Assembly: GCA_007693595.1 (NCBI GenBank)
Contig: REDI01000089.1
Location: forward strand, 62,001-126,000
Source of the DNA: Deltaproteobacteria bacterium
GTDB taxonomy: Bacteria; Myxococcota_A; UBA796; GCA-2862545
Length of the DNA stretch: 64,000 nt
Reading direction: 5' to 3'
The position numbers and the translations under genes are program-made. The notes under the pieces were generated by a model. That model worked only from the letters and a program-made list of their open reading frames with translations, was not told the DNA's origin and ran no database searches. How positions within the stretch are numbered: position 1 is the first letter of the stretch; each line of letters begins with the position of its first letter. Positions 1 to 64,000 of this stretch are shown piece after piece.

Positions 1-345
1 CGAGCGCTCCAGCCCGACGAAGCCATGCCCGAGGTCTGGCCTGTCGAATCGATCTTCGCGCAAGCCATGATCGAGGCTTCGGGCGCGGCTCTCCGACGCG
101 GCGAGGCTTCCCGCTCCCGTCGTCTCGCGGAGCTGGCATCCAGTGTCGATCCTCTGAGTGCTGGGGGGCACGATGCCGCGGCGTCCAGCGAGGGGCTGAA
201 GCTGTCCACGGTCCTCGCCGAGCTTTGGCCTCAGCCGGGCGGTGGAGCTTCCACGGCGCGCGCTGCCTGGTTCGAGGATCAGGCTGGGATCTGGAGTCCG
301 CCTGAGGCGTGCCCAGCCTTTCCTGCCGAGCCCCCCGAGGGCTGA
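1..345 (+). CDS. C-terminal part of a protein of unknown function (5' end outside window)
   Basis: The frame is open from the first base of the window to a TGA stop at 343-345, so the gene probably begins to the left. The first in-window ATG is at 25. The visible 114 or so residues are rich in Ala, Ser and Glu, with an Ala/Ser-rich middle and a Pro/Glu-rich end. I see no recognisable motif. It lies 63 bp ahead of the nuclease gene on the same strand and may belong to the same operon. Codon use (strong G/C at third positions) looks like a real gene, but the function is unknown. Confidence 0.5.
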   Translation, partial: RALQPDEAMPEVWPVESIFAQAMIEASGAALRRGEASRSRRLAELASSVDPLSAGGHDAAASSEGLKLSTVLAELWPQPGGGASTARAAWFEDQAGIWSPPEACPAFPAEPPEG

Positions 346-408
346 GGCGGCAGCTTCGTGAGAGGCGCGCTACCTTTGGCACGTTCCGAAGAGCTCCTGG
401 AGGCGAGG

Positions 409-1344
409 ATGGCTGACTTCAAGAATGAGTTCGCGTGGTCGTGGAGCCGTCATCGCGCCTTCGAAGAGTGTCGTCGAAAGTATTGGTTAAACCACTATGG
501 TTTCTGGGGTGGATGGCGCCGGGACGATCCTGCGCGGGAGATCTACATCCAAAAGCGGCTCAACACTCGCCCTCAGTGGCTTGGCTCGTTGGTCCACGAG
601 CAGGCCGAGCGGCTCCTGAAAGAAGGTCTACAAGGCAGGGCGCTAGAGCCTGATCGCGCGGTGGAGCGGGCCACTCGTCGCGCCTGGAGCATGATCCGCG
701 AGAGCGAGCGCGGTAGGTACCGCGATGACCCCAAGAGGATGCCAGGTTTCGTTGAACACTACTATGGGATCGAGGTCTCGCCCGAGCAATGGGAGGCCGA
801 CGTGTCCGAGGCCGCGCGGCAGGTCGCCGGCCTCTTCGATAATCCGGTTTTTGACCGCTTGTTAAGGGTGCGGGGTCAGATCCGGGAGATCGAGGAGCTA
901 CGGCAGTTCGTGCTCGTCGATGTGCCGATCTGGGTCTCGCTCGATGTGCTGGTGGCCGATGGCGAAGGGGGCTTTGTCGTCATCGACTGGAAGACGGGCC
1001 GGGGCCACCACACCGAGAGCGTCGCCGCGCAGCTCGCGGTCTATGGAGCCTACGTCCTGCAGACCTACCTCGGCGAGGATCCGACCTGTGCACCTCCTGA
1101 TAAGGTTGGCAAAATCAAGGGGATGTACGTCAACCTTCGAAGTGGTGAGCGCGAGGTTCTCCCCCTCGACCCCGAGAGCTTGGCCCAGACGGTCGAGCAG
1201 ATCGGGGGCTCGGCTGCTGCGATGCGTGCCGCCTTGACAGATGTCGAGGAAAACCTCGCGGCAGTCGATGACTTTCCGATGTTGCCGGAGGGCGATCCGG
1301 CCTGCAGCCGGTGCCCTTTTCGCGGGACGTGCGGCCGAGCTTGA
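409..1344 (+). CDS. PD-(D/E)XK nuclease with 4Fe-4S cysteine cluster (RecB/AddB/Cas4-like)
   Basis: This 311-residue protein has the hallmarks of the RecB-type nuclease domain. The N-terminal stretch S-x-S-x4-F-x2-C-R-R-K-Y-W (Cys21) is typical of RecB-like entry motifs. A His lies in LGSLVHEQAE, the acidic residue is Asp179 in SLDVLVAD, and IDWKTG supplies Asp193 and Lys195. A following Q-x3-Y motif fits the family. Cys21 plus Cys299, Cys302 and Cys308 (C-x2-C-x5-C) form the expected iron-sulphur cluster set of AddB and Cas4 nucleases. The ATG at 409 is preferred because GGAGG sits 5 nt upstream; a longer frame from 358 has no such support. No helicase domain is present, so it is a stand-alone nuclease. 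The next gene downstream carries a clamp-binding motif, which points to DNA repair or replication rather than CRISPR, as no cas genes or repeats are near. Confidence 0.85.
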   Translation: MADFKNEFAWSWSRHRAFEECRRKYWLNHYGFWGGWRRDDPAREIYIQKRLNTRPQWLGSLVHEQAERLLKEGLQGRALEPDRAVERATRRAWSMIRESERGRYRDDPKRMPGFVEHYYGIEVSPEQWEADVSEAARQVAGLFDNPVFDRLLRVRGQIREIEELRQFVLVDVPIWVSLDVLVADGEGGFVVIDWKTGRGHHTESVAAQLAVYGAYVLQTYLGEDPTCAPPDKVGKIKGMYVNLRSGEREVLPLDPESLAQTVEQIGGSAAAMRAALTDVEENLAAVDDFPMLPEGDPACSRCPFRGTCGRA

Positions 1345-1378
1345 GCTTCGGGGTTGGACGGGACCGGAGGCTTTCTGG

Positions 1379-1412
1379 GGACATAGATTTGTACATAGAC
1401 CAAAATATGTCC
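1379..1412 (+). promoter_or_regulatory. Inverted and direct repeats upstream of the S24-like gene
   Basis: A 7-bp inverted repeat, GGACATA at 1379-1385 and TATGTCC at 1406-1412, brackets a second copy of ACATAGA (1393-1399) that repeats 1381-1387 twelve bases later. The block is AT-rich compared with its surroundings and lies 74 bp before the ATG at 1486, in the only non-coding gap between nuclease and S24-like gene. It is a plausible repressor-binding or promoter region. It does not match the myxobacterial or alphaproteobacterial LexA boxes that I know. Confidence 0.4.
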
Positions 1413-1485
1413 GCATAGGCAGGGGAGGGGCTTTACAGGGGTCCAGATGTTCAGTAAAGATAGAGTGCCAACAGGAGGTGTACCC

Positions 1486-2058
1486 ATGAACGCTCCCCGC
1501 ATTCTCTCCATGACCCAAGCCCTTCGAACCGCTCCGGCGCTCGTTCAACGGGCCCTTCGCGCAGGAGCCTTGCGATCAGGCGCCACCCAGTTTGTGGTGA
1601 CCGTCGGAGGCGACCTGAACGGGCTCTACGTGGAGCGGGGCGCGGTCCTGGTCTGCGATCCAGACTCCACGTCGAGTCGTTGCCCCGTCGTGCTCCTCCC
1701 CAAGGGTCACGGGCGGCCATGCGTCGGGCGCATCGAGGGCAAGCACCTGCGCGGCGAACATGGCGAGCCGTGCAGCCCGCGGCGCTGGCAGGTGAGCGGA
1801 GGGATCGTCCAAGTCCTACAAGTGGGTGAGGGCGAGCGCCTCTGCGCCGTCACGGTCCCGCTGCTTGATCTCCACCCGGCTACGCCGTGCCATGTGGACC
1901 CTGCGATGGGCCGATGGGCGGAGCTTCAGCCTGCCTCGCAGCTCTATGCCGCTCAAAGTGCTGTTGCTCCCTCCTTGGTCTCCCAGCCCATGCTCGAGCG
2001 GGATCCTGCCGCCGCCGAGCGGGCCCCTCAGCTCAGCCTCTTCGCGTGGGCGGCTTAG
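1486..2058 (+). CDS. LexA/UmuD S24-fold-like protein lacking the Ser-Lys dyad, with C-terminal beta-clamp-binding motif
   Basis: The protein has 190 residues and starts at an ATG preceded by AGGAGGTG at 5 nt. Residues 36-112 read like the S24 peptidase fold of LexA and UmuD: a GGDLNG turn where LexA has GDSM, then YVERGAVLVCD, and PCVGRIEG where the catalytic Lys strand would be. Leu44 and Gly81 occupy the positions where the Ser and Lys should fall, so it is probably not an active auto-protease. The extreme C-terminus is QLSLF (182-186) followed by AWAA, which is the canonical motif that binds the DNA polymerase sliding clamp. No DNA-binding HTH is evident. It follows an Fe-S nuclease, so a role in repair or mutagenic replication is inferred. 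The S24 assignment is by eye and less sure than the clamp motif. Confidence 0.6.
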   Translation: MNAPRILSMTQALRTAPALVQRALRAGALRSGATQFVVTVGGDLNGLYVERGAVLVCDPDSTSSRCPVVLLPKGHGRPCVGRIEGKHLRGEHGEPCSPRRWQVSGGIVQVLQVGEGERLCAVTVPLLDLHPATPCHVDPAMGRWAELQPASQLYAAQSAVAPSLVSQPMLERDPAAAERAPQLSLFAWAA

Positions 2059-2232
2059 CAGGCTGTAGGGAGCCAGAACGAGTCTGGATCCGGATCGTAG
2101 TGGTTGGACGAGAGCGGGGGCGCGGGCATTGCTGAGAGCTGTAACCGATGGCCAGACCGTAGCGAGAATTCGCGAAGCGACTCGAGCGATGGGCGCAGGC
2201 TCTACCGCCTGCTGAGCCTCTGCGGGTGCTTC

Positions 2233-2958
2233 TCAGGGCAGAGGCAGCAGGACCAAGGGTCTGAGCGTGTAGGCCCCGGCCGCCAGCGGGCCCTCGGGAT
2301 CTGGCTCGACACCGGCGAACTGATCGTCGGTACCCACCACCCCGAAGGTCGCGATCCGATCCTGGCTTCCTGTGGTGTAGAGCGCCGACAAGCTGAACAC
2401 AGGTAGATCGGGCTCGAGGCCCGCCACAGCCATTGGACCCTGGAGCGAGGAGCTGACCGCACCGAAGCCGAGGGCCAGCCTTGGCCCTTCCGCTTCCGCG
2501 AGGCTCTCGGGCACGGGCACCGACCAGGGACACCAGGCGTCCTCCTCGATCTCCAGCGTCAAGACAGCCCAGAAGGCCAGCGGCGGGGCGTCGTCGGCAC
2601 GTGCTGGTCCGGGCTCCGCCTCGACGACGCGAGAGGTGCAGCCGACATCCTCCACCGTGGTGACGCTGTCGGTGGAGACGTCATCTTCGACCTCAGGCGG
2701 CCATGGATCGCCCATGGCGTCGTAAAAGGAGATGTCCAGGTAGGACTCTTCGGTAGGCTCTGCCTGTTCGTCGAGGATGAGGACGCCCCGCACAGTCCAG
2801 AACGCTGGTTCGGAGAAGTCCTGATCGAGGTCGTTGCCGTTCGCTTCATCGTCGGCGTCTTGGGCGCCGGGGCTGTCACCGCGCTCTGCGGCCGTCAAGT
2901 CGGCAAAGTCACCACAGGCGGCGAGACTGAGCCAGAGAGGAAGTAGGGCGCGCTTCAT
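2233..2958 (-). CDS. Predicted outer-membrane lipoprotein, unknown function
   Basis: This 241-residue protein opens with a short signal peptide and the lipobox L-A-A-C (Cys15). An Asp/Asn/Glu-rich linker at about 20-50 follows, and then a compact domain with three further Cys residues spread around the middle. I recognise no catalytic motif. Its length and layout match the many small, lineage-specific lipoproteins of myxobacteria. It faces the S24-like gene tail to tail across a 174-bp gap in which I see no strong hairpin. Confidence 0.75.
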   Translation of the reverse strand: MKRALLPLWLSLAACGDFADLTAAERGDSPGAQDADDEANGNDLDQDFSEPAFWTVRGVLILDEQAEPTEESYLDISFYDAMGDPWPPEVEDDVSTDSVTTVEDVGCTSRVVEAEPGPARADDAPPLAFWAVLTLEIEEDAWCPWSVPVPESLAEAEGPRLALGFGAVSSSLQGPMAVAGLEPDLPVFSLSALYTTGSQDRIATFGVVGTDDQFAGVEPDPEGPLAAGAYTLRPLVLLPLP

Positions 2959-3100
2959 GGGGACCTCGTAGTCACACGGGACGTCGGGGGCTAGCGCTCA
3001 CTTAGCATGCAAACGGTGTGCCGACCTGGATTCGCGCGGCGCAGCCGCCAACAACACCGCGTAGCCCCCTCACCCGCGGGGTAGAGTCGAGACATCGAGA

Positions 3101-3634
3101 TCAGGGCGACGCGGGCCAAGCGTATCCGGGCCATCCGGTGACGGCTCCGTCATTATTCCACACCGGGGTCTCGGAGGTTGGGGCCTCGGGGGAGTCTCGG
3201 AAGGCCCAGCCGTGCGGCTCCCAGGAGCCGTCGTCGTACTTCGCCCAGCTCCCTGTTGAGATCTGCTCGTAGGGGGGGCGACCCGAGAGCTCCTCGGCCA
3301 GCGCCCCCAGCCCGATGGCCTGCAAGGAGAGGAGGTCGGGCAGGTCGCCTTCACAGTCGGTATCGGTGAGTTCGGCATCGACGCGCCAGGCGATCTCGCA
3401 GTTCTCGCAGGGCGCGGTCGGCTGAAGCTCCAGCCGAAAGAGCGCGGCGCACCGATGATGTCTGGGGTCTTGCCTGCGATCCCACCGGCGATCGAAGAGA
3501 CTCCAACTCAGCAGCCCGGTCGACTGCTCGGCGCCAGGTAGGATCCACCAAGTGTCGGCCATCCAGGCCTCGGCGTCGGAGGATCCGCACGCGGCGTGGA
3601 GGATCGCGAAGCATACGAGAGAGCTTGAGCGCAC
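3101..3634 (-). CDS. Predicted lipoprotein, unknown function
   Basis: I place the start at the GTG at 3634, because CTGGAG lies 5 nt upstream and this gives a normal lipoprotein signal: a short basic N-terminus, a hydrophobic stretch, and the lipobox H-A-A-C with Cys16. The frame is open further upstream to 3679, but that extension carries no signal peptide. The mature part (about 160 residues) is Trp-rich and has a C-x2-C pair (CENC) and a Cys in the middle, so disulphides are likely. No known domain is recognised. Confidence 0.65.
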   Translation of the reverse strand: MRSSSLVCFAILHAACGSSDAEAWMADTWWILPGAEQSTGLLSWSLFDRRWDRRQDPRHHRCAALFRLELQPTAPCENCEIAWRVDAELTDTDCEGDLPDLLSLQAIGLGALAEELSGRPPYEQISTGSWAKYDDGSWEPHGWAFRDSPEAPTSETPVWNNDGAVTGWPGYAWPASP

Positions 3635-3683
3635 GTCGACTCCAGGGCAGACCGCGGGGCCGTCCGGGCGGAGCAGCATAGCC

Positions 3684-3725
3684 TGTTAAAAGAAGCCGCC
3701 CCACCAGCGAGAGCTGGAGGGGCGG
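3684..3725 (-). terminator. Rho-independent terminator of the 3762-5015 lipoprotein gene
   Basis: A long hairpin occupies 3696-3725. The arms are CCGCCCC (3696-3702) with GGGGCGG (3719-3725) and CCAGC (3704-3708) with GCTGG (3713-3717), a single A/A mismatch between them, and a GAGA loop. Read on the minus strand the hairpin is followed directly by CTTCTTTTAAC, a T-rich tail. It lies 37 nt past the stop of the lipoprotein gene, as expected for an intrinsic terminator. Confidence 0.8.
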
Positions 3726-3761
3726 AGCCTGCTCGTGGCAGGAGACGAACAGGACCGACGA

Positions 3762-5015
3762 CTACTCTTCGCTGCTGCTGCCGGTGATGTTCGTGATGCC
3801 CAGGTAGAAGAACCCAAAGCCCCGAATAAAGGCAGAACTCTGGGGCATCATGCCCGTGTCTGGGTCGTAGGTGTAGTTGTTGACGTCCTGGATCACGAAG
3901 ACTTCCTGGCCTTCATTGTTGGTCTCGGTGACGGGCATGAGGTCGGCTTCGAGCTCCGCTCCGAAGCCGTATCCGAGGGGAGAGCCAAGCAGGTTGCCGC
4001 TGGGGTCCTCGAAGTAGAAGCCGTGGGAGTGGTACTCGCCGTCGTCGAAGAGGTCGAAGAACGCGCCCGCTTGCGGGTTGCCGTCGAGGGTCTCCTCGAA
4101 GATCGCGCGGGCGTAGTCGATCTCACGACTCCAGCCAGCGCCCCAGGAGCGAGACAAGATGAAGTCTTCGATGTCTCCATCGGCGAAGCCGCCCAGGCCG
4201 ACGCGGGGGTCCTCTTCGGCAGCCAAGCAGCCCAGGATGCCCTCGTTGGGATCGGCGGCGTCAATCACGTCGAACTGACCTGGATCGAGGCGGTAGAGCA
4301 TCTGGTAGTACGTCGTGCCGCTGACTTCTCCGCTGTCGCTGTCGCTGTCGCTGTCGCCGTCGCCGTCGCCGGAGTCACTGTCGCCATCGCCGTCGCCGTC
4401 GCCGGAGTCGCTGTCGCCGTCGCCGTCGCCGTCGCCGGAGTCGCTGTCGCCGTCGCCGTCGCCGTCGCCAGACTCGGTATCGTCAGCAGAGTCGTCCTCG
4501 TCCGCGACGAACCAGTCGTAGAGATGGGCGTCGAGCGGGAGAGACTCGGCGGGGTTCCTTGGAATGAGGAGTACAGCGCAGGCGCGCCAGGGGTTGCCCG
4601 ACTGGAAGGAGGAGCCGTCGACGAACTCGAGGTAGAGGTAGGGGACGATCCAGTCGGAGCCACCAAAGAACGCTTCGATGCCGTCGACGGAGGCGTCGTA
4701 GTTGAAGTCGCCGGTGACCTGGAAGTTGTCGATGCTCAAGGGGCGGGCCACCGGGCCGTCATCGCAGTCGGGATCGTCGGCGTTCTCGGGATAGTCACAG
4801 AAGTCGCAGTCGGGATCGTCTGGATCGTCGGTGTCGCACACGCAGTCGCCGCCGACTGCCACGAGGGAGCCGTCGTCGCAGTAGCAGGCCGGATCGTCGG
4901 GATCTGGGCTACTGGTGTCGCAGTTCTCGATGCCGCCGCCGCCGCCGCCGCAGCCGGCGAAGGCAAGGGCCAGGCCGCTGAGGGCGAAGCCGAAGGACAA
5001 GGTCTTCTTAATCAT
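3762..5015 (-). CDS. Lipoprotein with Gly/Asp/Ser repeat linker
   Basis: This 417-residue lipoprotein has a clear signal peptide and lipobox F-A-G-C, followed by a run of Gly. Residues of about 30-90 are a Cys- and Asp-rich segment with repeated DDPD/DPDC blocks. A folded domain of about 90 residues then leads to an acidic linker made of SDSGDGDGDGD units, encoded by the tandem repeat at 4371-4469. A C-terminal domain of about 190 residues, rich in aromatic residues, ends the protein. Poly-(GD) linkers of this kind are common in secreted proteins of Plesiocystis-type myxobacteria; calcium binding is possible but not shown. The gene has its own promoter (5076-5104) and terminator, so it is probably monocistronic. 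AGGAG sits 5 nt before the ATG. Confidence 0.8.
   Translation of the reverse strand: MIKKTLSFGFALSGLALAFAGCGGGGGGIENCDTSSPDPDDPACYCDDGSLVAVGGDCVCDTDDPDDPDCDFCDYPENADDPDCDDGPVARPLSIDNFQVTGDFNYDASVDGIEAFFGGSDWIVPYLYLEFVDGSSFQSGNPWRACAVLLIPRNPAESLPLDAHLYDWFVADEDDSADDTESGDGDGDGDSDSGDGDGDGDSDSGDGDGDGDSDSGDGDGDSDSDSDSGEVSGTTYYQMLYRLDPGQFDVIDAADPNEGILGCLAAEEDPRVGLGGFADGDIEDFILSRSWGAGWSREIDYARAIFEETLDGNPQAGAFFDLFDDGEYHSHGFYFEDPSGNLLGSPLGYGFGAELEADLMPVTETNNEGQEVFVIQDVNNYTYDPDTGMMPQSSAFIRGFGFFYLGITNITGSSSEE
4371..4469. repeat. Three tandem 33-bp repeats inside the lipoprotein gene
   Basis: Three head-to-tail 33-bp copies lie at 4371-4403, 4404-4436 and 4437-4469. The second and third are identical and the first differs at two positions. 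A degenerate GTC-rich tract extends to the left to about 4331. Each unit encodes one 11-residue SDSGDGDGDGD block on the minus strand. The unit is a multiple of three, so copy-number changes would keep the reading frame. Confidence 0.95.
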
Positions 5016-5075
5016 GGTGTCTCCTGCATTATCTCTAATCCCGTCTGCTCATTGAACGGCCTTCCGGGATGGTGC

Positions 5076-5104
5076 AGGGTAGCTGACCCGCCCAAGGGAG
5101 TCAA
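5076..5104 (-). promoter_or_regulatory. Sigma70-type promoter of the GDGD lipoprotein gene
   Basis: On the minus strand a TTGACT -35 box (5099-5104) and a TACCCT -10 box (5076-5081) are separated by exactly 17 bp, about 60 bp before the start codon at 5015. The -35 box has five of six consensus bases. Confidence 0.65.
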
Positions 5105-5159
5105 CAATTCTGTGTCATGGGCCTGTCTAATCTTTCGGCGGCATGACCTGCAGGCTGCT

Positions 5160-6539
5160 TTAGAGCCACATTACGAGCACGAGCAAGCCCGCAGCCAGCC
5201 CCAGGCCGATCACCAGCACCATCACCAAGGCGAGCGCCCAGATCCAGATCGCTGACCGAGTTGGAGGGTCGATCGACGGGTCGGTTGGCGGATCGGGCTC
5301 CAGGAGGGGGGCGTCGTCTTGGGGTGCGGTCTCGGTGATGGGAGTGGCGGGGGTTTTTCGCTTCTTCTTTGGCGGACCGAGCAGGTGTGCGACCTCGCGC
5401 CCAACTTGAGACAGGGTCGGATCCTCATCGGGTGGAGGAGGCTTGACGGGTGCTGGGCGCCGGTTGGTCAGGACGACCAGGTCGTCATCTTCGTCTTCGA
5501 GATCGGTGGCGTAGGAGGGCCGGAGCACACCGTCGAGGGGCCTTGGGCCCCCTTCGTCCTCGTCTTCGTCGTTGACCGTGACGGCCGTTGCGAGGTCGAT
5601 CACGTTGAGGATGCGGGTGTCTCCGCCGGTGTCGATCTCGGTGGGGCTGTCTTCGGAGAAGGGATCGGGGGGCTGGATGACGTCGAGCTTGCGGGCGGCG
5701 GTGACCTCTTCGGTGATCTCGTCCGTCGGCTCCGCCTGGGCCTCGGAACCGCGGAAGAGGCTGGGGAAAGAGGGCTTGCGTGAGTCCTCATCGGAGGAGC
5801 GAGGTTCTTCGAGGGTGACCTCGCCGGTGTGACGGATGGACTCGGTGTGCTCCTCGTCGGCGAGGTCTGGGAGGGGGCCCGCGTTTGGAAGCGCGGTGTC
5901 GACGAGCTGGCCTATCGTCTGATCCTCGGGCAGGTAGTCGCCCGAGAGGCCCCAGAGGAGGTCTTGGACGCGCTCATCTTCGGGGTGCTGCCTGCCCAAG
6001 CGTTCAAGGAGGCTGCGGCCGCTCAAGACTTGGCCGGAGGCGAGGTACGCTTCGGCGATAGGAAGATGCTGTTCCAAGGTGATGGCGGTCGAGCCGTGGG
6101 GGAGCTCTGCTGGGGCTTCGGCGGGCTCTGCGGCACGATCCCAGAGGGATTGAAGTCGCTTGTCGTCAGGATACTGACCGAAGGCTCGGGTGAGCAGGTC
6201 TCGGGCCTGCTCGGTCCAGCCCCTTATCAGGTAGTATTCAGCGGCGGTCTCGTACGTCTCGCGCGCGGGGTGCTCGGCGTCGACCAGCGGACGGAGCCGT
6301 GTCCAAGTGCGCTCCATCTGACGTAGACGCAGGAAGGCCTGTGCCTGACGCAAACGCGCGTGCTCGGTCACGTCGCCCACAGCCTCCCAGGCCTCGACGA
6401 GCTGGATCAGTTCCCGATCCTGACCTGCGGAGGCGAGCTGATCGACCGCCGAACGCAGGCGAGAAGGGGGAGGAAGAGCTTCGGAGTTCTCTGGATTCAG
6501 GAGCAAAGGTCCGCCATCGTGCGCCCAATAGAATAGCAC
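5160..6539 (-). CDS. Tail-anchored TPR-repeat protein
   Basis: The protein has up to 459 residues. The first 210 or so contain helical TPR-like repeats (for example the LRLRQMERTW and AEYYLIRGWTEQARDLL segments). A long acidic, Pro-rich, low-complexity region fills about 215-425, and one hydrophobic helix at the very C-terminus (about 435-459) would anchor it in the inner membrane with the TPRs in the cytoplasm. The GTG at 6539 has no clear ribosome site and gives an odd N-terminus (LFYWAHD). A TTG at 6506 is a possible true start. A basic KKKRK patch precedes the acidic tail. The likely role is as a protein-protein scaffold; the partner is unknown. Confidence 0.75.
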   Translation of the reverse strand: MLFYWAHDGGPLLLNPENSEALPPPSRLRSAVDQLASAGQDRELIQLVEAWEAVGDVTEHARLRQAQAFLRLRQMERTWTRLRPLVDAEHPARETYETAAEYYLIRGWTEQARDLLTRAFGQYPDDKRLQSLWDRAAEPAEAPAELPHGSTAITLEQHLPIAEAYLASGQVLSGRSLLERLGRQHPEDERVQDLLWGLSGDYLPEDQTIGQLVDTALPNAGPLPDLADEEHTESIRHTGEVTLEEPRSSDEDSRKPSFPSLFRGSEAQAEPTDEITEEVTAARKLDVIQPPDPFSEDSPTEIDTGGDTRILNVIDLATAVTVNDEDEDEGGPRPLDGVLRPSYATDLEDEDDDLVVLTNRRPAPVKPPPPDEDPTLSQVGREVAHLLGPPKKKRKTPATPITETAPQDDAPLLEPDPPTDPSIDPPTRSAIWIWALALVMVLVIGLGLAAGLLVLVMWL

Positions 6540-6560
6540 AGCGGGAGCGTGGCCCGGGCG

Positions 6561-6575
6561 GTTCTGTTGAACAGA
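6561..6575. repeat. Short palindrome upstream of the TPR gene
   Basis: TCTGTT at 6563-6568 and AACAGA at 6570-6575 form a perfect inverted repeat around one G. In another register GTTC and GAAC pair across 4 bp. It lies 24 bp upstream of the annotated start of the TPR gene and could be an operator. Confidence 0.3.
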
Positions 6576-6601
6576 GGCGCAGAGCGGAAGATCCCTGAAC
6601 C

Positions 6602-6636
6602 TGCGCCCCGCCGGCCATCGCGGCTGACGGGGCGCA
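6602..6636 (-). terminator. Terminator-like stem-loop after the etf operon
   Basis: TGCGCCCCG (6602-6610) and CGGGGCGCA (6628-6636) form a perfect 9-bp stem 21 nt beyond the stop codon of the etfA gene. There is no proper T tract after it, so it may act as an mRNA 3'-end stabiliser or a weak terminator. Confidence 0.5.
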
Positions 6637-6656
6637 TCTAGACGACATGCGCTCGA

Positions 6657-7616
6657 TCAGTCGAGGGACTCGAACGCGGCCTGTAGCTTGGGCGCGACCT
6701 CGAAGAGGTCCGCGACCAGTCCATAGGTGGCATGCTCGAAGATTGGGGCATCGGGATCGGTGTTGACCGCCACGATGACCTTGGAGGTTCGCATACCCGC
6801 GAGGTGCTGGATGGCTCCGCTGATCCCGAGCGCGATGTAGAGTTGAGGATTGACGGTCTTGCCGGTCTGACCCACCTGATCGCCGTGAGGTGCGTAGCCC
6901 GCGTCGACCGCTGCGCGGGAAGCGCCTGCGGTGGCGCCGAGGGACTTGGCCAGCGGCCGCACCACGCTGTCGAAGTTGTCTTCGGACTTGAGCGAGCGGC
7001 CGCCCGAGACGATGCGTTCCGCTTCGCTGAGATCGACGTCGTCGCGCTCGGGGGTCTTCTGCTCGACGAGGGTGATCCGGGGTTCGGGCAGCTCTGCGCT
7101 GACCTCGACCACCTCGGCACCGCCGCTCCCGGCCTCGGGCTGACCGAAGCTGTTGGGCCGGACGGTAAAGACCGCAGGTGACCTTGTGATCCGCGCGTCG
7201 GCGAAGGCCTTGCCCGCGTACAACGGGCGCCGCCCGACGAGGGTGCCGCCGTCGACCCGCAGCTCGGTGCACTCGCTGGCTTGACCTCCACCGAGACGCG
7301 CGACTAGCCGCGGCATGGCGTCTTTGCCGAGGAAGCTGGCGGAGGCCAAGACCGCGTCGGGGCTCGCAGCCTCGAGGGCGGCCTGAAGGCCCGCCACGAC
7401 TCGATCGGTATCGTAGGACGAGAAATCGCCTGGAACTTGATAGACCTTGCTGGCGCCAAAGGCCCCGAGCTCGGTCGCGGGGGCATCACCCAGGACGGCG
7501 GCGCTCACGGTGGTTCCAAGGGCAGCGGCGAGCTCCGTGGCTTTTCCGAGTAGCTCGGCGGCGGTCTTCTTGAAGGACCCGCCTTCATGCTCAGCGATCA
7601 CGAGAATTCCACTCAT
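6657..7616 (-). CDS. etfA: Electron transfer flavoprotein alpha subunit
   Basis: The 319-residue protein is the FAD-carrying subunit of ETF, which takes electrons from acyl-CoA dehydrogenases and passes them to the quinone pool through ETF:quinone oxidoreductase. The N-terminal half is the usual nucleotide-binding fold. The C-terminal half shows the FAD-binding signature: [13 protein letters not shown], then [19 protein letters not shown] and the [21 protein letters not shown] stretch. The length is normal for EtfA/FixB. The ATG at 7616 is chosen over the TTG at 7628 because the latter codon lies in the GGAG ribosome-binding region. It is the last gene of the tetR-etfB-etfA operon, 30 bp after etfB. 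Confidence 0.95.
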
Positions 7617-7646
7617 GGTAGACTCCAATATGCAGGGAAGGGGGGT

Positions 7647-8429
7647 TCAGATGACCTTGGCTTCTTCGCGAAGCAGGCGGACGAGCTCTTGGACCATCGT
7701 GTCGACGTCGCCCTCGAGCTTGCGGCCGGCAGGACGCTCAGGAGGCAGGCTGAAGTTGGTAAGCTGCACCGCAGGCGTGATGTCGTCGGCGCTCAGATCC
7801 AGGTCGCCCAGGCTCTTGACATCGACCTTCTTTCGCTTGGCCTTCATGATGGCGGGGAGCTTGGCGTAGCGGGGCGTGTTCAGCCCGCGCTCGGCCGTGA
7901 TGACGACGGGAAGGGAGCCGGTGACGACCTCTTGGGTGCCGCCGCCCACGTTGCGGGTGGCGGTGAAGGTCGAACCATCGGTCGAGAAGTCGGTCACGAA
8001 CGAGACGTGTGGCCAGCCGAGCAGCTCGGCCACCATGGCGGGGACCTGCACGTTGTCGTCGTCGATGGCTTGCTTGCCGGTGAAGACCAACTCACAGCCC
8101 TCCGACGCGATGCCAGCCGCGAGCACGCGGGCGATGCCTAGTGGGTCGGTGCCAGCCAGGGCGGGATCGTCGACGATGACAGCGCGCTCGGCGCCTACCG
8201 CGAGTCCTCCGGCGCGGAGCTGGGTCTGCCAGTCCTTCGGGCCGGCGGAGAAGAGGATGACCTCGCCACCTTGCGCCTCTTGGGTCTGGACCGCTTCTTC
8301 GATGCCGAACGAGTCGTAGGGGCTGACGATCCACTTGATGCCCGACTCTTCGATGCCCGCGCCGTCTCCTGAGATCTTGATCCGGGTGTCGGTGTCGGGG
8401 GCGACCTTGACGCAAACGCCGATCTTCAT
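7647..8429 (-). CDS. etfB: Electron transfer flavoprotein beta subunit
   Basis: This 260-residue protein matches EtfB/FixA along its whole length. It starts with MKIGVCVKVAPDTDTRI and contains the recognition segment VPAMVAELLGWPHVSF and the SLPVVITAERGLNTPRYAKL region. It forms the heterodimer with the EtfA subunit and binds AMP. The start codon overlaps the stop of the TetR gene by 4 bp (ATGA), so the two are translationally coupled. No acyl-CoA dehydrogenase is next to it in this window. Confidence 0.95.
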   Translation of the reverse strand: MKIGVCVKVAPDTDTRIKISGDGAGIEESGIKWIVSPYDSFGIEEAVQTQEAQGGEVILFSAGPKDWQTQLRAGGLAVGAERAVIVDDPALAGTDPLGIARVLAAGIASEGCELVFTGKQAIDDDNVQVPAMVAELLGWPHVSFVTDFSTDGSTFTATRNVGGGTQEVVTGSLPVVITAERGLNTPRYAKLPAIMKAKRKKVDVKSLGDLDLSADDITPAVQLTNFSLPPERPAGRKLEGDVDTMVQELVRLLREEAKVI

Positions 8430-9058
8430 GTTACCTCCAAGGGTGTGGTTTGTTGGCCCTCGGCCAGCATGCCGCGAATGAAGACCTCGGCGATCTGATC
8501 AGCGGCGGCTTCGAGGGGAAATCTTGCTTGGTTTCGTGCGAGGACCCACTGCATCGCGAACTCGTCGAGGGCGCCGAAGAAGGCCCAGCTCAAGATGAAA
8601 GGGTCGGTGTCGGGTCGAAAGAGGCCGCGGGTCTGGCCTTCGCGGACGATCCGCCCGAAGGCGCCAAGGTAGGACCAGAGCTTCTCGGGTCGGTATTCCT
8701 TGATGAACTTGTGGCTGAGTCGGAGCTCGACCTGGAGGACCTCGGACACGGAGCGGTTGGTGCGCACCTGCTCGAAGTGAAAGCGGGCGAAGGTGCGGAT
8801 TTGAGCGATGGGATCGTCGATACCTGCGAGGGCCGCGTCGAGCTCGGCGAGCAGGAGGTCCATGTTCTCTTCGAAGATCGACAGCAGCAGATCTTCTTTA
8901 TTCTTGAAGTAGAGGTAGATCGTGCCGTCGGCCACGCCTGCTCGCCGGGCCACATCGCTCACGCGGGCCTGATGGAAGCCCTTTTCGGCGAAGACCTCGG
9001 TCGCGGCTTCGGTGATGAGGACACGTTTGTCCGTCTTTTTGGCGCGGCTTGGGGGCAT
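8426..9058 (-). CDS. TetR-family regulator, FadR-like, of the etf operon
   Basis: The protein has 210 residues with a TetR N-terminal helix-turn-helix (RVLITEAATEVFAEKGFHQARVSD followed by GTIYLYFKNKEDLL, about 13-65) and an all-helical ligand domain. It is the first gene of an operon with etfB and etfA. A palindrome with the arms of the Bacillus FadR operator sits 29 bp upstream of its start. Bacterial FadR proteins of this type repress beta-oxidation genes until long-chain acyl-CoA releases them, so autoregulation and control of electron transfer from fatty-acid oxidation are inferred. The ligand is not readable from the sequence. Confidence 0.85.
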   Translation of the reverse strand: MPPSRAKKTDKRVLITEAATEVFAEKGFHQARVSDVARRAGVADGTIYLYFKNKEDLLLSIFEENMDLLLAELDAALAGIDDPIAQIRTFARFHFEQVRTNRSVSEVLQVELRLSHKFIKEYRPEKLWSYLGAFGRIVREGQTRGLFRPDTDPFILSWAFFGALDEFAMQWVLARNQARFPLEAAADQIAEVFIRGMLAEGQQTTPLEVT

Positions 9059-9086
9059 GCAGGGCTCGACCGGCTCGGTGGGGCGA

Positions 9087-9104
9087 TGAATGAACGCTCA
9101 TTCA
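9087..9104. promoter_or_regulatory. FadR-type operator palindrome
   Basis: TGAATGAacgcTCATTCA is a perfect 7-bp inverted repeat with a 4-bp centre, located between the TetR gene and the transaldolase gene. The arms equal those I recall for the Bacillus subtilis FadR consensus. The only gene whose promoter can lie here is the tetR-etfB-etfA operon. Confidence 0.8.
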
Positions 9105-9143
9105 CTAATGCCCCGAGCCCGACCGGCAAGGGGGGGGCGACAC

Positions 9144-9839
9144 TCAGGCGGAGCGGGCGGCGAGCCAGCGCTCCACCTGACCGACGATGTCGGTGTCTTC
9201 GACGGTGGCCCAATCCTCGAGAAACTTTCGGTTGCCCCGCTCGGTCAGCGGGTGGTCGAGCAGCCTCCGCATGACCCCGTAGGGCACGGTGGCGACGTGT
9301 GCGCCGGCGAGGGCGGCGTCGACGAGGTGGAGCGGGTGGCGGATCGAGGCGGCGAGGACCTGGGTGGTGATCTGGGAGCTATTGGCGTAGATCTGCACGA
9401 TCTGGTCGATGAGTTCGCCCCCGCCCCAGGAGATGTCGTCGATGCGGCCGATGAAGGGTGAGATGTAGGTCGCACCGGCCTTCGCGGCGAGCAGGGCTTG
9501 GGCGGGCTGGAAGCAGAGGGTGACGTTGGTGCGGATCCCTTCGTCGGTGAGGGCGCGGACCGCCCCGAGTCCTTGGGGGGTGAGCGGGACCTTGACGACG
9601 ATGTGCTCATGCACCTTGGCGAGCAGTCGACCTTCGCGGATCATGCCTTCGGTGTCTTGCGCGACGACTTCGGCGGAGACGGGGCCTTGAACCAGCTCTG
9701 CGATGTCGTGCACCGTCTGGATGAAGTCCCCCCCGTTCTTCGCGATGAGCGAGGGGTTGGTCGTGACCCCGTCGAGGACGCCCCAGGCGTGGATCTCGCG
9801 GATTTCGTCGATATTGGCTGTGTCGAGAAAGAGTTTCAA
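9144..9839 (-). CDS. Transaldolase / fructose-6-phosphate aldolase, short (TalC) type
   Basis: The 231-residue enzyme belongs to the short transaldolase group. The start [13 protein letters not shown], the TTNPSLIAK motif and the IVVKVPLT motif with Schiff-base Lys83 are all present, as is the [10 protein letters not shown] segment. It should catalyse transfer of a dihydroxyacetone unit in the non-oxidative pentose phosphate pathway, or aldol cleavage of fructose 6-phosphate; the two activities cannot be told apart by eye. The start is a TTG with GGAG 6 nt upstream. It is 24 bp downstream of folK on the same strand. Confidence 0.9.
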
Positions 9840-9863
9840 GGGGAACTCCGAGCAGGTGCGGGC

Positions 9864-10415
9864 TTAGGGATGGGAGGGAGGCGTGCTGCGACCGACGACG
9901 CCGACCGCGACGGGCCGTGGCCCGAGGGGCGGGGGGTGCTCCACCATGGGTCGACCCGTGCGGGCGTCGATGGCGTCGGGCCAGATCTCGAGGAGGGGGC
10001 CGAGCACGAAGGGGCGGAGGTGCGCTGCGGGGTGAGGCACGCACAGCTCCGCATCGTCGACGTGCACGCCTTCGATGAGCAAGACGTCGAGGTCGAGGGT
10101 GCGGTCGCCCCAGAAGCCGCTCCGCCGCCGGCCGGCTCGAGCTTCGAGGCGGCGGCAGTGATCGAGGAGCTCCCAGGGCGTTAGGCGGCTTCGATACAAT
10201 GCGACCCCGTTGAGGAACCAGCCTTGCGCGCACCCCCCTTTGAGAGGAGGGGTGCGATACCAGCGCGATGCCCGCTCCAGCCGGAGCCCCGCGATGAGGT
10301 TGAGCTGGACCAGGGCTCGCTCGAGCGTGGCGCGGCGGTCCCCGAGGCTCGCTCCGAGGCCGATCGCGACGCGCCGCTCCTCGAGCTGGGGAGCGAGGTG
10401 GCGTGCTGCGATCAT
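9864..10415 (-). CDS. folK: 2-amino-4-hydroxy-6-hydroxymethyldihydropteridine pyrophosphokinase
   Basis: HPPK transfers pyrophosphate from ATP to hydroxymethyl-dihydropterin in folate synthesis. Of its 183 residues, the early GLGASLGDR, the middle SRWYRTPP and the signature WGDRTLDLDVLL are all present, so the active site is complete. The C-terminal 30 residues are a Pro/Arg-rich tail beyond the usual end. The start overlaps the stop of the small membrane-protein gene by 4 bp. The other folate genes are not in the window. Confidence 0.92.
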   Translation of the reverse strand: MIAARHLAPQLEERRVAIGLGASLGDRRATLERALVQLNLIAGLRLERASRWYRTPPLKGGCAQGWFLNGVALYRSRLTPWELLDHCRRLEARAGRRRSGFWGDRTLDLDVLLIEGVHVDDAELCVPHPAAHLRPFVLGPLLEIWPDAIDARTGRPMVEHPPPLGPRPVAVGVVGRSTPPSHP

Positions 10416-10789
10416 GGCGCGCCCTCGAGCAAGAGAGCGGCGTGACCTGGCCAGTGACGCGCCCAGGCGCGCGTGTGAGGGCCATCGCCCCCTTCGAGGA
10501 CGCGCAGCATGGCCGTGCTGGCGGAGGCCTGCTCCACGAAGCGGGGATCGCGGGCCCGAAGAACCTGGAGCTCGGCGTAGAGCTGGTCGGCCCGCGCGGT
10601 GGAGGGCGCTGCGGGACCGTGGGTGTAGCGGTGCACGGTGCTAAGCCAAGCGAGGGTCGCCCCCGAGGTGGCGTAGCCTGGGGGGAAGGAGCCCTGATCG
10701 TGGATCGGGGGGGCAGGGATCAAGGCCGCGGCGCCGAGCAGGAGCACAGCACCCGCTGCCGCGACGAGGCGGACGCGGTCAGTTGACAC
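10412..10789 (-). CDS. Small membrane-anchored protein, unknown function
   Basis: I start this gene at the GTG at 10789, giving 125 residues: a short N-terminus, one hydrophobic helix (about 5-25, VRLVAAAGAVLLLGAAALIP) and a soluble Ala/Arg-rich domain of about 100 residues. The frame is open further upstream, but that part overlaps the pilin-like gene in a Ser/Pro-rich shadow frame. It overlaps the pilin-like gene by 11 bp and folK by 4 bp, so it is translated within the same operon. No family is recognised. Confidence 0.6.
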   Translation of the reverse strand: MSTDRVRLVAAAGAVLLLGAAALIPAPPIHDQGSFPPGYATSGATLAWLSTVHRYTHGPAAPSTARADQLYAELQVLRARDPRFVEQASASTAMLRVLEGGDGPHTRAWARHWPGHAALLLEGAP

Positions 10790-11240
10790 CGGACTCGGAG
10801 ATCTGCGTGGCGGGGCTGTCGTGGGTCGCTTCGAAGACGGCTTGGCGGCCATCGCCGTCGAGGTCACAGCGGCCGGTGACGGTGAAGCCGTCGCGCTCCG
10901 CGGCGACGCGATAGGCACACCGCACCTTGTCGAAGCCTTCCTTTTCGGGGGACCAGCCCAGGCGCGTGAAGCCTTCGGAGGAGGCCCAGGGGACGGCGTT
11001 GCCGTCGAGCTCGGTGGGGTTGCGTGGGGCCCAGTCCGCGCTGATGTAGCCTTCGAGGGGAAAGCTCCGGCCCTGCGCGAGCTCGGCTGCGCGGATCGAG
11101 TCGACCAAGAGCTGCGCTTCGCTGCGTTTGGACTGGTCGCCGACGTAGCCTAGCAGAGGGATGGCGATGATCAACAGCACGACGGCGACGCCGATGCCGA
11201 TAAGGATCTCTCGAGTACCGATGGCCTCGGGTAGCTTCAT
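10779..11240 (-). CDS. Type IV pilin-like protein with atypical N-terminus
   Basis: The protein has 153 residues. The hydrophobic N-terminal helix (about 11-33) and the C-terminal part with DLDGDGRQAVFEA resemble the short PilA-like pilins of deltaproteobacterial lineages, in which a GDLDGDG segment precedes the end. A canonical prepilin site (Gly followed by Phe/Met and Glu5) is missing: the sequence before the helix is EAIGTREILIG, so Glu would be at +3. It may be a membrane-bound pilin-fold protein that is not processed. No pilus assembly gene is adjacent; the Tad locus is 8 kb away and uses a different pilin class. Confidence 0.6.
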   Translation of the reverse strand: MKLPEAIGTREILIGIGVAVVLLIIAIPLLGYVGDQSKRSEAQLLVDSIRAAELAQGRSFPLEGYISADWAPRNPTELDGNAVPWASSEGFTRLGWSPEKEGFDKVRCAYRVAAERDGFTVTGRCDLDGDGRQAVFEATHDSPATQISESGVN

Positions 11241-11305
11241 GCCGCGGCTCCTGTCTTCAGCGGGGGGAGCATAGCGCGAGGTTGGCCCTTAGCCCACCCC
11301 GGTTC

Positions 11306-12214
11306 TTAGCCCTTCACTCGTCGTGCCGTCACCGTCCAGATCCTGTGCAACCGGCTCCAGACTGGATGTTGCCGACAGGAAGCCTCGAAGTGGAGGAGAG
11401 TCTCGAGGGAGAGGTCCTCATTGAGACACCGCTCCAAGGGGCCATCGGGACCGTAGTGGGTGGGCGCGATCGTCTCGACCTGCAGGCCAGCCTGCTCGAG
11501 CAGGGCACGGAGACCGGATTCGTCGAAGGTCCGCACCCATCGCTCCCCACCCAGATCGATCACGCCAGGACCTGCGAGCGCGAGGTCCATCGCGCTGGAA
11601 GGGGCGTCCTCGGCCGCGGCCCAGCCCCAAGGCGCCTCCATGGATAAGAGCAAGACGCCACCGATCCGCAAGCGCTCGACGAGACCTTGGAGCGCTCCCG
11701 CGATGTCCGGTATGTAGCAGAGCACTTCGCAGGCGACGACGACGTCCACCGGATCGATCTCGGGTAGCGCGTGAACGGTGCTCCAGTGAAGATCGAGCGA
11801 GCCTGCGCGACCCGCAGCGTGCCACGCGCACCGTTGAAGGCTCTCGGGATCGCCGTCGACCCCGATGACCGTCGCGCCTCGGTCGAGGAAGGTCATGGCG
11901 ATACGCCCGATGCCGCAGCCGACATCGAGGACTCGCTCGGCGTTGAGGTGAGACTTCCAGGCGTGAAGGTAGAGGTCGCGGCTCGCGCGCTTGAGGTGGT
12001 AGACGGGGCTGTCGAGAGCGAGGAAGTCCATCCACTCGGGATGTTCGTGCCATCCCTCGGCTGCGGCCCGAAGATAGACGTGCTCGGGGGTGGACGGGTC
12101 GCGCAGCGCCGGCGCTTCGCAAGGCCAGCGGATCGGCAGGTCGACCCAAGAGATTAGGCTCCCGCATGGCACGGGGGTTCCAGGCCAGCCGTCGGGTCGG
12201 TCGCTCGTGGGCAT
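11306..12214 (-). CDS. Class I SAM-dependent methyltransferase
   Basis: The 302-residue protein has motif I VLDVGCGIGRIA, the acidic strand-2 residue in VIGVDGDPESL, and the post-I motif VDVVVACEVLCYIPD, so it binds S-adenosylmethionine. The substrate is unknown. About 100 residues precede the Rossmann fold, with many Trp and Pro. The ATG at 12214 is chosen because GGAGG lies 5 nt upstream; an ATG at 12244 is not supported. It diverges from the lipoprotein gene at 12290. Confidence 0.85.
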   Translation of the reverse strand: MPTSDRPDGWPGTPVPCGSLISWVDLPIRWPCEAPALRDPSTPEHVYLRAAAEGWHEHPEWMDFLALDSPVYHLKRASRDLYLHAWKSHLNAERVLDVGCGIGRIAMTFLDRGATVIGVDGDPESLQRCAWHAAGRAGSLDLHWSTVHALPEIDPVDVVVACEVLCYIPDIAGALQGLVERLRIGGVLLLSMEAPWGWAAAEDAPSSAMDLALAGPGVIDLGGERWVRTFDESGLRALLEQAGLQVETIAPTHYGPDGPLERCLNEDLSLETLLHFEASCRQHPVWSRLHRIWTVTARRVKG

Positions 12215-12250
12215 CAGGGCCTCCAAGCAGACTCGGTACCTCATCTCACG

Positions 12251-12265
12251 AGGTTGTGCTATGCT
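12251..12265 (+). promoter_or_regulatory. Possible extended -10 promoter of the 12290 lipoprotein
   Basis: TGCTATGCT ending at 12265 fits an extended -10 element (TGn-TATGCT) 24 bp before the lipoprotein ATG. There is no good -35 box, which is usual for extended -10 promoters. Confidence 0.35.
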
Positions 12266-12289
12266 CGGTCGCCACCGATGGAGGTAATC

Positions 12290-12922
12290 ATGTCTAGGTT
12301 CGTTTTATCCCTCTCGATCCTCGCTCTTTCAGGGTGCCCCGCGCCCGAGGTCAACGAGTCCGTCTGCGCGCCGATCTGCGATCCTCAGGTCGAGAAGGCG
12401 GTCAAGGCCTCCGAGCCCGATGCCTCGGTCAAGGCGCTTGAGCTCACCGAGTTCGAGCACGAGCTCCTCAGCCCCATCCTCGAAGATGTGCGAAAGGGCG
12501 TCCGCGCTTTCAACGACGAGAGCGTCGGCGTCTGTCCTCGGGGCGAGAACGCCCGGAACTGCGACGAGATGCTCGGCACGGATCCAGGGGAGCTCCCCGA
12601 GGGCGAGTACATGCTCTACGGCAGCTTCACCGCGCCCCAGATCGGGGAGCGCGGCACCTGGAAGGTGAAGGTCGAGACCGAATGCACCACGGTTCGCGTG
12701 GCCTCGGATGGCTCCGAGTCGTCGAACACCTCCAACTGGGAGCGCGAGTTCGACATCCTGCACACAGGCACCGAACGCGGCTATACCCTCTCGCCGATCC
12801 GTCGCATCGTGAGCCCGAACAAGGGCGGTGCGCAGTCGTGTACCTTCAACATCCACTCCCTGCATCCCGATCATCCACAGAGCATCTCGGGGGCCTGGAA
12901 AGTACCAGCCGACGAGTCCTGA
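12290..12922 (+). CDS. Predicted lipoprotein, unknown function
   Basis: The 210-residue protein starts at an ATG with GGAGGT 5 nt upstream, followed by a signal peptide and lipobox L-S-G-C (Cys16). The mature protein begins with a Cys-containing segment (CAPICDPQ) and then a helical stretch. The C-terminal half holds Cys pairs and basic-acidic beta-type segments. No conserved domain is recognised. It is followed on the same strand by another small Cys-rich lipoprotein with its own promoter. Confidence 0.75.
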   Translation: MSRFVLSLSILALSGCPAPEVNESVCAPICDPQVEKAVKASEPDASVKALELTEFEHELLSPILEDVRKGVRAFNDESVGVCPRGENARNCDEMLGTDPGELPEGEYMLYGSFTAPQIGERGTWKVKVETECTTVRVASDGSESSNTSNWEREFDILHTGTERGYTLSPIRRIVSPNKGGAQSCTFNIHSLHPDHPQSISGAWKVPADES

Positions 12923-12984
12923 GCGGGGCGAGGCTCGGCGCCGCTCGGCTCCCTGGGCTCACAAGCCTCTGACGTCCACGCGCG

Positions 12985-13013
12985 TTGACCCTCCGCGCGC
13001 TGCGTGCCATGCT
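12985..13013 (+). promoter_or_regulatory. Sigma70-type promoter of the small Cys-rich lipoprotein
   Basis: TTGACC (12985-12990) and CATGCT (13008-13013) are 17 bp apart and end 21 bp before the ATG at 13035, leaving a short leader containing GAGGAG. Confidence 0.55.
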
Positions 13014-13034
13014 GGGCTGCTGAGGAGTCCCTCG

Positions 13035-13319
13035 ATGCGTTTCACACTCGTGCTCATGCTGGTGGCAGGTCCCTTGGTGGCGGCCTGCGACAACTCCTGC
13101 CAGAAGATCTGTACCCGCATGGCTCGCCACGCGGATCGCTGTGGCTTCGACGTCGACAGCGAAGACATCGCGGAGTGCAAGGAGCTTCAGGCGGGGTCCG
13201 CCTCGCGGGAGTTTCGCTCAAGCTGTCGCGAGTACAACGGTCGCCGCGCCATTGAAGAAGAGTGGAGCTGCGAAGACATCGCCGTCTACTGGGGCATCGA
13301 TCCCGAGGCGATCCGGTAG
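13035..13319 (+). CDS. Small Cys-rich lipoprotein
   Basis: The 94-residue precursor has a signal peptide ending in lipobox V-A-A-C. The mature part has six further Cys residues (in the NSCQKICTRM, RCGF, AECKEL, SSCREY and WSCEDI segments), which suggests a compact disulphide-bonded helical domain. Two Cys-x3-Cys or similar spacings recall small myxobacterial lipoproteins. The ATG at 13035 is preferred because it begins the signal peptide and follows GAGGAG. The reading frame extends upstream to 12828 without biological sense. Confidence 0.7.
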   Translation: MRFTLVLMLVAGPLVAACDNSCQKICTRMARHADRCGFDVDSEDIAECKELQAGSASREFRSSCREYNGRRAIEEEWSCEDIAVYWGIDPEAIR

Positions 13320-13358
13320 CGCGAACCCATGCCATGCCGACGAAGATCCCCATAGCTG

Positions 13359-13387
13359 TTGACGAATGCAAGTGCATCACGTAGGTT
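13359..13387 (+). promoter_or_regulatory. Promoter with internal palindrome upstream of the Ser/Thr kinase
   Basis: TTGACG (13359-13364) and TAGGTT (13382-13387) are 17 bp apart. Between them ATGCA-ag-TGCAT (13366-13377) is a perfect inverted repeat, a good position for a repressor site. The kinase ATG follows 37 bp later. Confidence 0.5.
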
Positions 13388-13423
13388 TGCCGCGCCCGTC
13401 TCACGCTGGGCACGCGGTGTACG

Positions 13424-15331
13424 ATGTCATCCTTCGAGCCTCAGGCCTTTGGCAAGTACTTTCTCGTCGACAAGATCGCGACGGGAGGGATGGCCGAGAT
13501 CTTCAAAGCCAAGACCTTCAGTCACGGCGGCTTCGAGAACCTTGTCGTCATCAAGCGCATCCTGGGGCACCTGAGCGAGAACGAAGAGTTCGTCGAGATG
13601 TTCGTCGACGAAGCGAAGGTCTCGGTCTCGCTGCAGCACGCCAACATTGTCCGGGTCTACGACTTCGGCAAGGTGCTCTCCAACTACTTCATCGCCATGG
13701 AGTGCGTCGACGGTAAAGATATTCGGGTGATCCTCCGAAAGCTTGCGAAAGAGCGCCGCTATCTTCCCATCGACTTCGCCCTTTATATCGCCCACGAGGT
13801 CTGTCGGGGCCTCGATTACGCGCATAGCAAGACCGATCTTCGCGGACATCCCTATGGTATCGTCCACCGTGACATGTCTCCTTCCAACGTCCTGGTCAGC
13901 TACGAAGGCGACGTGAAGATCGCGGACTTTGGCATCGCGAAGGCAGAGCAGAACACCTACGATACGGCCGAAGGCGTCCTCAAGGGCAAGTTCGAGTACA
14001 TGAGCCCCGAGCAGGCACGCGGGGAGTCGGTGGACTCGCGCTCCGATCTGTTCGCGGTCGGGATCCTGCTCTATGAGATGTTGACCGGGCGTCGGCTCTT
14101 CAAGGGTGAGTCCGACATTCAGACCCTCGAACGCATTAAGCGCTGCGACTTCTCGCCGCCGTCCAAGGTCACCCCCCGCGTGCCGGCGAGCATCGAGCGC
14201 GTCGTGCTCAAGCTGCTCGCGCGGGATCCTGACGAGCGCTACGCCAGGGCCGCCCAGGCGCTCGCGGACATTCGCGAGCTGCTCGGCCGGTCCCCCGACG
14301 AGATCCGCCCCGAGCTTCAGGTCTTCCTTCGCGACCTCTTCACCGAAGAGATCACCGAGGAACTCGCCCGCTTCGAGGCAGGCAGCGCCATCGCGGACGC
14401 CTGGCGCACCACCTCCGACGAGAGCGTGTGGGACGGGAACAGCACGGCCGGCGCCAGCACCCTCAGGACGACGTCCCGCAAGCCCCGGGCGCTGTGGCCC
14501 ATCATGGTCCTTCTCTTGCTCTTATTGATGGTGGGGGGAACCCTCTTGAGCGCCGCGGGCGTCTCCTTCGTGCTGCTGCAGGCCCCGACGCCCCCGCCTG
14601 CCGAACCCTCCACGCCCTCTCCCGGATCGCTGAGTGTCACGGTCCTCCCTGCGGCGGCCATCTACGTCGATGGCAAGCAGGTGGGCCAGGGCACGACGGT
14701 TCGGCTCGATGGGTTGGAGCCCCGCAGCTACGCGGTGCGCCTCGTCGCCGACGGGCGTGAGCCCTTCCTGACCGACGTGCAGATCGAGCCGGGAGAGATC
14801 GCGAGCGTGCAGCACACCTTCGCGCCGCCCGAGCCCGGGCCGGCGGAGCCTTCCCCGACCCGCGACAGCCCTCGATCGCCCAGAGCCGTGGCGCCGGCAC
14901 CTTCGCTCGTGTTCTCGACCACGCCCTCGGGCGCGACGGTGGTGATCGACGGGCAGGACGTCGGCAAGACCCCCATGACCTGGACGGCCGAGCCCGATAC
15001 CGCGTACCAGATCGAGCTCCGGCTCAGCGGCCACGAGCCCGAGCGCGTCTCGGTCCAACCCCTCCAAGCAGGAGCCGAGCGCGCGGTGCGACGGAGCTTG
15101 AGCCCCGTGGCGGTCGAGGAGCCTGGAACGCTGGTGGTCGGGATCCTGGGCGGGGGCTGGGGTCACGTCTTCATCGACGGCGAGAAGCAAGCCAAGGCCG
15201 CCCCGGGGCGGTACCCGATCCGCCCAGGCGCCCGCGAGGTCCGCGTGGTCAACGAAGAGCTTCAGCTCGACTACCATGAGTCGGTTCAGGTCAAAGACGG
15301 AGCGACCATCCGGGTCAACGCGCGCCCGTAG
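13424..15331 (+). CDS. Transmembrane Ser/Thr protein kinase with C-terminal PEGA repeats
   Basis: The protein has 635 residues. Residues 10-275 form a complete Hanks-type kinase: the glycine loop ATGGMAEIF, Lys44 in VVIKR, the catalytic HRDMSPSN with Asp150, DFG Asp168, and MSPEQARG after the activation loop. A hydrophobic helix at about 357-386 crosses the inner membrane. The periplasmic part carries three PEGA-like beta domains (about 405-470, 495-555 and 565-635), each with a V-x-I/V-DG turn, separated by Pro-rich linkers. PEGA domains are thought to contact surface or peptidoglycan structures, so this is a likely surface-sensing kinase. It is apparently a single-gene unit, and its substrates are not encoded beside it. 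Confidence 0.95.
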   Translation: MSSFEPQAFGKYFLVDKIATGGMAEIFKAKTFSHGGFENLVVIKRILGHLSENEEFVEMFVDEAKVSVSLQHANIVRVYDFGKVLSNYFIAMECVDGKDIRVILRKLAKERRYLPIDFALYIAHEVCRGLDYAHSKTDLRGHPYGIVHRDMSPSNVLVSYEGDVKIADFGIAKAEQNTYDTAEGVLKGKFEYMSPEQARGESVDSRSDLFAVGILLYEMLTGRRLFKGESDIQTLERIKRCDFSPPSKVTPRVPASIERVVLKLLARDPDERYARAAQALADIRELLGRSPDEIRPELQVFLRDLFTEEITEELARFEAGSAIADAWRTTSDESVWDGNSTAGASTLRTTSRKPRALWPIMVLLLLLLMVGGTLLSAAGVSFVLLQAPTPPPAEPSTPSPGSLSVTVLPAAAIYVDGKQVGQGTTVRLDGLEPRSYAVRLVADGREPFLTDVQIEPGEIASVQHTFAPPEPGPAEPSPTRDSPRSPRAVAPAPSLVFSTTPSGATVVIDGQDVGKTPMTWTAEPDTAYQIELRLSGHEPERVSVQPLQAGAERAVRRSLSPVAVEEPGTLVVGILGGGWGHVFIDGEKQAKAAPGRYPIRPGAREVRVVNEELQLDYHESVQVKDGATIRVNARP

Positions 15332-15348
15332 CCCCGAAACGCGACGAT

Positions 15349-16155
15349 CTACAGCCGCCGGTGCTGCGCGAGCGGCATGGCCCGCCGGACCTCGCGCACG
15401 CGGTTCAGGTCCAGCTCGGCCAGGGCGAGGCTCGGCCCATCGCTCGCTTCGCCGATCACCACGCCCCAAGGGTCGACGATGAGGCTGTGGCCGTAGGTCG
15501 CCCGCAGACCCTCATCGTCGTGATCGCCGACCTGGCCTGGTGCGATCACGTAGGCCTGACACTCGATAGCCCGAGCCCGGAGCAGAGCGTGCCAGTGCGC
15601 GGCCCCGGTGGTCGCGGTGAAGGCCGACGGGACGCACAGGATCTCGGCCCCATGATCGACCTGCCAGCGGAAGAGCTCGGGAAACCGGAGGTCGTAGCAG
15701 ATCGCGAGACCGATCTTGCCCAGAGGGGTTTCGATCACGGCCGGCTGATCCCCTGCCTTGCAGGTCTTGGACTCGAGGAAGCGCACCGCAGCGGAGTGGT
15801 CGACGTCGAAGAGGTGCATCTTGCGGTAGGTGCCCAGGACCTCGCCCTGGGGCGAGAGCAGGACCGAGGTGTTGTAGCAGCGATCCGGCTCGTCGCTCTT
15901 CTCGTTGAAGGAGCCGACCAGCAGGTGGACCGACAGCTCGCGCGCCAAGGCCGCGAGACGGGTGATGGTCGGCCCGTTGAGGGACTCGGCCCGTCGGACC
16001 TTCTCGCTGTGCGGGCCGAGGTAGTTGCAGGCCTCGGGGGTCGTGATCAGCGCCGCACCCGCCCGCGCGGCGCGCCGCACTCCATCTTCGAGCTGGGCGA
16101 AGTTGCGCTCGACATCGCTGGTCGAGGTCATCTGTACGGCGGCGGCGAGCATCAT
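15349..16155 (-). CDS. Nitrilase-superfamily amidase (Nit1/deaminated-glutathione-amidase-like)
   Basis: The 268-residue enzyme has the full carbon-nitrogen hydrolase triad: Glu41 in TPEAC, Lys112 in YRKMHLFD and Cys153 in ICYDLRFPEL. The FDVDHSA segment after the Lys and the RFPEL after the Cys are those of the Nit1/NitB group, which removes deaminated glutathione. An omega-amidase activity is the alternative. The ATG at 16155 has AAGGA 6 nt upstream. It converges with the kinase gene across 17 bp and diverges from the GAF gene. Confidence 0.88.
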   Translation of the reverse strand: MMLAAAVQMTSTSDVERNFAQLEDGVRRAARAGAALITTPEACNYLGPHSEKVRRAESLNGPTITRLAALARELSVHLLVGSFNEKSDEPDRCYNTSVLLSPQGEVLGTYRKMHLFDVDHSAAVRFLESKTCKAGDQPAVIETPLGKIGLAICYDLRFPELFRWQVDHGAEILCVPSAFTATTGAAHWHALLRARAIECQAYVIAPGQVGDHDDEGLRATYGHSLIVDPWGVVIGEASDGPSLALAELDLNRVREVRRAMPLAQHRRL

Positions 16156-16182
16156 GATCGATCCTTGGGTGAGGGGATAGTC

Positions 16183-16211
16183 TTGTGGCCTACGGCTCAA
16201 CCTGCTAACAA
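16183..16211 (+). promoter_or_regulatory. Possible promoter of the GAF gene
   Basis: TTGTGG (16183-16188) and TAACAA (16206-16211) are separated by 17 bp, 64 bp upstream of the GTG start. GGGCAC (16215-16220) and GTGCCC (16242-16247) could fold a loose stem-loop in the leader. Confidence 0.35.
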
Positions 16212-16275
16212 GGTGGGCACGCCTCGGTCACCTCGCACCCTGTGCCCCCGCGGATCGGGCGAATAGGAGGTAACC

Positions 16276-17145
16276 GTGCCCCTCTACACCGTGTCGCCGT
16301 CCCATGGCGAGCCCCTGGAACTCGATGGGGTGAACGGGCTCGTGGCGCTGGGGCTCGCGCTCGATCAGCTCGGCGAGTCCGACGCCCTTGAGCGGCTGGC
16401 GTGCGAGTGCTTGCCGAACGGCACCCTCATCGCCAAGGACCTCCGCCAAGGCCGTCGCTACGTCGTCCAGTCCTCCATCCCCGACGTTCGCAGCGCCCCC
16501 GAGTCCGCCCCGGCCGACGAGCCCGACGGCTTCAACTCCTGGCTTGTCGACATCGATCGCGCGGAGTCCTCGGTCATCGCCTACCAGGCCGCGTTGGCTG
16601 CGGCTCAGGTCGCGGTGCCCTGCGACAGCGCCTCGGTCCTCCAGCTCGACGAAAAAGGCCTGCGCTTCGTCGCCGCCTCCGGCCCCGTCGCCGCCCAGCT
16701 CGTCGGCCGCTACATCCCCTCCGACGCGGGCGCGGCCGGCTTCGCCGTACAGCATCGCCAGCTCATGGTCCTGCACGAAGTCGGAACCGACGCCCCCCAC
16801 TTCGACGAGATCGACCAGGCCGTCGGCTACCAGACCAACAACCTCTGCTGCGTGCCGGTCATCAAGGGGGACACCCTCTACGGCGTGGTCGAGGCGGTCA
16901 ACATCCCCACGGGGGATGCCTTCAACAAAGATGCCATGGTCAACCTCGAGCGCGTCGCCCAGCGCCTCGCCAACCGACTCGCCCGCGGGGGCCCGATCGA
17001 AGGCTCGCTCTCGGAGCCCTCTGTCGTCATGGAGGTCGACGAGGAAGCCTATGCGGACCCCGAGACCCTCGAAGACCTGGTCATGGAGCCGATCAGCGTC
17101 GAGGACCTGGCGCTCGCGATGCCTGGTGCGGAGGAGGAGGGGTAG
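16276..17145 (+). CDS. GAF-domain protein
   Basis: The 289-residue cytoplasmic protein starts at a GTG with AGGAGGT upstream. Residues of about 95-240 form a GAF domain: helix AYQAALAAAQVAVPCDSASV, the LRFVAASGP strand, the GAAGFAVQHRQ turn, and LCCVPVIKGDTLYGVVEAVN, the usual GAF core ending. An N-terminal segment of about 90 residues precedes it, and the C-terminus is acidic. There is no output domain, so it may act as a ligand- or partner-binding module for a kinase or a nucleotide signal. The ligand is unknown. Confidence 0.85.
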   Translation: MPLYTVSPSHGEPLELDGVNGLVALGLALDQLGESDALERLACECLPNGTLIAKDLRQGRRYVVQSSIPDVRSAPESAPADEPDGFNSWLVDIDRAESSVIAYQAALAAAQVAVPCDSASVLQLDEKGLRFVAASGPVAAQLVGRYIPSDAGAAGFAVQHRQLMVLHEVGTDAPHFDEIDQAVGYQTNNLCCVPVIKGDTLYGVVEAVNIPTGDAFNKDAMVNLERVAQRLANRLARGGPIEGSLSEPSVVMEVDEEAYADPETLEDLVMEPISVEDLALAMPGAEEEG

Positions 17146-17156
17146 GGTGACGGAGG

Positions 17157-17867
17157 CTATTCCTTCGGTTTGATGATCTTCAACATCTTGGCCTTGTGGA
17201 GCCCCATGACTTGGGGTGGGGCTACCCCGATCTCGTCTCGCCACAGTTTCTCGTCTTCGAACACCTCGATGACCAACGGGAAGTCTCCGTCTTGAGAGAT
17301 CAAAAACCCCCCAGGCTCGACGAGCGGGTAGAGGTACTTTAGGCAGGTACGTGTTGAGGAGGCGAGGTCGACATCGAGGTAGGCTCCCGCGATGCGCTCG
17401 TTGAACGACGGCAGGGACTCCTCGAACCATCCGGGGACGAACGTGCAGACGTCTGGCGCTCCGTATTCGGACAGCGACCGCTTGACCTCTTCAAGTGAGC
17501 CCGCGAACTTGCCAGCGCGGAACCAGTCCTTGATCGAATAGCCGAAGATGCTTCTCTCGTGCTCCTCTTGGTTGTTCGGGAGGCCCTCGAAGGAGTCACA
17601 GAGGTAGAGCTCTCGGCCCAGCATCTTGGTTGCGAGGCTAAACTTAGCGCTGCTGCCGCCCTTGTAGCAGCCGGCCTCCACGAAGACGCCATGGCTGCCA
17701 GGGTGCTCATACTGAAAGCGGAACATCTCGATAACAAAGGAGAGGACGTGGCTAGGGTTGTGTGGGCAGTCCACGTCTCGGTGGATCTGGTCGAACCGTC
17801 TCAAGAGATCCTCTCGCGTACCAGCATCAGGGCACACGCGCTCGAACTCTTGTTTGAGTGCGTTCAT
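17157..17867 (-). CDS. TylF/macrocin-O-methyltransferase-like SAM methyltransferase
   Basis: The protein has 236 residues. The AdoMet-binding motif reads FVEAGCYKGGSSAKFSL, followed by the strand-2 ELYLCDSFEGLP and later the GAYLDVDLASST metal-site segment, the pattern of TylF-type sugar O-methyltransferases. Such enzymes methylate hydroxyls on deoxysugars or other small glycans, so a role in surface or secondary-metabolite sugar modification is likely. The ATG at 17867 follows GGGAGG with 8 nt; a GTG at 17876 overlaps the ribosome site and is rejected. The gene faces the GAF gene tail to tail. Confidence 0.8.
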   Translation of the reverse strand: MNALKQEFERVCPDAGTREDLLRRFDQIHRDVDCPHNPSHVLSFVIEMFRFQYEHPGSHGVFVEAGCYKGGSSAKFSLATKMLGRELYLCDSFEGLPNNQEEHERSIFGYSIKDWFRAGKFAGSLEEVKRSLSEYGAPDVCTFVPGWFEESLPSFNERIAGAYLDVDLASSTRTCLKYLYPLVEPGGFLISQDGDFPLVIEVFEDEKLWRDEIGVAPPQVMGLHKAKMLKIIKPKE

Positions 17868-18024
17868 GGCCTTCACCTCCCGGTAGGCCTCTCGAATTCT
17901 GTGTAGAATGGGGTTCCCCTGGGGCCAGTGCCATGAATGGGTTTGGGTCTATCGGTCTTCGTGCCTGTCTATCTCAGCGGTCGAGTGAACTCCTCTACTT
18001 CAAGTAGGGCTTCGTCTTGTGGGC

Positions 18025-18708
18025 CTAGCTCTTGATAACAACCTTGCGGATAGCTTGAGCTTTGGCCTGCTCCAGCACCTGTTTCTGAAGCGCGCCGTAG
18101 AGCTGGTAGTTCTCGGTGCTGTCGAGATCCGCTGCCTGGTCGTCTTGCTGACGTGCAGGCAGCTTGGCGAGGTAGAAGTGGACTTGGGTGTCGTCGCTCA
18201 GGGTGATCTGCCACTGATGCCGGTTGGTGACAGTCCAAGTGCTCCCATCGCTGAGCTTGGCGGTCGCGGTGGCCTTTAGGGTGCACATGTACATCCAAGG
18301 GGTGTAGTTCGAGTCGTAGAGACAGTCGATGTCTCCTTTACCGCCATAGCTCACGTCGATCTGGCTCACGTCGGTCCAGGGGACGTCCTTCATGTCGCTC
18401 CCGCGCTCCAAGCTGAGTTGGACATCGCGGGCCTCGGTGGACCAGCCTTCTTCAGCGTACCAGTCCACACCTCGCTCCAGCCGGACGGCGCGGCCCTCTA
18501 CGACGGTCCCGTCTGCGCGCGTGAGCTCGAACGAAAAGTCGACGTTGTTGATCGGTGCTGCCGGCTCAGGCTCTGGCTCTGGCTCGGGGGGGGGAGCGGG
18601 GGCGGCGGCCACGGGCTCGGGGGGAGGAGGCTCGGGCGCCGGCACAGACTTCTTTCCACAGCCGGCGAGCAGCAGCGAAGGGCCCAACAGGAGGATCGTT
18701 CGGGTCAT
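18025..18708 (-). CDS. Lipoprotein with Pro/Glu-rich linker
   Basis: The 227-residue protein has lipobox L-A-G-C (Cys17) and then a 30-residue Pro/Glu/Ala-rich linker (repeats of PEPEPEP type) that could span peptidoglycan or hold the domain away from the membrane. The folded C-terminal part (about 55-227) has two Cys, many aromatic residues and a helical, Gln-rich end. No family is recognised. It lies 17 bp after the response-regulator stop on the same strand and could be the last gene of the Tad/two-component transcription unit. Confidence 0.75.
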   Translation of the reverse strand: MTRTILLLGPSLLLAGCGKKSVPAPEPPPPEPVAAAPAPPPEPEPEPEPAAPINNVDFSFELTRADGTVVEGRAVRLERGVDWYAEEGWSTEARDVQLSLERGSDMKDVPWTDVSQIDVSYGGKGDIDCLYDSNYTPWMYMCTLKATATAKLSDGSTWTVTNRHQWQITLSDDTQVHFYLAKLPARQQDDQAADLDSTENYQLYGALQKQVLEQAKAQAIRKVVIKS

Positions 18709-18724
18709 GGGAGCTCCACGGGGT

Positions 18725-19936
18725 TCAGTCCAGAAGGTTGTATTTCTTTAGTTTGTAGCGGAGGGTGTTTCGTTCCACGCCTAGCAGCTTGCTCATATGG
18801 GTGCGATCCCCATCGCTCAGCCGTACCGCTTCGACGAGAATCGCGCGCTCGACGGCTTCAAGGTGATCGGCCAACACGAAGCCGGGTCCGAGGCTCGGCA
18901 GGCCTTCGGGGGCTGCGGGGCTGCTCTGGTAGGTCAGCGAGTCGGATCCCATGACCACCGCACGCTCGGCGAGGTTCATGAGCTCGCGCACGTTGCCGGG
19001 CCAGGCGTGTTGAACCAGCCGGCTCTGGTGCTCCTTGGTGAGCGTAGGACGTGGACGGTTGTAGCGCTGGGCGAAGAGCTCGAGGGCGTGCTCCATGAGG
19101 GGAAGGATGTCTTCGGTGCGCTCTCGCAGCAGCGGCACTGAGATGACCACGACCGCGAGGGCGTAGTAGAGATCTCGGCGAAGCCTTCCCTCGGTGACCT
19201 TCTGAGCTGCGTCGGGACCACTTGTCGCGATGAGGCGGAGCTCTCGGGGCGCGGCGCTCAGTCGCTGCATCAGGTCGAACTGTGCGTTCGCCGAGAGATC
19301 ATCGACGCCCGGCAGCACGACGGTACCTTTGTCGGGCCAGGGATCCTTGCGGCGGGGATCCAGGGTGAAGAGCGGGAGCTCGTCGCGACCCAGATGGTGA
19401 AGATAGGCGGCGGCATGACCTCGGCCGGTGCCGATGTCGCCCTCGATCCAGACGGGCGTAGGCACGTCGGCGACGCGCTTGAGGCGCTCGACCAGAGCCT
19501 TGGAGGCCGCGGCCTTGGCGATGAACTTAGGTGCGGTGACGGCCGGCTGGGAGGGCTGGTCCTTGGCTGTGCCTCGGAGCTGGGCCAGCCGGTCGAGCAC
19601 CTGCTCGACGGGGACGGGTTTGGTCAGGAAGTCGCGGGCGCCAAGCCGCATGGCGTCGACGGCGGTGTCGACATCGCCGTAGGCGGTGAAGAGGATGACC
19701 TCGACGGGCGGATCCGCTTGGCGGGCAGCGGCGAGGACCTGAAGCCCGTCGACGGGCTCCATGCGGAGGTCGGTCAGGATGACATCGAGCTGGTGCTCGC
19801 TAAGGTGCTGGATCGCGGACCTCCCGTCGTAGAGAGAGTCGACGAGATCCCCTTGATGGCGGAGCATCTTGGCGAGGGCATCGGCGGTCGAGCGGTTGTC
19901 GTCGACCACGAGCACGCGGAGCTGACGTTGGCTCAC
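18725..19936 (-). CDS. NtrC-like response regulator with degenerate AAA+ domain
   Basis: The 403-residue protein has a receiver domain (1-120; acidic pocket Asp12/Asp13, phospho-acceptor Asp56, the FTAYG Thr and the TKP Lys), an AAA+ domain and a Fis-type DNA-binding helix pair at the C-terminus (THMSKLLGVERNTLRYKLKKY). The AAA+ core is worn: the P-loop is GDIGTGRG with Arg for Lys, the Walker B strand VVLPGVDDL lacks the Asp-Glu pair, and the GAFTGA loop that contacts sigma54 is absent, although the GRLRRDLYYAL and WPGNVREL motifs remain. It therefore probably binds DNA without activating sigma54 by ATP hydrolysis. The GTG at 19936 follows GGAGG. It is paired with the kinase immediately upstream. 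Confidence 0.88.
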   Translation of the reverse strand: MSQRQLRVLVVDDNRSTADALAKMLRHQGDLVDSLYDGRSAIQHLSEHQLDVILTDLRMEPVDGLQVLAAARQADPPVEVILFTAYGDVDTAVDAMRLGARDFLTKPVPVEQVLDRLAQLRGTAKDQPSQPAVTAPKFIAKAAASKALVERLKRVADVPTPVWIEGDIGTGRGHAAAYLHHLGRDELPLFTLDPRRKDPWPDKGTVVLPGVDDLSANAQFDLMQRLSAAPRELRLIATSGPDAAQKVTEGRLRRDLYYALAVVVISVPLLRERTEDILPLMEHALELFAQRYNRPRPTLTKEHQSRLVQHAWPGNVRELMNLAERAVVMGSDSLTYQSSPAAPEGLPSLGPGFVLADHLEAVERAILVEAVRLSDGDRTHMSKLLGVERNTLRYKLKKYNLLD

Positions 19937-19971
19937 TACACCTCCTGGGGGCTCTCGCCCGCACGGGCTCA

Positions 19972-21336
19972 TTAGCCCGAGATACTCGTTCCTGCAGCCC
20001 GGGTCGGTGTTCCTTGGGGGGGCTGGGCCCGGACGGGGAGATGGAGCGCGAACCGCGCGCCCCCGAGCGAGGAGTCGCCCACGACGATGACTCCCCCGTG
20101 CGCGTCTGCCACCGCCTTGACCAGGGCGAGCCCCAGGCCTGAGCCTCCCGCGCGATGGCTGACGTTGGGCTCGAAGAGCCGCTCGGCCACCTGGGGGTGG
20201 ACCCCGGCGCCATCGTCCTCGATCTCGAGGATGACCTCGCCAGGACGAGCGGTGAGCCCGAGGGCGACGTGTTGGTTGCTGTGCTGGAGCGCGTTGAGCA
20301 GCAAGTTCTCGACGGCCCGCCCCACGAGGGCGCTGTCTGCGATCACGTGGATCTCGTCTTCGGCGGAGAGGGTCAGCAGCTTGCGTTCGGCCTGTGCGCG
20401 GGGGGCGTGGAGCCGATAGAGATGGTTGAGCACCTCGGAGAGGTTGAACTGCGTGAGACTGAGCTCGAGCTCATCGCCGATGCTGCGGCGCAGGATGCGC
20501 GCGACGACCTGGTCGAGCCCACGGACCTCTTGGCGGATGGCGGCGCCCGTCCGGCGTCGCTCGTTGGCATCCGTCTCATCGACCAGGAGTCGCGTCAGGA
20601 TCTCGATGCTCTGCAGAGGGTTTCGAACCTCGTGGGCGATGGTGCGGGCCACCCGCTGCGCCGTCTTGATGCGGGCGGTGATCTCGTCTTCCCGCTGCTC
20701 CATGGTGAGGGCTGTCGTGTTGACGCGATCGATGAGGTCGTCGAGCTCCGCCAGACCGGTACGGGGGACCCGAACGCTCCGCTCACCGGCCCCGACACGA
20801 GCAAGCACGGTAGAGATCTCGTTGAGCGGTCGCAGCACCCGCAGTACGATGAGGGCCGTGAGGATGCCTACGATCAACGCGAGTACGAGAAAGGCGAGCA
20901 ACAGCGTCGGCGCGCCCAAGGGGCGTGGCTCGACGGCCACAAGGAGGTTGCCGCGCTCTCGCTGGCTGCAGCTCCACGCCATGGGGCCCGTGGCCACATT
21001 CAGGAGCTGGGTCTGCGTGTCCCCCTGACAGAGGGCTGTGATGGTCGGGAGCTCGGCGACCTCACTCCAGAGCATGGGATCGCCGCGAAGGAGCTCCGTG
21101 CCTTCCGGGGTGCTGTAGGCGACGATCATCACCCCACGACCGAGCTCGCTGGCGTGCGGGCGAGGGGGCAGCATGCGGGCCAAGAGGTCCGCGCGCTCCA
21201 CGGCAGACTCGTAGTGTGAGTTCCACTGGTTGATGAAGAGCAGGAGGGCTGAGGGCAGCACGGCGAGTGCGGCGACAGAACCCGAATAGATCCCAAGGAT
21301 CAGCGGTGCGGAGGCACGACGGAGGCCACGCCGCAA
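19972..21336 (-). CDS. Membrane sensor histidine kinase
   Basis: The 454-residue kinase has two membrane helices (about 12-35 and 145-170) around a small periplasmic sensor domain of about 110 residues, a HAMP segment, the phospho-acceptor box VARTIAHEVRNPLQS, and an HATPase domain with the N box (ENLLLNALQHS) and G boxes (DDGAGVH, GGSGLGLAL). All catalytic boxes look intact. The TTG start is 1 codon past the stop of the small lipoprotein, so it is part of the Tad operon. Its partner is the degenerate NtrC-like regulator downstream, and the pair is placed to control pilus synthesis in response to an envelope signal. Confidence 0.92.
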   Translation of the reverse strand: MRRGLRRASAPLILGIYSGSVAALAVLPSALLLFINQWNSHYESAVERADLLARMLPPRPHASELGRGVMIVAYSTPEGTELLRGDPMLWSEVAELPTITALCQGDTQTQLLNVATGPMAWSCSQRERGNLLVAVEPRPLGAPTLLLAFLVLALIVGILTALIVLRVLRPLNEISTVLARVGAGERSVRVPRTGLAELDDLIDRVNTTALTMEQREDEITARIKTAQRVARTIAHEVRNPLQSIEILTRLLVDETDANERRRTGAAIRQEVRGLDQVVARILRRSIGDELELSLTQFNLSEVLNHLYRLHAPRAQAERKLLTLSAEDEIHVIADSALVGRAVENLLLNALQHSNQHVALGLTARPGEVILEIEDDGAGVHPQVAERLFEPNVSHRAGGSGLGLALVKAVADAHGGVIVVGDSSLGGARFALHLPVRAQPPQGTPTRAAGTSISG

Positions 21337-21339
21337 CGT

Positions 21340-21591
21340 CTATTGCACTCCGAGTCCTAGACTCTGATCCTGATACGTGCCCTCGGTCGTCCGCTCCTGA
21401 AGGCGGAGACGGATCTCGGTCCCCTCGATGCCCGACAGGCGGTACTGTGCGGCCGCCACACTCGGTCGGCTGAGGTCGGCCTGTGTGATCGAAGCTGCGG
21501 TGTAGGCACGGCCAAAGTCATAGGTCAGCGTCATGGGGTTGGCACATCCAGCGAGCCCAAGAAGGGTTCCGAGGAACAGCAGGCGGGTCAT
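21340..21591 (-). CDS. Small lipoprotein in the Tad operon
   Basis: This 83-residue precursor has lipobox L-A-G-C (Cys16). The mature part is about 67 residues of beta-type sequence (Tyr-, Arg- and Gln-containing). Its start overlaps the tadD stop by 4 bp, so it is coupled to the pilus genes. No named family is recognised; by position it may be an outer-membrane accessory of the secretin. Confidence 0.7.
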   Translation of the reverse strand: MTRLLFLGTLLGLAGCANPMTLTYDFGRAYTAASITQADLSRPSVAAAQYRLSGIEGTEIRLRLQERTTEGTYQDQSLGLGVQ

Positions 21592-22349
21592 GGGGACTCC
21601 TCTATGGTGAGCTCTTGGAGCGCTAGGGCGGCTCGCTCATGCATGGGGTTGTTCTTGAGGGACTCTTGGAAAGATCTCTTGGCCATCTCGCGGTCCCCCG
21701 CGAGCTGGTAGGCGACGCCGAGGTTGTACGACGCGTCGGCCGGCGTGTCGGCGTGCTGGAAGGCGGCGATCGCCTCGTCGGCCCGGCCCTGGGAGAACAG
21801 GGCGAAACCGAGGTTCCTCGAGTATCGACGGTTGGTGCTGTCGAGCGCGACCGCCTTCTGTAGCGCGGGCACGGCATCTGGGTCGCGCTTCACCGTAAAG
21901 AGCAAGTAGCCCAGGTTATTCCACGTAGGGGCATGAGAGCGATCCAGATCGGTCGCCCGTCGAAGGGCATCGATGGCTTCGAGCGGGCGATCGGTATCCG
22001 CGTAGAGCAGGCCCAGGGCCCTGTGGGGGCGTGGATCGCCCTTGAGCTTGGTGGCAGCCTTCTCGAGGTGTGGCTCTGCCGCCCCGAAGAGGCCTTGGTG
22101 GTGGAGGGCTCGCCCGAAGAGAAGATCCATGACCGGGTCCTCCACGCCATCAGCCACCGCTGCCCGAAGGAGGTTGACGGCCTCGGGAAAGCTGCCGGCG
22201 TCGATCAACCGCTCCGCGATCTGTATGCGCGTGGATTGCTTGCCCTGCTCCGTCGCCCAAGGGGGGGGATCGACCGCCTGCGCGCGCTGCTCCTTTGTGG
22301 CGCAGGCAGTGGTCAGGGCGCTGAGGAGCAAGAGGGTCCCGAGTCTCAT
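21588..22349 (-). CDS. tadD: TadD-like TPR lipoprotein
   Basis: The 253-residue protein has a lipobox L-T-T-A-C (Cys16) and five to six TPR repeats across about 40-240 (AEPHLEKAATKLKGD, ALGLLYADTDRPLEAI and NNLGYLLFTVKRDPDA among them). Lipidated TPR proteins of this kind (TadD) help to place the secretin RcpA in the outer membrane. It overlaps tadC by 4 bp, as is usual for this operon. Confidence 0.85.
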   Translation of the reverse strand: MRLGTLLLLSALTTACATKEQRAQAVDPPPWATEQGKQSTRIQIAERLIDAGSFPEAVNLLRAAVADGVEDPVMDLLFGRALHHQGLFGAAEPHLEKAATKLKGDPRPHRALGLLYADTDRPLEAIDALRRATDLDRSHAPTWNNLGYLLFTVKRDPDAVPALQKAVALDSTNRRYSRNLGFALFSQGRADEAIAAFQHADTPADASYNLGVAYQLAGDREMAKRSFQESLKNNPMHERAALALQELTIEESP

Positions 22350-23266
22350 TCCACCATCCCGAAGGTCTTCATGACGCGGATAGAGGCAGGGCCGATAAGC
22401 ACGATTAACAGGCAGGGCATCAGGAACAGAATCATCGCGACGGTGAGCTTGGGGGAGACCTTGGCGGCTTCCTCTTCGGCCCTTGACATACGCTCCTGTC
22501 GAACCATGTCGCCGTGTACGCGCAGAGCCGAAGCGATCGACGTTCCGAAGCGCTCAGCCTGGACCATCATGTTGACGAGAGACTTCATCTCGGGAAGCCC
22601 GGTTCGGTCTGCGAGGCGCTTGAAGGCCTCCATACGTGGGACACCTGCGGCGACCTCGTAGGTGACCATCCGAAACTCAGCCGCGAGCTCTGGGGCGGAG
22701 CCACGGATCTCGTCAGACACCCGGCGGAACGCCATGTCCAGCCCCAGCCCTGCTTCGACTGAGGTCACGAGGAGGTCCAAGGCGTCGGGAAAGGGCTGAA
22801 GCAGCTTCTTGTGTCGGGTCTCGATCCGCTTGTTCACCATGTACATCGGACCCATATAGCCAGCTGCAGCGAGGATCAAGGTGAGCCCTAAGGCGTAGAT
22901 GAGATCGAGCATGGAGGCTATGAACACGCCTCCAAGCGGGAGCAGGAAGACGAGGCCCACGCGCACGCCGTTAAACACTTCAAGTGCGTTCTTGCCGCGG
23001 TATCCAGCGTGGATGAGCTTCTCCCGGAGGAGGTTGCGTTGCTCTTCATCTTTGGAAGTGGCGAGGGCGGCGAGCCGCTCGGCGACGGCTGCTGCCACTT
23101 GCGCTTCCCGTTCAGCACGAGCTTCCTCTTCCTTCTTGCCGGTGAGTTCGGCGAGCCTGTCGGCGCTCGTCGTTCGGCTCGCCGCGAGCTGCCCGATCCC
23201 CGCGACCAAAAACACGCCTGTGACCACGAAGCCGAAGCCGATCATCAGGATGAGGTTGAAGCTCAT
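22346..23266 (-). CDS. tadC: Tad pilus inner-membrane platform protein TadC
   Basis: The 306-residue protein has the GspF/T2SSF domain (about 150-280: PDALDLLVTSVEAGLGLDMAF and MVQAERFGTSIASALRVHGD) with hydrophobic helices near the N-terminus, in the middle and at the C-terminus. It pairs with TadB as the assembly platform that takes Flp subunits to the pilus base. The Glu/Ala-rich coiled segment at about 40-80 is somewhat long for TadC. It is directly adjacent to tadB. Confidence 0.92.
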   Translation of the reverse strand: MSFNLILMIGFGFVVTGVFLVAGIGQLAASRTTSADRLAELTGKKEEEARAEREAQVAAAVAERLAALATSKDEEQRNLLREKLIHAGYRGKNALEVFNGVRVGLVFLLPLGGVFIASMLDLIYALGLTLILAAAGYMGPMYMVNKRIETRHKKLLQPFPDALDLLVTSVEAGLGLDMAFRRVSDEIRGSAPELAAEFRMVTYEVAAGVPRMEAFKRLADRTGLPEMKSLVNMMVQAERFGTSIASALRVHGDMVRQERMSRAEEEAAKVSPKLTVAMILFLMPCLLIVLIGPASIRVMKTFGMVE

Positions 23267-24217
23267 TTAGACCTCCACCTGGGTGATGCGCCACATGAGA
23301 AAGCCGCCGCTGACGTAGAGCGTGACCATGAGTCCCAGCATGTAGTTGCCAACCGTTTCGTTAAAGAGTGGCGAGGGATAGTCTGGGTTCATGACCAGCA
23401 ATATGACCATTACGGCCGCTGGGAGTCCGCCGAGAATCAAAGCGGAGAACCTGGCTTCAGAGGTGAGAGCCTTGACCTTGGCATGGAAGAGGAACCGGGC
23501 GCGGATCGTGTTCGAGATGGCATTGAGCACCTCGATCAGGTTGCCTCCGGTCTCTCGCTGGAGCAGAACCGACGAGACGAAGATCCGGAGCTCGAACAGG
23601 GTCGGGTTTCGGGCCAGCATGCCTTCGAGAGCCTGGCGGTAGTCGCGTCCGAACCGAACTTCTTCGAAGACTCGTCCGAACTCACCCGCGAGCGGAAGCG
23701 GGAGCTCTTCCGCACACATCTTGAAGGCGTCAGACAGGCCAAGGCCGGCCTGGAGCGACCTCGCCATGAGGTCCAGGGCCTCGGGGAGCTGGCTGACCAT
23801 CTTCTTGCTGCGAGCCTTGGCTTTCTGGCTAACGAGCAGGTAGGGTGCCATTCCGCTTCCGATGCCGAGCAATAGACCCATGGGCCCAAGGAATAACAGG
23901 GCCAACAAGCCGATCACCACAGCAACGCCCCCACACGTGAAGAGCAACCGGCTCACCGACCACTTGAAGTCTGCGGAGATCAGGAGGTCCTGCAGATGCT
24001 GGCCGAAGTCCCCTAGGGCCCCTGCGGTCGGGTCGGGTGCGGCCTCCAAAAAGAGAGCCGCCTTCTCGTCTTCATCGACGACCGTGCCGAGCCGTCGAGC
24101 CAGGCGGTCGCGCTCCGCCTGCTTGCGTGAGACGTAAGTCCAATAAAACCCCTGACCGACGCCTACGACGATGGCGAGAGCCGTAGCCAGGATGACGATC
24201 GGGGCCCACGTGGGCAT
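23267..24217 (-). CDS. tadB: Tad pilus inner-membrane platform protein TadB
   Basis: The 316-residue protein has the T2SSF domain (PEALDLMARSLQAGLGLSDAFKM, about 145-270) and the usual conserved RETGGNLIEVLNAISNTIRARF segment. Four hydrophobic helices are visible: one at the N-terminus, a pair before the domain and one at the end. It forms the platform with TadC under the TadA ATPase. Its start overlaps the tadA stop by 1 bp (TGATG). Confidence 0.93.
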   Translation of the reverse strand: MPTWAPIVILATALAIVVGVGQGFYWTYVSRKQAERDRLARRLGTVVDEDEKAALFLEAAPDPTAGALGDFGQHLQDLLISADFKWSVSRLLFTCGGVAVVIGLLALLFLGPMGLLLGIGSGMAPYLLVSQKAKARSKKMVSQLPEALDLMARSLQAGLGLSDAFKMCAEELPLPLAGEFGRVFEEVRFGRDYRQALEGMLARNPTLFELRIFVSSVLLQRETGGNLIEVLNAISNTIRARFLFHAKVKALTSEARFSALILGGLPAAVMVILLVMNPDYPSPLFNETVGNYMLGLMVTLYVSGGFLMWRITQVEV

Positions 24218-25578
24218 CAGACCTCCTTGACGAAGCGGAACAGTTCGTTGCTCAGGCGAATGCCGTTCGAGGCCAGTCGATCCGTGAACTTGGGTCGAAC
24301 TCCTGTCGCCCTGAACCGTCCGCGCACCTTGCCCTGGCCGTCAACGCCCGTCTGTTCGAAGACGAAGATGTCTTGGGTGGTGATGATCGAGCCCTCCATG
24401 CCGGTGACTTCGGTGATCGACATGATCCGTCGCGAGCCGTCGGGCAGGCGAGACTGCTGGATGATGAGGTCGAGCGCCCGCGCCGTGGTCTCGCGGATGG
24501 CCTTGTCGCCCATGTTCGGCATGCCGATGCCGACCATGGTCTCGAAACGGGCGAGGGCGTCGCGGGCGGAGTTCGCGTGCACGGTAGCCAGGGAGCCGTC
24601 GTGCCCCGTATTCATGGCCTGGAGCATGTCGATGGCCTCGCCTCCGCGGATCTCGCCGAGGATGATGCGGTCCGGGCGCATCCGCAAGCAGTTCTTGACC
24701 AGCTCGCGCTGGGTGACCTCGCCGCGCCCCTCGATGTTCGGCGGGCGGGTCTCGAGGCGCACGACGTGAGACTGCTGGAGCTGGAGCTCGGCGGAGTCCT
24801 CGATGGTGATGATGCGCTCGCCTTCGGGAATGAAGGAGGAGAGCACGTTGAGCAGGGTGGTCTTGCCCGAGCCGGTGCCTCCGCTGATGATGATGTTCAG
24901 CTTGGAGCGAACCGCGCCTCGGAGCAGCTCGAGCATGGGGCGCGGAACGGAGCCGAAGGCGACCAGGTCCTCGGAGGTGATCGGGACGGTGCCGAAGCGC
25001 CGAATCGAGACGCAGGCGCCATCGAGGGCGAGGGGCGGGATGATCGCGTTGAAGCGCGAGCCGTCTTGCATGCGGGCGTCGACCATGGGCGTGGTCTCGT
25101 CGACGCGACGACCGACCGCCGAGACGATCCGGTCGATGATCTGCATAAGGTGGTTCTGGTCGTTGAACACCACGTTGGTCTTGCTGAGCTTGCCCTTGCG
25201 CTCGACGAAGACGGTGTAAGGGCCGTTGATCATGATGTCGCTGACTTCAGGGTCGCGAAGGAGCGGCTCCAGGGGCCCGAGGCCCAAGATGTTGTCGAGG
25301 ATCTCTTCGACCAGTCGCTCTCGCTCGAGCCGGTTGAGCGGAAGATTTCGGGCTTCAACCCGCTCCGTCAGCGTCACGCGAAGCCGCTGCGCCAGCTCCT
25401 CGCGGGGGGTGTTGCCGACCTGTTCGAAGTCCATGGACTCGAGGAGCTCGTTGTGCAGGTCATGCTTGTGTCGCTCAAACTCAGCGCTGCTCGTGCCGCC
25501 TGAACCGCGGCCTGCGCCAGGGCGCCCACCCCTACCTTGTGCGCCGCGCACCCTGTCGATCAGTCGCGAGCCACCCAT
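24217..25578 (-). CDS. tadA: Tad pilus assembly/secretion ATPase TadA (CpaF)
   Basis: The 453-residue ATPase powers Flp pilus extension. The N-terminal 40 residues are Gly/Arg-rich and probably disordered. The catalytic part shows Walker A in ISGGTGSGKTTLLN, the Asp box ITIEDSAEL, the Walker B region RPDRIILGEIRGGEA and the His box MNTGHDGSLATVHANS. All are intact and typical of CpaF. It lies between tadZ and tadB. Confidence 0.96.
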   Translation of the reverse strand: MGGSRLIDRVRGAQGRGGRPGAGRGSGGTSSAEFERHKHDLHNELLESMDFEQVGNTPREELAQRLRVTLTERVEARNLPLNRLERERLVEEILDNILGLGPLEPLLRDPEVSDIMINGPYTVFVERKGKLSKTNVVFNDQNHLMQIIDRIVSAVGRRVDETTPMVDARMQDGSRFNAIIPPLALDGACVSIRRFGTVPITSEDLVAFGSVPRPMLELLRGAVRSKLNIIISGGTGSGKTTLLNVLSSFIPEGERIITIEDSAELQLQQSHVVRLETRPPNIEGRGEVTQRELVKNCLRMRPDRIILGEIRGGEAIDMLQAMNTGHDGSLATVHANSARDALARFETMVGIGMPNMGDKAIRETTARALDLIIQQSRLPDGSRRIMSITEVTGMEGSIITTQDIFVFEQTGVDGQGKVRGRFRATGVRPKFTDRLASNGIRLSNELFRFVKEV

Positions 25579-25584
25579 AGCTTA

Positions 25585-26778
25585 TTACCCCCTTCCAAAT
25601 AGCCCAAAGAGAAAGCTGCCAGACTGGGCCGCCTTCTCCTCGGCCGGTTCTTCACCGTCGTCGGTCAGAATACTGAGAAGCCCAGAGATGTCCTTAGACA
25701 CTTGTGACTTTCGGTTGGTGTCCCGCACCAGCTTGCCCTCATCGAGGGCCTGACCGATGACGACGGGGTCATCGGAGATGGTGGCTGCGATCGGGAGCCC
25801 GAGGTTGGCCTGGATGTCCTTGGTCGAGACGTAGGCGTCGCGATGGTGGCGGTTGACAACGAGCCGTAGGCGGTCGGCCTCGACGCCGAGACCACTCAGG
25901 TGGCGGATGCGACGGAAGGCGTCCCGGACCGAGATCACCGTGGGTTCCGTGACCAGCACGATCAGATCAGACACGCTGATGGCGAGGGTCGTCGCGTCGT
26001 CGATATGGGGGCCGCAGTCGATGACCACGTACTGGTAGGCGCGGGCCGCGACGTTGATGACCGCGTAGATGTCGTCTGGGGTATACTCGACCTTCATCCC
26101 AGGGTCACCGGGCTGGGCGAGCACATGGAGCTTGCTGCTGTGGATCACTGCGGCGCTCACCAAGAGGCGCTCGTCGAGGCGGCTCGACCTGGAGAGCAGG
26201 CTCGTGATGTCCTCGGTGGGCTGCAGGTTGAGGACGGAGGTGAGGTCGCCCATGCTCATGTCGAGGTCGATCGCGAGGACCTTGTTGAGACCTGCGAGCT
26301 CCGCCCCGGCGTTGGCGGTGAGCATGCTGGTTCCGACCCCGCCCTTGGCACCCACGAACGAGATCACTAAGCCCGCGTCTTCGTCGGACTCCATGGTGTA
26401 CGCGGCATCGTGCACGACCTGCCGCAGGCGGGGTAGGTCACTCGGAAGCACGACGAACTCTTTGTAGCCAACGCGCATGGCGGCCAGGATGGTCTCGGCC
26501 TGACTCGTGTCAGACAGCGCGACCAGGACGCACTCGGGGCGCTCGCGAAGGAGCGCGGGGGCGATGGCGAGGGGGGCTTCGCTCCCCTGAGAGAAGCTCA
26601 CGATGACCAGCTCGGGCTGCGCGCGCTCCACCGCGGAGACGGCGTCTCCAAAGCCCACCGGGTTGGAAGGCAGAGCGGCCTCGCCGACCAAGGACTCGCG
26701 GATCTGTCCCATCTCGTCGCGGGTTAAGCCCACAAGCACGATGGAAGCGGCGGATGAGCCGTGTCCTAGAGTTCTCAA
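25585..26778 (-). CDS. tadZ: Tad localisation protein TadZ/CpaE (MinD-like ATPase)
   Basis: The 397-residue protein has an atypical receiver-like N-terminal domain (about 15-125), followed by a ParA/MinD-type ATPase with the deviant P-loop FVGAKGGVGTSMLTANAG, the switch segment VLAIDLDMSMGDLTSVL and the YVVIDCGPH motif. In other bacteria such proteins place the Tad apparatus at the pole. The TTG start has GGAGG 6 nt upstream. It is followed at 6 bp by tadA. Confidence 0.93.
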   Translation of the reverse strand: MRTLGHGSSAASIVLVGLTRDEMGQIRESLVGEAALPSNPVGFGDAVSAVERAQPELVIVSFSQGSEAPLAIAPALLRERPECVLVALSDTSQAETILAAMRVGYKEFVVLPSDLPRLRQVVHDAAYTMESDEDAGLVISFVGAKGGVGTSMLTANAGAELAGLNKVLAIDLDMSMGDLTSVLNLQPTEDITSLLSRSSRLDERLLVSAAVIHSSKLHVLAQPGDPGMKVEYTPDDIYAVINVAARAYQYVVIDCGPHIDDATTLAISVSDLIVLVTEPTVISVRDAFRRIRHLSGLGVEADRLRLVVNRHHRDAYVSTKDIQANLGLPIAATISDDPVVIGQALDEGKLVRDTNRKSQVSKDISGLLSILTDDGEEPAEEKAAQSGSFLFGLFGRG

Positions 26779-26788
26779 AGGGTGCCTC

Positions 26789-28144
26789 CTAGCGCTGCAG
26801 GCCGATGGCGCCAGCAGGCTCAGCGGTGCGGGAGCCCGGCCGACGGTCGAGGCCGAGCAGGAAGAACTGCAGATCGCTGGTGTTGTTGTCTTCGGTGGTG
26901 CCGGGGGCGGCGGGGACCTCGCCGGGGCTCATGGGTCGCACGAGTCGAGGCGTGACAAAGATCACCAGCTCTCGTTCCGATCGGCGATGGCGCAGGTAGC
27001 GGAAGAGGCTGCCGACGATGGGGATGTCACCGAGCAGCGGCACCTGGGAGCGCTGGAACTCGGTGGTCTCCTCGAGCAGACCGGACATGGCGAAGGTCAT
27101 CCCGGAGCCCAACCGCACATGGCTACGAGACTTTCTAGAGATAAAGCCGGGGATCTCGAGGCCCGTGATGCGGGAGGTCGTGGAGAAGTCGATCTGCGAG
27201 ACCTCGACGTAGACCTGCATGTCGATGACGTCGCCCGCGAGCACAGTCGGGAGGAAGGAGAGGCGGATACCGTACTCCTTGAACTCGATCATGACCATGC
27301 CTTGCATGCCTGGAGCGGGGACCGGGATCTCGCCGCCGGAGAGGAACTCGGCTTGCTGGCCGGAGAGGACCACCGCGGTGGGCCGGGCCAGGGTCTTTAC
27401 TAAGCGGTAGTCATCGAGGATACTCATCACAGCGGAGATGTCGAAGGGTCGCGAGATCAGCCCACCCAGCTCGAAGCCACCCGGAAAGGCGGCCCGGGTC
27501 TGGGTTACGTCGAGCGCTACGTCCGTCATACGCAGGATGGTACCCGGGGAGATGATGCCCGCTGTCGCTTGGGGGTGATCGAAGATCAGGTTGAAGCCGA
27601 TCTCGCGTAGCCCGGTTCGCGAGGTCTCTGCGAAGAGCACCTCAAGCTGGACCTGGTGATCGCCCCGGACGGTCATGAGGTTGACGAAGTCGGGGTCGAA
27701 GACCGAGGCGATCAGCGCGATCTGCTCCAGGGTGTCGAGGTCATCGACCGGGCCCTGGAGTACGATGTTCTCGCCCAGAGGGTAGACCCGAGGAGGCTCC
27801 CCTTCGACGATGGCGTCGATCCGCCGGATCAGGTCGGAGAGGTCTCGGTGGACTACGATCTCGAAGACCTGGGGTCGCCCACCCCCTTCCATCGTGATGA
27901 CGAGGTCGGTGCTCCCGACCGCGATCCCTTGGATCTGATAGCGGTTGCTCGAGCCGAGTGGCTGGATTCGGGCGACGGCTGGATCGGTGATGGCGATGGC
28001 GTTGACACGCCCGGGTAGTTCTTTGACCCGACTTTTCCCGACTTCGATATCAATGAGTTCGTCTTGGGCGAAGCTGGTACTGATGCATGTGAGTAGAGCT
28101 GTGAGCACGATCAGCAGGCGTCGCAACGAAGTGACGGTCAGCAT
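26789..28144 (-). CDS. rcpA: Tad outer-membrane secretin RcpA (CpaC)
   Basis: The 451-residue secretin starts with a signal peptide. An N-terminal BON/T2SS-type domain (about 30-110, DIEVGKSRVKELPGRVNAIA) is followed by the N1 region and by the secretin core (about 230-410), with VVLSGQQAEFLSGGEIPVP and the VPLLGDIPIVGSLFR motif that precedes the last strand. It forms the outer-membrane channel for the Flp pilus. AGAGG lies before the ATG. Confidence 0.95.
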   Translation of the reverse strand: MLTVTSLRRLLIVLTALLTCISTSFAQDELIDIEVGKSRVKELPGRVNAIAITDPAVARIQPLGSSNRYQIQGIAVGSTDLVITMEGGGRPQVFEIVVHRDLSDLIRRIDAIVEGEPPRVYPLGENIVLQGPVDDLDTLEQIALIASVFDPDFVNLMTVRGDHQVQLEVLFAETSRTGLREIGFNLIFDHPQATAGIISPGTILRMTDVALDVTQTRAAFPGGFELGGLISRPFDISAVMSILDDYRLVKTLARPTAVVLSGQQAEFLSGGEIPVPAPGMQGMVMIEFKEYGIRLSFLPTVLAGDVIDMQVYVEVSQIDFSTTSRITGLEIPGFISRKSRSHVRLGSGMTFAMSGLLEETTEFQRSQVPLLGDIPIVGSLFRYLRHRRSERELVIFVTPRLVRPMSPGEVPAAPGTTEDNNTSDLQFFLLGLDRRPGSRTAEPAGAIGLQR

Positions 28145-28174
28145 GGATAGCCTCTGGTTGGTGGGCTGAGCAGA

Positions 28175-29107
28175 CTAGTCGTCGGACTGCTCTTCGACGG
28201 TCCGTACACTACCACCTTCGATGATCGTTGTCTGGTGGATGTCGGGAGCAGTCGGGGAAGGAGCGGTTTGTGGCCGCGCCTTGCCGCGTGTGGTCGGAGC
28301 TGGGCTGGGCTTGGCGAGCTCAGCCATCGTGCGGCGCTGATGCTTGGCACCGATGAAGGTGTCGGCGGACACTTGGTTTGTGTCTTGTTTCGTCGCGTCG
28401 ATGTGATTGCGCAGCGTGAACGTGATGCTACCTGTCTGCATGGCGTGGGTTACTAGCTGTGCTTCGGCGGGCATGAGCGCCAGAGTGATCGAGGGGGAGG
28501 TCTGTCCGTCAGTGCCCTCGTTGGCCGAGAGGAGGTTGTCGATGGCGAGCACGCGCTTGGACTGGAGCAAGGTGGTGGTCCGCAGACCTGGGGTGAGGCT
28601 CTCGAGCCCGCGCTGCGCCGACTTCTGGACCTGCCCGGTGAAGAGGATGTCGACGTAGTCTCCAGGGGTGATGAAACCAGCCACGCCGCTCGCGCCCGAG
28701 ATGTCCATCTGCAGGGCTCGCTGACCTTCGGGGATGAGGGCGTTGAGGCCTGTTCCAGACTCGGGGGGAGCCAAGCGCTCGCGCCGGACCGGTTCGCCCT
28801 CGAGGGCTCGCTCTTGCAAGACCAGCCCGATGACCGCGTCGGGTTCGCTAACCATCGTATCGAGAAAAAACATTCGGGGTACCGTGACGATCTCCAAATG
28901 TTCTTCCGTCAAGGTGGCTCCTTGGGGAACACTTCGGGCGGCCACGACGACGTCGACGAGCTCTTGCTTTCGCGAGAGGTTCTGCTTGACGACTCGGGTC
29001 TCGAGCGAGCTGAAGAAGAGGGAGAGGACCACCGTGGCCACGACGGCGAATCCAACGGCGAGCAACATGAACACAAGGGCTAGCGTGCGTCGGCGAGGGG
29101 AAGCCAC
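28175..29107 (-). CDS. rcpC: Tad periplasmic pilus protein RcpC (CpaB)
   Basis: The 310-residue protein has an N-terminal membrane helix (about 8-30) and an SAF domain (about 45-110, VVVAARSVPQGATLTEEHLEIV), followed by the RcpC/CpaB C-terminal region with the GYxxVxxxFTG-like GDYVDILFTG and MPAEAQLVTHA segments. A long tail after residue 255 is Thr/Pro-rich. It starts at a GTG with GGAG upstream. RcpC interacts with the secretin and is needed for outer-membrane passage. Confidence 0.9.
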   Translation of the reverse strand: MASPRRRTLALVFMLLAVGFAVVATVVLSLFFSSLETRVVKQNLSRKQELVDVVVAARSVPQGATLTEEHLEIVTVPRMFFLDTMVSEPDAVIGLVLQERALEGEPVRRERLAPPESGTGLNALIPEGQRALQMDISGASGVAGFITPGDYVDILFTGQVQKSAQRGLESLTPGLRTTTLLQSKRVLAIDNLLSANEGTDGQTSPSITLALMPAEAQLVTHAMQTGSITFTLRNHIDATKQDTNQVSADTFIGAKHQRRTMAELAKPSPAPTTRGKARPQTAPSPTAPDIHQTTIIEGGSVRTVEEQSDD

Positions 29108-29202
29108 GGTCGATCTCCAGAGCGAGCTGGGGGGAGCACGGAGTATAGCATGCGCACTTGAACGGGTGTCATCTGCTCTCAGAATCAGGGGCTTAAAGAG
29201 AA

Positions 29203-29233
29203 GGAGCTGACCTCGAACGAGAGAGCCAGCTCC
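29203..29233 (-). terminator. Terminator/attenuator between flp and rcpC
   Basis: On the minus strand GGAGCTG and CAGCTCC (arms at 29227-29233 and 29203-29209) form a 7-bp stem with a 17-nt loop, followed by TTCTCTTTAAG. It lies 41 nt past the flp stop and 96 nt before the rcpC start. A further inverted repeat (AAGGC/GCCTT) lies nearer the flp stop. It should allow high pilin mRNA with limited read-through into the assembly genes. Confidence 0.6.
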
Positions 29234-29273
29234 GACTTAGGGCAAGGCGACTTGCGTCGAGCCTTGCTTGAAC

Positions 29274-29435
29274 TCAGCTACCAGTGGTCGCGGTCGCGAT
29301 CTTCTGGAAGGCGTTCGAGAGGTTGGTACCGATGAGGGTGACCGCGCCGATAATGACAACGGCGATGAGAGCGGCAATGAGACCGTACTCGATCGCGGTC
29401 GCTCCTTCTTCGTCTTGGATAAACTTGGTGATCAT
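29274..29435 (-). CDS. flp: Flp-type pilin
   Basis: The 53-residue prepilin has the Flp signature: a short charged leader MITKFIQDEEG, cleavage after Gly11, then ATAIEYGLIAALIAVVIIGA with Glu at mature position 5 and the following Tyr, and a short Thr/Ser-rich tail. It polymerises into the Tad pilus used for adhesion and surface motility. The ATG at 29435 is taken because GGAG is 6 nt upstream; upstream in-frame starts lie in the leader. The prepilin peptidase (TadV) is not in this window. It is the first gene of the locus, with about 300 bp of non-coding DNA upstream. Confidence 0.95.
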   Translation of the reverse strand: MITKFIQDEEGATAIEYGLIAALIAVVIIGAVTLIGTNLSNAFQKIATATTGS

Positions 29436-29743
29436 GAGGGACTCCATGTCCGGGGGGTTGGCTGGGGAAGGCGGCCGACGCTCTCGCCGAGTCGCATCCT
29501 CACTATGCCTCGACGTGTGACGAACATCAACACCCAATCGAAGAAAAATTTTCTACAAGCTCTTTGTGCATGCTGTCCAAGTGATTTTTCCAGAAATCTT
29601 CCGTCCGCCTTACACCCTGTGTGGTTCTTCACACCAGCTGATCTGAGCTCAGAGTTTCTCAACCATCTTCCGTGTGAACCACGCTGCGCCAACGTGCTCC
29701 GATGAGCCACAGCACAGGTCGACTCCGCGTAACTCAGGCTCCC
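29436..29743 (-). promoter_or_regulatory. Upstream region of flp with repeated GTGTGAA/CCAC motifs
   Basis: This 308-bp non-coding stretch is AT-richer than its surroundings. It has a 17-bp imperfect palindrome, GTGTGGTTCTTCACACC (29619-29635), and an inverted, shortened relative GTGTGAACCAC (29672-29682). It also has a perfect 12-bp palindrome TCTGAGCTCAGA (29642-29653) and two copies of ATCTTCCGT (29595 and 29665 area). These are likely control sites for flp, possibly for the NtrC-like regulator. No clear sigma54 -24/-12 promoter was seen. Confidence 0.45.
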
Positions 29744-30580
29744 TCACCCGGTCTGCGCCAGGATCCACTCGTTGGCCTGGCGATGGGCAGCTTCATGCTC
29801 TTTCAGGGTTCTCTCGGTCAGCTCCTTCTCCGAAGCGAGCGCGTCGTTCAAGGCTTGGAGCACCTCGAGCGCGTGTCCGATCGTTGCGCGGTCGAGCGCT
29901 TGGGGGTCGAGCTCTGGAACGCGCAGAGGCCCGAGGTCGAGCCCGAGCACCAGAGCCGTTGAGCCTACCAAGTCATCGAGCGCCGTGATCTTTCCGCACA
30001 GGATCTCAAGCGGGCCGACATCGGACCCGTCGGTTCGCTCAAAGGCGTTCTGCATGTCGGGAAGGAAGGAAGCCAGCCCTTCATGGCACGGGCGTAGCAG
30101 CCCCAGGCGATAGCGCTGGTCTGCGATCTTGACCGCGAGGTCCTGGCGGAGCGCGTTCCGCTCGTCGATCTGAGCCATGATGTCAGCGAACTCGGGCTTG
30201 ATCAGGTGGTGGTGTTGTGCATGCTGCAGGCGGTGAACCTCGGAAGAGCGCAGCTCGAGCTTCGCCGCGATCGGGCCGAGCATCTGCTGGAGCGATTGAA
30301 GTTGTTGGATGCGCGCGTGCAGTCGCTCGGCGTCTGGGGCGCCCTCGCGGGGCGCGGCCTCGTGAAGGGCGCGGAGGTGAGGGAAGCGATCGATGGCGCG
30401 CTCCACGAGATCAGTTCCCGGGAGGACCGGATCGAGTGCGATCCCGCCGGTGAGGTAGTGCTTGAACATCGACAGCGAGGTGAGGGCCCCGCCCGCCTCA
30501 AGGTGGAATTTTGCCGCGTCGGCCGCTTCTTCGGCCAGGCGACGGGCTTCGCTGACCTCTTCGTACATCGGCAACTTCAT
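29744..30580 (-). CDS. Predicted coiled-coil cytoplasmic protein
   Basis: The 278-residue protein starts at an ATG with AAGGAG 6 nt upstream. The sequence is almost all helical with long charged heptads (EEVSEARRLAEEAADAAKFH and the RIQQLQSLQQML segment), no signal peptide, no Cys-metal sites and no catalytic motif. It resembles the cytoplasmic coiled-coil proteins of unknown function seen in myxobacteria. It follows the acyl-CoA ligase gene at 70 bp on the same strand and may be co-transcribed. Confidence 0.7.
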   Translation of the reverse strand: MKLPMYEEVSEARRLAEEAADAAKFHLEAGGALTSLSMFKHYLTGGIALDPVLPGTDLVERAIDRFPHLRALHEAAPREGAPDAERLHARIQQLQSLQQMLGPIAAKLELRSSEVHRLQHAQHHHLIKPEFADIMAQIDERNALRQDLAVKIADQRYRLGLLRPCHEGLASFLPDMQNAFERTDGSDVGPLEILCGKITALDDLVGSTALVLGLDLGPLRVPELDPQALDRATIGHALEVLQALNDALASEKELTERTLKEHEAAHRQANEWILAQTG

Positions 30581-30650
30581 TGGAGACTCCTTGCGAACGA
30601 GGCCCAAGGTTATCGCGTTCGGCCCGTGGGTGCCTGCAGCGCGGGCAAGC

Positions 30651-32123
30651 TCAAGGTTCCGCCCCGGACCAAGTGGCGCGGAGCCGATGCTTCTGGACCT
30701 TACCCAGGGCGTTGCGAGGGAAGTCTGAGACGGCATGATATTCCTTGGGGCACTTGTACCCAGCGAGCCGTTCTCGCAGCCAGGGCCTCAGCTCGTCCAG
30801 GTCCACCTCAGCCGATGGTACGACCGCGGCCACGACGCGCTCCCCCAAGTCTGCGTCCTCGAGGCCGAAGACGGCAGCATCGAGAACGGCGGGGTGGTCC
30901 CTGAGGACCGACTCGACCTCCAGGGGGTAGACGTTCATGCCCCCGCTGAGGATCATCTCGCCCATGCGGCCGACGATACGTAGGTACCCATCGTCGCTTT
31001 TGGCAGCGAGGTCGCCCGTGTGCATCCAGCCGCCCCGCAGGGCCTCAGCGCTCTGATGAGGACGGTTGAGGTATCCGTCGAAGACGCTGGGGCCGGCGAT
31101 GAGGAGCTGACCGACGCGCCCGTCGGGGAGCTGGCGGCCCTGGTTGTCGACCACCTTGGCGCGAACCTCGGGCAAGGGAAGGCCCACGGTTCCCGGGCGA
31201 CGTTCGCCGTGCAGGGGGTTCGAGAGTACGATGCCGATCTCGCTCATGCCGTATCGTTCCAGGATGCGATGACCGAACCGACGCTCGAAGGCTTCGTGAT
31301 CCCGCGCGGACAAGGGGGCTGAGCCGGAGGTGAACAGCCGCATCGAGCTCAGGTCGAAGGCGGCCGCGGAAGGGAGCTGGAGGAGTCGGGCGTAGAAGGT
31401 AGGCACACCCATGAAGACCGTCATCTGCTCCTCGGCGATGACCTGGAGCACTCGCTCAGGTTCGAAGCGCGAGAGCCATCGGGTGAAGGCGCCGGCCATC
31501 AAGGCCTGAAACTGGGCGACGAAGAGCCCGTGTACGTGGAAGAGGGGCAGGGTGTGCAGCAGTCGGTCGTGGATCGAGAAGCCCCAGCTTTGGTACAGCC
31601 CTGTCACGGTGGCTTCGATGTGCCGGTGCTTGAGGAGCGCGCCTTTGGGGCGGCCGGTCGTTCCCGAGGTGTAGAGCAGCACCGCCGCCGTCTCCTCCGA
31701 GATGCCATCGATGGGAAGGGCTGGTGCGGCGGCTCGCAGCGCCTCGGGGATCTCTGCGCTCGAGGCCAAGCGCGGCACACCCGGATCCCCTTGGAGCTCC
31801 GCGAGGCGCGCGGGCAAGAGGATCGCGAGCGAAGGCGAGGCGTCCTCGAGCATGTAGCGGAGCTCGTGCGCGCGATAGTCCGGGTTGAGGGGTAAGGTGC
31901 AGACCCCGCGGGTCAGCGCGGCGAGCTGAAGCTCTAAGAAGGCGAGGCTGCGTGGCATCTGCAGGGCCAAGATCTGTCCCGGTCCGAGGCCCTGCTCGTC
32001 GAGCCAGCCCGCCGCCTTCTGGATGCGCATCCGAAGATCTCCGTAGGTCAGGATCTCTCGATCGGTCTGGATCGCGGGCCGGTGATCCTGCCAGCGGGCG
32101 CTGAGTGCAGGGAACAGCGACAT
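30651..32123 (-). CDS. Acyl-CoA synthetase, malonyl-CoA-synthetase-like (MatB group)
   Basis: This 490-residue ANL-family enzyme shows the phosphate loop YTSGTTGRPKGA, the HVHGLFVA segment (MatB has HTHGLFVA), the VPTFYARLL segment, the ERYGMSE motif, the D in GWMHTGDLA and the GGMNVYPLEVE hinge, and a C-terminal Lys in GKVQKHRLR. The overall pattern suggests malonate or methylmalonate activation rather than fatty acid activation, though this is inferred from motif likeness. The ATG at 32123 has GGAGG 6 nt upstream. It diverges from the lipoprotein gene at 32216. Confidence 0.85.
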   Translation of the reverse strand: MSLFPALSARWQDHRPAIQTDREILTYGDLRMRIQKAAGWLDEQGLGPGQILALQMPRSLAFLELQLAALTRGVCTLPLNPDYRAHELRYMLEDASPSLAILLPARLAELQGDPGVPRLASSAEIPEALRAAAPALPIDGISEETAAVLLYTSGTTGRPKGALLKHRHIEATVTGLYQSWGFSIHDRLLHTLPLFHVHGLFVAQFQALMAGAFTRWLSRFEPERVLQVIAEEQMTVFMGVPTFYARLLQLPSAAAFDLSSMRLFTSGSAPLSARDHEAFERRFGHRILERYGMSEIGIVLSNPLHGERRPGTVGLPLPEVRAKVVDNQGRQLPDGRVGQLLIAGPSVFDGYLNRPHQSAEALRGGWMHTGDLAAKSDDGYLRIVGRMGEMILSGGMNVYPLEVESVLRDHPAVLDAAVFGLEDADLGERVVAAVVPSAEVDLDELRPWLRERLAGYKCPKEYHAVSDFPRNALGKVQKHRLRATWSGAEP

Positions 32124-32165
32124 CGTGCACCTCCGAGCCGGGGGTGTATCAAGCTGTAGTCGTCC

Positions 32166-32194
32166 TTGTGAGGTGCGAGGCATGAGGCTACAGT
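32166..32194 (+). promoter_or_regulatory. Promoter of the 32216 lipoprotein gene
   Basis: TTGTGA (32166-32171) and TACAGT (32189-32194) with 17 bp between them, 21 bp before the ATG at 32216. Confidence 0.45.
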
Positions 32195-32215
32195 GCGAGC
32201 CGAGCAGGAGGCCGA

Positions 32216-32857
32216 ATGCGCAAGGTCTGGATCCCCATGGTCGCCACGTTGGCGGCGGCTTGTCAGCCCGACGATCCGACGATCGGCTACGTCATGGATG
32301 AGTACTTTCCCTTCGATGGCGAGGTTATCGGTTGGACTTTCGGCAACATGAACGAGAGCGTAGACTACCTTCTGCACCGCACGTTCGACCCCGACGACTC
32401 CGTCACGGTCGACGAGATCCGTCGGCACACCTTCACGACCTTCAAGGAGTGCTCCGAAGACGCGGTCGACTGTGAAGAAGGCTTCGTATGGGAGTACGTC
32501 ATCTCCGGTGGAGCAGGTCGTGGCGTCGCGCTGCACGCTTACGAGCGTCAAGGCGAAGCTCGGGTCGAGCTCGAACCACCGATCCGCCTCGCCAACCCGC
32601 GCATGGCGCCGGGCGAGACCTTGAACACCGCGAGCTCGGGGGGGCACGCTTGGACCTCGACCTTCGCTTCCGTCGAAGACTGCGAGCAGACGCTCGATGT
32701 GCAGTGGCGGTGCGCTAAGATCACTCTTCAGAGCGACCCTCCCGGTCATTGGCTCACCGGTGACTGGTACGGCCAGCCTGGCTATAACTTAGTTTCTTTC
32801 GAGCGAGCAGAGGATCCGGGCCGATGGCGATTGGTCGAGCTTCCCGTCCGGCCCTGA
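32216..32857 (+). CDS. Predicted lipoprotein, unknown function
   Basis: The 213-residue protein has a signal peptide and lipobox A-A-A-C (Cys16). The mature part is rich in aromatic and acidic residues and has four Cys in two pairs (the EDAVDCEEG and EDCEQTL regions), suggesting a disulphide-bonded beta domain. It is followed by an overlapping second lipoprotein gene (34 bp overlap) in another frame. Confidence 0.7.
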   Translation: MRKVWIPMVATLAAACQPDDPTIGYVMDEYFPFDGEVIGWTFGNMNESVDYLLHRTFDPDDSVTVDEIRRHTFTTFKECSEDAVDCEEGFVWEYVISGGAGRGVALHAYERQGEARVELEPPIRLANPRMAPGETLNTASSGGHAWTSTFASVEDCEQTLDVQWRCAKITLQSDPPGHWLTGDWYGQPGYNLVSFERAEDPGRWRLVELPVRP

Positions 32858-33237
32858 GCTGGCTCTGGTCTCTGTCACTTCTCGGGCTCGGGTGCGAGCC
32901 GGGAGCCAGCTTCGAGGTGATCGAGGTCATGCCGGCAGCCGGAGTCGTCGTGGCCGACGACGTTGAGCCTGAGCTGACCTTCTCTGAGCCCTTCGATCCT
33001 CAAACCTGCACCGCCCAGACGCTCTTCCTGGCCATGCTCGGACCCACGGGGCAAGCGGAGCAGCTCGAAGGGGTGGTGCTGCGCATCGAAGATGAGCAGA
33101 CCGTGGTGCTTCGTCCCGCGAGTCGGCTTCGCAAGGGGCGTTGGCGCATTGGGGTGCAGACGGGCCGGTTGGGGTGCCAGTCCCAGTGGGGCGAAGGGAT
33201 CGCACCCTTCGCTAGTGACTTTGTGGTGGGGGAGTAG
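32824..33237 (+). CDS. Lipoprotein with bacterial Ig-like (Big_5/SbsA-type) domain
   Basis: The 137-residue protein has a signal peptide ending in L-G-L-G-C. The mature 110 residues look like one Big_5-type domain: PAAGVVVADDVEPELTFSEP, then a VVLRPASRLRKGRWRI strand and a final DFVVGE. Such domains occur in surface and exoprotein linkers. It overlaps the preceding lipoprotein gene and is probably translated from the same mRNA. Confidence 0.65.
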   Translation: MAIGRASRPALSWLWSLSLLGLGCEPGASFEVIEVMPAAGVVVADDVEPELTFSEPFDPQTCTAQTLFLAMLGPTGQAEQLEGVVLRIEDEQTVVLRPASRLRKGRWRIGVQTGRLGCQSQWGEGIAPFASDFVVGE

Positions 33238-33253
33238 GCGCAGTTCGTTCGCG

Positions 33254-34192
33254 TCAGCGGGCCCTCGGTGGCGTCAGACGAGGCCCTGCCTCTACGGGCT
33301 CCAGCACAGCGACGCCGACGGCAGGCCAGACCTTGTAGGTCTCGAGGTGATGGAGGTACCACTCGAGGCTGTGGTCGCGGACCTTCCCCGCCCCCATCTT
33401 GGTCGCATGGCGCACAGTGGGCTGCTCGGCCTCGATCACCAGGCCCACATGGCTCACCCAGAGGGGCTTGTTCGGCTGGTCCGCCCGGACCGTGAGCAGG
33501 AGGCTACCGGGCCGGATGCGCGCAGCCGCCGCGCGTGCATCGTCGAGCGAGAGCACATCCAAGGCCATGAGACCGATCGGTAGTTCGTCATCGGGGATTT
33601 GGAAGCTTGGTCGGGCCGGCCAGCGCTTCCACGTCTCGAGGGTGACCTCGCGCTCCATCCGGAAGGTCGGACCGTAGTCCCCGGTCGTGTCCTTAAGGAG
33701 GCCCGCCTCGAGGTTTGCGGGGATCCACTGGAGCTCCATGAAGTGTCGTCGGCGCTCGTAGCGGGGCTCGCCGTCTTCGTACCGAAAGGCCAGGCGAAGC
33801 TCACCAGCATGGGCCGGGTCACCGGCGAGGGCGAGGGCGAGGACCTCCTCGGTGAAGGTGAGGCAGTCGAAGGTGTCGTATCGAGCCAGGGGATCGGGAT
33901 CGGCCTCCGAGCCCTCCCCCAGCGGGTCCAGGGCGTAGGGCCGGTCGAGCAGAAGCGCCGAGATGACCGTGATGCGCTCGGCCAGGGGGCGTCCGGCGAC
34001 GGCTCGGGTGGCTGCCTCGATCTCTGGAGGTAAACGCCCGAGCGGGACGTCCGCCAGCGGCTGGGGAGAGCCGGCCGGCCGAAGTCTTGGGTGCTCCGTC
34101 GGGACAGGATCTGCCCCGGAGGCGGGTGCGGTTCCGACCGAGGCGAGCGCGAGCCAGACGGCGCTGACTGTTCGGACGAGCGTCGGGAGCAT
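33254..34192 (-). CDS. DUF1460 (N-acetylmuramoyl-L-alanine amidase-like) exported protein
   Basis: The 312-residue protein has an N-terminal signal peptide with Ala-rich cleavage region. The YDTFDCLTFTEEVLALA motif (Cys110) and the later SHVGLVI His motif match DUF1460, a papain-like NlpC/P60-related family acting on cell-wall peptides. The RYEDGEPRYERRRHFMELQWIPAN segment is also typical. A periplasmic peptidoglycan amidase or endopeptidase role is likely. It is followed 3 bp downstream of the acidic DUF4388-like gene, on the same strand. Confidence 0.8.
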   Translation of the reverse strand: MLPTLVRTVSAVWLALASVGTAPASGADPVPTEHPRLRPAGSPQPLADVPLGRLPPEIEAATRAVAGRPLAERITVISALLLDRPYALDPLGEGSEADPDPLARYDTFDCLTFTEEVLALALAGDPAHAGELRLAFRYEDGEPRYERRRHFMELQWIPANLEAGLLKDTTGDYGPTFRMEREVTLETWKRWPARPSFQIPDDELPIGLMALDVLSLDDARAAAARIRPGSLLLTVRADQPNKPLWVSHVGLVIEAEQPTVRHATKMGAGKVRDHSLEWYLHHLETYKVWPAVGVAVLEPVEAGPRLTPPRAR

Positions 34193-34194
34193 GC

Positions 34195-35808
34195 TCAGCG
34201 GCCGAGACGCTGCGAGTAGCCGGCTACTTGTTCGAGGACCTCGTCGATGGACTCGTCGGGCAGCTCTTCGAAGGAGAGCGAGAGGTAGCGCTCGATCAGA
34301 TTTGACAAGCCCTTGGCGAGGAGCCGGCGGTGCTCGGCCTCCGGTCGTAGCTGGAGGTTGTGCAAGACGTCCTCGACCGGCAGGCCCCCCTCATCGGTAG
34401 CGGTCAGGTTCTTGAAGAGGGCCTTGCTGTCGGAGGGGGCGCCATCGAAGAGGATCTGAACGGCGGATTGACCACGCCCCTTGCCCTTGGCCTGGTCCAT
34501 CGCGGCGGAGATCTTGCTCATGACGTCGTGCGCTACGGCGATCTTGTCTCGGGCCTCGTCCTCGGTGATGACGGGGGCGGAGAAGCGAGCGACGGGTGCT
34601 TCACCGACCTCGATCGCCTCAGGATCGAGGGTTGCGACCTCGACGCGGTCGAGGTTGTGATCTTCGGTGGTGAAGGCACCTTCTTCACCGTCTGCGCCGC
34701 CCCTGGTGCTGTCGTGGTCGCTGAATGCCTCAAGGTCTGCTTCGAGCTCAATGTTGGGGTTCAGCCAATAATCCGGGTTTGCGGGCGCGTCGTCGCCTTC
34801 GGGGTCGTGAAAGGGCCCGTCCTCTTCGGGTGGGGAATCGGGCACCCCGCTGTCGGTCGGGGCGTCGTCGGTCACGTCTGTCAAGTCGACGTCATCGAGC
34901 TCCGAAGTGGAATCCTCTGGGGGGCTCTGGTCAGCAGACCTCTCTTCGGCGTCGGCGTCGGCAGCCGCCGGGGCGTCGGCGTAATCACTGGGGAGCTCAG
35001 GGTCGATCTGCTCCAGCAGGGGCCCCACCGAGACGGGGGTATCCCCTTCGGGCCGCCATTCATCGGCGATGGGATCTCCGAGCGCGAGATCGTCCTTCTT
35101 GTTGGGTCGAAAGTCTTCGGGTTGGTCGTCGGCGGTCTGGTCATCGCCCTCGATGGGGGCATCGGTGTCGAGCATGTGTGCGCGAAGCATGCGGGCCAGG
35201 ATTGCGCGCGCAGTGAAAGGCTCGGCTGGAAGCTGGATCAAGAGCCGCGAGACGAGGATGCCTTCGCCGAGGCGCTGCCTGACCAGCCGCTGGGTTGGGT
35301 CGCGCGGGGCGGACCGACCAGGGAAGACCATGGTGTTGAGATCGAGGGACAGGGCGTCGTCCCAGGCGTCTGCGCAGCTCTGGATCAGCGCGTCGACATC
35401 GTGCCCGATCTGGATGTTGTCTTCGAAGATGGCCGGAAGATGGTTAAAGCGGGGCGTCGCGGAGCTTCCGAGGAAACGGGTGAGGTTCTCTACGAAGCGC
35501 TCTTGGAGTAGGGAGACCAGCAAGGCCTCGTCGATGCGATCGAGGAGCGCGCTGAAGCCTCGACTCGACTTGCTGTCGAGCTTGATCAACTCTTCGCCCT
35601 CGGCACCGCTGAGCTCGCCAGCGAGCATCAAGCGGCGCAGGAGGTGGCGCAGGTCGTCGCGGCTGGTGGCGGCGATGATCTCGCCGTCGGAGACGCACAC
35701 GCGCAGGGCAGAGGAGCCCCGGCCCACGCGAAGTCGGCCAGTGTCCTTCTGTTCCAGGCGCGCGACGAGGGCACGATTGGTAGCGCTGCGGTGTCCCGAA
35801 CCGGGCAA
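34195..35808 (-). CDS. Acidic DUF4388-like signalling protein
   Basis: The 537-residue protein begins with a DUF4388-like domain (about 15-120: TGRLRVGRG, VSDGEIIAATSRDDLR, LMLAGELS, with a helical end), which is common in myxobacterial regulatory and gliding proteins. A highly acidic, low-complexity middle (about 210-390, Asp/Glu runs) separates it from a helical C-terminal domain (about 395-537, DKIAVAHDVMSKISAAMDQ). No enzyme motif is seen. A TTG start is supported by GGAGG 7 nt upstream and the promoter at 35832-35861. Confidence 0.6.
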   Translation of the reverse strand: MPGSGHRSATNRALVARLEQKDTGRLRVGRGSSALRVCVSDGEIIAATSRDDLRHLLRRLMLAGELSGAEGEELIKLDSKSSRGFSALLDRIDEALLVSLLQERFVENLTRFLGSSATPRFNHLPAIFEDNIQIGHDVDALIQSCADAWDDALSLDLNTMVFPGRSAPRDPTQRLVRQRLGEGILVSRLLIQLPAEPFTARAILARMLRAHMLDTDAPIEGDDQTADDQPEDFRPNKKDDLALGDPIADEWRPEGDTPVSVGPLLEQIDPELPSDYADAPAAADADAEERSADQSPPEDSTSELDDVDLTDVTDDAPTDSGVPDSPPEEDGPFHDPEGDDAPANPDYWLNPNIELEADLEAFSDHDSTRGGADGEEGAFTTEDHNLDRVEVATLDPEAIEVGEAPVARFSAPVITEDEARDKIAVAHDVMSKISAAMDQAKGKGRGQSAVQILFDGAPSDSKALFKNLTATDEGGLPVEDVLHNLQLRPEAEHRRLLAKGLSNLIERYLSLSFEELPDESIDEVLEQVAGYSQRLGR

Positions 35809-35831
35809 CGAGGGGCCTCCGAGTGAGAAGG

Positions 35832-35861
35832 AGATTACCGCTGGGGGCGGCGGGAAGTCAA
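35832..35861 (-). promoter_or_regulatory. Sigma70-type promoter of the DUF4388-like gene
   Basis: Minus-strand TTGACT (35856-35861) and TAATCT (35832-35837), 18 bp apart, end 24 bp before the TTG start at 35808. Both boxes are close to consensus. Confidence 0.6.
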
Positions 35862-36080
35862 GCGGCGGTCCTCCTTTCGCGGGGCTGCTTGGATGACTCG
35901 GTCCCTCGCTGGGCTATGGGGCGCTTCCGTTTCCTTTTGGCCGGAGCCTATGCACCCACTTTGCGTCAAGAGCAAGACCAAAGCTTTGAAGACCTAGCGA
36001 AACGGCTCGTCGCAACCCATGCTCGATGGGCCTTGATCACACGGGAGAGGTCATGGCCCGGCCTAGTCCGGCTGTTCTGC

Positions 36081-37577
36081 CTAGGGCGCTCCGTAGACCG
36101 TGAAGAAGGAGCCTTCCGACATGATCGGACCTTCCAACTCTCGCTCGTGACCGCCTGGGTGAATGTGAAGCAGGTAGTCGCCAGATCTCTGGAACTGACG
36201 GATTCGCTTGGTTGAGAGATGATCTGAACCATCCAGGAGACCGTCGATGTCTTCGGATCTCCGATAGTCCGGCGCTGGAAAGACAAGTGACATCCCCCCT
36301 ACTTGAGGGCTGTAGGCTGCACCATCGATGACAGCATAGGTCGCGACGTGGGTGAAGATCGCACGTCTGAAGCACTGCGGATGGTGGTTGGGTTCAAGTA
36401 GAGTCAGAACGGTCCGGCCCGCGGGAAGCTGATGAAGCGCTGCTCTGACCTCTTGCAGCGGTTCCTGGCAACGGCCCCAGATGGCAGAGATCTCCACTGT
36501 ACGAAAGACGAAGATCAGCGAGGCTATAGTTGCGATCATCCCGCTTCGTCTCAGCGACCACCCCCCGCTAGCGCCGACGGCACCCACGGCCAGCAAGGCA
36601 CTCAGGACGGGAAGGCGCATCGTTCCCCAGCCGCCGAGGATCACGTGCGGCATGAGAAAGGTGACAATCACGAGGAAAATCAGCGGCCATCTCAGGTTGG
36701 CATGGATCGTCAGCGTTCGTTCTCGCCAGCCCCAATAGGCCAACAGGCCTGCGGCGATCGCGAGTACCGAGTCGGACACCAGAAAGTCGAAGTTCACTGG
36801 CGCCGAAATATCCTGGAGTCTCTCTCCGACGCCGCCATACCAAAGTGTCCTCGATGTATCGTTCAGGAGCACGGTATTGGGCGAAGGCCTTGGAAGGAGG
36901 AGCCATAGTGCCCCAGTGGAGGCGAACGGAACGCTCGACCAGAGCACAGCGGTCCATCGGCGCTGCTTTATCGCTTGAACAAGAGTGCCCAGCACGATCA
37001 AGCCGAACGCCCCCCATGCGAAGAGGTGGCATGCCATAAGAGAGAAAGCAACTACACTAAAGGCCAGTGCGCGTAGCCAGCTGACCCAGCGCTCGGAAAG
37101 GAGCCACATTGCTGTTGCAAGCACCAAGAGGGGGAGGGCAAGGTTGTAGTTGACGAAGGACCAGAAGACCATTCGATGGAAAACCAGCGGCCAAGCCAAG
37201 AGGGGCCATGGACTGATGCGCTGGTACAACGCTCCGTGAAGGACGGCTGGCGCCAACCCGGTCAAAACAAGGGTGGCCCCTAAGACTAGCCGACCCGCCT
37301 CTACGGGCCCAAGCCAGCCGAGCAATGCGAATGTTAGCGCATCGTGAGCTAGGTAGGGCACGAACCCCAGTTTTAGCTCATATCCTTCAATATTGTTTTT
37401 CAAAGCTCCTATCTCGTAGAGGATGTGCATCTGGGCGACGGTTCGAGGAAAGTCCACAAGTGGTGGCAACTCGAAGAGCAGGATGGGAAGCAAGACGAGG
37501 CTGGCGGCGATTAGGTGTGTTGCCACTGTAATATGCGCAAGGTGGCAGCGTGGCTTTTTCAACTCGGTATTGGACAT
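36081..37577 (-). CDS. Multi-membrane glycosyltransferase-like protein (GT-C type), unknown function
   Basis: The 498-residue protein has about ten hydrophobic helices from residue 15 to 380 and a soluble C-terminal domain of about 110 residues. The first loop carries an acidic LPPLVDFPRTVAQMH motif, in the position of the D-containing loop of GT-C enzymes that use polyprenyl-phosphate sugars. The C-terminal part (HIHPGGHERELEG) is outside the membrane. It is probably part of surface glycan synthesis, because the neighbouring genes are. Specificity cannot be told. Confidence 0.6.
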   Translation of the reverse strand: MSNTELKKPRCHLAHITVATHLIAASLVLLPILLFELPPLVDFPRTVAQMHILYEIGALKNNIEGYELKLGFVPYLAHDALTFALLGWLGPVEAGRLVLGATLVLTGLAPAVLHGALYQRISPWPLLAWPLVFHRMVFWSFVNYNLALPLLVLATAMWLLSERWVSWLRALAFSVVAFSLMACHLFAWGAFGLIVLGTLVQAIKQRRWTAVLWSSVPFASTGALWLLLPRPSPNTVLLNDTSRTLWYGGVGERLQDISAPVNFDFLVSDSVLAIAAGLLAYWGWRERTLTIHANLRWPLIFLVIVTFLMPHVILGGWGTMRLPVLSALLAVGAVGASGGWSLRRSGMIATIASLIFVFRTVEISAIWGRCQEPLQEVRAALHQLPAGRTVLTLLEPNHHPQCFRRAIFTHVATYAVIDGAAYSPQVGGMSLVFPAPDYRRSEDIDGLLDGSDHLSTKRIRQFQRSGDYLLHIHPGGHERELEGPIMSEGSFFTVYGAP

Positions 37578-37939
37578 CGTCTATGCTTCTACCGTTCGGT
37601 GCCTTCGGCCTGTGTCGTCTCGCGCTTCTGTTGCGCCAAGTGTCTCGCTCAGGCGTAATGGACACCTGGCTCTTGTTCCGAAGTTGTCCTTGAAGTGGAA
37701 CTCCATCATCGGGGATGATGGTCGGCCACGGTATGACCTGGGAGCTTGCATTTTTCGGCCGACGCCAGGGTGTTGGCAGTTCCGGTCCATCGCTTGACGC
37801 TCAGTTTAGCAGATCGGGCCTCCTGAGGCACCGCTGACGCCTCGACGAAGAGTGGGTCTAGGGATCTCAGAGTTGCAGAGACGACAAGCGGTAAAGCTGC
37901 GCCGAGGGCCCGCCCGATATTGGAAAAAAGTGATAGAGG
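37578..37939. other. 362-bp non-coding gap with a perfect hairpin
   Basis: No gene is supported here. It contains a perfect hairpin at 37703-37721 (CCATCATC, loop GGG, GATGATGG). No T tract follows on either strand, so it is not an intrinsic terminator. The function is unknown. Confidence 0.6.
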
Positions 37940-39190
37940 CTACGTTCTTGTCTGATTCAGGGCGCGCCACAACATGATTAACGACAGCGTGAAAACGGGT
38001 ATCGTTACCTGTAGAGCAACCGGCACCATGGCTAGTTGAAGTACAACCAATGGACCAGCGATGAATGTCGTGGCCCAGACGAGCGCGAAGAGGACTCGAA
38101 GCAGCGGCCGATGCTCTGGAAGCTGGCGCCAGAGAAGCACCGCAGGGACAAGGAGAATGGACCACTCATAGATCATGGCGTGGGGAGTGGCCCATAGCGT
38201 GAACAACACGGCGATGGGAAACATGAGCCTCTTGTTCTGGTTAAAGCGCCAGAGCGATCGTGCGAAGTAGACCAGTCCGACGGCTAGGAGCGCGAAGGTC
38301 AGGACCTCCGCGATGAGTGGAGCGGCGGGTAGAAGCAAAAGCCAGAATCCCCGCATGGAGTGGGCATGCCAAAGGGGGAAGCCGTCACCCCACTTCATGG
38401 TCGGCAGGACCTCCACTGCGAAGATCACGTATTCACGGCTCGCTTCAGGAGCGAAGACGAAGCACGCTACGGCTAAGGCAACGCTGCCGAGACTGAGTCC
38501 GACCAGGGCGGGCCAATCGCGACGGACGCGAAGCAGCCACAGTAGGCTCAGGCCGACAGCGAGATGGGGCTTGTACATAATCAAACTCAACATGAGGCCT
38601 GCGAGGAACGGCCTGTCGTCGAGCCAGCAACGGTACACCAAGACCAAGATGAAGAAGCTCAGCAAGGCGTTCTGGCCAAAGCTGATAGTTGCGAAGACCG
38701 GGAACCAAGTGACGGCCCACATCAAGGTGTACCAGGGTGAGTCTGAACCCAGCCAGCGTAGACCAGCGAAGAGCATCGAGAACCCGGCGGCGGTCCATAC
38801 CGAAAAAGCCACAATGTAAGGAAGGAACGCCAGGGGGACGAAGAGCCACGCGAGGAAAGGGGGCGTAATGAAGTAGAAGTAAGGGGGCCCTACCTTCTCG
38901 CCCACAAGCTCGACCTCGAGACGTTCGAAGTGCGGAAAGTCATAGAGGTGGGAACTGTCGCCCATTCGAACGACGTGACCCGCTGCGTAGTACTGCATGA
39001 AGTCGGCGCCGATCAGCTGCCCTGCCAGATCGTAAACTCCTGGACCCATTGACGCGCTGATCAACCAGACGGCCCACAAGGCAGCCCCAGCGAACAGCGC
39101 GTATCGTTGACGTTCTCTGGTCAAGAGCCGATCGAGGTGTCGCCACCAAGAGCCAGAGCTTGACCAGCGGGTTTCAGACTCCCTGTGCAC
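37940..39190 (-). CDS. GT87-family (DUF2029) membrane glycosyltransferase
   Basis: The 416-residue protein has about ten membrane helices. The first external loop contains GADFMQYYAAGHVVRMGDSSHLYD, the GT87 signature in which Asp and Tyr precede the first helix pair, and the PPFLAWLFVPLAFLP segment that follows is typical. GT87 enzymes transfer mannose or related sugars from polyprenyl phosphate donors. It starts at a GTG with GGAG 5 nt upstream and diverges from the small membrane-protein gene at 39456. Confidence 0.8.
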   Translation of the reverse strand: MHRESETRWSSSGSWWRHLDRLLTRERQRYALFAGAALWAVWLISASMGPGVYDLAGQLIGADFMQYYAAGHVVRMGDSSHLYDFPHFERLEVELVGEKVGPPYFYFITPPFLAWLFVPLAFLPYIVAFSVWTAAGFSMLFAGLRWLGSDSPWYTLMWAVTWFPVFATISFGQNALLSFFILVLVYRCWLDDRPFLAGLMLSLIMYKPHLAVGLSLLWLLRVRRDWPALVGLSLGSVALAVACFVFAPEASREYVIFAVEVLPTMKWGDGFPLWHAHSMRGFWLLLLPAAPLIAEVLTFALLAVGLVYFARSLWRFNQNKRLMFPIAVLFTLWATPHAMIYEWSILLVPAVLLWRQLPEHRPLLRVLFALVWATTFIAGPLVVLQLAMVPVALQVTIPVFTLSLIMLWRALNQTRT

Positions 39191-39420
39191 GGGATCTCCA
39201 TTGGGACTGTGTCGTTGCCGATCTTCCTGCCAGAAAGACCATGCGCGTCAACTCGGGCCATGTCGGGGCGGTAGCTCGTTCTACTACCGCTCCGTTCTCG
39301 CCTGATCAAGAGCGCGCTTGCGGTCGGGACTTCTGGTTCCCGGTGCAGTGGTGTAGCTTTGACTCACCGATGCGAACCTGCGGATGGAGGGGGAGGCCTT
39401 CGAGCACAGCATCGATCACG

Positions 39421-39449
39421 TTGCGGACACCGTGCAGAGGCCGTAAACT
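39421..39449 (+). promoter_or_regulatory. Promoter predicting a leaderless mRNA for the 39456 gene
   Basis: TTGCGG (39421-39426) and TAAACT (39444-39449) are 17 bp apart. The transcription start would fall within about 1 nt of the ATG at 39456, and no ribosome-binding sequence precedes that ATG. Confidence 0.5.
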
Positions 39450-39455
39450 ACCCCT

Positions 39456-39722
39456 ATGAAGACACTCGCTCATCCATCCGTCGCCATCCTGTTCCTCGCG
39501 GTCGTAAGCGCTTGGCCCGATTCGGCCTTCGCCTATCTCGACGCGGGTACTGGCAGCATCATCCTTCAGAGCATCTTGGGCGCACTCTTCGCAACCACCA
39601 TCACCGTGAAGCTCTTCTGGCACCGCATCAAGGGCGCTTTCGGCAGGTCCGACCAAGCCGTCCCTGACCCCGCGACCTCGAGCCCCACCGATGAGCCCCC
39701 CAAGGAGCCCGCGACTCCATGA
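39456..39722 (+). CDS. Small membrane protein of the AYLDPGTG type
   Basis: The 88-residue protein has a signal-like N-terminal helix and a conserved AYLDAGTGSIILQSILG start of the mature part, followed by a second helix (LFATTITVKLFW) and a basic, Pro-rich cytoplasmic tail. Small proteins with AYLDPGTG are often found beside sulfatase-type phosphotransferases in glycan loci. The stop overlaps the next start by 4 bp (ATGA), indicating coupling to the phosphatase-superfamily protein. Function unknown. Confidence 0.75.
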   Translation: MKTLAHPSVAILFLAVVSAWPDSAFAYLDAGTGSIILQSILGALFATTITVKLFWHRIKGAFGRSDQAVPDPATSSPTDEPPKEPATP

Positions 39723-41254
39723 GTGAAGGCTCGGGCGGCAGACCGTTGGGCCCATGGCTGACCGCCGCGACCAACCTCGCTCCCGCCGTCATAGGGTCCG
39801 CGCCCATCCTGTGGCTCTCGACAGTGCCGGACGCGACGCTTGCTCCGCAACATGTGCTCGGCCTCGCGGCATCGGCCGCACTCTTGACCATCGCAGTCCA
39901 GTTACTCGGTGTCGTTTGCGTGGGTTGGCGGTGGACTTGCTTTCTATTGGCGGTGGCGTGGCTGACTTTTTGGTCGTTTCATCCACTTGTCTTGGTGGTT
40001 GTCCTCGCTCTGTCCGGTTGGTTCGCACTTCGTGCACGCGAGAATCTTGAGCTCATTCCTGTCTTTGCCGGTGCGGTGGCGTTGTGGATAGGTGTGCCGC
40101 CGCTCGCTCACGAGCTCTGGGCCGCGCTTGAAGAGGTCAAGCATCCGCTACCTTCCATTCTCGAAGTGGGTGAGGCAGAGCCCCGAAACATCTACTGGAT
40201 CGTACTTGATGGCTATGGGCGGGAAGATGTACTCCTGTCGCGCTACAAGGCCGAGCCTGTCTTGGCCGCAGGCCTCCGCGAGCGCGGGTTCTTCGTTGCT
40301 GCGGGCGGAAGGGCAGACTATGCCCAGACCGCTCTGGCCATGGCATCGATGTTGAATGTTGCTCGCGTAGAGGAGCTTCTCGATCCTCTGCCAGCCACAG
40401 CGTCTCGTCAGCCCCTCCGGCGTCTGGTTAGGAATAATCGCGTGATCCCTACCCTCCGCTCAGCCGGGTACCGCGTCGAGACCAACCGGGTCGAGTACTC
40501 GATGCTCAACCTTCTTCCAGACTCAACCCACAGCGCGCTACCGAGATTTACCGAGTTCGAGCATGCTATGATCCGTCTGACACCACTCGAATGGCTGGGA
40601 GATCTCTTCGCCAGCGAGAGCGGTGCGCTGAGTCACTCCCTTCGAAGGGCGTACCTGAAGCAGACCTTCGACTACCTAGCGGCAGCCCCGAAGCCTACGC
40701 AGCCGACCTTCACCTTCGTGCACATCATCAGCCCCCACCCGCCCTTCGTCTTCAACCGAGACGGCACGCCTCGACCCGCTGTGATCCCCTATATGAAGGG
40801 GGACGGGAGTCACTGGCACGCACATCACGAGCACACTGGAGCGAGCTACATCGAGGGTTATCGGGAGATGGCCTTGTGGACTGGTTATCGGACGCTCGAA
40901 GTGGTTGATCACCTTCAGAATACCGATCCCGAAGGGATCATTGTCATCCACTCTGATCATGGCGGAGGCCACTCTTTGGACTGGGACAGCCGACATCAGC
41001 CCGATGTCATCGATCGAATGGCTATCTTGAACGCCCTTTTTTTGCCTGGCCAAGACGAATCAGCGCTTCGTGATGACTTGACACCCATCGGCTCCATGCG
41101 CGTGGTTCTCAACCACGTCTTGTCCTCGAACCTTGGCTCGGGCCCCCTACCCAGCACGTTCTCCACCTGGTTCGAGCCTTACCACTTCATCGACGTGACC
41201 AGTCAGCTCCAGCCCATCGAGTCTACTGAAGGCCATGTTCCGACTGTTCCGTGA
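39719..41254 (+). CDS. Membrane sulfatase/alkaline-phosphatase-superfamily protein
   Basis: The 511-residue protein has four or five N-terminal membrane helices (about 20-135) and an extracytoplasmic catalytic domain. Metal-site motifs of the sulfatase/phosphoethanolamine-transferase fold are present: IYWIVLDGYGREDVL (Asp), the nucleophile segment YAQTALAMASMLN (Thr), HIISPHPPF and IVIHSDHGGGHS. It could be a hydrolase or, like LtaS and EptA, a phospho-transferase. The gene is coupled to both neighbours (4-bp and 20-bp overlaps) and acts with the TagF-like enzyme that follows. Confidence 0.8.
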   Translation: MSEGSGGRPLGPWLTAATNLAPAVIGSAPILWLSTVPDATLAPQHVLGLAASAALLTIAVQLLGVVCVGWRWTCFLLAVAWLTFWSFHPLVLVVVLALSGWFALRARENLELIPVFAGAVALWIGVPPLAHELWAALEEVKHPLPSILEVGEAEPRNIYWIVLDGYGREDVLLSRYKAEPVLAAGLRERGFFVAAGGRADYAQTALAMASMLNVARVEELLDPLPATASRQPLRRLVRNNRVIPTLRSAGYRVETNRVEYSMLNLLPDSTHSALPRFTEFEHAMIRLTPLEWLGDLFASESGALSHSLRRAYLKQTFDYLAAAPKPTQPTFTFVHIISPHPPFVFNRDGTPRPAVIPYMKGDGSHWHAHHEHTGASYIEGYREMALWTGYRTLEVVDHLQNTDPEGIIVIHSDHGGGHSLDWDSRHQPDVIDRMAILNALFLPGQDESALRDDLTPIGSMRVVLNHVLSSNLGSGPLPSTFSTWFEPYHFIDVTSQLQPIESTEGHVPTVP

Positions 41255-42398
41255 GTATCGTCAGTGGTCCTTGTTCAAGCAGCTCCAAAGACGCGAGCGG
41301 CGCGTGGTCTTCTATGTCGAGGACGGGGGCTCCTGGACCTTCATGGGCCCGATCATCACCGCTCTGATCGAGAGGCATAAGGTCCGGATCGCCTACCTGA
41401 CTTCCTCTGAGGATGATCCTGCGCTTCAGCGTGCATCGGATCGGTTCGCGCCCTTCTATATCGGGGAGGGCCTCGTTCGAACCTTCGCATTCATCGGGCT
41501 CCAGGCCCCGATGATGGTCATGACCATGCCCGACCTGCAGACCTTTCACATCAAGCGCTCCTCCGCCGAGCAGGTTCACTACACCTACGTCTTCCATGCC
41601 ATGACCAGCACCCACATGGTCTACCGAGAGCAGGCCTTCGACCACTTCGACACGATCCTCTGCGTAGGGCCTCACCATGAGCGAGAGATCCGAGCCGCAG
41701 AGAAGCTCCGGTCTTTGCGTGAGAAAGAGCTGGTTCCGCACGGCTACGCCCGTCTTGATCAGATCCTGGCGGACCGCGAAGACGCCGAGGCTCATGGACT
41801 GGTGCCCGATCCCGACACCGTGCTCCTGGCGCCAACCTGGGGCCCGCGGGGCCTCCTCGAAGCACACGGGACGAGCGCTATCACCGCGCTACGCGCGGCG
41901 CAGCTGACGCTGATCGTGCGTCCTCACCCCATGACAGCGCGGCAGCATCCAGACCTCATCGACGAGATCCGACGCATGGCGGTCGAGGACCCTGGCCTCT
42001 CGGTCGATCTGGACGTCAACTCACGCAGCTCGCTGATGCGCTCATCGGTAATGATCTCGGACTGGTCGGGCGCCGCCCTGGAGTATGCGCTCGGGCTCGA
42101 GAAGCCTGTGGTCTACCTGGATCTACCGCCGAAGGTCAACAACGAAAACTGGGAGGCTCTAGGCATCGAGCCCGTCGAAGCCCGGCTCAGAGCGGAGCTA
42201 GGCACCGTCGTCCCTCCCGATGATGGAGCCGCTCTGGTCGCCGCAGTCCGGGGCTATCTCAAGGATAGGGAGGGCTATCGGATCAGGGCGAGCGCTCTTC
42301 GGGAGCAGATCGTGTTCAACGTAGGACGAAGCGCTGAGGTCGCCGCGGCCTGGATAGCCACGAAGCTTGAACACCTGGGTCGCTCACCCGACGGCTGA
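41235..42398 (+). CDS. CDP-glycerol glycerophosphotransferase-like (TagB/TagF-type) enzyme
   Basis: The 387-residue protein has the C-terminal pattern of the TagB/TagF family: the LLAPTWGPRG, LIVRPHP and VMISDWSGAALEYALG motifs, followed by VVYLDLPP. These enzymes use CDP-linked phospho-alcohols to extend teichoic-type polymers. The organism is presumably Gram-negative and a phosphonate pathway with a cytidylyltransferase is immediately beside it, so the inferred donor is a CMP-phosphonate. It overlaps the preceding gene by 20 bp and converges with the Fe-ADH gene (15 bp overlap). Confidence 0.8.
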   Translation: MFRLFREYRQWSLFKQLQRRERRVVFYVEDGGSWTFMGPIITALIERHKVRIAYLTSSEDDPALQRASDRFAPFYIGEGLVRTFAFIGLQAPMMVMTMPDLQTFHIKRSSAEQVHYTYVFHAMTSTHMVYREQAFDHFDTILCVGPHHEREIRAAEKLRSLREKELVPHGYARLDQILADREDAEAHGLVPDPDTVLLAPTWGPRGLLEAHGTSAITALRAAQLTLIVRPHPMTARQHPDLIDEIRRMAVEDPGLSVDLDVNSRSSLMRSSVMISDWSGAALEYALGLEKPVVYLDLPPKVNNENWEALGIEPVEARLRAELGTVVPPDDGAALVAAVRGYLKDREGYRIRASALREQIVFNVGRSAEVAAAWIATKLEHLGRSPDG

Positions 42399-43547
42399 GC
42401 CGCGCCACGCCAAGTCCAGAACCGTGCGAAGATCCGCGTCAGACAGAGGACAAGGATGATTCTGCAGCCGCGCTTCGTTGACACCTCGGGCGAGCCAGTC
42501 CAAGTCGCCCCGTTCGTTGAGCCCGATCTCCCGCAACGAAGAGGCAAGGCCGAAGCGCTCCATGAACGCCGAGATCCGACGCGGCGCCGCGGCAGGCCCT
42601 CCGAGGACGCTCACTACGCGCTCCATCGCGGCACACGCCCGATGATCGGGATGTAGGGCGCACCATCTCAGGCTGACCTCCACGAGCGGTGCAAGCATCA
42701 ACGCGACGGCGTGGCCGTGGGGCACCCCCCATCGGATGGTCAGCCCGTAGGAGAGCGCGTGCGCAGCGGTGGTCTTTGAGACATCGATCGCGCGACCAGC
42801 GAGGTAGGCCCCCTCGGCGACCCGGCATCGCGCATCGTGCGTACAGTGAAGCACCGACTCTTCGAGCGCGGGAAGGATCAACTCTACCGCTCGCCGCGCG
42901 TCTGCTCGAGACTCTGGGGTTCCCGCCACGGCCCACAAGGACTCCAGCGCCTGACAGAGGGCGTCGAGCCCAGTCGACGCGGCGACCTCCCTTGGCATCG
43001 AGAACGTGAGTCTAGGATCGATGATCGCGACCCGAGGGCGAAGGGAGGGGTGCGCGACCGAGTGCTTGACCGTTCCGCGGTAGACGGTCGCGAAATGGGT
43101 AGCCTCGCTGCCGGTACCAGCCGTGGTGGGGATGGCGACGATGGGCCATCGGCATGGTTCAGATCCCTGAGACGCCCCGGTCGCCACCTTGTCTGTCCCC
43201 TGAGCGGAGAAGTAGGCGATGAGCTTCGCCATGTCCAATACGCTCCCGCCGCCAACGGCGAGCAGGCCTGTTCCCGCGGCGTCGGGACGGAGGAGTCGTC
43301 GCATCCCCTCCACGCCGCCTTGGACATCCTCCATGCGAGGGTTGCTCCCAAAGGACGCGTAGCGCTCGATCGAACGCCCTCTCAGGGCGCTTCTCACGGC
43401 AGCTTCTGCACCTGAACGAGCGAGTGAACCCGGCCGGGCCACGAGCAGCACCGTGTCGAGCCCTAAGCTGTCCAAGACGTCCCCGAGCTGCGCGAGCGTG
43501 CCCACGCCGATCAAGGCTCGGTGTTCGCTCACGATCTCTCGATCCAT
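42384..43547 (-). CDS. Iron-containing alcohol dehydrogenase, probable phosphonoacetaldehyde reductase
   Basis: The 387-residue group III ADH shows GGGSVLDMAKLIAYFS (NAD-binding), the PTTAGTGSEATHFA loop, the VSKTTAAHALSYGLTIRWGVPHGHAVALML segment with the metal-binding His residues, and a helical C-terminus. Beside phosphonopyruvate decarboxylase and PEP mutase, the expected reaction is NAD(P)H reduction of phosphonoacetaldehyde to 2-hydroxyethylphosphonate (PhpC-like). The ATG at 43547 is chosen over a long shadow-like upstream extension. It overlaps the decarboxylase stop by 19 bp. Confidence 0.85.
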   Translation of the reverse strand: MDREIVSEHRALIGVGTLAQLGDVLDSLGLDTVLLVARPGSLARSGAEAAVRSALRGRSIERYASFGSNPRMEDVQGGVEGMRRLLRPDAAGTGLLAVGGGSVLDMAKLIAYFSAQGTDKVATGASQGSEPCRWPIVAIPTTAGTGSEATHFATVYRGTVKHSVAHPSLRPRVAIIDPRLTFSMPREVAASTGLDALCQALESLWAVAGTPESRADARRAVELILPALEESVLHCTHDARCRVAEGAYLAGRAIDVSKTTAAHALSYGLTIRWGVPHGHAVALMLAPLVEVSLRWCALHPDHRACAAMERVVSVLGGPAAAPRRISAFMERFGLASSLREIGLNERGDLDWLARGVNEARLQNHPCPLSDADLRTVLDLAWRGSAVG

Positions 43548-44656
43548 GCACGGAAGGCGAGCGTGCGGTCGCTTGGGGTGGACGAGGGTCGGCTCAGGTC
43601 TGACCGTGCCCCCCGGCGGATCAGCACCTCGAGGAAGTGAGGCCCCGGCCGATGGAGCAGCGCCTGGAGCTCTTCTTGAAGTTCCGCCACGGCCGAGACT
43701 TGCGAGGCGGTTTGATAGCCGACCGCGAGTGCCAGACCGGGAAGATCGACGTGCCCAGCGATCGTCGGCTGCCCACCCACCGAGTCGTGCGCTCGATTGT
43801 TCAAGACGATGTGGATGAAGTTCCGAGGAGCGCTCGCTCCGACGGCAGCCACGGCGCCCATGTGCATCAGGAGGGCGCCATCGCCGTCGAGACACACGAC
43901 GGGTCGGCCCGGGGCCGAGAGCGCAAGGCCCAGGGCAATGGATGACGCGTGACCCATGGCCCCGACGACCAAGACATCCCCGGCGCCGGATTGGCCTGCG
44001 CGCTGGCGGTGCTCGTAGAGCTCTCGAGCTGCCTTGCCGGTGGTCGCGACGAGCGCAGCTTCCGACGGTGAGCCGGCGACGATCGCGGCGACCGCTTGCT
44101 CTCGCGACGGCATGGAGGTATCGACGACCGTCTTCACCTCTACGTCCTGAAAGGTTCCCTTCGGGACGATGAGCGCCACGGGGCCTCTGCGCTCACGAGC
44201 CTGGGCTACCGCATGCTGAGTCTGTGCCAGGGCCTCGGCGTGATCGGAGGACATCACCCTATGAGGGATCGCAAGAGAGCTTAGCTGAGGGATCGTGGCG
44301 CGGCCTTGCACCATGTGCTGCGGCTCGTCGGGACGCCCGGGCTGGCCCCGCCAGCCAACGATCAGCACCATGGGTACTCCGAACACCTCCGGATGCGCCA
44401 GCGAGCCAAGTGGATTCAGCGCGTTTCCTAGACCGGAGTTCTGCATGTAGACGCCGGCTACTTCACCCGTGGCCAGATGGTGCCCCGTCGCCAACGCGAC
44501 GGCGGCTCCCTCGTTGACGGCGACGATGTGTCGCTCAGCAGGAATGGACTCTAACAAGAAGGCGCAGAGGTCCTTGAGGAGGGAGTCTGGGACGCCGAAG
44601 AAAGACTGGACGCCTTGATCCGCGAGCGTTCGGACGAACGAGGCGCACTCCACCAT
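43529..44656 (-). CDS. Phosphonopyruvate decarboxylase
   Basis: The 375-residue TPP enzyme matches Ppd: the N-terminal FFGVPDSLLKDLC, the middle YMQNSGLGNALNPLGSLAH, and the C-terminal TPP site LDGDGALLMHMGAV with IVLNNRAHDSVGG. It decarboxylates phosphonopyruvate to phosphonoacetaldehyde, which drives the unfavourable PEP mutase step. It is 1 bp from the PEP mutase gene and overlaps the ADH gene, so the three form one operon. I use no symbol, because naming varies. Confidence 0.95.
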   Translation of the reverse strand: MVECASFVRTLADQGVQSFFGVPDSLLKDLCAFLLESIPAERHIVAVNEGAAVALATGHHLATGEVAGVYMQNSGLGNALNPLGSLAHPEVFGVPMVLIVGWRGQPGRPDEPQHMVQGRATIPQLSSLAIPHRVMSSDHAEALAQTQHAVAQARERRGPVALIVPKGTFQDVEVKTVVDTSMPSREQAVAAIVAGSPSEAALVATTGKAARELYEHRQRAGQSGAGDVLVVGAMGHASSIALGLALSAPGRPVVCLDGDGALLMHMGAVAAVGASAPRNFIHIVLNNRAHDSVGGQPTIAGHVDLPGLALAVGYQTASQVSAVAELQEELQALLHRPGPHFLEVLIRRGARSDLSRPSSTPSDRTLAFRAWIERS

Positions 44657-44657
44657 G

Positions 44658-45965
44658 TCAGGTCCCCGGGATCAGGCGAAGGATGTCTTTGATGGAGAGC
44701 AGCGAGGGCTCTGCTTCGTGTGCGCGTCCGTGGGTCAGGATCGACTCTGCGGTCCTCGTCATCGCCGGATAAGCGCTACGAAGTAGTTGGTTGGCGTAGA
44801 TTACGACCCGCATCCCACGGGCATGAAGCTCCTGCTCGCTGACCTGTGAGTAGGTCGAGGGCACCGAGACCAGAGGCACCCCCATCCCCAGAGCCTTGAC
44901 GCGCTCCAGGCACTCGAAGAGCGGTGAAGGATCTGCGTCTTTGAAGTGGATCAGCAAGCCGTCCGCACCGGCATCGACATAACGACGGGCGCGATCGACC
45001 GCGTCTTCGATCCCTTTCCCAAGAATGAGAGACTCCACCCGAGCGATGATCATGAAGTCCTTCGTCACCTGCGCGCGCTTGCCCGCCTCGATCTTCTGAG
45101 CGAAAGCTGCGGGTTCATCTTGCGTCTGCGGGACGTCCGTACCATAGAGCGAGTTTCGCTTCAGGCCCTTCTTGTCTTCGATGACCACCGCCGAGACCCC
45201 CAAGCGCTCCAGCGTCCGAACTCGAAGTACAAAGTGCTCGATCAGCCCTCCCGTGTCCCCATCGTAGATGACGGGCTTGGTCGTCGCGTCCAAGATGTCC
45301 TGCAACGTCGCCATTCGAGAGGTGAGATCGACGTACTCTGTGTCTGGTCGCGCCTTGGCGGTGGAGTCTGTGAGGCTGCTCAGCCACATGGCGTCGAACT
45401 CTCGTCGGCCGGTGTCCGAGTCGACGCCGACGGTCTCGGCGATGCGCGCGGTCAGGCCGTTGTGCGCTTCGATGACCCGAACGACGTCCTTAGCCTCGAG
45501 CAAGCGACGCAGCAGCCGACGACGCACGTTCGGGGTCGTGCCGATCTCTTTGACCTGCGCGTTGATCATCGTCGAAGAGATACCTTCGGTATACGTCGGC
45601 TCAACGAGCTCTCCGCCCCACTCGGTGAGGACTTCGATGACCCGTTGTCGGGTGCGAACCTGAGGGCCCGACTTCCAGTCGTCGCCGTGGACCACGAAGT
45701 CGGGACGAAGAGCGCGGAGGTTCTCAGTGTAGTCCAATGTAGCCTGAGGTACGACACGCTCGACGCCCTTGACCTGCTCTACGACGGCTCGGCGCTGCTC
45801 GAAGGTAAGGTGAGGCAGCCGTTTATAGCTGGCGATCGCTTCGTCGGTCAGCAACCCGACGGTGAGCTCCCCCAGCTCGGCTCCGATTCGGATGATGTTG
45901 AGGTGTCCGGGATGGAGGAGGTCAGCGCTCATCGCGGCGTAGACCTTGGGTTTAGGTTGGGTCAT
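44658..45965 (-). CDS. Cytidylyltransferase-phosphoenolpyruvate mutase fusion
   Basis: The 435-residue fusion has an N-terminal nucleotidyltransferase of the cytidylyltransferase type (1-140): HPGH at His18/His21 and TEGISST at 126-132, close to the CTP:glycerol-3-phosphate and phosphonate cytidylyltransferase signatures. The C-terminal PEP mutase domain (about 150-435) carries YDGDTGG (Asp235/Asp237) and [11 protein letters not shown] (Glu263-Lys265, Asn271-Ser272), the PepM active site. The second half makes phosphonopyruvate from PEP; the first should couple CMP to the finished phosphonate. It is the first gene of the leftward operon, with a weak ribosome-binding sequence. Confidence 0.95.
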
Positions 45966-46466
45966 GGGGTTCCAGGATCGAGGCGGGGGAGGAAGGCGGC
46001 TTGCTGATGGACTGTATCCGGTGGGCGAGAGATATGACCCGACCTATCGAAAAAGCAGTCAGTGGGTGAACAGGTTGTCATTGCCTGGGTCACGAGGGAA
46101 AGGGATCTCGGTATGGGCCGAGGGTAACATCTCCAGAGCGTGAGAACCGTTCCACGACTGACACCGCTACGGTCGTCGTTCGACCCGAACCCGTTCCGGG
46201 GGACCTGGGGCCGCTCTACGTCGCGAACAGGTAGCTGTAGCTTTCTCCAGCATAGTACCGAAGATGCGTCGAACCGAACTCGGGGAAGATGGGGAGCGCG
46301 TAGCGGGGTCGGGACGGTGTAGATACGCAACTGCGCTCACGGTAGACGAGAGGGAGCCTGTGGGCTAGGTCTGGGGGGCTGCGTGTCTTTGGTAGCTTTC
46401 GCTTCTGGGACCGGCATGAAGAGCTGGCTGGTACTCCGGGGTTGACACTTCATCTTGGGAATTCTG
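45966..46466. other. 501-bp divergent non-coding region between phosphonate operon and epimerase operon
   Basis: This gap must hold two divergent promoters. I find no strong consensus pair. A TTGACA hexamer at 46444 has no good -10 box at the right distance. On the minus strand, 46216-46370 reads as a short protein-like tail, ending with the segment RYALPIFPEFGSTHLRYYAG and a TAG stop, without a start codon. It may be the remnant of a lost gene. Confidence 0.45.
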
Positions 46467-47435
46467 GTGACCGAAACCGCCTCGCCTAGACTGGTAGACT
46501 CGTCCAGTCCCATCGTCTTGACGGGCGCTGCCGGAATGGTCGGCTTGAACCTGATTACGCTCCTGGTAGAGGCAGGCTACGCCAACCTGACCGCGATCGA
46601 TAAAAACCAAAAGAACCTTAAGAATCTTCGGGCGCTCTACCCCGGGGTCTCGGTTGTCGAGGCTGACCTGTCCACGACGGGATCTTGGTGCTCGGCTGTT
46701 GAGGAAGCCGCGGTCGTCTTCCTGCTCCACGCTCAGATCGCATCGAAGGCCAGGGAGGCTTTCGAACGGAACAATGTGACGGCGACCCAGCGCGTGCTTC
46801 AGAACGTGCATCCAGACGCGTTTGTGATTCACGTGAGCTCCAGTGTCGTTCACTCCGTGGCTGATGATCTCTACGTCCAGACCAAGCGAAAGCAAGAATC
46901 TCTGGTCCGAGAGAGCGGACGCCGACACTGTGTGGTTCGCCCGACCCTGATGTTCGGCTGGTTTGACGGGAAGCACCTCGGTTGGCTGTCAAGATTTATG
47001 CGTCGTGTACCCATTTTCCCCATCCCCGGCCACGGACGCTACGTTCGACAACCCCTATACTGTCGAGACTTCTGCCGCGCGCTGATGGTCCTGATGGAGA
47101 GGCAACCCGAAGGGGAGGCCTGGGACGTGACTGGTAGCGAAGACGTCACCTACATCGACATGATTCGGACGATTCGAGATATTCAGCGTTCCTCGACACT
47201 CGTCCTCCCGATACCCTACTTTCTCTTCGATGCGCTTCTGGGGGGCTACGCTCTGGTGTCTTCAAGCCCGCCCTTTACTCGGGATCAGCTGGCCGCGTTG
47301 GTGGCCGGCGATCACTTCCATGGGGTAGATCTGGATCAGACCTTTGGCGTAAGTCCTACGCCCTTTGAACAGGCGATGCGCGAGACACTGACCCATCCTG
47401 TATATGCACAGGTGGTACAAGGTCTTCCGCACTGA
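46467..47435 (+). CDS. NAD-dependent epimerase/dehydratase (extended SDR)
   Basis: The protein has 322 residues from the GTG at 46467, chosen because GGGA lies 6 nt upstream; a TTG at 46455 is the alternative. The NAD motif is VLTGAAGMVGLNLI, the acidic end of strand 2 is AIDKNQKN, and the active site Y-x3-K is YVQTKRK, preceded by HVSSSVVHS. The C-terminal half is that of sugar-nucleotide epimerases and related enzymes. It overlaps the FAD enzyme by 1 bp. It probably modifies a nucleotide sugar or a polyisoprenyl-bound glycan. Confidence 0.85.
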   Translation: MTETASPRLVDSSSPIVLTGAAGMVGLNLITLLVEAGYANLTAIDKNQKNLKNLRALYPGVSVVEADLSTTGSWCSAVEEAAVVFLLHAQIASKAREAFERNNVTATQRVLQNVHPDAFVIHVSSSVVHSVADDLYVQTKRKQESLVRESGRRHCVVRPTLMFGWFDGKHLGWLSRFMRRVPIFPIPGHGRYVRQPLYCRDFCRALMVLMERQPEGEAWDVTGSEDVTYIDMIRTIRDIQRSSTLVLPIPYFLFDALLGGYALVSSSPPFTRDQLAALVAGDHFHGVDLDQTFGVSPTPFEQAMRETLTHPVYAQVVQGLPH

Positions 47436-48736
47436 TGATAGCCGAGCCGACGATCATCATCATCGGCGCCGGCCCTATGGGGCTGGTCACGGCATACTTG
47501 TTCGCCAAGCGTGGATATAAGGTTCAAGTGTTCGAAGCCGATGATCGGATCGGTGGCATGTCGGCCCACTTCGATTTCGATGGTTTGACCCTGGAGCGGT
47601 ACTACCATTTCGTCTGCAAGACCGATGCCCCTCTCATTCAACTACTCAAGCAGCTCGATCTCGAGGATGAGCTTCACTGGAAGCCGACTCGAATGGGCTT
47701 TTATTACAGGGGAGAGCTTCACGAGTGGTCAAGACCGGATGCCTTGTTCGCGTTTCCCTATCTGCGTAAGCGCGAGAAGATCCGATACGCCCTCAATGTA
47801 CTTCGGGCGCGCACTATGCGGGACTGGCGGAAGCTCGACCAGATCACCGCCACCCGCTGGCTGAAGGACTGGCTGGGTGAGTCTGCCTACGAACTACTTT
47901 GGCAACCTTCCTTCGCTTTAAAGTTCCACGATCGAGCTGACGAGATCTCGGCGGCCTGGATCGCCACTCGCATTCGCCGCGTTGCGCTATCCCGTCGGAA
48001 CGCGTTCCAAGAAGAGATGGGCTACCTCTCCGGTGGTTCGGAGCGGCTTCTGAGTGCTCTTCGAGCACGCATCGAGGCCAGCGGTGGAGAGATAAAGCTG
48101 AAGTCCGCCGTGCGGCAGGTGTTGACCAAGGGGCGCCAAGTGACTGGGGTCGAGACGGCCCAAGGTAGGGTTCTCGCGGACGTGGTCATCTCGACCGTAC
48201 CCATCCAGTATCTACCGGCGATGGTGCCGGCCTTCTCCGTCGAGGAGCGCAATCGGATACAAGCGATCGACAATATCGGAGTCGCCTGCGTGGTCCTGAA
48301 GTTGCGCGAGCCCTACAGCCCCTACTTCTGGATCAACATCAATGATCCAGACATTCCGGTACCTGGCGCTATCGAGTATACCAATTTGAACCCACTAGCA
48401 GAGCACGTCCTCTACGTTCCGTACTACCTTACGCCCGACCATCCAAAGTGGAGTTGGGGCGACGAGGACCTGGTTGAAGAGGCCGCGAGCGCTCTGCGGA
48501 CCATGCGGCCACTGTGGGATCCTGATCAGGTGCTCGCCAGCCGCGTGTCGCGGTATCGGTACGCGCAGCCGATTTGTGAGGTTGGGTTCGGCGACAGGAT
48601 CCCGCCTATAGAGACTTCAATAAGAGGCTTTTTCATGGCGGATACCTCTTATTGTTACCCAGAGGACCGCTCCATCTCTGAGAGCATCGGCTTGGCCTAC
48701 GCCCTGGCTTCAGCGGCTGAGAGCAGCTTGTCGTGA
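47435..48736 (+). CDS. FAD-dependent oxidoreductase, amine-oxidase/UDP-galactopyranose-mutase-like
   Basis: The 433-residue protein has the FAD-binding N-terminus IIIIGAGPMGLVTAYLFAKRG with the acidic VFEADDRIGGM, and near the C-terminus FFMADTSYCYPEDRSISESIG, the second FAD contact. Conserved substrate-domain sequences (LTLERYYHFVCKTD) are like those of phytoene-desaturase or protoporphyrinogen-oxidase family members found in polysaccharide clusters. A true UDP-galactopyranose mutase is not excluded. It is coupled to the SDR gene and overlaps the GtrA-like gene by 4 bp. Confidence 0.85.
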   Translation: MIAEPTIIIIGAGPMGLVTAYLFAKRGYKVQVFEADDRIGGMSAHFDFDGLTLERYYHFVCKTDAPLIQLLKQLDLEDELHWKPTRMGFYYRGELHEWSRPDALFAFPYLRKREKIRYALNVLRARTMRDWRKLDQITATRWLKDWLGESAYELLWQPSFALKFHDRADEISAAWIATRIRRVALSRRNAFQEEMGYLSGGSERLLSALRARIEASGGEIKLKSAVRQVLTKGRQVTGVETAQGRVLADVVISTVPIQYLPAMVPAFSVEERNRIQAIDNIGVACVVLKLREPYSPYFWININDPDIPVPGAIEYTNLNPLAEHVLYVPYYLTPDHPKWSWGDEDLVEEAASALRTMRPLWDPDQVLASRVSRYRYAQPICEVGFGDRIPPIETSIRGFFMADTSYCYPEDRSISESIGLAYALASAAESSLS

Positions 48737-49131
48737 GCCCTTCTAGCCAGTTCGCCGCGTTCGTTCTCGTAGGGGCCTTGGCGGCTTTGGCTAACTTCCT
48801 GAGTCGCTTCCTGTTTGGGCTCTTCATGCCGTTTGGCCCCTCCATCTTTCCCGCTTTCGTGGTTGGCCTTGCCACAGCCTTTTTTTTGAATCGAGCCTGG
48901 GTCTTCACCGAACGACGCTCAACGAACTGGAAGACAGAGGCTTGGAGGTTCACAATCGTGAATCTTGCGGGCCTCGTCGTCACCTTTGCGGTCTCTATCC
49001 TATGCTTCGAAGCCACTAAACTCCTAGCAGAGCCGGGCCCTGCGGCCGAGGGCGTGGCCCACTTCTTCGGTCTAGGTAGCACCGCCGTTTTCAGCTTCGG
49101 GGCCCATCGACTGTGGACGTTTTCCGGATGA
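48733..49131 (+). CDS. GtrA-like membrane protein
   Basis: The 132-residue protein has four membrane helices in the GtrA pattern: FVLVGALAALANFLSRFLF at the start, the FFLNRAWVF turn after helix 2 and HRLWTF near the end. GtrA-family proteins are thought to flip polyprenyl-phosphate sugars across the inner membrane. It starts with a GTG overlapping the previous stop. A second GtrA-like gene is at 58294. Confidence 0.85.
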   Translation: MSPSSQFAAFVLVGALAALANFLSRFLFGLFMPFGPSIFPAFVVGLATAFFLNRAWVFTERRSTNWKTEAWRFTIVNLAGLVVTFAVSILCFEATKLLAEPGPAAEGVAHFFGLGSTAVFSFGAHRLWTFSG

Positions 49132-49796
49132 CGCATACGCCTGAAGAACTCATGAGCCTCTATCGGGCACGCTTCGGCCCAGCCGGCGCACATCGCCTTC
49201 GAGTGTGGAGTGTGCTAGTTCGGTCTTACTTTCAAAGATTGGTCCCCACAGACTCGACCATCTTGGACCTTGGTTGTGGCTGGGGAGAGTTCATCAATAC
49301 CGTCCGGGCCAGGCGGCGACTTGCCATGGACTTGAACCCTGATGCCGCAGACCATCTTGACGACGACGTCGCATTCATCGAACAAGACTGTGCGGCCGAT
49401 TGGTCGATCGAGGAAGGGCGTTTGGACGTCGTGTTTACAAGCAACTTCCTGGAACACCTTCCGACCAAGACACACCTAACGGCCACCCTTCATCAAGCTT
49501 TTCGGAGCCTGAAGCCTGGCGGTACCCTAGTATGCCTGGGCCCTAACATTCGATATGCCCCGGGGATCTACTGGGACTTTTATGACCATCACATCCCCCT
49601 TTCCGAGCGTTCGCTTTCGGAGTGCCTGATGAACTGTGGCTTCGAGATCGAGACAGCGATCCCTAGGTTTCTCCCATTCACGATGTCGGATCGCCCTCCT
49701 CCTCCTAGCTGGATGATTAGGCTCTACCTGTTTCTTCCGCCCATCTGGTTCTTGTTCGGGAAGCAGTTCCTGGTCATCGCTCGCAAGCCGAGCTGA
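49128..49796 (+). CDS. SAM-dependent methyltransferase
   Basis: The 222-residue protein starts at an ATG overlapping the GtrA-like stop by 4 bp; the frame also extends to a GTG at 49113. Motif I is ILDLGCGWGEF, followed by AMDLNPDA and DVVFTSNFLEHLPT, typical of class I methyltransferases. Near the C-terminus a Pro-rich, hydrophobic stretch (YLFLPPIWFLFGKQF) may lie on or in the membrane. It is the last gene of the epimerase operon and converges with the next gene. The substrate is unknown. Confidence 0.85.
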   Translation: MTHTPEELMSLYRARFGPAGAHRLRVWSVLVRSYFQRLVPTDSTILDLGCGWGEFINTVRARRRLAMDLNPDAADHLDDDVAFIEQDCAADWSIEEGRLDVVFTSNFLEHLPTKTHLTATLHQAFRSLKPGGTLVCLGPNIRYAPGIYWDFYDHHIPLSERSLSECLMNCGFEIETAIPRFLPFTMSDRPPPPSWMIRLYLFLPPIWFLFGKQFLVIARKPS

Positions 49797-49800
49797 GCCC

Positions 49801-51327
49801 TTACTGGTGCTCCACCCGCCTCCAGATGGAGTATCCGTAGGACAGCGATGACCGTTGGGTGCTAGGGGCGGATCTCACTAGCTCGAAGTCTGGAAGCAGC
49901 TGCTCTGGTCTGTCTGACCCCTCGCCTTCCGATAGAACGAGCCAGTGCACGTCATCGAGCAGGGCAGGATCGGCTTTGTATAGGAAGAGGGCATCTCGCC
50001 AGGGGTTCCTGCCATGAAAGGCTGTCCAGTGTCGCGATGTCACGCCGACGACTTCCCCGGCCGGGACTTCGAACTGGATCCTCGCAAACGACTCATCTAC
50101 CCTGTGACTCGGGTCATCCATCGACCATGCGTACACGGCGCGGGCCGGACCGGTCCATGCAAGGACGATCAGCACACCGATCATGAGTCGTCCCATCCAG
50201 GGGTGGTCCGCATCTTGTAGAAAGCGTACGAGGATAACCCCGATTGAGGGAAACAATATGAAGATAGAGCCCCAAGCGTAAGTGTACGCCCATGGCCGAT
50301 AGACGCTAGCGATTAGCAAGGTACCTACGCCCGTTGTGTAGAGAGCAAGCGCGAAGGCGAGTCCGGCACGGGATCGAGAGTCGCGCATCGCGTCGCTCCG
50401 AAAGAGGATCAACGGAGCTCCCAGAGCGGCGAGAACCACCGGCAAAATAAGCCACCCCTGTGCGGCTAGGCTTCTTGTAAGGGCACCTCCCCAAGCAACG
50501 AGTGACGACGGATAGGGTTCATAGAATCGGGCGAGTTTCATCGCGCCCAAGAACTGGTCCCCGAAGACACCGGGCCAGTAGACTTCGAGCCAACCAATCC
50601 ATCCAGCGAAGAGCGCGGTTGAGATAAAGCCTGCTGGACCAGCTTCACGGATGAGTTTAGAGCCTAACTTTGGTAGATGGTTATTCCCTTCGTCAAGCCA
50701 CCAGGTAGCGACCGTTCGTGCAAGCAAGGCGACCGCCCCGACGATCCCAGCCCATGGCGCGGTCAACAGCGCCAGCCCGATGAGTAGACCCGACATGACC
50801 GAGCGACGAGCGGTGGAGCGACTTGGGGGCAAGAGAAGGTCTAACGCTACGAAGATCAGCGCTAGAGACTCGGGGCGGTCGAAGAGTCGCTCTCCTGACA
50901 TCCAGATGAGTCCCGCGATCAGGGAGGCTACCCATGCAACCTGACGGGAGTGTCCTAAGCCCCTCAGCGAACGGCGAGTGATCAAGGCCATTAGAGTCGT
51001 CCCGACCAAGTGGAGCAGCATGACGGTAGCAACGGACACTCTAAGCGACACGCCGAAGAGGGCGTATGCGGCCGAGATAACCAGCACGTAGATCGGTGGG
51101 TAACATGCGAAGATCTCTTGAGTTCTGGGCAGGAGACCTTTGAGTGACGGCGAAGCTAGTCGCCCATGAGTTGCCAGCTCGGCGGCGGGAGCCTTGAACC
51201 AAGCGTCATCGGACATCGGCGGAGGGGCACCGATGAAGACGTAGACAACCATGAAGATTAGCCCTACGCTTGCGAGCACGAGCACGAGAGACCCTTGACT
51301 CCATCGGTCTCCAAGACCTGAATGCAT
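49801..51327 (-). CDS. Membrane glycosyltransferase-like protein (GT39/ArnT-type)
   Basis: The 508-residue protein has about ten hydrophobic helices across residues 15-400 and a soluble C-terminal domain of about 110 residues. The first loop has PPPMSDDAWFKAPAAELATHG; an acidic DD pair in this position is the mark of GT39/PMT and ArnT enzymes that use polyprenyl-phosphate sugars. It likely transfers a sugar to lipid or protein on the periplasmic side. The gene stands alone on the minus strand, 4 bp beyond the methyltransferase stop. Confidence 0.7.
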   Translation of the reverse strand: MHSGLGDRWSQGSLVLVLASVGLIFMVVYVFIGAPPPMSDDAWFKAPAAELATHGRLASPSLKGLLPRTQEIFACYPPIYVLVISAAYALFGVSLRVSVATVMLLHLVGTTLMALITRRSLRGLGHSRQVAWVASLIAGLIWMSGERLFDRPESLALIFVALDLLLPPSRSTARRSVMSGLLIGLALLTAPWAGIVGAVALLARTVATWWLDEGNNHLPKLGSKLIREAGPAGFISTALFAGWIGWLEVYWPGVFGDQFLGAMKLARFYEPYPSSLVAWGGALTRSLAAQGWLILPVVLAALGAPLILFRSDAMRDSRSRAGLAFALALYTTGVGTLLIASVYRPWAYTYAWGSIFILFPSIGVILVRFLQDADHPWMGRLMIGVLIVLAWTGPARAVYAWSMDDPSHRVDESFARIQFEVPAGEVVGVTSRHWTAFHGRNPWRDALFLYKADPALLDDVHWLVLSEGEGSDRPEQLLPDFELVRSAPSTQRSSLSYGYSIWRRVEHQ

Positions 51328-51478
51328 GACTGTCTGTTCCCTCTATCAGTGGTTCATGCTCCGCTCTTCGATCACGTCATGAAACGAGCATGAAGGTCGC
51401 CTCACGAACCAGCGAGCAGGTCGCTCCGGCCCCCTAACCACACTCCGGTAGCGGTGCGGCGCCTCCGTCGCCTGATGC

Positions 51479-51498
51479 CACCGAACGTCACCGAACGT
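51479..51498 (+). repeat. Tandem 10-bp direct repeats upstream of the ECF sigma gene
   Basis: CACCGAACGT occurs twice head to tail at 51479-51488 and 51489-51498, one helical turn apart. An activator or sigma-control site is possible. Confidence 0.7.
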
Positions 51499-51506
51499 CT
51501 TGATCC

Positions 51507-51534
51507 GGAACAGGATCGAAGGTCGGGCGCGTCC
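51507..51534 (+). promoter_or_regulatory. Possible ECF-type promoter of the sigma operon
   Basis: GGAAC (51507-51511) is followed 18 bp later by CGTCC (51530-51534), the -35/-10 style used by group IV sigma factors, which are often autoregulated. The spacing is at the long end for that class. Confidence 0.35.
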
Positions 51535-51614
51535 AAGTCGTCGGCTGGCCGAAGCGCGTCGGGTGATCCGATGCGTAGCAAGAGGACCCGAGCCAGGGTC
51601 GACGGAGGATCCCC

Positions 51615-52199
51615 ATGGGCAAGCTCAAGCTGCTCTCCACGCACCACGCACTCCCCGAAGACGACGAGATCAAGCGGATCGCCGAGACCGACCCGGCCCA
51701 GGCCATCGACCTCGTCGTGCGGCGCTACCGCGACCGCATCTACAACCATGCCGCCTACATCCTCAAAGATCACGCTGAGGCCGTCGACGTGACCCAAGAG
51801 GTCTTCATCAAGGCCATGCGCGAGCGCCGGTTCTTCGACCCAGGCTTCAAGATGAAGGCGTGGCTGTTCCGGGTGACCTCGAACATGTGCTTCAACATGG
51901 TGCGCGACCGCAAGCGCCGTCGCGGACTGCTCGAGAAACATCCTCCCCCCCGCTCCATCGCCGCGAATCAAGTCGAGGTCGTCTACGCCGACGAGCGTCA
52001 GCAGCAGATCGGAGAAGCGATCCAGACGCTCACCGAGAACCATCGAGAGATCCTTGAACTGCGCTACTACGGCGACCTCTCTTACGCCGAGATCGCCGAC
52101 GCCCTAGGCATCAAGCTCGGGACCGTGATGAGCCGGCTGTCCCGCGCCCGCAACAAGCTGACGGAAGCCCTGGAGGGCTCCGGGGTTGTACCAGAGTGA
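51615..52199 (+). CDS. ECF-type RNA polymerase sigma factor
   Basis: The 194-residue sigma factor has region 2 (about 38-105, with the conserved DVTQEVFIKAM and the MKAWLFRVTSNMCFN promoter-melting segment) and region 4 (about 130-185, LTENHREILELRYYGDLSYAEIADALG with HTH). GGAGG is 6 nt upstream of the ATG. The anti-sigma gene follows at 22 bp, so the pair forms one operon. Targets are unknown, but its place inside the glycan locus suggests envelope-stress control. Confidence 0.94.
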   Translation: MGKLKLLSTHHALPEDDEIKRIAETDPAQAIDLVVRRYRDRIYNHAAYILKDHAEAVDVTQEVFIKAMRERRFFDPGFKMKAWLFRVTSNMCFNMVRDRKRRRGLLEKHPPPRSIAANQVEVVYADERQQQIGEAIQTLTENHREILELRYYGDLSYAEIADALGIKLGTVMSRLSRARNKLTEALEGSGVVPE

Positions 52200-52221
52200 C
52201 ATGCTCCTTGGAGATCCGATC

Positions 52222-52704
52222 ATGAACTGCAATTCCGTCCGCGCCCTCCTTGTCGCCCTGCAAGACGGCGAGCTCACCCGCTCTCAAGAAGACCTGGTGG
52301 CCGAGCACCTCGACGGCTGTTCTGCATGCCAGGAACACCTTGATAAGCTCCTCGCCACCACCCCGGTCGCGCCCGTCATCGAGCTCGACGCCGCCCGTCG
52401 ACACGAGCTGCACCTCTCGATCGACCGCGCACTGGCTGTGGCGGCCCTCGAGCCCGCACCAGCGCCCAAGATGAGCTGGCGAGAGCTGGTCGCGGGCGAG
52501 GTCCCGGTCCCGCGGGGCCTGCTGTTCGCCTACGCCGCGGCCCTGATCCTCTCGATCGCCTGGGCGGCCAACGGCAGCTTTACACCCTCGGGTGAGCCGC
52601 AGGTGGCGGAGGTGGCAGCGGCCGAGGCCGTCGAGGAAGGGGACGCTGTGGCGATGCAGATGCACCGACCGGCGGCGTATACGCCTCGGGATGGGTGGTT
52701 TTAA
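52222..52704 (+). CDS. Anti-sigma factor with zinc-binding (ZAS) domain
   Basis: The protein has 160 residues. The N-terminal domain holds Cys3, His29, Cys33 and Cys36 (H-x3-C-x2-C) as in ZAS anti-sigma factors. A membrane helix lies at about 107-123 (GLLFAYAAALILSIAWAA), and a short acidic periplasmic tail ends the protein. It should hold the sigma factor at the membrane until a signal releases it. The ATG at 52222 follows TTGGAG; an upstream start at 52186 would overlap the sigma gene. Confidence 0.85.
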   Translation: MNCNSVRALLVALQDGELTRSQEDLVAEHLDGCSACQEHLDKLLATTPVAPVIELDAARRHELHLSIDRALAVAALEPAPAPKMSWRELVAGEVPVPRGLLFAYAAALILSIAWAANGSFTPSGEPQVAEVAAAEAVEEGDAVAMQMHRPAAYTPRDGWF

Positions 52705-52828
52705 GCGAGTTAGCACGTCAAGGTCACGACAGGTTAGGTTCCACGTGCGGCCGGTTAGTGGGCGCCCCACCATGACCCATTGATCGGGCGATTTGCGGCA
52801 TCTTGAGTCGGCCCACCGGAGCGATTGC

Positions 52829-53542
52829 ATGCACAAGCCTGAAGTGCACTATGACGGGCACGATCTCGACTCGCTCCAGTGTCTGAAGAACTATCCACGA
52901 TGGGTGCTTGATTTGCTTGGGCCGGCGCCTTGGGGCCGCGCCCTCGAGATCGGAGCCGGCACGGGGAATCTCTCTAAGATCGCTCGATCCCGCTGTTCAG
53001 AGCTGACCCTTCTCGAGCCGTCCCATCTCTCGCGTGACCTCGAGAGCTCGTTCGAAGACGATCCGAAGGTCGAGGTTGTCCCTACGACCACCGAGAGCTG
53101 GCTCTCGAGGTCGCCCGAGGTCGCGGAGGCGTTCGACACGGTCTTCTCCGTGAACGTCTTGGAGCACATCGACGATGACGTGGCCGTGTTGCGCGACGCT
53201 TACCGCCTCCTTCGTCCGGGCGGTCACCTGAAGCTCGCTGTGCCTGCGCTGCCCTTTCTCCTGGGAAGCCTCGACGAAGTCGTCGGCCATAGGCGCCGCT
53301 ACCGGCGCCGGACGATCGCTGAGGCGGTACGCGCCGCTGGATTCCGTGAGATCCGAGTGCGTTACTTCGACCTGCTGGGAGTCGCGCCTTGGTTTATCGC
53401 GGGACGGGTACTACGCAGGCGTTCGTTCGACGCTGGACCTGCGATGGCATTCGACCGTCTTGTAGTTCCTGTAGGTCGCGTGGCGGAGTCGGTCCTCAAG
53501 CCCCCTCTCGGAAAGAACCTGATCTGCTTGGCTCGACGCTGA
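52829..53542 (+). CDS. SAM-dependent methyltransferase
   Basis: The 237-residue class I methyltransferase has motif I ALEIGAGTGNLSKIA, the TLLEPSHLS segment and FDTVFSVNVLEHIDDD, followed by LRPGGHLKLAVPALP. GGAG is 7 nt before the ATG at 52829. The C-terminus is basic and partly hydrophobic. It lies 125 bp after the anti-sigma gene and overlaps the next gene tail to tail by 47 bp. Its small-molecule or glycan substrate is unknown. Confidence 0.85.
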   Translation: MHKPEVHYDGHDLDSLQCLKNYPRWVLDLLGPAPWGRALEIGAGTGNLSKIARSRCSELTLLEPSHLSRDLESSFEDDPKVEVVPTTTESWLSRSPEVAEAFDTVFSVNVLEHIDDDVAVLRDAYRLLRPGGHLKLAVPALPFLLGSLDEVVGHRRRYRRRTIAEAVRAAGFREIRVRYFDLLGVAPWFIAGRVLRRRSFDAGPAMAFDRLVVPVGRVAESVLKPPLGKNLICLARR

Positions 53543-54863
53543 GCGGTTTATCAACCCCTCTCGCTTTGGCCTTTGCCGTGGGCTGCTCGAATCGCTCCAA
53601 GATCCAGTTGAAGAGTTCGTGGTTCTTTATGGTATTTCCTGGAGGTTCCAAAGTCGTGAGGACATCTCCGCGCGTTCCGTGTCTTCCGGTATGGGTTCCC
53701 AAGCTATCGAAGTGATCCCAGAACGGGTGTTCTTGACCGCCAAGCGTGAACGTCGCGCGCTCGTTCAGGGTCTGCCCGACCTTGACTTGGTAGAAGAGTC
53801 GGTCTTCTCGCTGTGAATCGCGATGGACATCGAAGAGAGGCTGGTGACGAACCTGAGCCATCGCCAGCACCCCCGCTGCGCGTTCAGCTTCGTCAGGGTC
53901 GGCGAACCGAAGGTACGCATCGTTCGTCATGTGTGCATCGACCTCAAGAGGCTCGAGCCCGACCAACGCTAGGAGTCTTGCGTGATCCCGAGGTCGGTAG
54001 ACGTGATGATCGTGGTCGCTGGGTAGCTGAAACTGCTCGAAGCCATTGGCCACGATGAGCTCCTCGCCCGGTCGGAGGCTTTCAAGTACCAGAGCCGCCA
54101 CCCGATCTACATAGCGCAGCACGTACGTTAGCTCTGCGCCGATGTGCCCACCATTGCGCCAATAGTAGTGCTGAGCGTGAGCGAGCATGTTCACGAACAA
54201 TAGGCAAAAGGCCGGGTCAGTTCGCTTCTTCCACTCAACGAACCGTTTGGCGGAGAGATACTCGAACGGTGTGAACCAGGTGTAGGCTCGGCGTCCACCT
54301 CGGGGTACGTGGACCGCCGCACGCTTCGCTTGCATGACTAAGGGAAGTAGATCGCGGGGATGCCGGAAGGCGCGAGCCAGACGTGCCGCGTCCATGACGG
54401 CCCTCGGTTGCGCTAGGTTAAGCCTGTTCTTTGCAAGAAACCGTGGCAATGCGATCAGGTCATCAAGCTCGCGAGGCTCGGCGCGCTCCGAGAACGTCCA
54501 AGGGTCCGGAACGAAAAATCGGCAGGAGGAGGCCTGTCTTCGAGCCCCGTTCAGCACTCCCCAAACCCCAGTGGACACTCCGCGATCGGCGAGCACCTCC
54601 CAGAGCTGGGGTCTATCTTGCGGGGGAAGGTCGCCGATGTGACGCACACCGTGGACCTGCGAAGGGACCCCCGTGTGGATGGAGACCCACTGAACCCATG
54701 GCTCCAAGCTACGATCCTCGTAGCTGTCTGAGGTGGTTGTCTGGAAGCGTGGAAGCTCCATCAGTCGAGCCACCGCGGAGAGCTTGAGCTCGGCTACGGC
54801 ACGCTCGAGGAGGCTCAGGTTGAACTCGTTGAGCTCGAACAACGTCAGGCGAAGAGGGGTCAC
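53496..54863 (-). CDS. Alkaline-phosphatase-superfamily-like protein with altered metal sites
   Basis: The 455-residue soluble protein keeps the outline of the alkaline-phosphatase superfamily: an N-terminal LFELNEFN strand where the metal Asp would be (here Glu), the nucleophile region EPWVQWVSIHTGVPSQVHGV, and a later SDHDHHVY segment corresponding to the SDHG motif. Asp/His ligands differ from active sulfatases, so catalysis is uncertain. No membrane helix or signal peptide is seen. It shares the operon with a GT2 gene (4-bp overlap) and so likely works on a glycan intermediate in the cytoplasm. Confidence 0.65.
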   Translation of the reverse strand: MTPLRLTLFELNEFNLSLLERAVAELKLSAVARLMELPRFQTTTSDSYEDRSLEPWVQWVSIHTGVPSQVHGVRHIGDLPPQDRPQLWEVLADRGVSTGVWGVLNGARRQASSCRFFVPDPWTFSERAEPRELDDLIALPRFLAKNRLNLAQPRAVMDAARLARAFRHPRDLLPLVMQAKRAAVHVPRGGRRAYTWFTPFEYLSAKRFVEWKKRTDPAFCLLFVNMLAHAQHYYWRNGGHIGAELTYVLRYVDRVAALVLESLRPGEELIVANGFEQFQLPSDHDHHVYRPRDHARLLALVGLEPLEVDAHMTNDAYLRFADPDEAERAAGVLAMAQVRHQPLFDVHRDSQREDRLFYQVKVGQTLNERATFTLGGQEHPFWDHFDSLGTHTGRHGTRGDVLTTLEPPGNTIKNHELFNWILERFEQPTAKAKARGVDKPLSVEPSRSGSFREGA

Positions 54864-55840
54864 TCCTGTCCTCCAACCTTCAGCCGATCGGGACGTCGCC
54901 CGGGCGATGATGAAGTGCTTTGGGCCGACGTCAGGACGACGAAGGTCTCTCGATGATACCTGGCCGCCGTGTCGAGGATCAGGCCCACGCTGAGCATGAG
55001 AGCCGCGAGGATTGCGAGGGAGGCCGCGAGGACCGCTAACGGTACGCGGAGGACAATCCCCGTTTCCAGGTACTCCCAGATGGGAAGGCTACCCGCCGCC
55101 AGCGCCGCGACGACGAGCGCCGAAGCGAGAAGTGAGAAGAAGGCGAGTGGCTTGTAGTCCTTGAAAAGGCGAAAGATGGCTCCCAAGATGACGAACCCAT
55201 CCCGAAAAGTCGACAGCTTGGATGCGCTGCCTTCAGGGCGGCTCCCATAGTGAATGGGCGACTCGATAACGGTCATGCCTTTGGACAACGCGTTGAGCGT
55301 CATATCGGTCTCTATACCGAAGCCCCCGGCACTGAGCGGAACACATTTGACGAATCGTCGTGAGAAGACCCGGTAGCCCGAGAGAATGTCCTGGAGCCGA
55401 ACCCCGAAGAGCAGGCTGACCAGCCCGGTGAACACCAAATTGCCGAGCACATGCAGGGGGCGGAAAGACTGACCTTCGTGCGACGATAGCCGTGAACCCA
55501 CCACCATGTCGGCGTGATTGCGCTCGAGGATCTCGATAAGCTTCGGGGCCGCATCCGCGGGGTAGGTCGCATCGCCGTCCGCCATGATGTAGATGTCCGC
55601 CTCTACGACTCGGAACATGTGCAGCACGACGAAACCCTTGCCCTGGCGAGGCGAGGGGATGACGATGGCGCCGGCCTCGCGCGCCACCTCTGCGGTGCGA
55701 TCCTTGGAGTTGTTGTCGAAGACATAGATGTCTGCGCTGGGTAGGGCCTGTCGGAAGTCGCGAACTACACCTCCGATGGTGACCTCCTCGTCATAGCAAG
55801 GCAGCAGTACGGCGATAGATCTGGATTCATATGACAGCAT
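54860..55840 (-). CDS. GT2 glycosyltransferase with membrane anchor (dolichol-phosphate-mannose-synthase-like)
   Basis: The 326-residue GT-A enzyme has VLLPCYDEEVTIGGVV, IYVFDNNSKDRTAEVA, the metal site MADGDATYP and a DILSGYRVFSRRFV segment, then two membrane helices at about 230-255 and 265-295. Its pattern is that of polyprenyl-phosphate glycosyltransferases. It makes a lipid-linked sugar used by the GT-C enzymes around it. The next gene ends 1 bp into its start codon. Confidence 0.88.
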   Translation of the reverse strand: MLSYESRSIAVLLPCYDEEVTIGGVVRDFRQALPSADIYVFDNNSKDRTAEVAREAGAIVIPSPRQGKGFVVLHMFRVVEADIYIMADGDATYPADAAPKLIEILERNHADMVVGSRLSSHEGQSFRPLHVLGNLVFTGLVSLLFGVRLQDILSGYRVFSRRFVKCVPLSAGGFGIETDMTLNALSKGMTVIESPIHYGSRPEGSASKLSTFRDGFVILGAIFRLFKDYKPLAFFSLLASALVVAALAAGSLPIWEYLETGIVLRVPLAVLAASLAILAALMLSVGLILDTAARYHRETFVVLTSAQSTSSSPGRRPDRLKVGGQE

Positions 55841-57957
55841 TAGAGATCCGCTCTGGACTGAGTCCTCAGCATAGCCGAGTCTGACAGTCCATGGCTAGGT
55901 TTTGTCGAGTCGGGCGCTGCCCCAGCACGGGCGGGCCGGAGGCGGTAGAGGGCGTTGAAGCCACTCGTGGTCGCAACAAGTTCTAACGCCTCGTCGTCGG
56001 CAGCCCACGCCCACGTCGGGTTGTCCGATCCTTGCACATAGAGCCACTCCGCCTGCGACGAGAAGAGTCTGCCCCTCCATGCTTCGCGATCGAGCGGATC
56101 GTCATCGGGCTGCGACCGCCACTGGGGGTGAAGCTCACCGCTGCGCCAACGAGAGATGGTAATCAATCTGTGTTGTGCTCGACGGCCCATAAGTAGGTAG
56201 CGAAGGGCGTCGTGCCCAAGATAGGTGGGATTATACTGAAAGTCCGTCGCGATCGTCGCAGCTTCTGCTTCCAGAAGCTTCTCGCGGATAGGCTGGTATC
56301 GTGGCAGATACCCGGTGACCGCGTTCCACTCGTCATCAACTATCGGCGAAGGTAGTCTCTCCATGCTGGACGACAGAGCCTGAAGCCCTAGCCCTGCGAC
56401 GGTGGCCGCAGCGAGCCAAGCGAGCGCCTGTGTGCGCAACGGACTCCAGGCGACAGCAACGATCAGCGCCAACAGAGCGAGGGTGAAGACCACGGGCCTC
56501 GGATCGTTGAGGAGCATCCGAGTGCTCAGTGAGAGATGCATCAGGGTGACGAGCGCGAGCAAACAGGTTGCACCCTTTGTCGAGAGGACCCTGCAGGACA
56601 ACAACAGCACGACGGCCCAGGCGGGCAGGATTAGTCGTGCAACGCTGTGCGACCAGAGAACCACGATCCCCCAGCTGGACGGCAGGACGAACATCGATGT
56701 CCCGCAGATGAGGAGCAAGAGGAGGGCACATGCGACAGCAGGGGAACGCCTCAGGAGGCGTAGCACCTCAACTGCGGCGATCGGAGCCATGAACGAGAGG
56801 GCGGGGAGGTTGAAGTGTGTCAAACTCCCCGCAGGGGTAGAGATCATGACACCGGCGATCAAGACCTCTCGGAGGGTTGGCCCTTCCTGTAGACCGATCT
56901 GCTCTCGAGAGAGGCTTCCCTGCATGGTGGCCGCGAGCATCGGCTCTCCCCCGCCGAGAAGAGGCATCCCGAAGGGATAGAGCGGGCTGCCAAACTCCAC
57001 CAGGTTTCGGACCCACTCGGGCGTCAAGAGCATCAGAGGAAGGAGCAGCACGACTAGGTCTGCCGTCCGCCAGCCACGCTGGTGGATCAGCTTCGCAAGG
57101 ACCAGGGGGAGCAGAGCCAGGAGAGGGAGTAGACTCGTCTTGACGCTGATGACGCAGGCGACTCCAGCCGCGACCGCCCATGCTCCAAGCGTCGAGGGCC
57201 GACGACACACGGCCAAGGCAGCTGCGGTGCACGCACAGGCGAGGCCGAGGGAGATTCCATCGGTGTTGAGACGTGGCGCGATGAGGAGGTAGGGCGTTGT
57301 AGAGATTATCGCCGCGGTACCCAGAGCAGCGACGCTACTCGTGAGCCCGCCCATCTTGAACAGCCCATATACACCGGAAAAGGCGAGTATGTGACCGAAA
57401 ACGACCCCGATGAAGAGGTAGTCCGATGTGCCATCACCAAGCATGAAGAGGGACCAGAGCACATCGCCGCCTGTTGGATAGTACTCATAGTACGACCATG
57501 CATCAGGATGGTGCTCGCGAACGAAGGCGCCGTCTCGGACCCATCGTGCTGCATGGACGAGGTGATACGAGGAAGCGTCCCATCCGACGGGAACATCGGA
57601 CACAGATCGTACGGAGAAGAGGAGGCAGACCAGAGCCGTTAACAGCGTTGACGCTCGGGCTACCCACGACCAGCTCGTGATTTCGGCCCAGACGAGTGTC
57701 AATACCTTCCGGTTCGCCTGGGGAGCGGCCCAGTGTGCGAAGACCGCTAAGATCAGCCCCAGCGTCGAGACGAAGGCCCAGTGGAAGGTGCCGATCCCGA
57801 GCATGCCGTAGCTAGCGGCGACAAGGCCCCAGGAGCCGAGAAGCAAAGCATATAGTCCAATATGACCATCCTCTTCACGATCACAAGCGAGGGTCGCTAT
57901 CGCCAGCCCAGCACTCAAGGCGCCGTAGATGAGCATCAGTGCGGGCAAGGCCGGCAT
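55840..57957 (-). CDS. Large multi-membrane glycosyltransferase-like protein
   Basis: The 705-residue protein is assigned from the ATG at 57957 (GGGAG 9 nt upstream); the frame extends upstream in a low-quality stretch to 58356. It has about 12-14 membrane helices and loops with the GWDASSYHLVHAARW and DAWSYYEYYPTGGDVLWSLF motifs, of the type seen in uncharacterised GT-C enzymes. The C-terminal part, from about residue 580, is soluble. It heads the leftward operon with the GT2 and the AlkP-like protein. Confidence 0.7.
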   Translation of the reverse strand: MPALPALMLIYGALSAGLAIATLACDREEDGHIGLYALLLGSWGLVAASYGMLGIGTFHWAFVSTLGLILAVFAHWAAPQANRKVLTLVWAEITSWSWVARASTLLTALVCLLFSVRSVSDVPVGWDASSYHLVHAARWVRDGAFVREHHPDAWSYYEYYPTGGDVLWSLFMLGDGTSDYLFIGVVFGHILAFSGVYGLFKMGGLTSSVAALGTAAIISTTPYLLIAPRLNTDGISLGLACACTAAALAVCRRPSTLGAWAVAAGVACVISVKTSLLPLLALLPLVLAKLIHQRGWRTADLVVLLLPLMLLTPEWVRNLVEFGSPLYPFGMPLLGGGEPMLAATMQGSLSREQIGLQEGPTLREVLIAGVMISTPAGSLTHFNLPALSFMAPIAAVEVLRLLRRSPAVACALLLLLICGTSMFVLPSSWGIVVLWSHSVARLILPAWAVVLLLSCRVLSTKGATCLLALVTLMHLSLSTRMLLNDPRPVVFTLALLALIVAVAWSPLRTQALAWLAAATVAGLGLQALSSSMERLPSPIVDDEWNAVTGYLPRYQPIREKLLEAEAATIATDFQYNPTYLGHDALRYLLMGRRAQHRLITISRWRSGELHPQWRSQPDDDPLDREAWRGRLFSSQAEWLYVQGSDNPTWAWAADDEALELVATTSGFNALYRLRPARAGAAPDSTKPSHGLSDSAMLRTQSRADL

Positions 57958-58128
57958 GGATACGTGCTCCCTGGCGGGCGTGAGCCCGACGGGCCGAGCT
58001 CCGAACATGGATTGATGCTGGCGTCGATCTGCAGGCCGACAGGTGACGCTCAGGCACGGTATAACTTCTCTCGTGAGAGAACGCGCCGCGGCCATGGGGG
58101 CCGTCCGTTCCGGCGCTGTCCCGGCGCG

Positions 58129-58158
58129 TTGCATCGCGCGTGGCGCACCTGATACAGT
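58129..58158 (+). promoter_or_regulatory. Possible promoter of the rightward glycan operon
   Basis: TTGCAT (58129-58134) and TACAGT (58153-58158) are 18 bp apart, in the 336-bp gap 57958-58293. The first gene starts about 130 bp later, so a long leader is implied. No other structure stands out in this gap, which must also hold the promoter of the leftward operon. Confidence 0.35.
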
Positions 58159-58293
58159 AGAGGGGTAACGACAGCTGCAATCGGGTCTCTGCGCTCTCAG
58201 TCTCGGCCCGCGTGAACGCGCAAAGTGCCAGGGAGACGGTCCCACCATCAACTCGCTTTGTCGACAACCAACACTTGGACCGTTCGGGCCTGA

Positions 58294-58683
58294 ATGAAGC
58301 TGTACCAACAGATACAACGCTTCATCATGAGCGGTCTTGCCGCCTCCGGGGTGCACTACGTCATCTATCTCGCGCTCGTTAAGTGGTCAGGTGTGCCCCC
58401 TGGTGCTGCCACGATCGTAGGCTTTATACTCGGCAGCCTCGTGTCGTACCACTTTAATCGAAAGTATACCTTTGAGGCATCATCCAGCATGGTTAGCTTT
58501 TTTCGGTTCTTCGCCGTCACCTTGGCGGGGGGCGGCCTGAACCTCGTGCTGGTCTTGCTGCTTGATCTCTTCCTTCACTTCGCCATCGCGGGCTTCATCG
58601 CCATCGCTCTGGCCGCGGCCTTCAACTTTCTGGGTCATCGCTTCTGGACGTTTGCGGCTGGTAAGAGAGGGACGAACTCGTGA
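58294..58683 (+). CDS. GtrA-like membrane protein (second copy)
   Basis: The 129-residue protein has four membrane helices and the GtrA features FIMSGLAASGVHYVIYLALV, SYHFNRKYTF and the FLGHRFWTF ending. It probably helps to move polyprenyl-phosphate sugars across the inner membrane for the GT-C protein that follows. It is the first gene of the operon and overlaps the next start by 4 bp (GTGA). Confidence 0.88.
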   Translation: MKLYQQIQRFIMSGLAASGVHYVIYLALVKWSGVPPGAATIVGFILGSLVSYHFNRKYTFEASSSMVSFFRFFAVTLAGGGLNLVLVLLLDLFLHFAIAGFIAIALAAAFNFLGHRFWTFAAGKRGTNS

Positions 58684-60386
58684 GCACATCATCCGCCGGC
58701 CCCCATCCTTCACGTCCTCCGGATCGCTTCGATCGCTGGTGGGCTTGGTTTAAGGCTGCTGTCTCAGAGGAGCCCCCTGCTCCCCGCCGCATCCTGATGG
58801 CGAGTCTGGTCCTGCTGACGCTCTCTTCGCTGATACTCCTCGCGTCTCCTGCCGTGTTTATCAGTGACATGCCATTGGATACGCTGATCCCCCTCGACGG
58901 CGCATGGCGGGCACACCACGGCCAATGGCCGCACCTCGACTTCCTCACCCCCGTCGGATCCTTGTACTACGCGCTCCACTGGCTGGCTGGTGCGATTACC
59001 GGGTCCTCGAGCGTCCACCTTCTGATCGTGGTCAACGTGCTCGCGGCGCTTCCGGTCGCGGTCATGGCCGTGATCTCGACCCAAGGCAGGCTCCCCGAGC
59101 CCCTGCGCTCGGCCACGGTGCTCCTGGTCACCTACTGCGCGCTGTCGCCCAGGACCCTGGATGCGACCTCGCTCATTGGCTTCAACGCCATGTACAACCG
59201 ATGGGCCTGGGCCCTCAGCTTGGTGGTCGCATGTCTGGTCTTGCTGCCTCGTGCGGCAGATCTGAGCAGACCTCGGCGTCTGGCGGAGCAGCTCACCCTC
59301 CTCGTCGCGGTCTTGGCTACGGCTTGGTTGAAGATGACTTTTCTTCCTTTGCTAGTCCTCACCGTCGTCATCGGGTGCCTCGTCGTCCACCAGAACAGGC
59401 GGCTCGCTTGGGGCGGCCTGATCGGTCTCTGCTTGACAGGGCTCAGCATGCTTACTCCACTCGGCATGGCTTACCTTGGAGACCTCGCTACGGCGGCGGA
59501 GGCAGCCGCTGGTGGCGGAGGCCTCGTCAGGCTCGACCGGGTGCAGCCGCTCGTTCAAGCGAACGGAATAGAGATTGGGCTGCTCCTGATCGGTGCGCTA
59601 GCCCTGGTTAGGAGCTCGAACACCGCCGAGGAGAAGGCGACCTCCGTGGTTGTTCTGGGGGCTTCCACCTTCGCGCTAGGGGGCCTCGTCATCGCTTCCC
59701 AGAACAACGATGCAACTGCGCCGACCTTGCTCATCGCGATGCTGGTGCTCGTGTACCGCTGGAGGCAACTCCAGGCTGTGCGCCTGATGCCGCTGGCAGC
59801 TTTCGTGACGTTCTTGCTCGTACTGCGGCCGGTGGTGCTCGATGCGAGCATGGTGGTGAGCCACCCCTTTCTCGCTTGGACTTCTTCGACCTCGATGACC
59901 ACCTTCGGACCGCTAAAGCAGATCCGCACGCCCTCTTATGCGGGGCGCGACGAGCCCTTGGTCCAACAGGTCTTCGATGGCGAGATCCCCACGCGCCTCT
60001 TCGACAGCTTGAGCGCTGGGACGTGGGTCGATGACAACCCGATCATTCTGGATGATGCCGTTGGCCTGCTAGACGAACACGACGTGCGTGATCAACCCAT
60101 CGCCTCGCTCACCTTCAGCCCTCTCTTTCCCTATCTGTTGGGTACTCGGCCGCCTCGTGGCTTACCAGCTTGGTGGGACTATCGCCGCACCTTCGGCGAG
60201 AGCTGGAACCAGAGGGCCTGCGCCGCGCTTGCGGACTCCACCGTCGTGCTAGAGCCAAAAGTCTGGTTGAACGAGGGCCTCATCGAGCAGAACATAGACT
60301 GTCTGGAGTCAGAGTTTCATAGGCGGGGGGAGTCGGACCTCTGGGTGCTCTGGGTCCGTTCCGAACGTAACGGAGGCCGAAAATGA
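58680..60386 (+). CDS. Multi-membrane glycosyltransferase-like protein
   Basis: The 568-residue protein has about ten membrane helices (from residue 40 to about 400) with an early loop SDMPLDTLIPLDGAWRAHHG that holds the acidic residues of GT-C-type enzymes. The C-terminal domain of about 160 residues is soluble. It starts with GTG and overlaps both neighbours by 4 bp. A role in transferring sugar to a surface glycan is inferred. Confidence 0.7.
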   Translation: MSTSSAGPHPSRPPDRFDRWWAWFKAAVSEEPPAPRRILMASLVLLTLSSLILLASPAVFISDMPLDTLIPLDGAWRAHHGQWPHLDFLTPVGSLYYALHWLAGAITGSSSVHLLIVVNVLAALPVAVMAVISTQGRLPEPLRSATVLLVTYCALSPRTLDATSLIGFNAMYNRWAWALSLVVACLVLLPRAADLSRPRRLAEQLTLLVAVLATAWLKMTFLPLLVLTVVIGCLVVHQNRRLAWGGLIGLCLTGLSMLTPLGMAYLGDLATAAEAAAGGGGLVRLDRVQPLVQANGIEIGLLLIGALALVRSSNTAEEKATSVVVLGASTFALGGLVIASQNNDATAPTLLIAMLVLVYRWRQLQAVRLMPLAAFVTFLLVLRPVVLDASMVVSHPFLAWTSSTSMTTFGPLKQIRTPSYAGRDEPLVQQVFDGEIPTRLFDSLSAGTWVDDNPIILDDAVGLLDEHDVRDQPIASLTFSPLFPYLLGTRPPRGLPAWWDYRRTFGESWNQRACAALADSTVVLEPKVWLNEGLIEQNIDCLESEFHRRGESDLWVLWVRSERNGGRK

Positions 60387-61162
60387 GCGGGTTTATGCTC
60401 TTTATTCCCATGTATAACTGCGAGGCGCAGATCACCCGAACCCTGGCCCAGGTGACACCCGAGGTTCAGGCGCAGCTGGCCGAGGTCTTCGTGGTCGACA
60501 ACCGAAGCTCGGATGGTGGCGCTCAGGCTGCGCTTCGCTATGCCTCCGAGAACCTGACGGGCGTTCCTACCCTCGTGGTGCGAAACGATGCCAACCAAGG
60601 TCTCGGTGGTTCGCATAAGGTGGCGTTTCAACGGTGCTTAGACCAGGGGTATAGGGGGGTGATCGTCCTGCATGGCGACGATCAAGGTCGCCTGTCTGAC
60701 ATCCTGCCAGCCATCGAGCAGTACTCCGAGGCAGAGTGCATCCTTGGGGCGCGCTTCATGCCTGCGAGTCGCCTACAAGGCTACTCCTTGCACCGAATCG
60801 CGGCGAATATTGTGTTCAATGGGATCTTCTCAACGCTCAGCCGTAGGGTGCTCTGGGATCTAGGTTCGGGTCTGAACGTGTACCGAAGAGCCTTTGTGGA
60901 ACGCAGGCTATGGGATGGTTGTGCAGACGACCTCACGTTCAACTATCATCTCATCCTTCGAACGGCGATCGTGCCTGACTGTTCGATCGCCTTTCATCCG
61001 ATCTCTTGGCGAGAAGATGATCAGGTCTCGAACGCCAAGCTCTTCCGTCATGGCCTCACGATGATCAAGATTGTGAAGGAGTTCCTCATGGATCCCCAAG
61101 CCTTTGCGCGCCGGGACTACTCTGAAGCTCCTCAGCCTCGCACCTGGAAGGAAGTCACGTGA
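60383..61162 (+). CDS. GT2-family glycosyltransferase
   Basis: The 259-residue enzyme has LFIPMYNCEAQITRTL, FVVDNRSSDGGAQAA and the metal site VLHGDDQGRLSDI (Asp-Asp), which mark a GT-A fold. The C-terminal half has a WDLGSGLNVYRR segment, as in DPM1-like enzymes, but there is no membrane helix. It is coupled to both neighbours by 4-bp overlaps. Confidence 0.88.
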   Translation: MSGFMLFIPMYNCEAQITRTLAQVTPEVQAQLAEVFVVDNRSSDGGAQAALRYASENLTGVPTLVVRNDANQGLGGSHKVAFQRCLDQGYRGVIVLHGDDQGRLSDILPAIEQYSEAECILGARFMPASRLQGYSLHRIAANIVFNGIFSTLSRRVLWDLGSGLNVYRRAFVERRLWDGCADDLTFNYHLILRTAIVPDCSIAFHPISWREDDQVSNAKLFRHGLTMIKIVKEFLMDPQAFARRDYSEAPQPRTWKEVT

Positions 61163-61890
61163 GCCCTCCGAGCCTCGTCCTATGTATGGCTGGACTCTAT
61201 CGGCGCTTTCGCACGGCAGGGTACTCGACCCCCAAGTTCCTGCTGCCGCTGGGTGGGCGCACCATCTTGAGCCACATCGTGTTCGAGCTCAAGCCCGAGC
61301 GCTTGGTCTTGGTGGCCAATCGGCGGGATCTCGAGCACCGACAGCGCATCGAGGACTCGGTGCGGAGCGCTGGGGTCGAAGCCTCAGAGCTGTTGTTCAT
61401 CGAAGACACCGACGGCCAGGCGATAACGGCGAGCGTCGGCGCTCAGAAGCTCCTCGACCTCGGCTGGTCCGGGCCGGTGCTCTTTCACAACGTCGACACC
61501 ATCCTTCGAGGTCGCTCGCTGCCCGAGCTTGGAAAGATACTTCAGAGAGACGCCGGGTATGTCGACGTCTTTCAGAGTGACTCTCCAGCGTACTCCTATG
61601 TTCGGGTCGACGGCTCGCAGGTCATCGAGATCCGTGAGAAGGAGGTCATCTCCCATCTTGCAACCACCGGGCTGTATGGCTTCCGCTCTCCCCAAACCTA
61701 CCAAGCTGCGCTCCAGCGGACGGGTCAGGGGTCGAAGGGGGAGTTCTACATCTCTGATGTCTATCGTACCCTCCTTGAAGAGGGCGCGCGGATCGTGATC
61801 GATCAGGGAACCCTTCAACGCGAGACTTTGGTGCTAGGTACCCCCCAGGAGTACGAGGCCGCGATCGCCGTTCGAGAGGCGCGCAGGTGA
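61159..61890 (+). CDS. Nucleotidyltransferase (NTP_transferase, capsule type)
   Basis: The 243-residue enzyme has the nucleotide-binding start LCMAGLYRRFRTAGYSTPKF, the LPLGGRTILSHIVFEL segment and a later LFHNVDTILRG metal loop. This is the form found in capsule and surface-polymer gene sets, where an NTP-transferase works with a neighbouring kinase of the aminoglycoside-phosphotransferase fold, as is the case here. The activated substrate (a sugar phosphate or another phospho-compound) is not known. It starts at a GTG in a 4-bp overlap. Confidence 0.8.
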   Translation: MSPPSLVLCMAGLYRRFRTAGYSTPKFLLPLGGRTILSHIVFELKPERLVLVANRRDLEHRQRIEDSVRSAGVEASELLFIEDTDGQAITASVGAQKLLDLGWSGPVLFHNVDTILRGRSLPELGKILQRDAGYVDVFQSDSPAYSYVRVDGSQVIEIREKEVISHLATTGLYGFRSPQTYQAALQRTGQGSKGEFYISDVYRTLLEEGARIVIDQGTLQRETLVLGTPQEYEAAIAVREARR

Positions 61891-62843
61891 GCTCCTCACG
61901 ATGGCTCCGGGCCCGGTTTGTGCTGCCCTACCTTGCGATGGGGGGGGGGCTGATCGGGCTGGGCTACGGGTTCTCAGCCCAGACGACCTTGGCTCACCTT
62001 TGGAATGTTGAGCCGTTGCTGCTGGTCGGGGCGGCAGCGTGCTACCTCATCGCTCACGGGTTTCGCTTCTTGCGATCGGTCATCGTACTTGGAGCAGCTG
62101 CTCAATCCGTGCGCACGGTCGCCTTGGCCCACTTGGTCAGCGCCCCGTGGTCGGGGCTCCTGCCGTTCAAGAGTGGCGAGGTCGCTCGGGTGCTCGCCTT
62201 GGGGCGGGCCAGTGGGAGCGCTTGGGTAGGCCTTCAAGCGGTGTGGGTCGAGCGCGCCTTTGACGCATGCTTCTTGGTGGCTACCGGATTTCTGGCGCTC
62301 TACTGGGTCGCGGGGGCAGGCTCCTTGGTTGGGCCCGTCCTCGTGCTGGCTACGGCCTTTCTTGGCCTGACCCTGCTCTCAGTCCTCGTCTTGCCAGCCA
62401 ACCTTCTTGGGATCAAGCACTGGCTGATCCGACGATATTCCACCGACTGGAGCCTCTGGGGGTTGCGCGGGATCGATCGGATCCTCGAGGGGGTTCGTAG
62501 CCTCAAGGAGCGGGTCGAGGGTCGGTTCGTGACCCTTGGGGTGGTGACCTTGGCGATCTGGGGGCTCGAGCTCCTGGGGCTGTGGATCCTGCTCCCTCCG
62601 ATGAGGTTCGAGCGCCGAGAGGCTGCCCTCGAGATCGGTCTCTTCGCGGACCTCTCCGTCGGTCTACTCTGGGGGCTGTCCGATCGGCTGGGCTCCGTCT
62701 CGGCACCGGGCCTGAACGTCGCGCTCCACCACTGGGCGGCGCTGGTGGCGGTCTCGTTGATCGTGATGGCGCTGGTCGGGCTGCCGTGGAGCATGTGGCA
62801 CTACCGTTCCGTTACGCGCGCTGCGCAAGGAGTTGGATCATGA
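61887..62843 (+). CDS. Lysylphosphatidylglycerol-synthase-type membrane protein (UPF0104 family)
   Basis: The 318-residue protein has about eight membrane helices, an AHGFRFLRSVIVLG loop, then the PFKSGEVARVLALGRASGS segment that is typical of the family, and WVERAFDACFLVATGF. Such proteins are found beside glycan genes and move or hold lipid-linked intermediates; lysine transfer is unlikely without the synthase domain. It starts at a GTG and overlaps the next ATG by 4 bp. Confidence 0.8.
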   Translation: MSSSRWLRARFVLPYLAMGGGLIGLGYGFSAQTTLAHLWNVEPLLLVGAAACYLIAHGFRFLRSVIVLGAAAQSVRTVALAHLVSAPWSGLLPFKSGEVARVLALGRASGSAWVGLQAVWVERAFDACFLVATGFLALYWVAGAGSLVGPVLVLATAFLGLTLLSVLVLPANLLGIKHWLIRRYSTDWSLWGLRGIDRILEGVRSLKERVEGRFVTLGVVTLAIWGLELLGLWILLPPMRFERREAALEIGLFADLSVGLLWGLSDRLGSVSAPGLNVALHHWAALVAVSLIVMALVGLPWSMWHYRSVTRAAQGVGS

Positions 62844-64000
62844 GCCGGACCCGGGCGCTTTTCTACGACGATACGGTCCCAGTTCCCTCCGACATCCGCG
62901 GCTTGATCGGGCTGGAGCGCTTCGGTGCGCTGCTCTTCGACCGGAGCTCGCTGGCAGACCACGTACTTCGGGCGGCGAAGCGGGCAGGCTTCGCGCGTAT
63001 CACCCACCTCAAGAGCGCGGCGGATCGCCTCCGCTCGGCCGAGCAGCTCGAGCAGGGCAAGGCACATGAGTTTGTGGTCTACCTGACGGCCGACGCGGTC
63101 TGTGACCTCTCCGAGCTAGACCGGGAGCTTGCGCGCGTGTCCTTCGCCGAGATCGAGATTTGGGAGCAACCCACCGGGAGCGACTGGACGAGCGGCTTGG
63201 CGGTCCTCAAGGCCCTCAACCTAGGACGGCTCCTGCGGTCTGCCAGCTCGGACGAACGACGCGACTGGTTCCGAGAGTCCAGGCCCGGCCTTGAGCTCTC
63301 GGCATCTCAAGGCCTCGTGTCGTTGAAGCGGCCGGAGCAGCTGGTCCGTTTTCTTAGCGGCACCTTCTACACGCGATCGTTTAATCGCATCGAGTCCGAC
63401 GGTCGGGTGCTGACCAAGCGATCCGAAGACCGCCAAAAGCTGCTCCGAGAGCACGACTATTGGTACCTCTTACCCCCGAGCCTGCAGCGGTTCGTCGTGC
63501 AGCCCTTCGACTACGCCGAAGACAAGGGCGGCGCTTCTTACAAGATGGAGTATCTGACGATCGCCGACTTCGCGACGATGTGGATCCATGGCGCGAGCAC
63601 CGTGGACCGGCGGGCCTTCGAGGGCCTGCTCGACGGGATCTTCGGCTGGTTCGCGGAGCGCGGTACCAAGCGCGTGTCCCCAGAGATCGCCCGCGCTCGC
63701 GCGGAGCAGCTCTATGTCACGAAGGTCCAGCAGCGCGTCGCGCGCTTCCTGAGCACCGACATCGGCGCCAAGTCCGACGCCCTGATCGCCGCGGGTACCC
63801 GATTCCACGGCGGGCTCGAAGAGGTCTTGGCTCGATACATGGAGCGGCTGTCAGCCGCTTGGGCTCGCCGTCCGCCTGTCTCCGAGCTCGCGATCATGCA
63901 TGGAGATCTGTGCTTCTCCAATGTCCTCTTCGACAAGCGGACCCAGTTCTTGCGCTTCGTGGACCCACGAGGCGCGTCGAGTGAGGACGAGCTATGGGGC
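62840..64000 (+). CDS. APH-type phosphotransferase (capsule kinase), 3' end outside window
   Basis: The ATG at 62840 overlaps the previous stop, and the frame stays open to the window end (387 residues so far). The C-terminal part shows the aminoglycoside-phosphotransferase catalytic motif IMHGDLCFSNVLFD and the metal loop FVDPRGASS. The first 200 residues form another domain with no clear match. Together with the nucleotidyltransferase at 61159 it forms the kinase-nucleotidyltransferase pair of capsule and surface-polymer operons. The stop codon is not in the window. Confidence 0.8.
   Translation, partial: MSRTRALFYDDTVPVPSDIRGLIGLERFGALLFDRSSLADHVLRAAKRAGFARITHLKSAADRLRSAEQLEQGKAHEFVVYLTADAVCDLSELDRELARVSFAEIEIWEQPTGSDWTSGLAVLKALNLGRLLRSASSDERRDWFRESRPGLELSASQGLVSLKRPEQLVRFLSGTFYTRSFNRIESDGRVLTKRSEDRQKLLREHDYWYLLPPSLQRFVVQPFDYAEDKGGASYKMEYLTIADFATMWIHGASTVDRRAFEGLLDGIFGWFAERGTKRVSPEIARARAEQLYVTKVQQRVARFLSTDIGAKSDALIAAGTRFHGGLEEVLARYMERLSAAWARRPPVSELAIMHGDLCFSNVLFDKRTQFLRFVDPRGASSEDELWG

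Follow-up and report, generated by a model that had tools for sequence, protein, structure and literature searches.

An exact palindrome, TGAATGAACGCTCATTCA, lies 28 bp upstream of the ATG of a tetR-like gene that is followed by etfB and etfA. Is this box the operator of the neighbouring regulator, and which genes does it govern? We examined these questions starting from a 64,000-nucleotide stretch of contig REDI01000089.1 (the window; Table 1). Our computations provide the box, the set of genes behind it, their conservation, the co-occurrence of box and regulator and the predicted fold of the latter. In the reading that we prefer, the box is very likely a switch for fatty acid use, i.e. the operator, placed at the promoter, of a FadR-like protein that represses long-chain beta-oxidation and its own gene.

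The box consists of two 7-bp arms matching each other exactly and a 4-bp spacer (ACGC), which is itself asymmetric. It is the sole match in the window, even if three mismatches are allowed. The start of etfB overlaps the tetR stop by four bases (ATGA). A gene for fructose-6-phosphate aldolase ends on the far side of the box, so that among the genes called here only the start of tetR adjoins it. The original prediction of a perfect FadR-type palindrome in front of a tetR-etfB-etfA operon was correct in sequence and gene order. The interval given for it, 8426-9104, contains tetR and the box but neither etfA nor, except for its first bases, etfB.

Table 1. Features of the fadR-etfB-etfA locus and of its surroundings (positions in the window)
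Feature	Position	Strand	Basis
Fructose-6-phosphate aldolase gene	9839-9144	-	
Candidate -35 element, TTGCCG	9124..9129	-	inferred from promoter alignment
Candidate -10 element, abutting or overlapping the first operator bases	9102..9109	-	inferred, weak consensus
Candidate operator, perfect palindrome TGAATGA-N4-TCATTCA (FadR box), 0 mismatches	9087..9104	.	pattern scan; same box before Bacillaceae fadR
tetR, fadR-like regulator, 210 aa, TetR_N and YsiA-like (TetR_C_4) domains	8426..9058	-	ORF, Pfam, fold
etfB, electron transfer flavoprotein beta subunit	7647..8429	-	ORF, Pfam ETF, NCBIfam
etfA, electron transfer flavoprotein alpha subunit	6657..7628	-	ORF, Pfam ETF/ETF_alpha, NCBIfam
417-aa secreted-looking protein with long DGDGDGDSDSG repeats	3762-5015	-	

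The assembly to which the window belongs (4,919,394 bases, 97 contigs, 98% complete) contains four perfect sites, none with one mismatch and one with two mismatches. The other three perfect sites all precede beta-oxidation genes, namely those for a 612-aa acyl-CoA dehydrogenase (site C1), for a FadN-type 3-hydroxyacyl-CoA dehydrogenase/crotonase with a thiolase behind it (C65) and for a 635-aa, ACAD9/VLCAD-like acyl-CoA dehydrogenase whose C-terminal domain is of the ACAD9/ACADV type (C85). The two-mismatch site (C11:60006) was tried as a further target and taken as chance, no beta-oxidation gene being recognised alongside. A genome scan for the 18-bp palindrome had been set beforehand as a test. 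With three more beta-oxidation operons carrying the box, the case that no other beta-oxidation gene has such a site does not hold, and the suggested use of the box for finding further regulon members proved sound.

The same gene set recurs in related genomes. Among 38 genomes of the order, including our own, 35 possess one or more sites when a single mismatch is allowed, and the 101 sites found in all compare with 5 for the pattern read backwards. We read 99 of the 101 sites, the two left out both belonging to G030. Beta-oxidation or acetyl-CoA genes follow 82 of them. Four core operons account for 72, headed by the 612-type acyl-CoA dehydrogenase (25), FadN (20), fadR-etfBA (17) and the 635-type dehydrogenase (10). 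The other 10 comprise ETF-quinone oxidoreductase (ETF-QO; 3), other acyl-CoA dehydrogenases (2) and one site each for a FadH-like protein, a thiolase, SCP2, malate synthase and citrate synthase. The citrate synthase site (L155) was scored as such, and the gene opposite could be the one served. The remaining sites precede a small coiled-coil protein (8), GltB (2), HMG-CoA synthase (1) or no recognised target (6; L118, L125, L131, L150, L153 and L161); the last six were counted as misses, and two of them, L118 and L131, fall within open frames. The 72 core targets were named by tblastn with the proteins of our own genome. For the other 27 sites, a neighbouring protein was scanned with Pfam in 19 cases, and the rest were named from their translations or from relatives (e.g. 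L109, L194, L100 and L191).

Alignment of the core sites on the box provided a view of the promoter. For this comparison we kept 69 of the 72 and removed by hand L114, which nearly duplicates L113, as well as the distant L123 and L189. Between -33 and -19 relative to the box, 35 of the 69 promoters contain the motif TTG[AC], compared with a mean of 4.5 and a maximum of 11 in 500 shuffles, and T/A is enriched at -4 to -2. In 52 of the 69, the best-scoring -10 hexamer begins between -5 and -1; several registers score alike, and no -10 consensus was fixed. With a sigma-70-type -35 element at about -27, the -10 element would adjoin the box or overlap its first bases, and transcription would start inside it. 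Such a geometry would favour repression through blocked initiation.

The arms of the palindrome had been likened to the Bacillus FadR consensus. In accordance with this, identical arms front fadR in Shouchella xiaoxiensis and a fadR copy on a B. subtilis plasmid. In S. xiaoxiensis, a perfect box precedes the gene of a bona fide FadR (292.2 bits on NCBIfam model NF053878, the Bacillus FadR equivalog, with a cut-off of 200), and a one-mismatch box precedes a FadN-type gene whose product is 44% identical to the target described here. At a third Shouchella locus (L197), an overlapping pair of one-mismatch boxes stands before a gene taken for fadF by eye, to which no NCBIfam model matched at E 1e-20. 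In the B. subtilis plasmid record, TGAATGAATAGTCATTCA is found directly before an unannotated, frame-shifted fadR copy that is followed by genes for enoyl-CoA hydratase and etfA. From its position before both fadR genes, we regard the box as the fadR box of the Bacillaceae.

The TetR protein itself points in the same direction. It matches PF00440 (TetR_N) with 66.1 bits (cut-off 24) and the YsiA-like domain PF08359 with 63.1 bits (cut-off 21). Its best match in the library is NF053878 with 160.6 bits, below the cut-off, which keeps it out of NCBI's narrow Bacillus FadR equivalog. The closest relatives of solved structure by sequence are FadR of B. halodurans and B. subtilis. When the predicted fold (pLDDT 88) was compared with known structures, the Bacillus FadR entries 3whb, 5gpa, 3whc, 1vi0, 5gp9 and 5gpc occupied ranks 1 to 6 (Z 22.4-23.0, rmsd 1.7-2.1 over 184-188 residues), the next entry reaching Z 19.4. 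One of the six, 3whc, is FadR with stearoyl-CoA. Identity to Shouchella FadR amounts to about 35%, with a less well aligned C-terminal half, and both proteins have exactly VADGTIYLYFKNKED in the helix-turn-helix. The Vibrio PsrA model NF053516, the sole PsrA model scored, gave 26.7 bits, its cut-off being 300. The protein is thus FadR-like, as had been proposed, being nearest to Bacillus FadR in sequence and modelled fold. We therefore place it in the YsiA-like (PF08359) group, and it probably works like Bacillus FadR.

These observations suggest the following course of events. A dimer of the TetR protein would bind TGAATGA-N4-TCATTCA in the -10/start region of its own fadR-etfB-etfA operon, and equally at the operons of the 612-aa dehydrogenase, of the FadN-type protein with thiolase and of the 635-aa dehydrogenase. 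As long as acyl-CoA is scarce, the bound protein would act as a repressor, not an activator, and block initiation. Long-chain acyl-CoA, the putative ligand, would fill the C-terminal pocket and cause the dimer to leave the box. Its release would then induce the dehydrogenases together with the remaining enzymes of the spiral and with ETF, the acceptor of the dehydrogenases' electrons.

Alternatively, the TetR protein might bind the box and govern beta-oxidation while responding to an acyl-CoA with a short or branched chain, to a free fatty acid or to some other lipid, and its 35% identity to Shouchella FadR together with the weaker alignment of the C-terminal half would permit this. We nevertheless consider such an inducer improbable, since the C-terminal domain is recognisably YsiA-like and stearoyl-CoA-bound FadR is among the six nearest folds. 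Moreover, one target carries the ACAD9/ACADV C-terminal domain of the long-chain type, and just 2 of the 10 acyl-CoA dehydrogenase matches (PF02770) in the genome have the box, the other 8 lacking it within one mismatch. Long-chain acyl-CoA hence remains the inducer that we favour.

Whether the box belongs to this regulator can be judged from their joint distribution. A close ortholog of the regulator was found in 35 of the 38 order genomes (in G001 as a fragment only). In G002 and G006, which belong to the same family as our genome, neither the ortholog nor a site was found. G029 (72% complete) has two sites and no regulator that we could find, and G019, which has the regulator, shows no site even with one mismatch allowed. 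We examined 30 regulator loci from the 35 genomes that have a close ortholog: 15 contain a box with no more than one mismatch, 5 a box with two and 4 a box with three only, and 6 have none. Genus g11 (G011 and G020) presents an apparent case of regulon turnover. Both genomes keep the regulator (73-75% identity) and have no box within three mismatches at its locus (L041 and L042); their boxes (L137-L142) stand before GltB and the small protein in both genomes, HMG-CoA synthase in G020 and, with one mismatch, malate synthase in G011.

At the level of the class (71 genomes), a perfect site occurs in 62 genomes and the regulator, at E 1e-25, in 64. In a phylum sample of 188 genomes, 62 have a perfect site and 99 the regulator, and the backwards pattern is found in none. 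Outside the class (150 genomes), the regulator is present in 26 of the 30 genomes with a perfect site versus 38 of the 120 without one (Fisher p = 5e-8, a value that treats genomes as independent, which related genomes are not). Of the 64 out-of-class genomes with the regulator, 38 have no perfect site; the exact box is therefore not retained everywhere. Perfect sites outside the class number 44, and we read 40 of these. Genes for fadR-etfB, acyl-CoA dehydrogenase or FadN follow 37 of them, PEP carboxykinase 2 and a cytochrome c7-type protein 1, the last (L255) being left out of the target count. Both PEP carboxykinase sites (L243 and L246, family f15 of the phylum) are perfect FadR boxes before the ATP-type enzyme, tying fat use to gluconeogenesis.

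One genome of the same order, G041, stands apart with 125 perfect copies of the palindrome and none of the backwards pattern; in the other 70 class genomes the count ranges from 0 to 5. We read 26 of the G041 sites (e.g. L200-L218), 24 perfect and 2 with one mismatch, one of the latter before fadR. Twelve of these 26 lie between convergent gene ends and two inside called frames, and 6 of the 24 perfect sites are followed by a recurring stretch of about 40 bases and a GC-rich hairpin. The boxes in front of fadR (L219, one mismatch) and of the 612-type acyl-CoA dehydrogenase (L280, perfect) are retained in G041. The numerous copies possibly represent an extragenic repeat equal to the operator, serving as a decoy array or forming an independent hairpin.

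Could the box then be the site of another regulator, with the neighbouring TetR protein using a different sequence? The boxless regulator loci of genus g11, the 125-copy repeat of G041, often at gene ends, and 4 of the 30 out-of-class genomes with a site, in which no regulator was found at E 1e-25, are what such a view could draw on. It is very unlikely, however, given that box and regulator co-occur across the phylum, that 17 of the 99 order sites precede the regulator's own gene and that the same box precedes fadR in Shouchella. Finally, a chance or structural (hairpin) palindrome devoid of a regulatory role is already contradicted and was rejected as next to impossible: 73 of 100 window shuffles do contain a match if three mismatches are tolerated, but the four perfect sites, all before genes of a single pathway, compare with 0.002 expected in 4.92 Mb at the base composition of the window, and the backwards control gave nothing in our own assembly or in the 188 phylum genomes and 5 against 101 in the order.

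An autoregulated FadR-like repressor of beta-oxidation is well in line with what is known from Bacillus. B. subtilis FadR is described as repressing lcfA-fadR-fadB-etfB-etfA and four other operons and as being inhibited by C14-C20 acyl-CoA (PMC4525379). The system presented here resembles FadR (YsiA) of B. subtilis and B. halodurans in the TetR_N and YsiA-like domains, the fold (Z 22-23), the arms of the box and the 4-bp spacer, and the regulon does so in the linkage of fadR with etfB and etfA and in its FadN/thiolase and acyl-CoA dehydrogenase targets. It differs from Bacillus in the identity of about 35%, below the equivalog cut-off, and in its occurrence in a Gram-negative lineage. Furthermore, the fadR operon lacks lcfA and fadB, the acyl-CoA dehydrogenases reside in separate operons, and relatives add ETF-QO, malate synthase, PEP carboxykinase, GltB and the small lipid-droplet-like protein. 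FadR of Thermus thermophilus is of the same superfamily and does the same job, whereas its consensus box, given as TTRNACYNRGTNYAA (PMC5597230), is different from and unrelated to the one found here. PsrA and FadP of Proteobacteria are likewise TetR regulators of fatty acid degradation. The Shewanellaceae PsrA regulon is reported to include TCA and glyoxylate genes as well, and FadP to be unique to betaproteobacteria among the genomes of that study (PMC5343134). E. coli FadR shares the name and, according to PMC6449355, the physiological role; it belongs to a different protein family (GntR).

The small coiled-coil protein of about 150 aa follows eight order sites (L220, L221, L222, L224, L226, L229, L233 and L171), the L171 protein being a distant family member with 24% identity to the first. 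A search with the G011 member found matches in 20 of the 38 order genomes, itself counted, and none in our own. At these 20 loci, a box with at most one mismatch is present in 7 and with two mismatches in 3 more, and 10 have none. Pfam returned nothing above its cut-offs. In five of six members tested, a C-terminal motif, YDELN..KARKTV, weakly matches the NCBIfam model of the mycobacterial lipid-droplet protein Rv1109c (E 3e-5 to 0.05; best score 24 bits against a cut-off of 110). Two of the three top-scoring members (L228 and L223) have no box. We take this sequence resemblance as a lead, not as evidence of family membership.

Our search of the open-licence literature, which did not extend to RegPrecise itself, found no report of such a regulator in this lineage. 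The kind of system is known; new are the lineage and a phylum-wide regulon to which relatives add malate synthase, PEP carboxykinase and the small protein family. Tentatively, and with somewhat less than even confidence, the phylum-wide FadR box might be seen as an old switch for lipid use that is broader than beta-oxidation, one repressor setting both storage-lipid bodies and fat burning. Acyl-CoA sensing might then be joined to ETF, ETF-QO, malate synthase (glyoxylate shunt), PEP carboxykinase (gluconeogenesis) and the small Rv1109c-like protein.

In practical terms, target genes for fatty acid use in this lineage can be listed directly from the box, which also points to the small protein as a possible lipid-droplet factor. 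As the same box is found in Bacillaceae, members of a different phylum, the regulator and its site would represent a clear case of a repressor and its operator kept together over a very long evolutionary distance.
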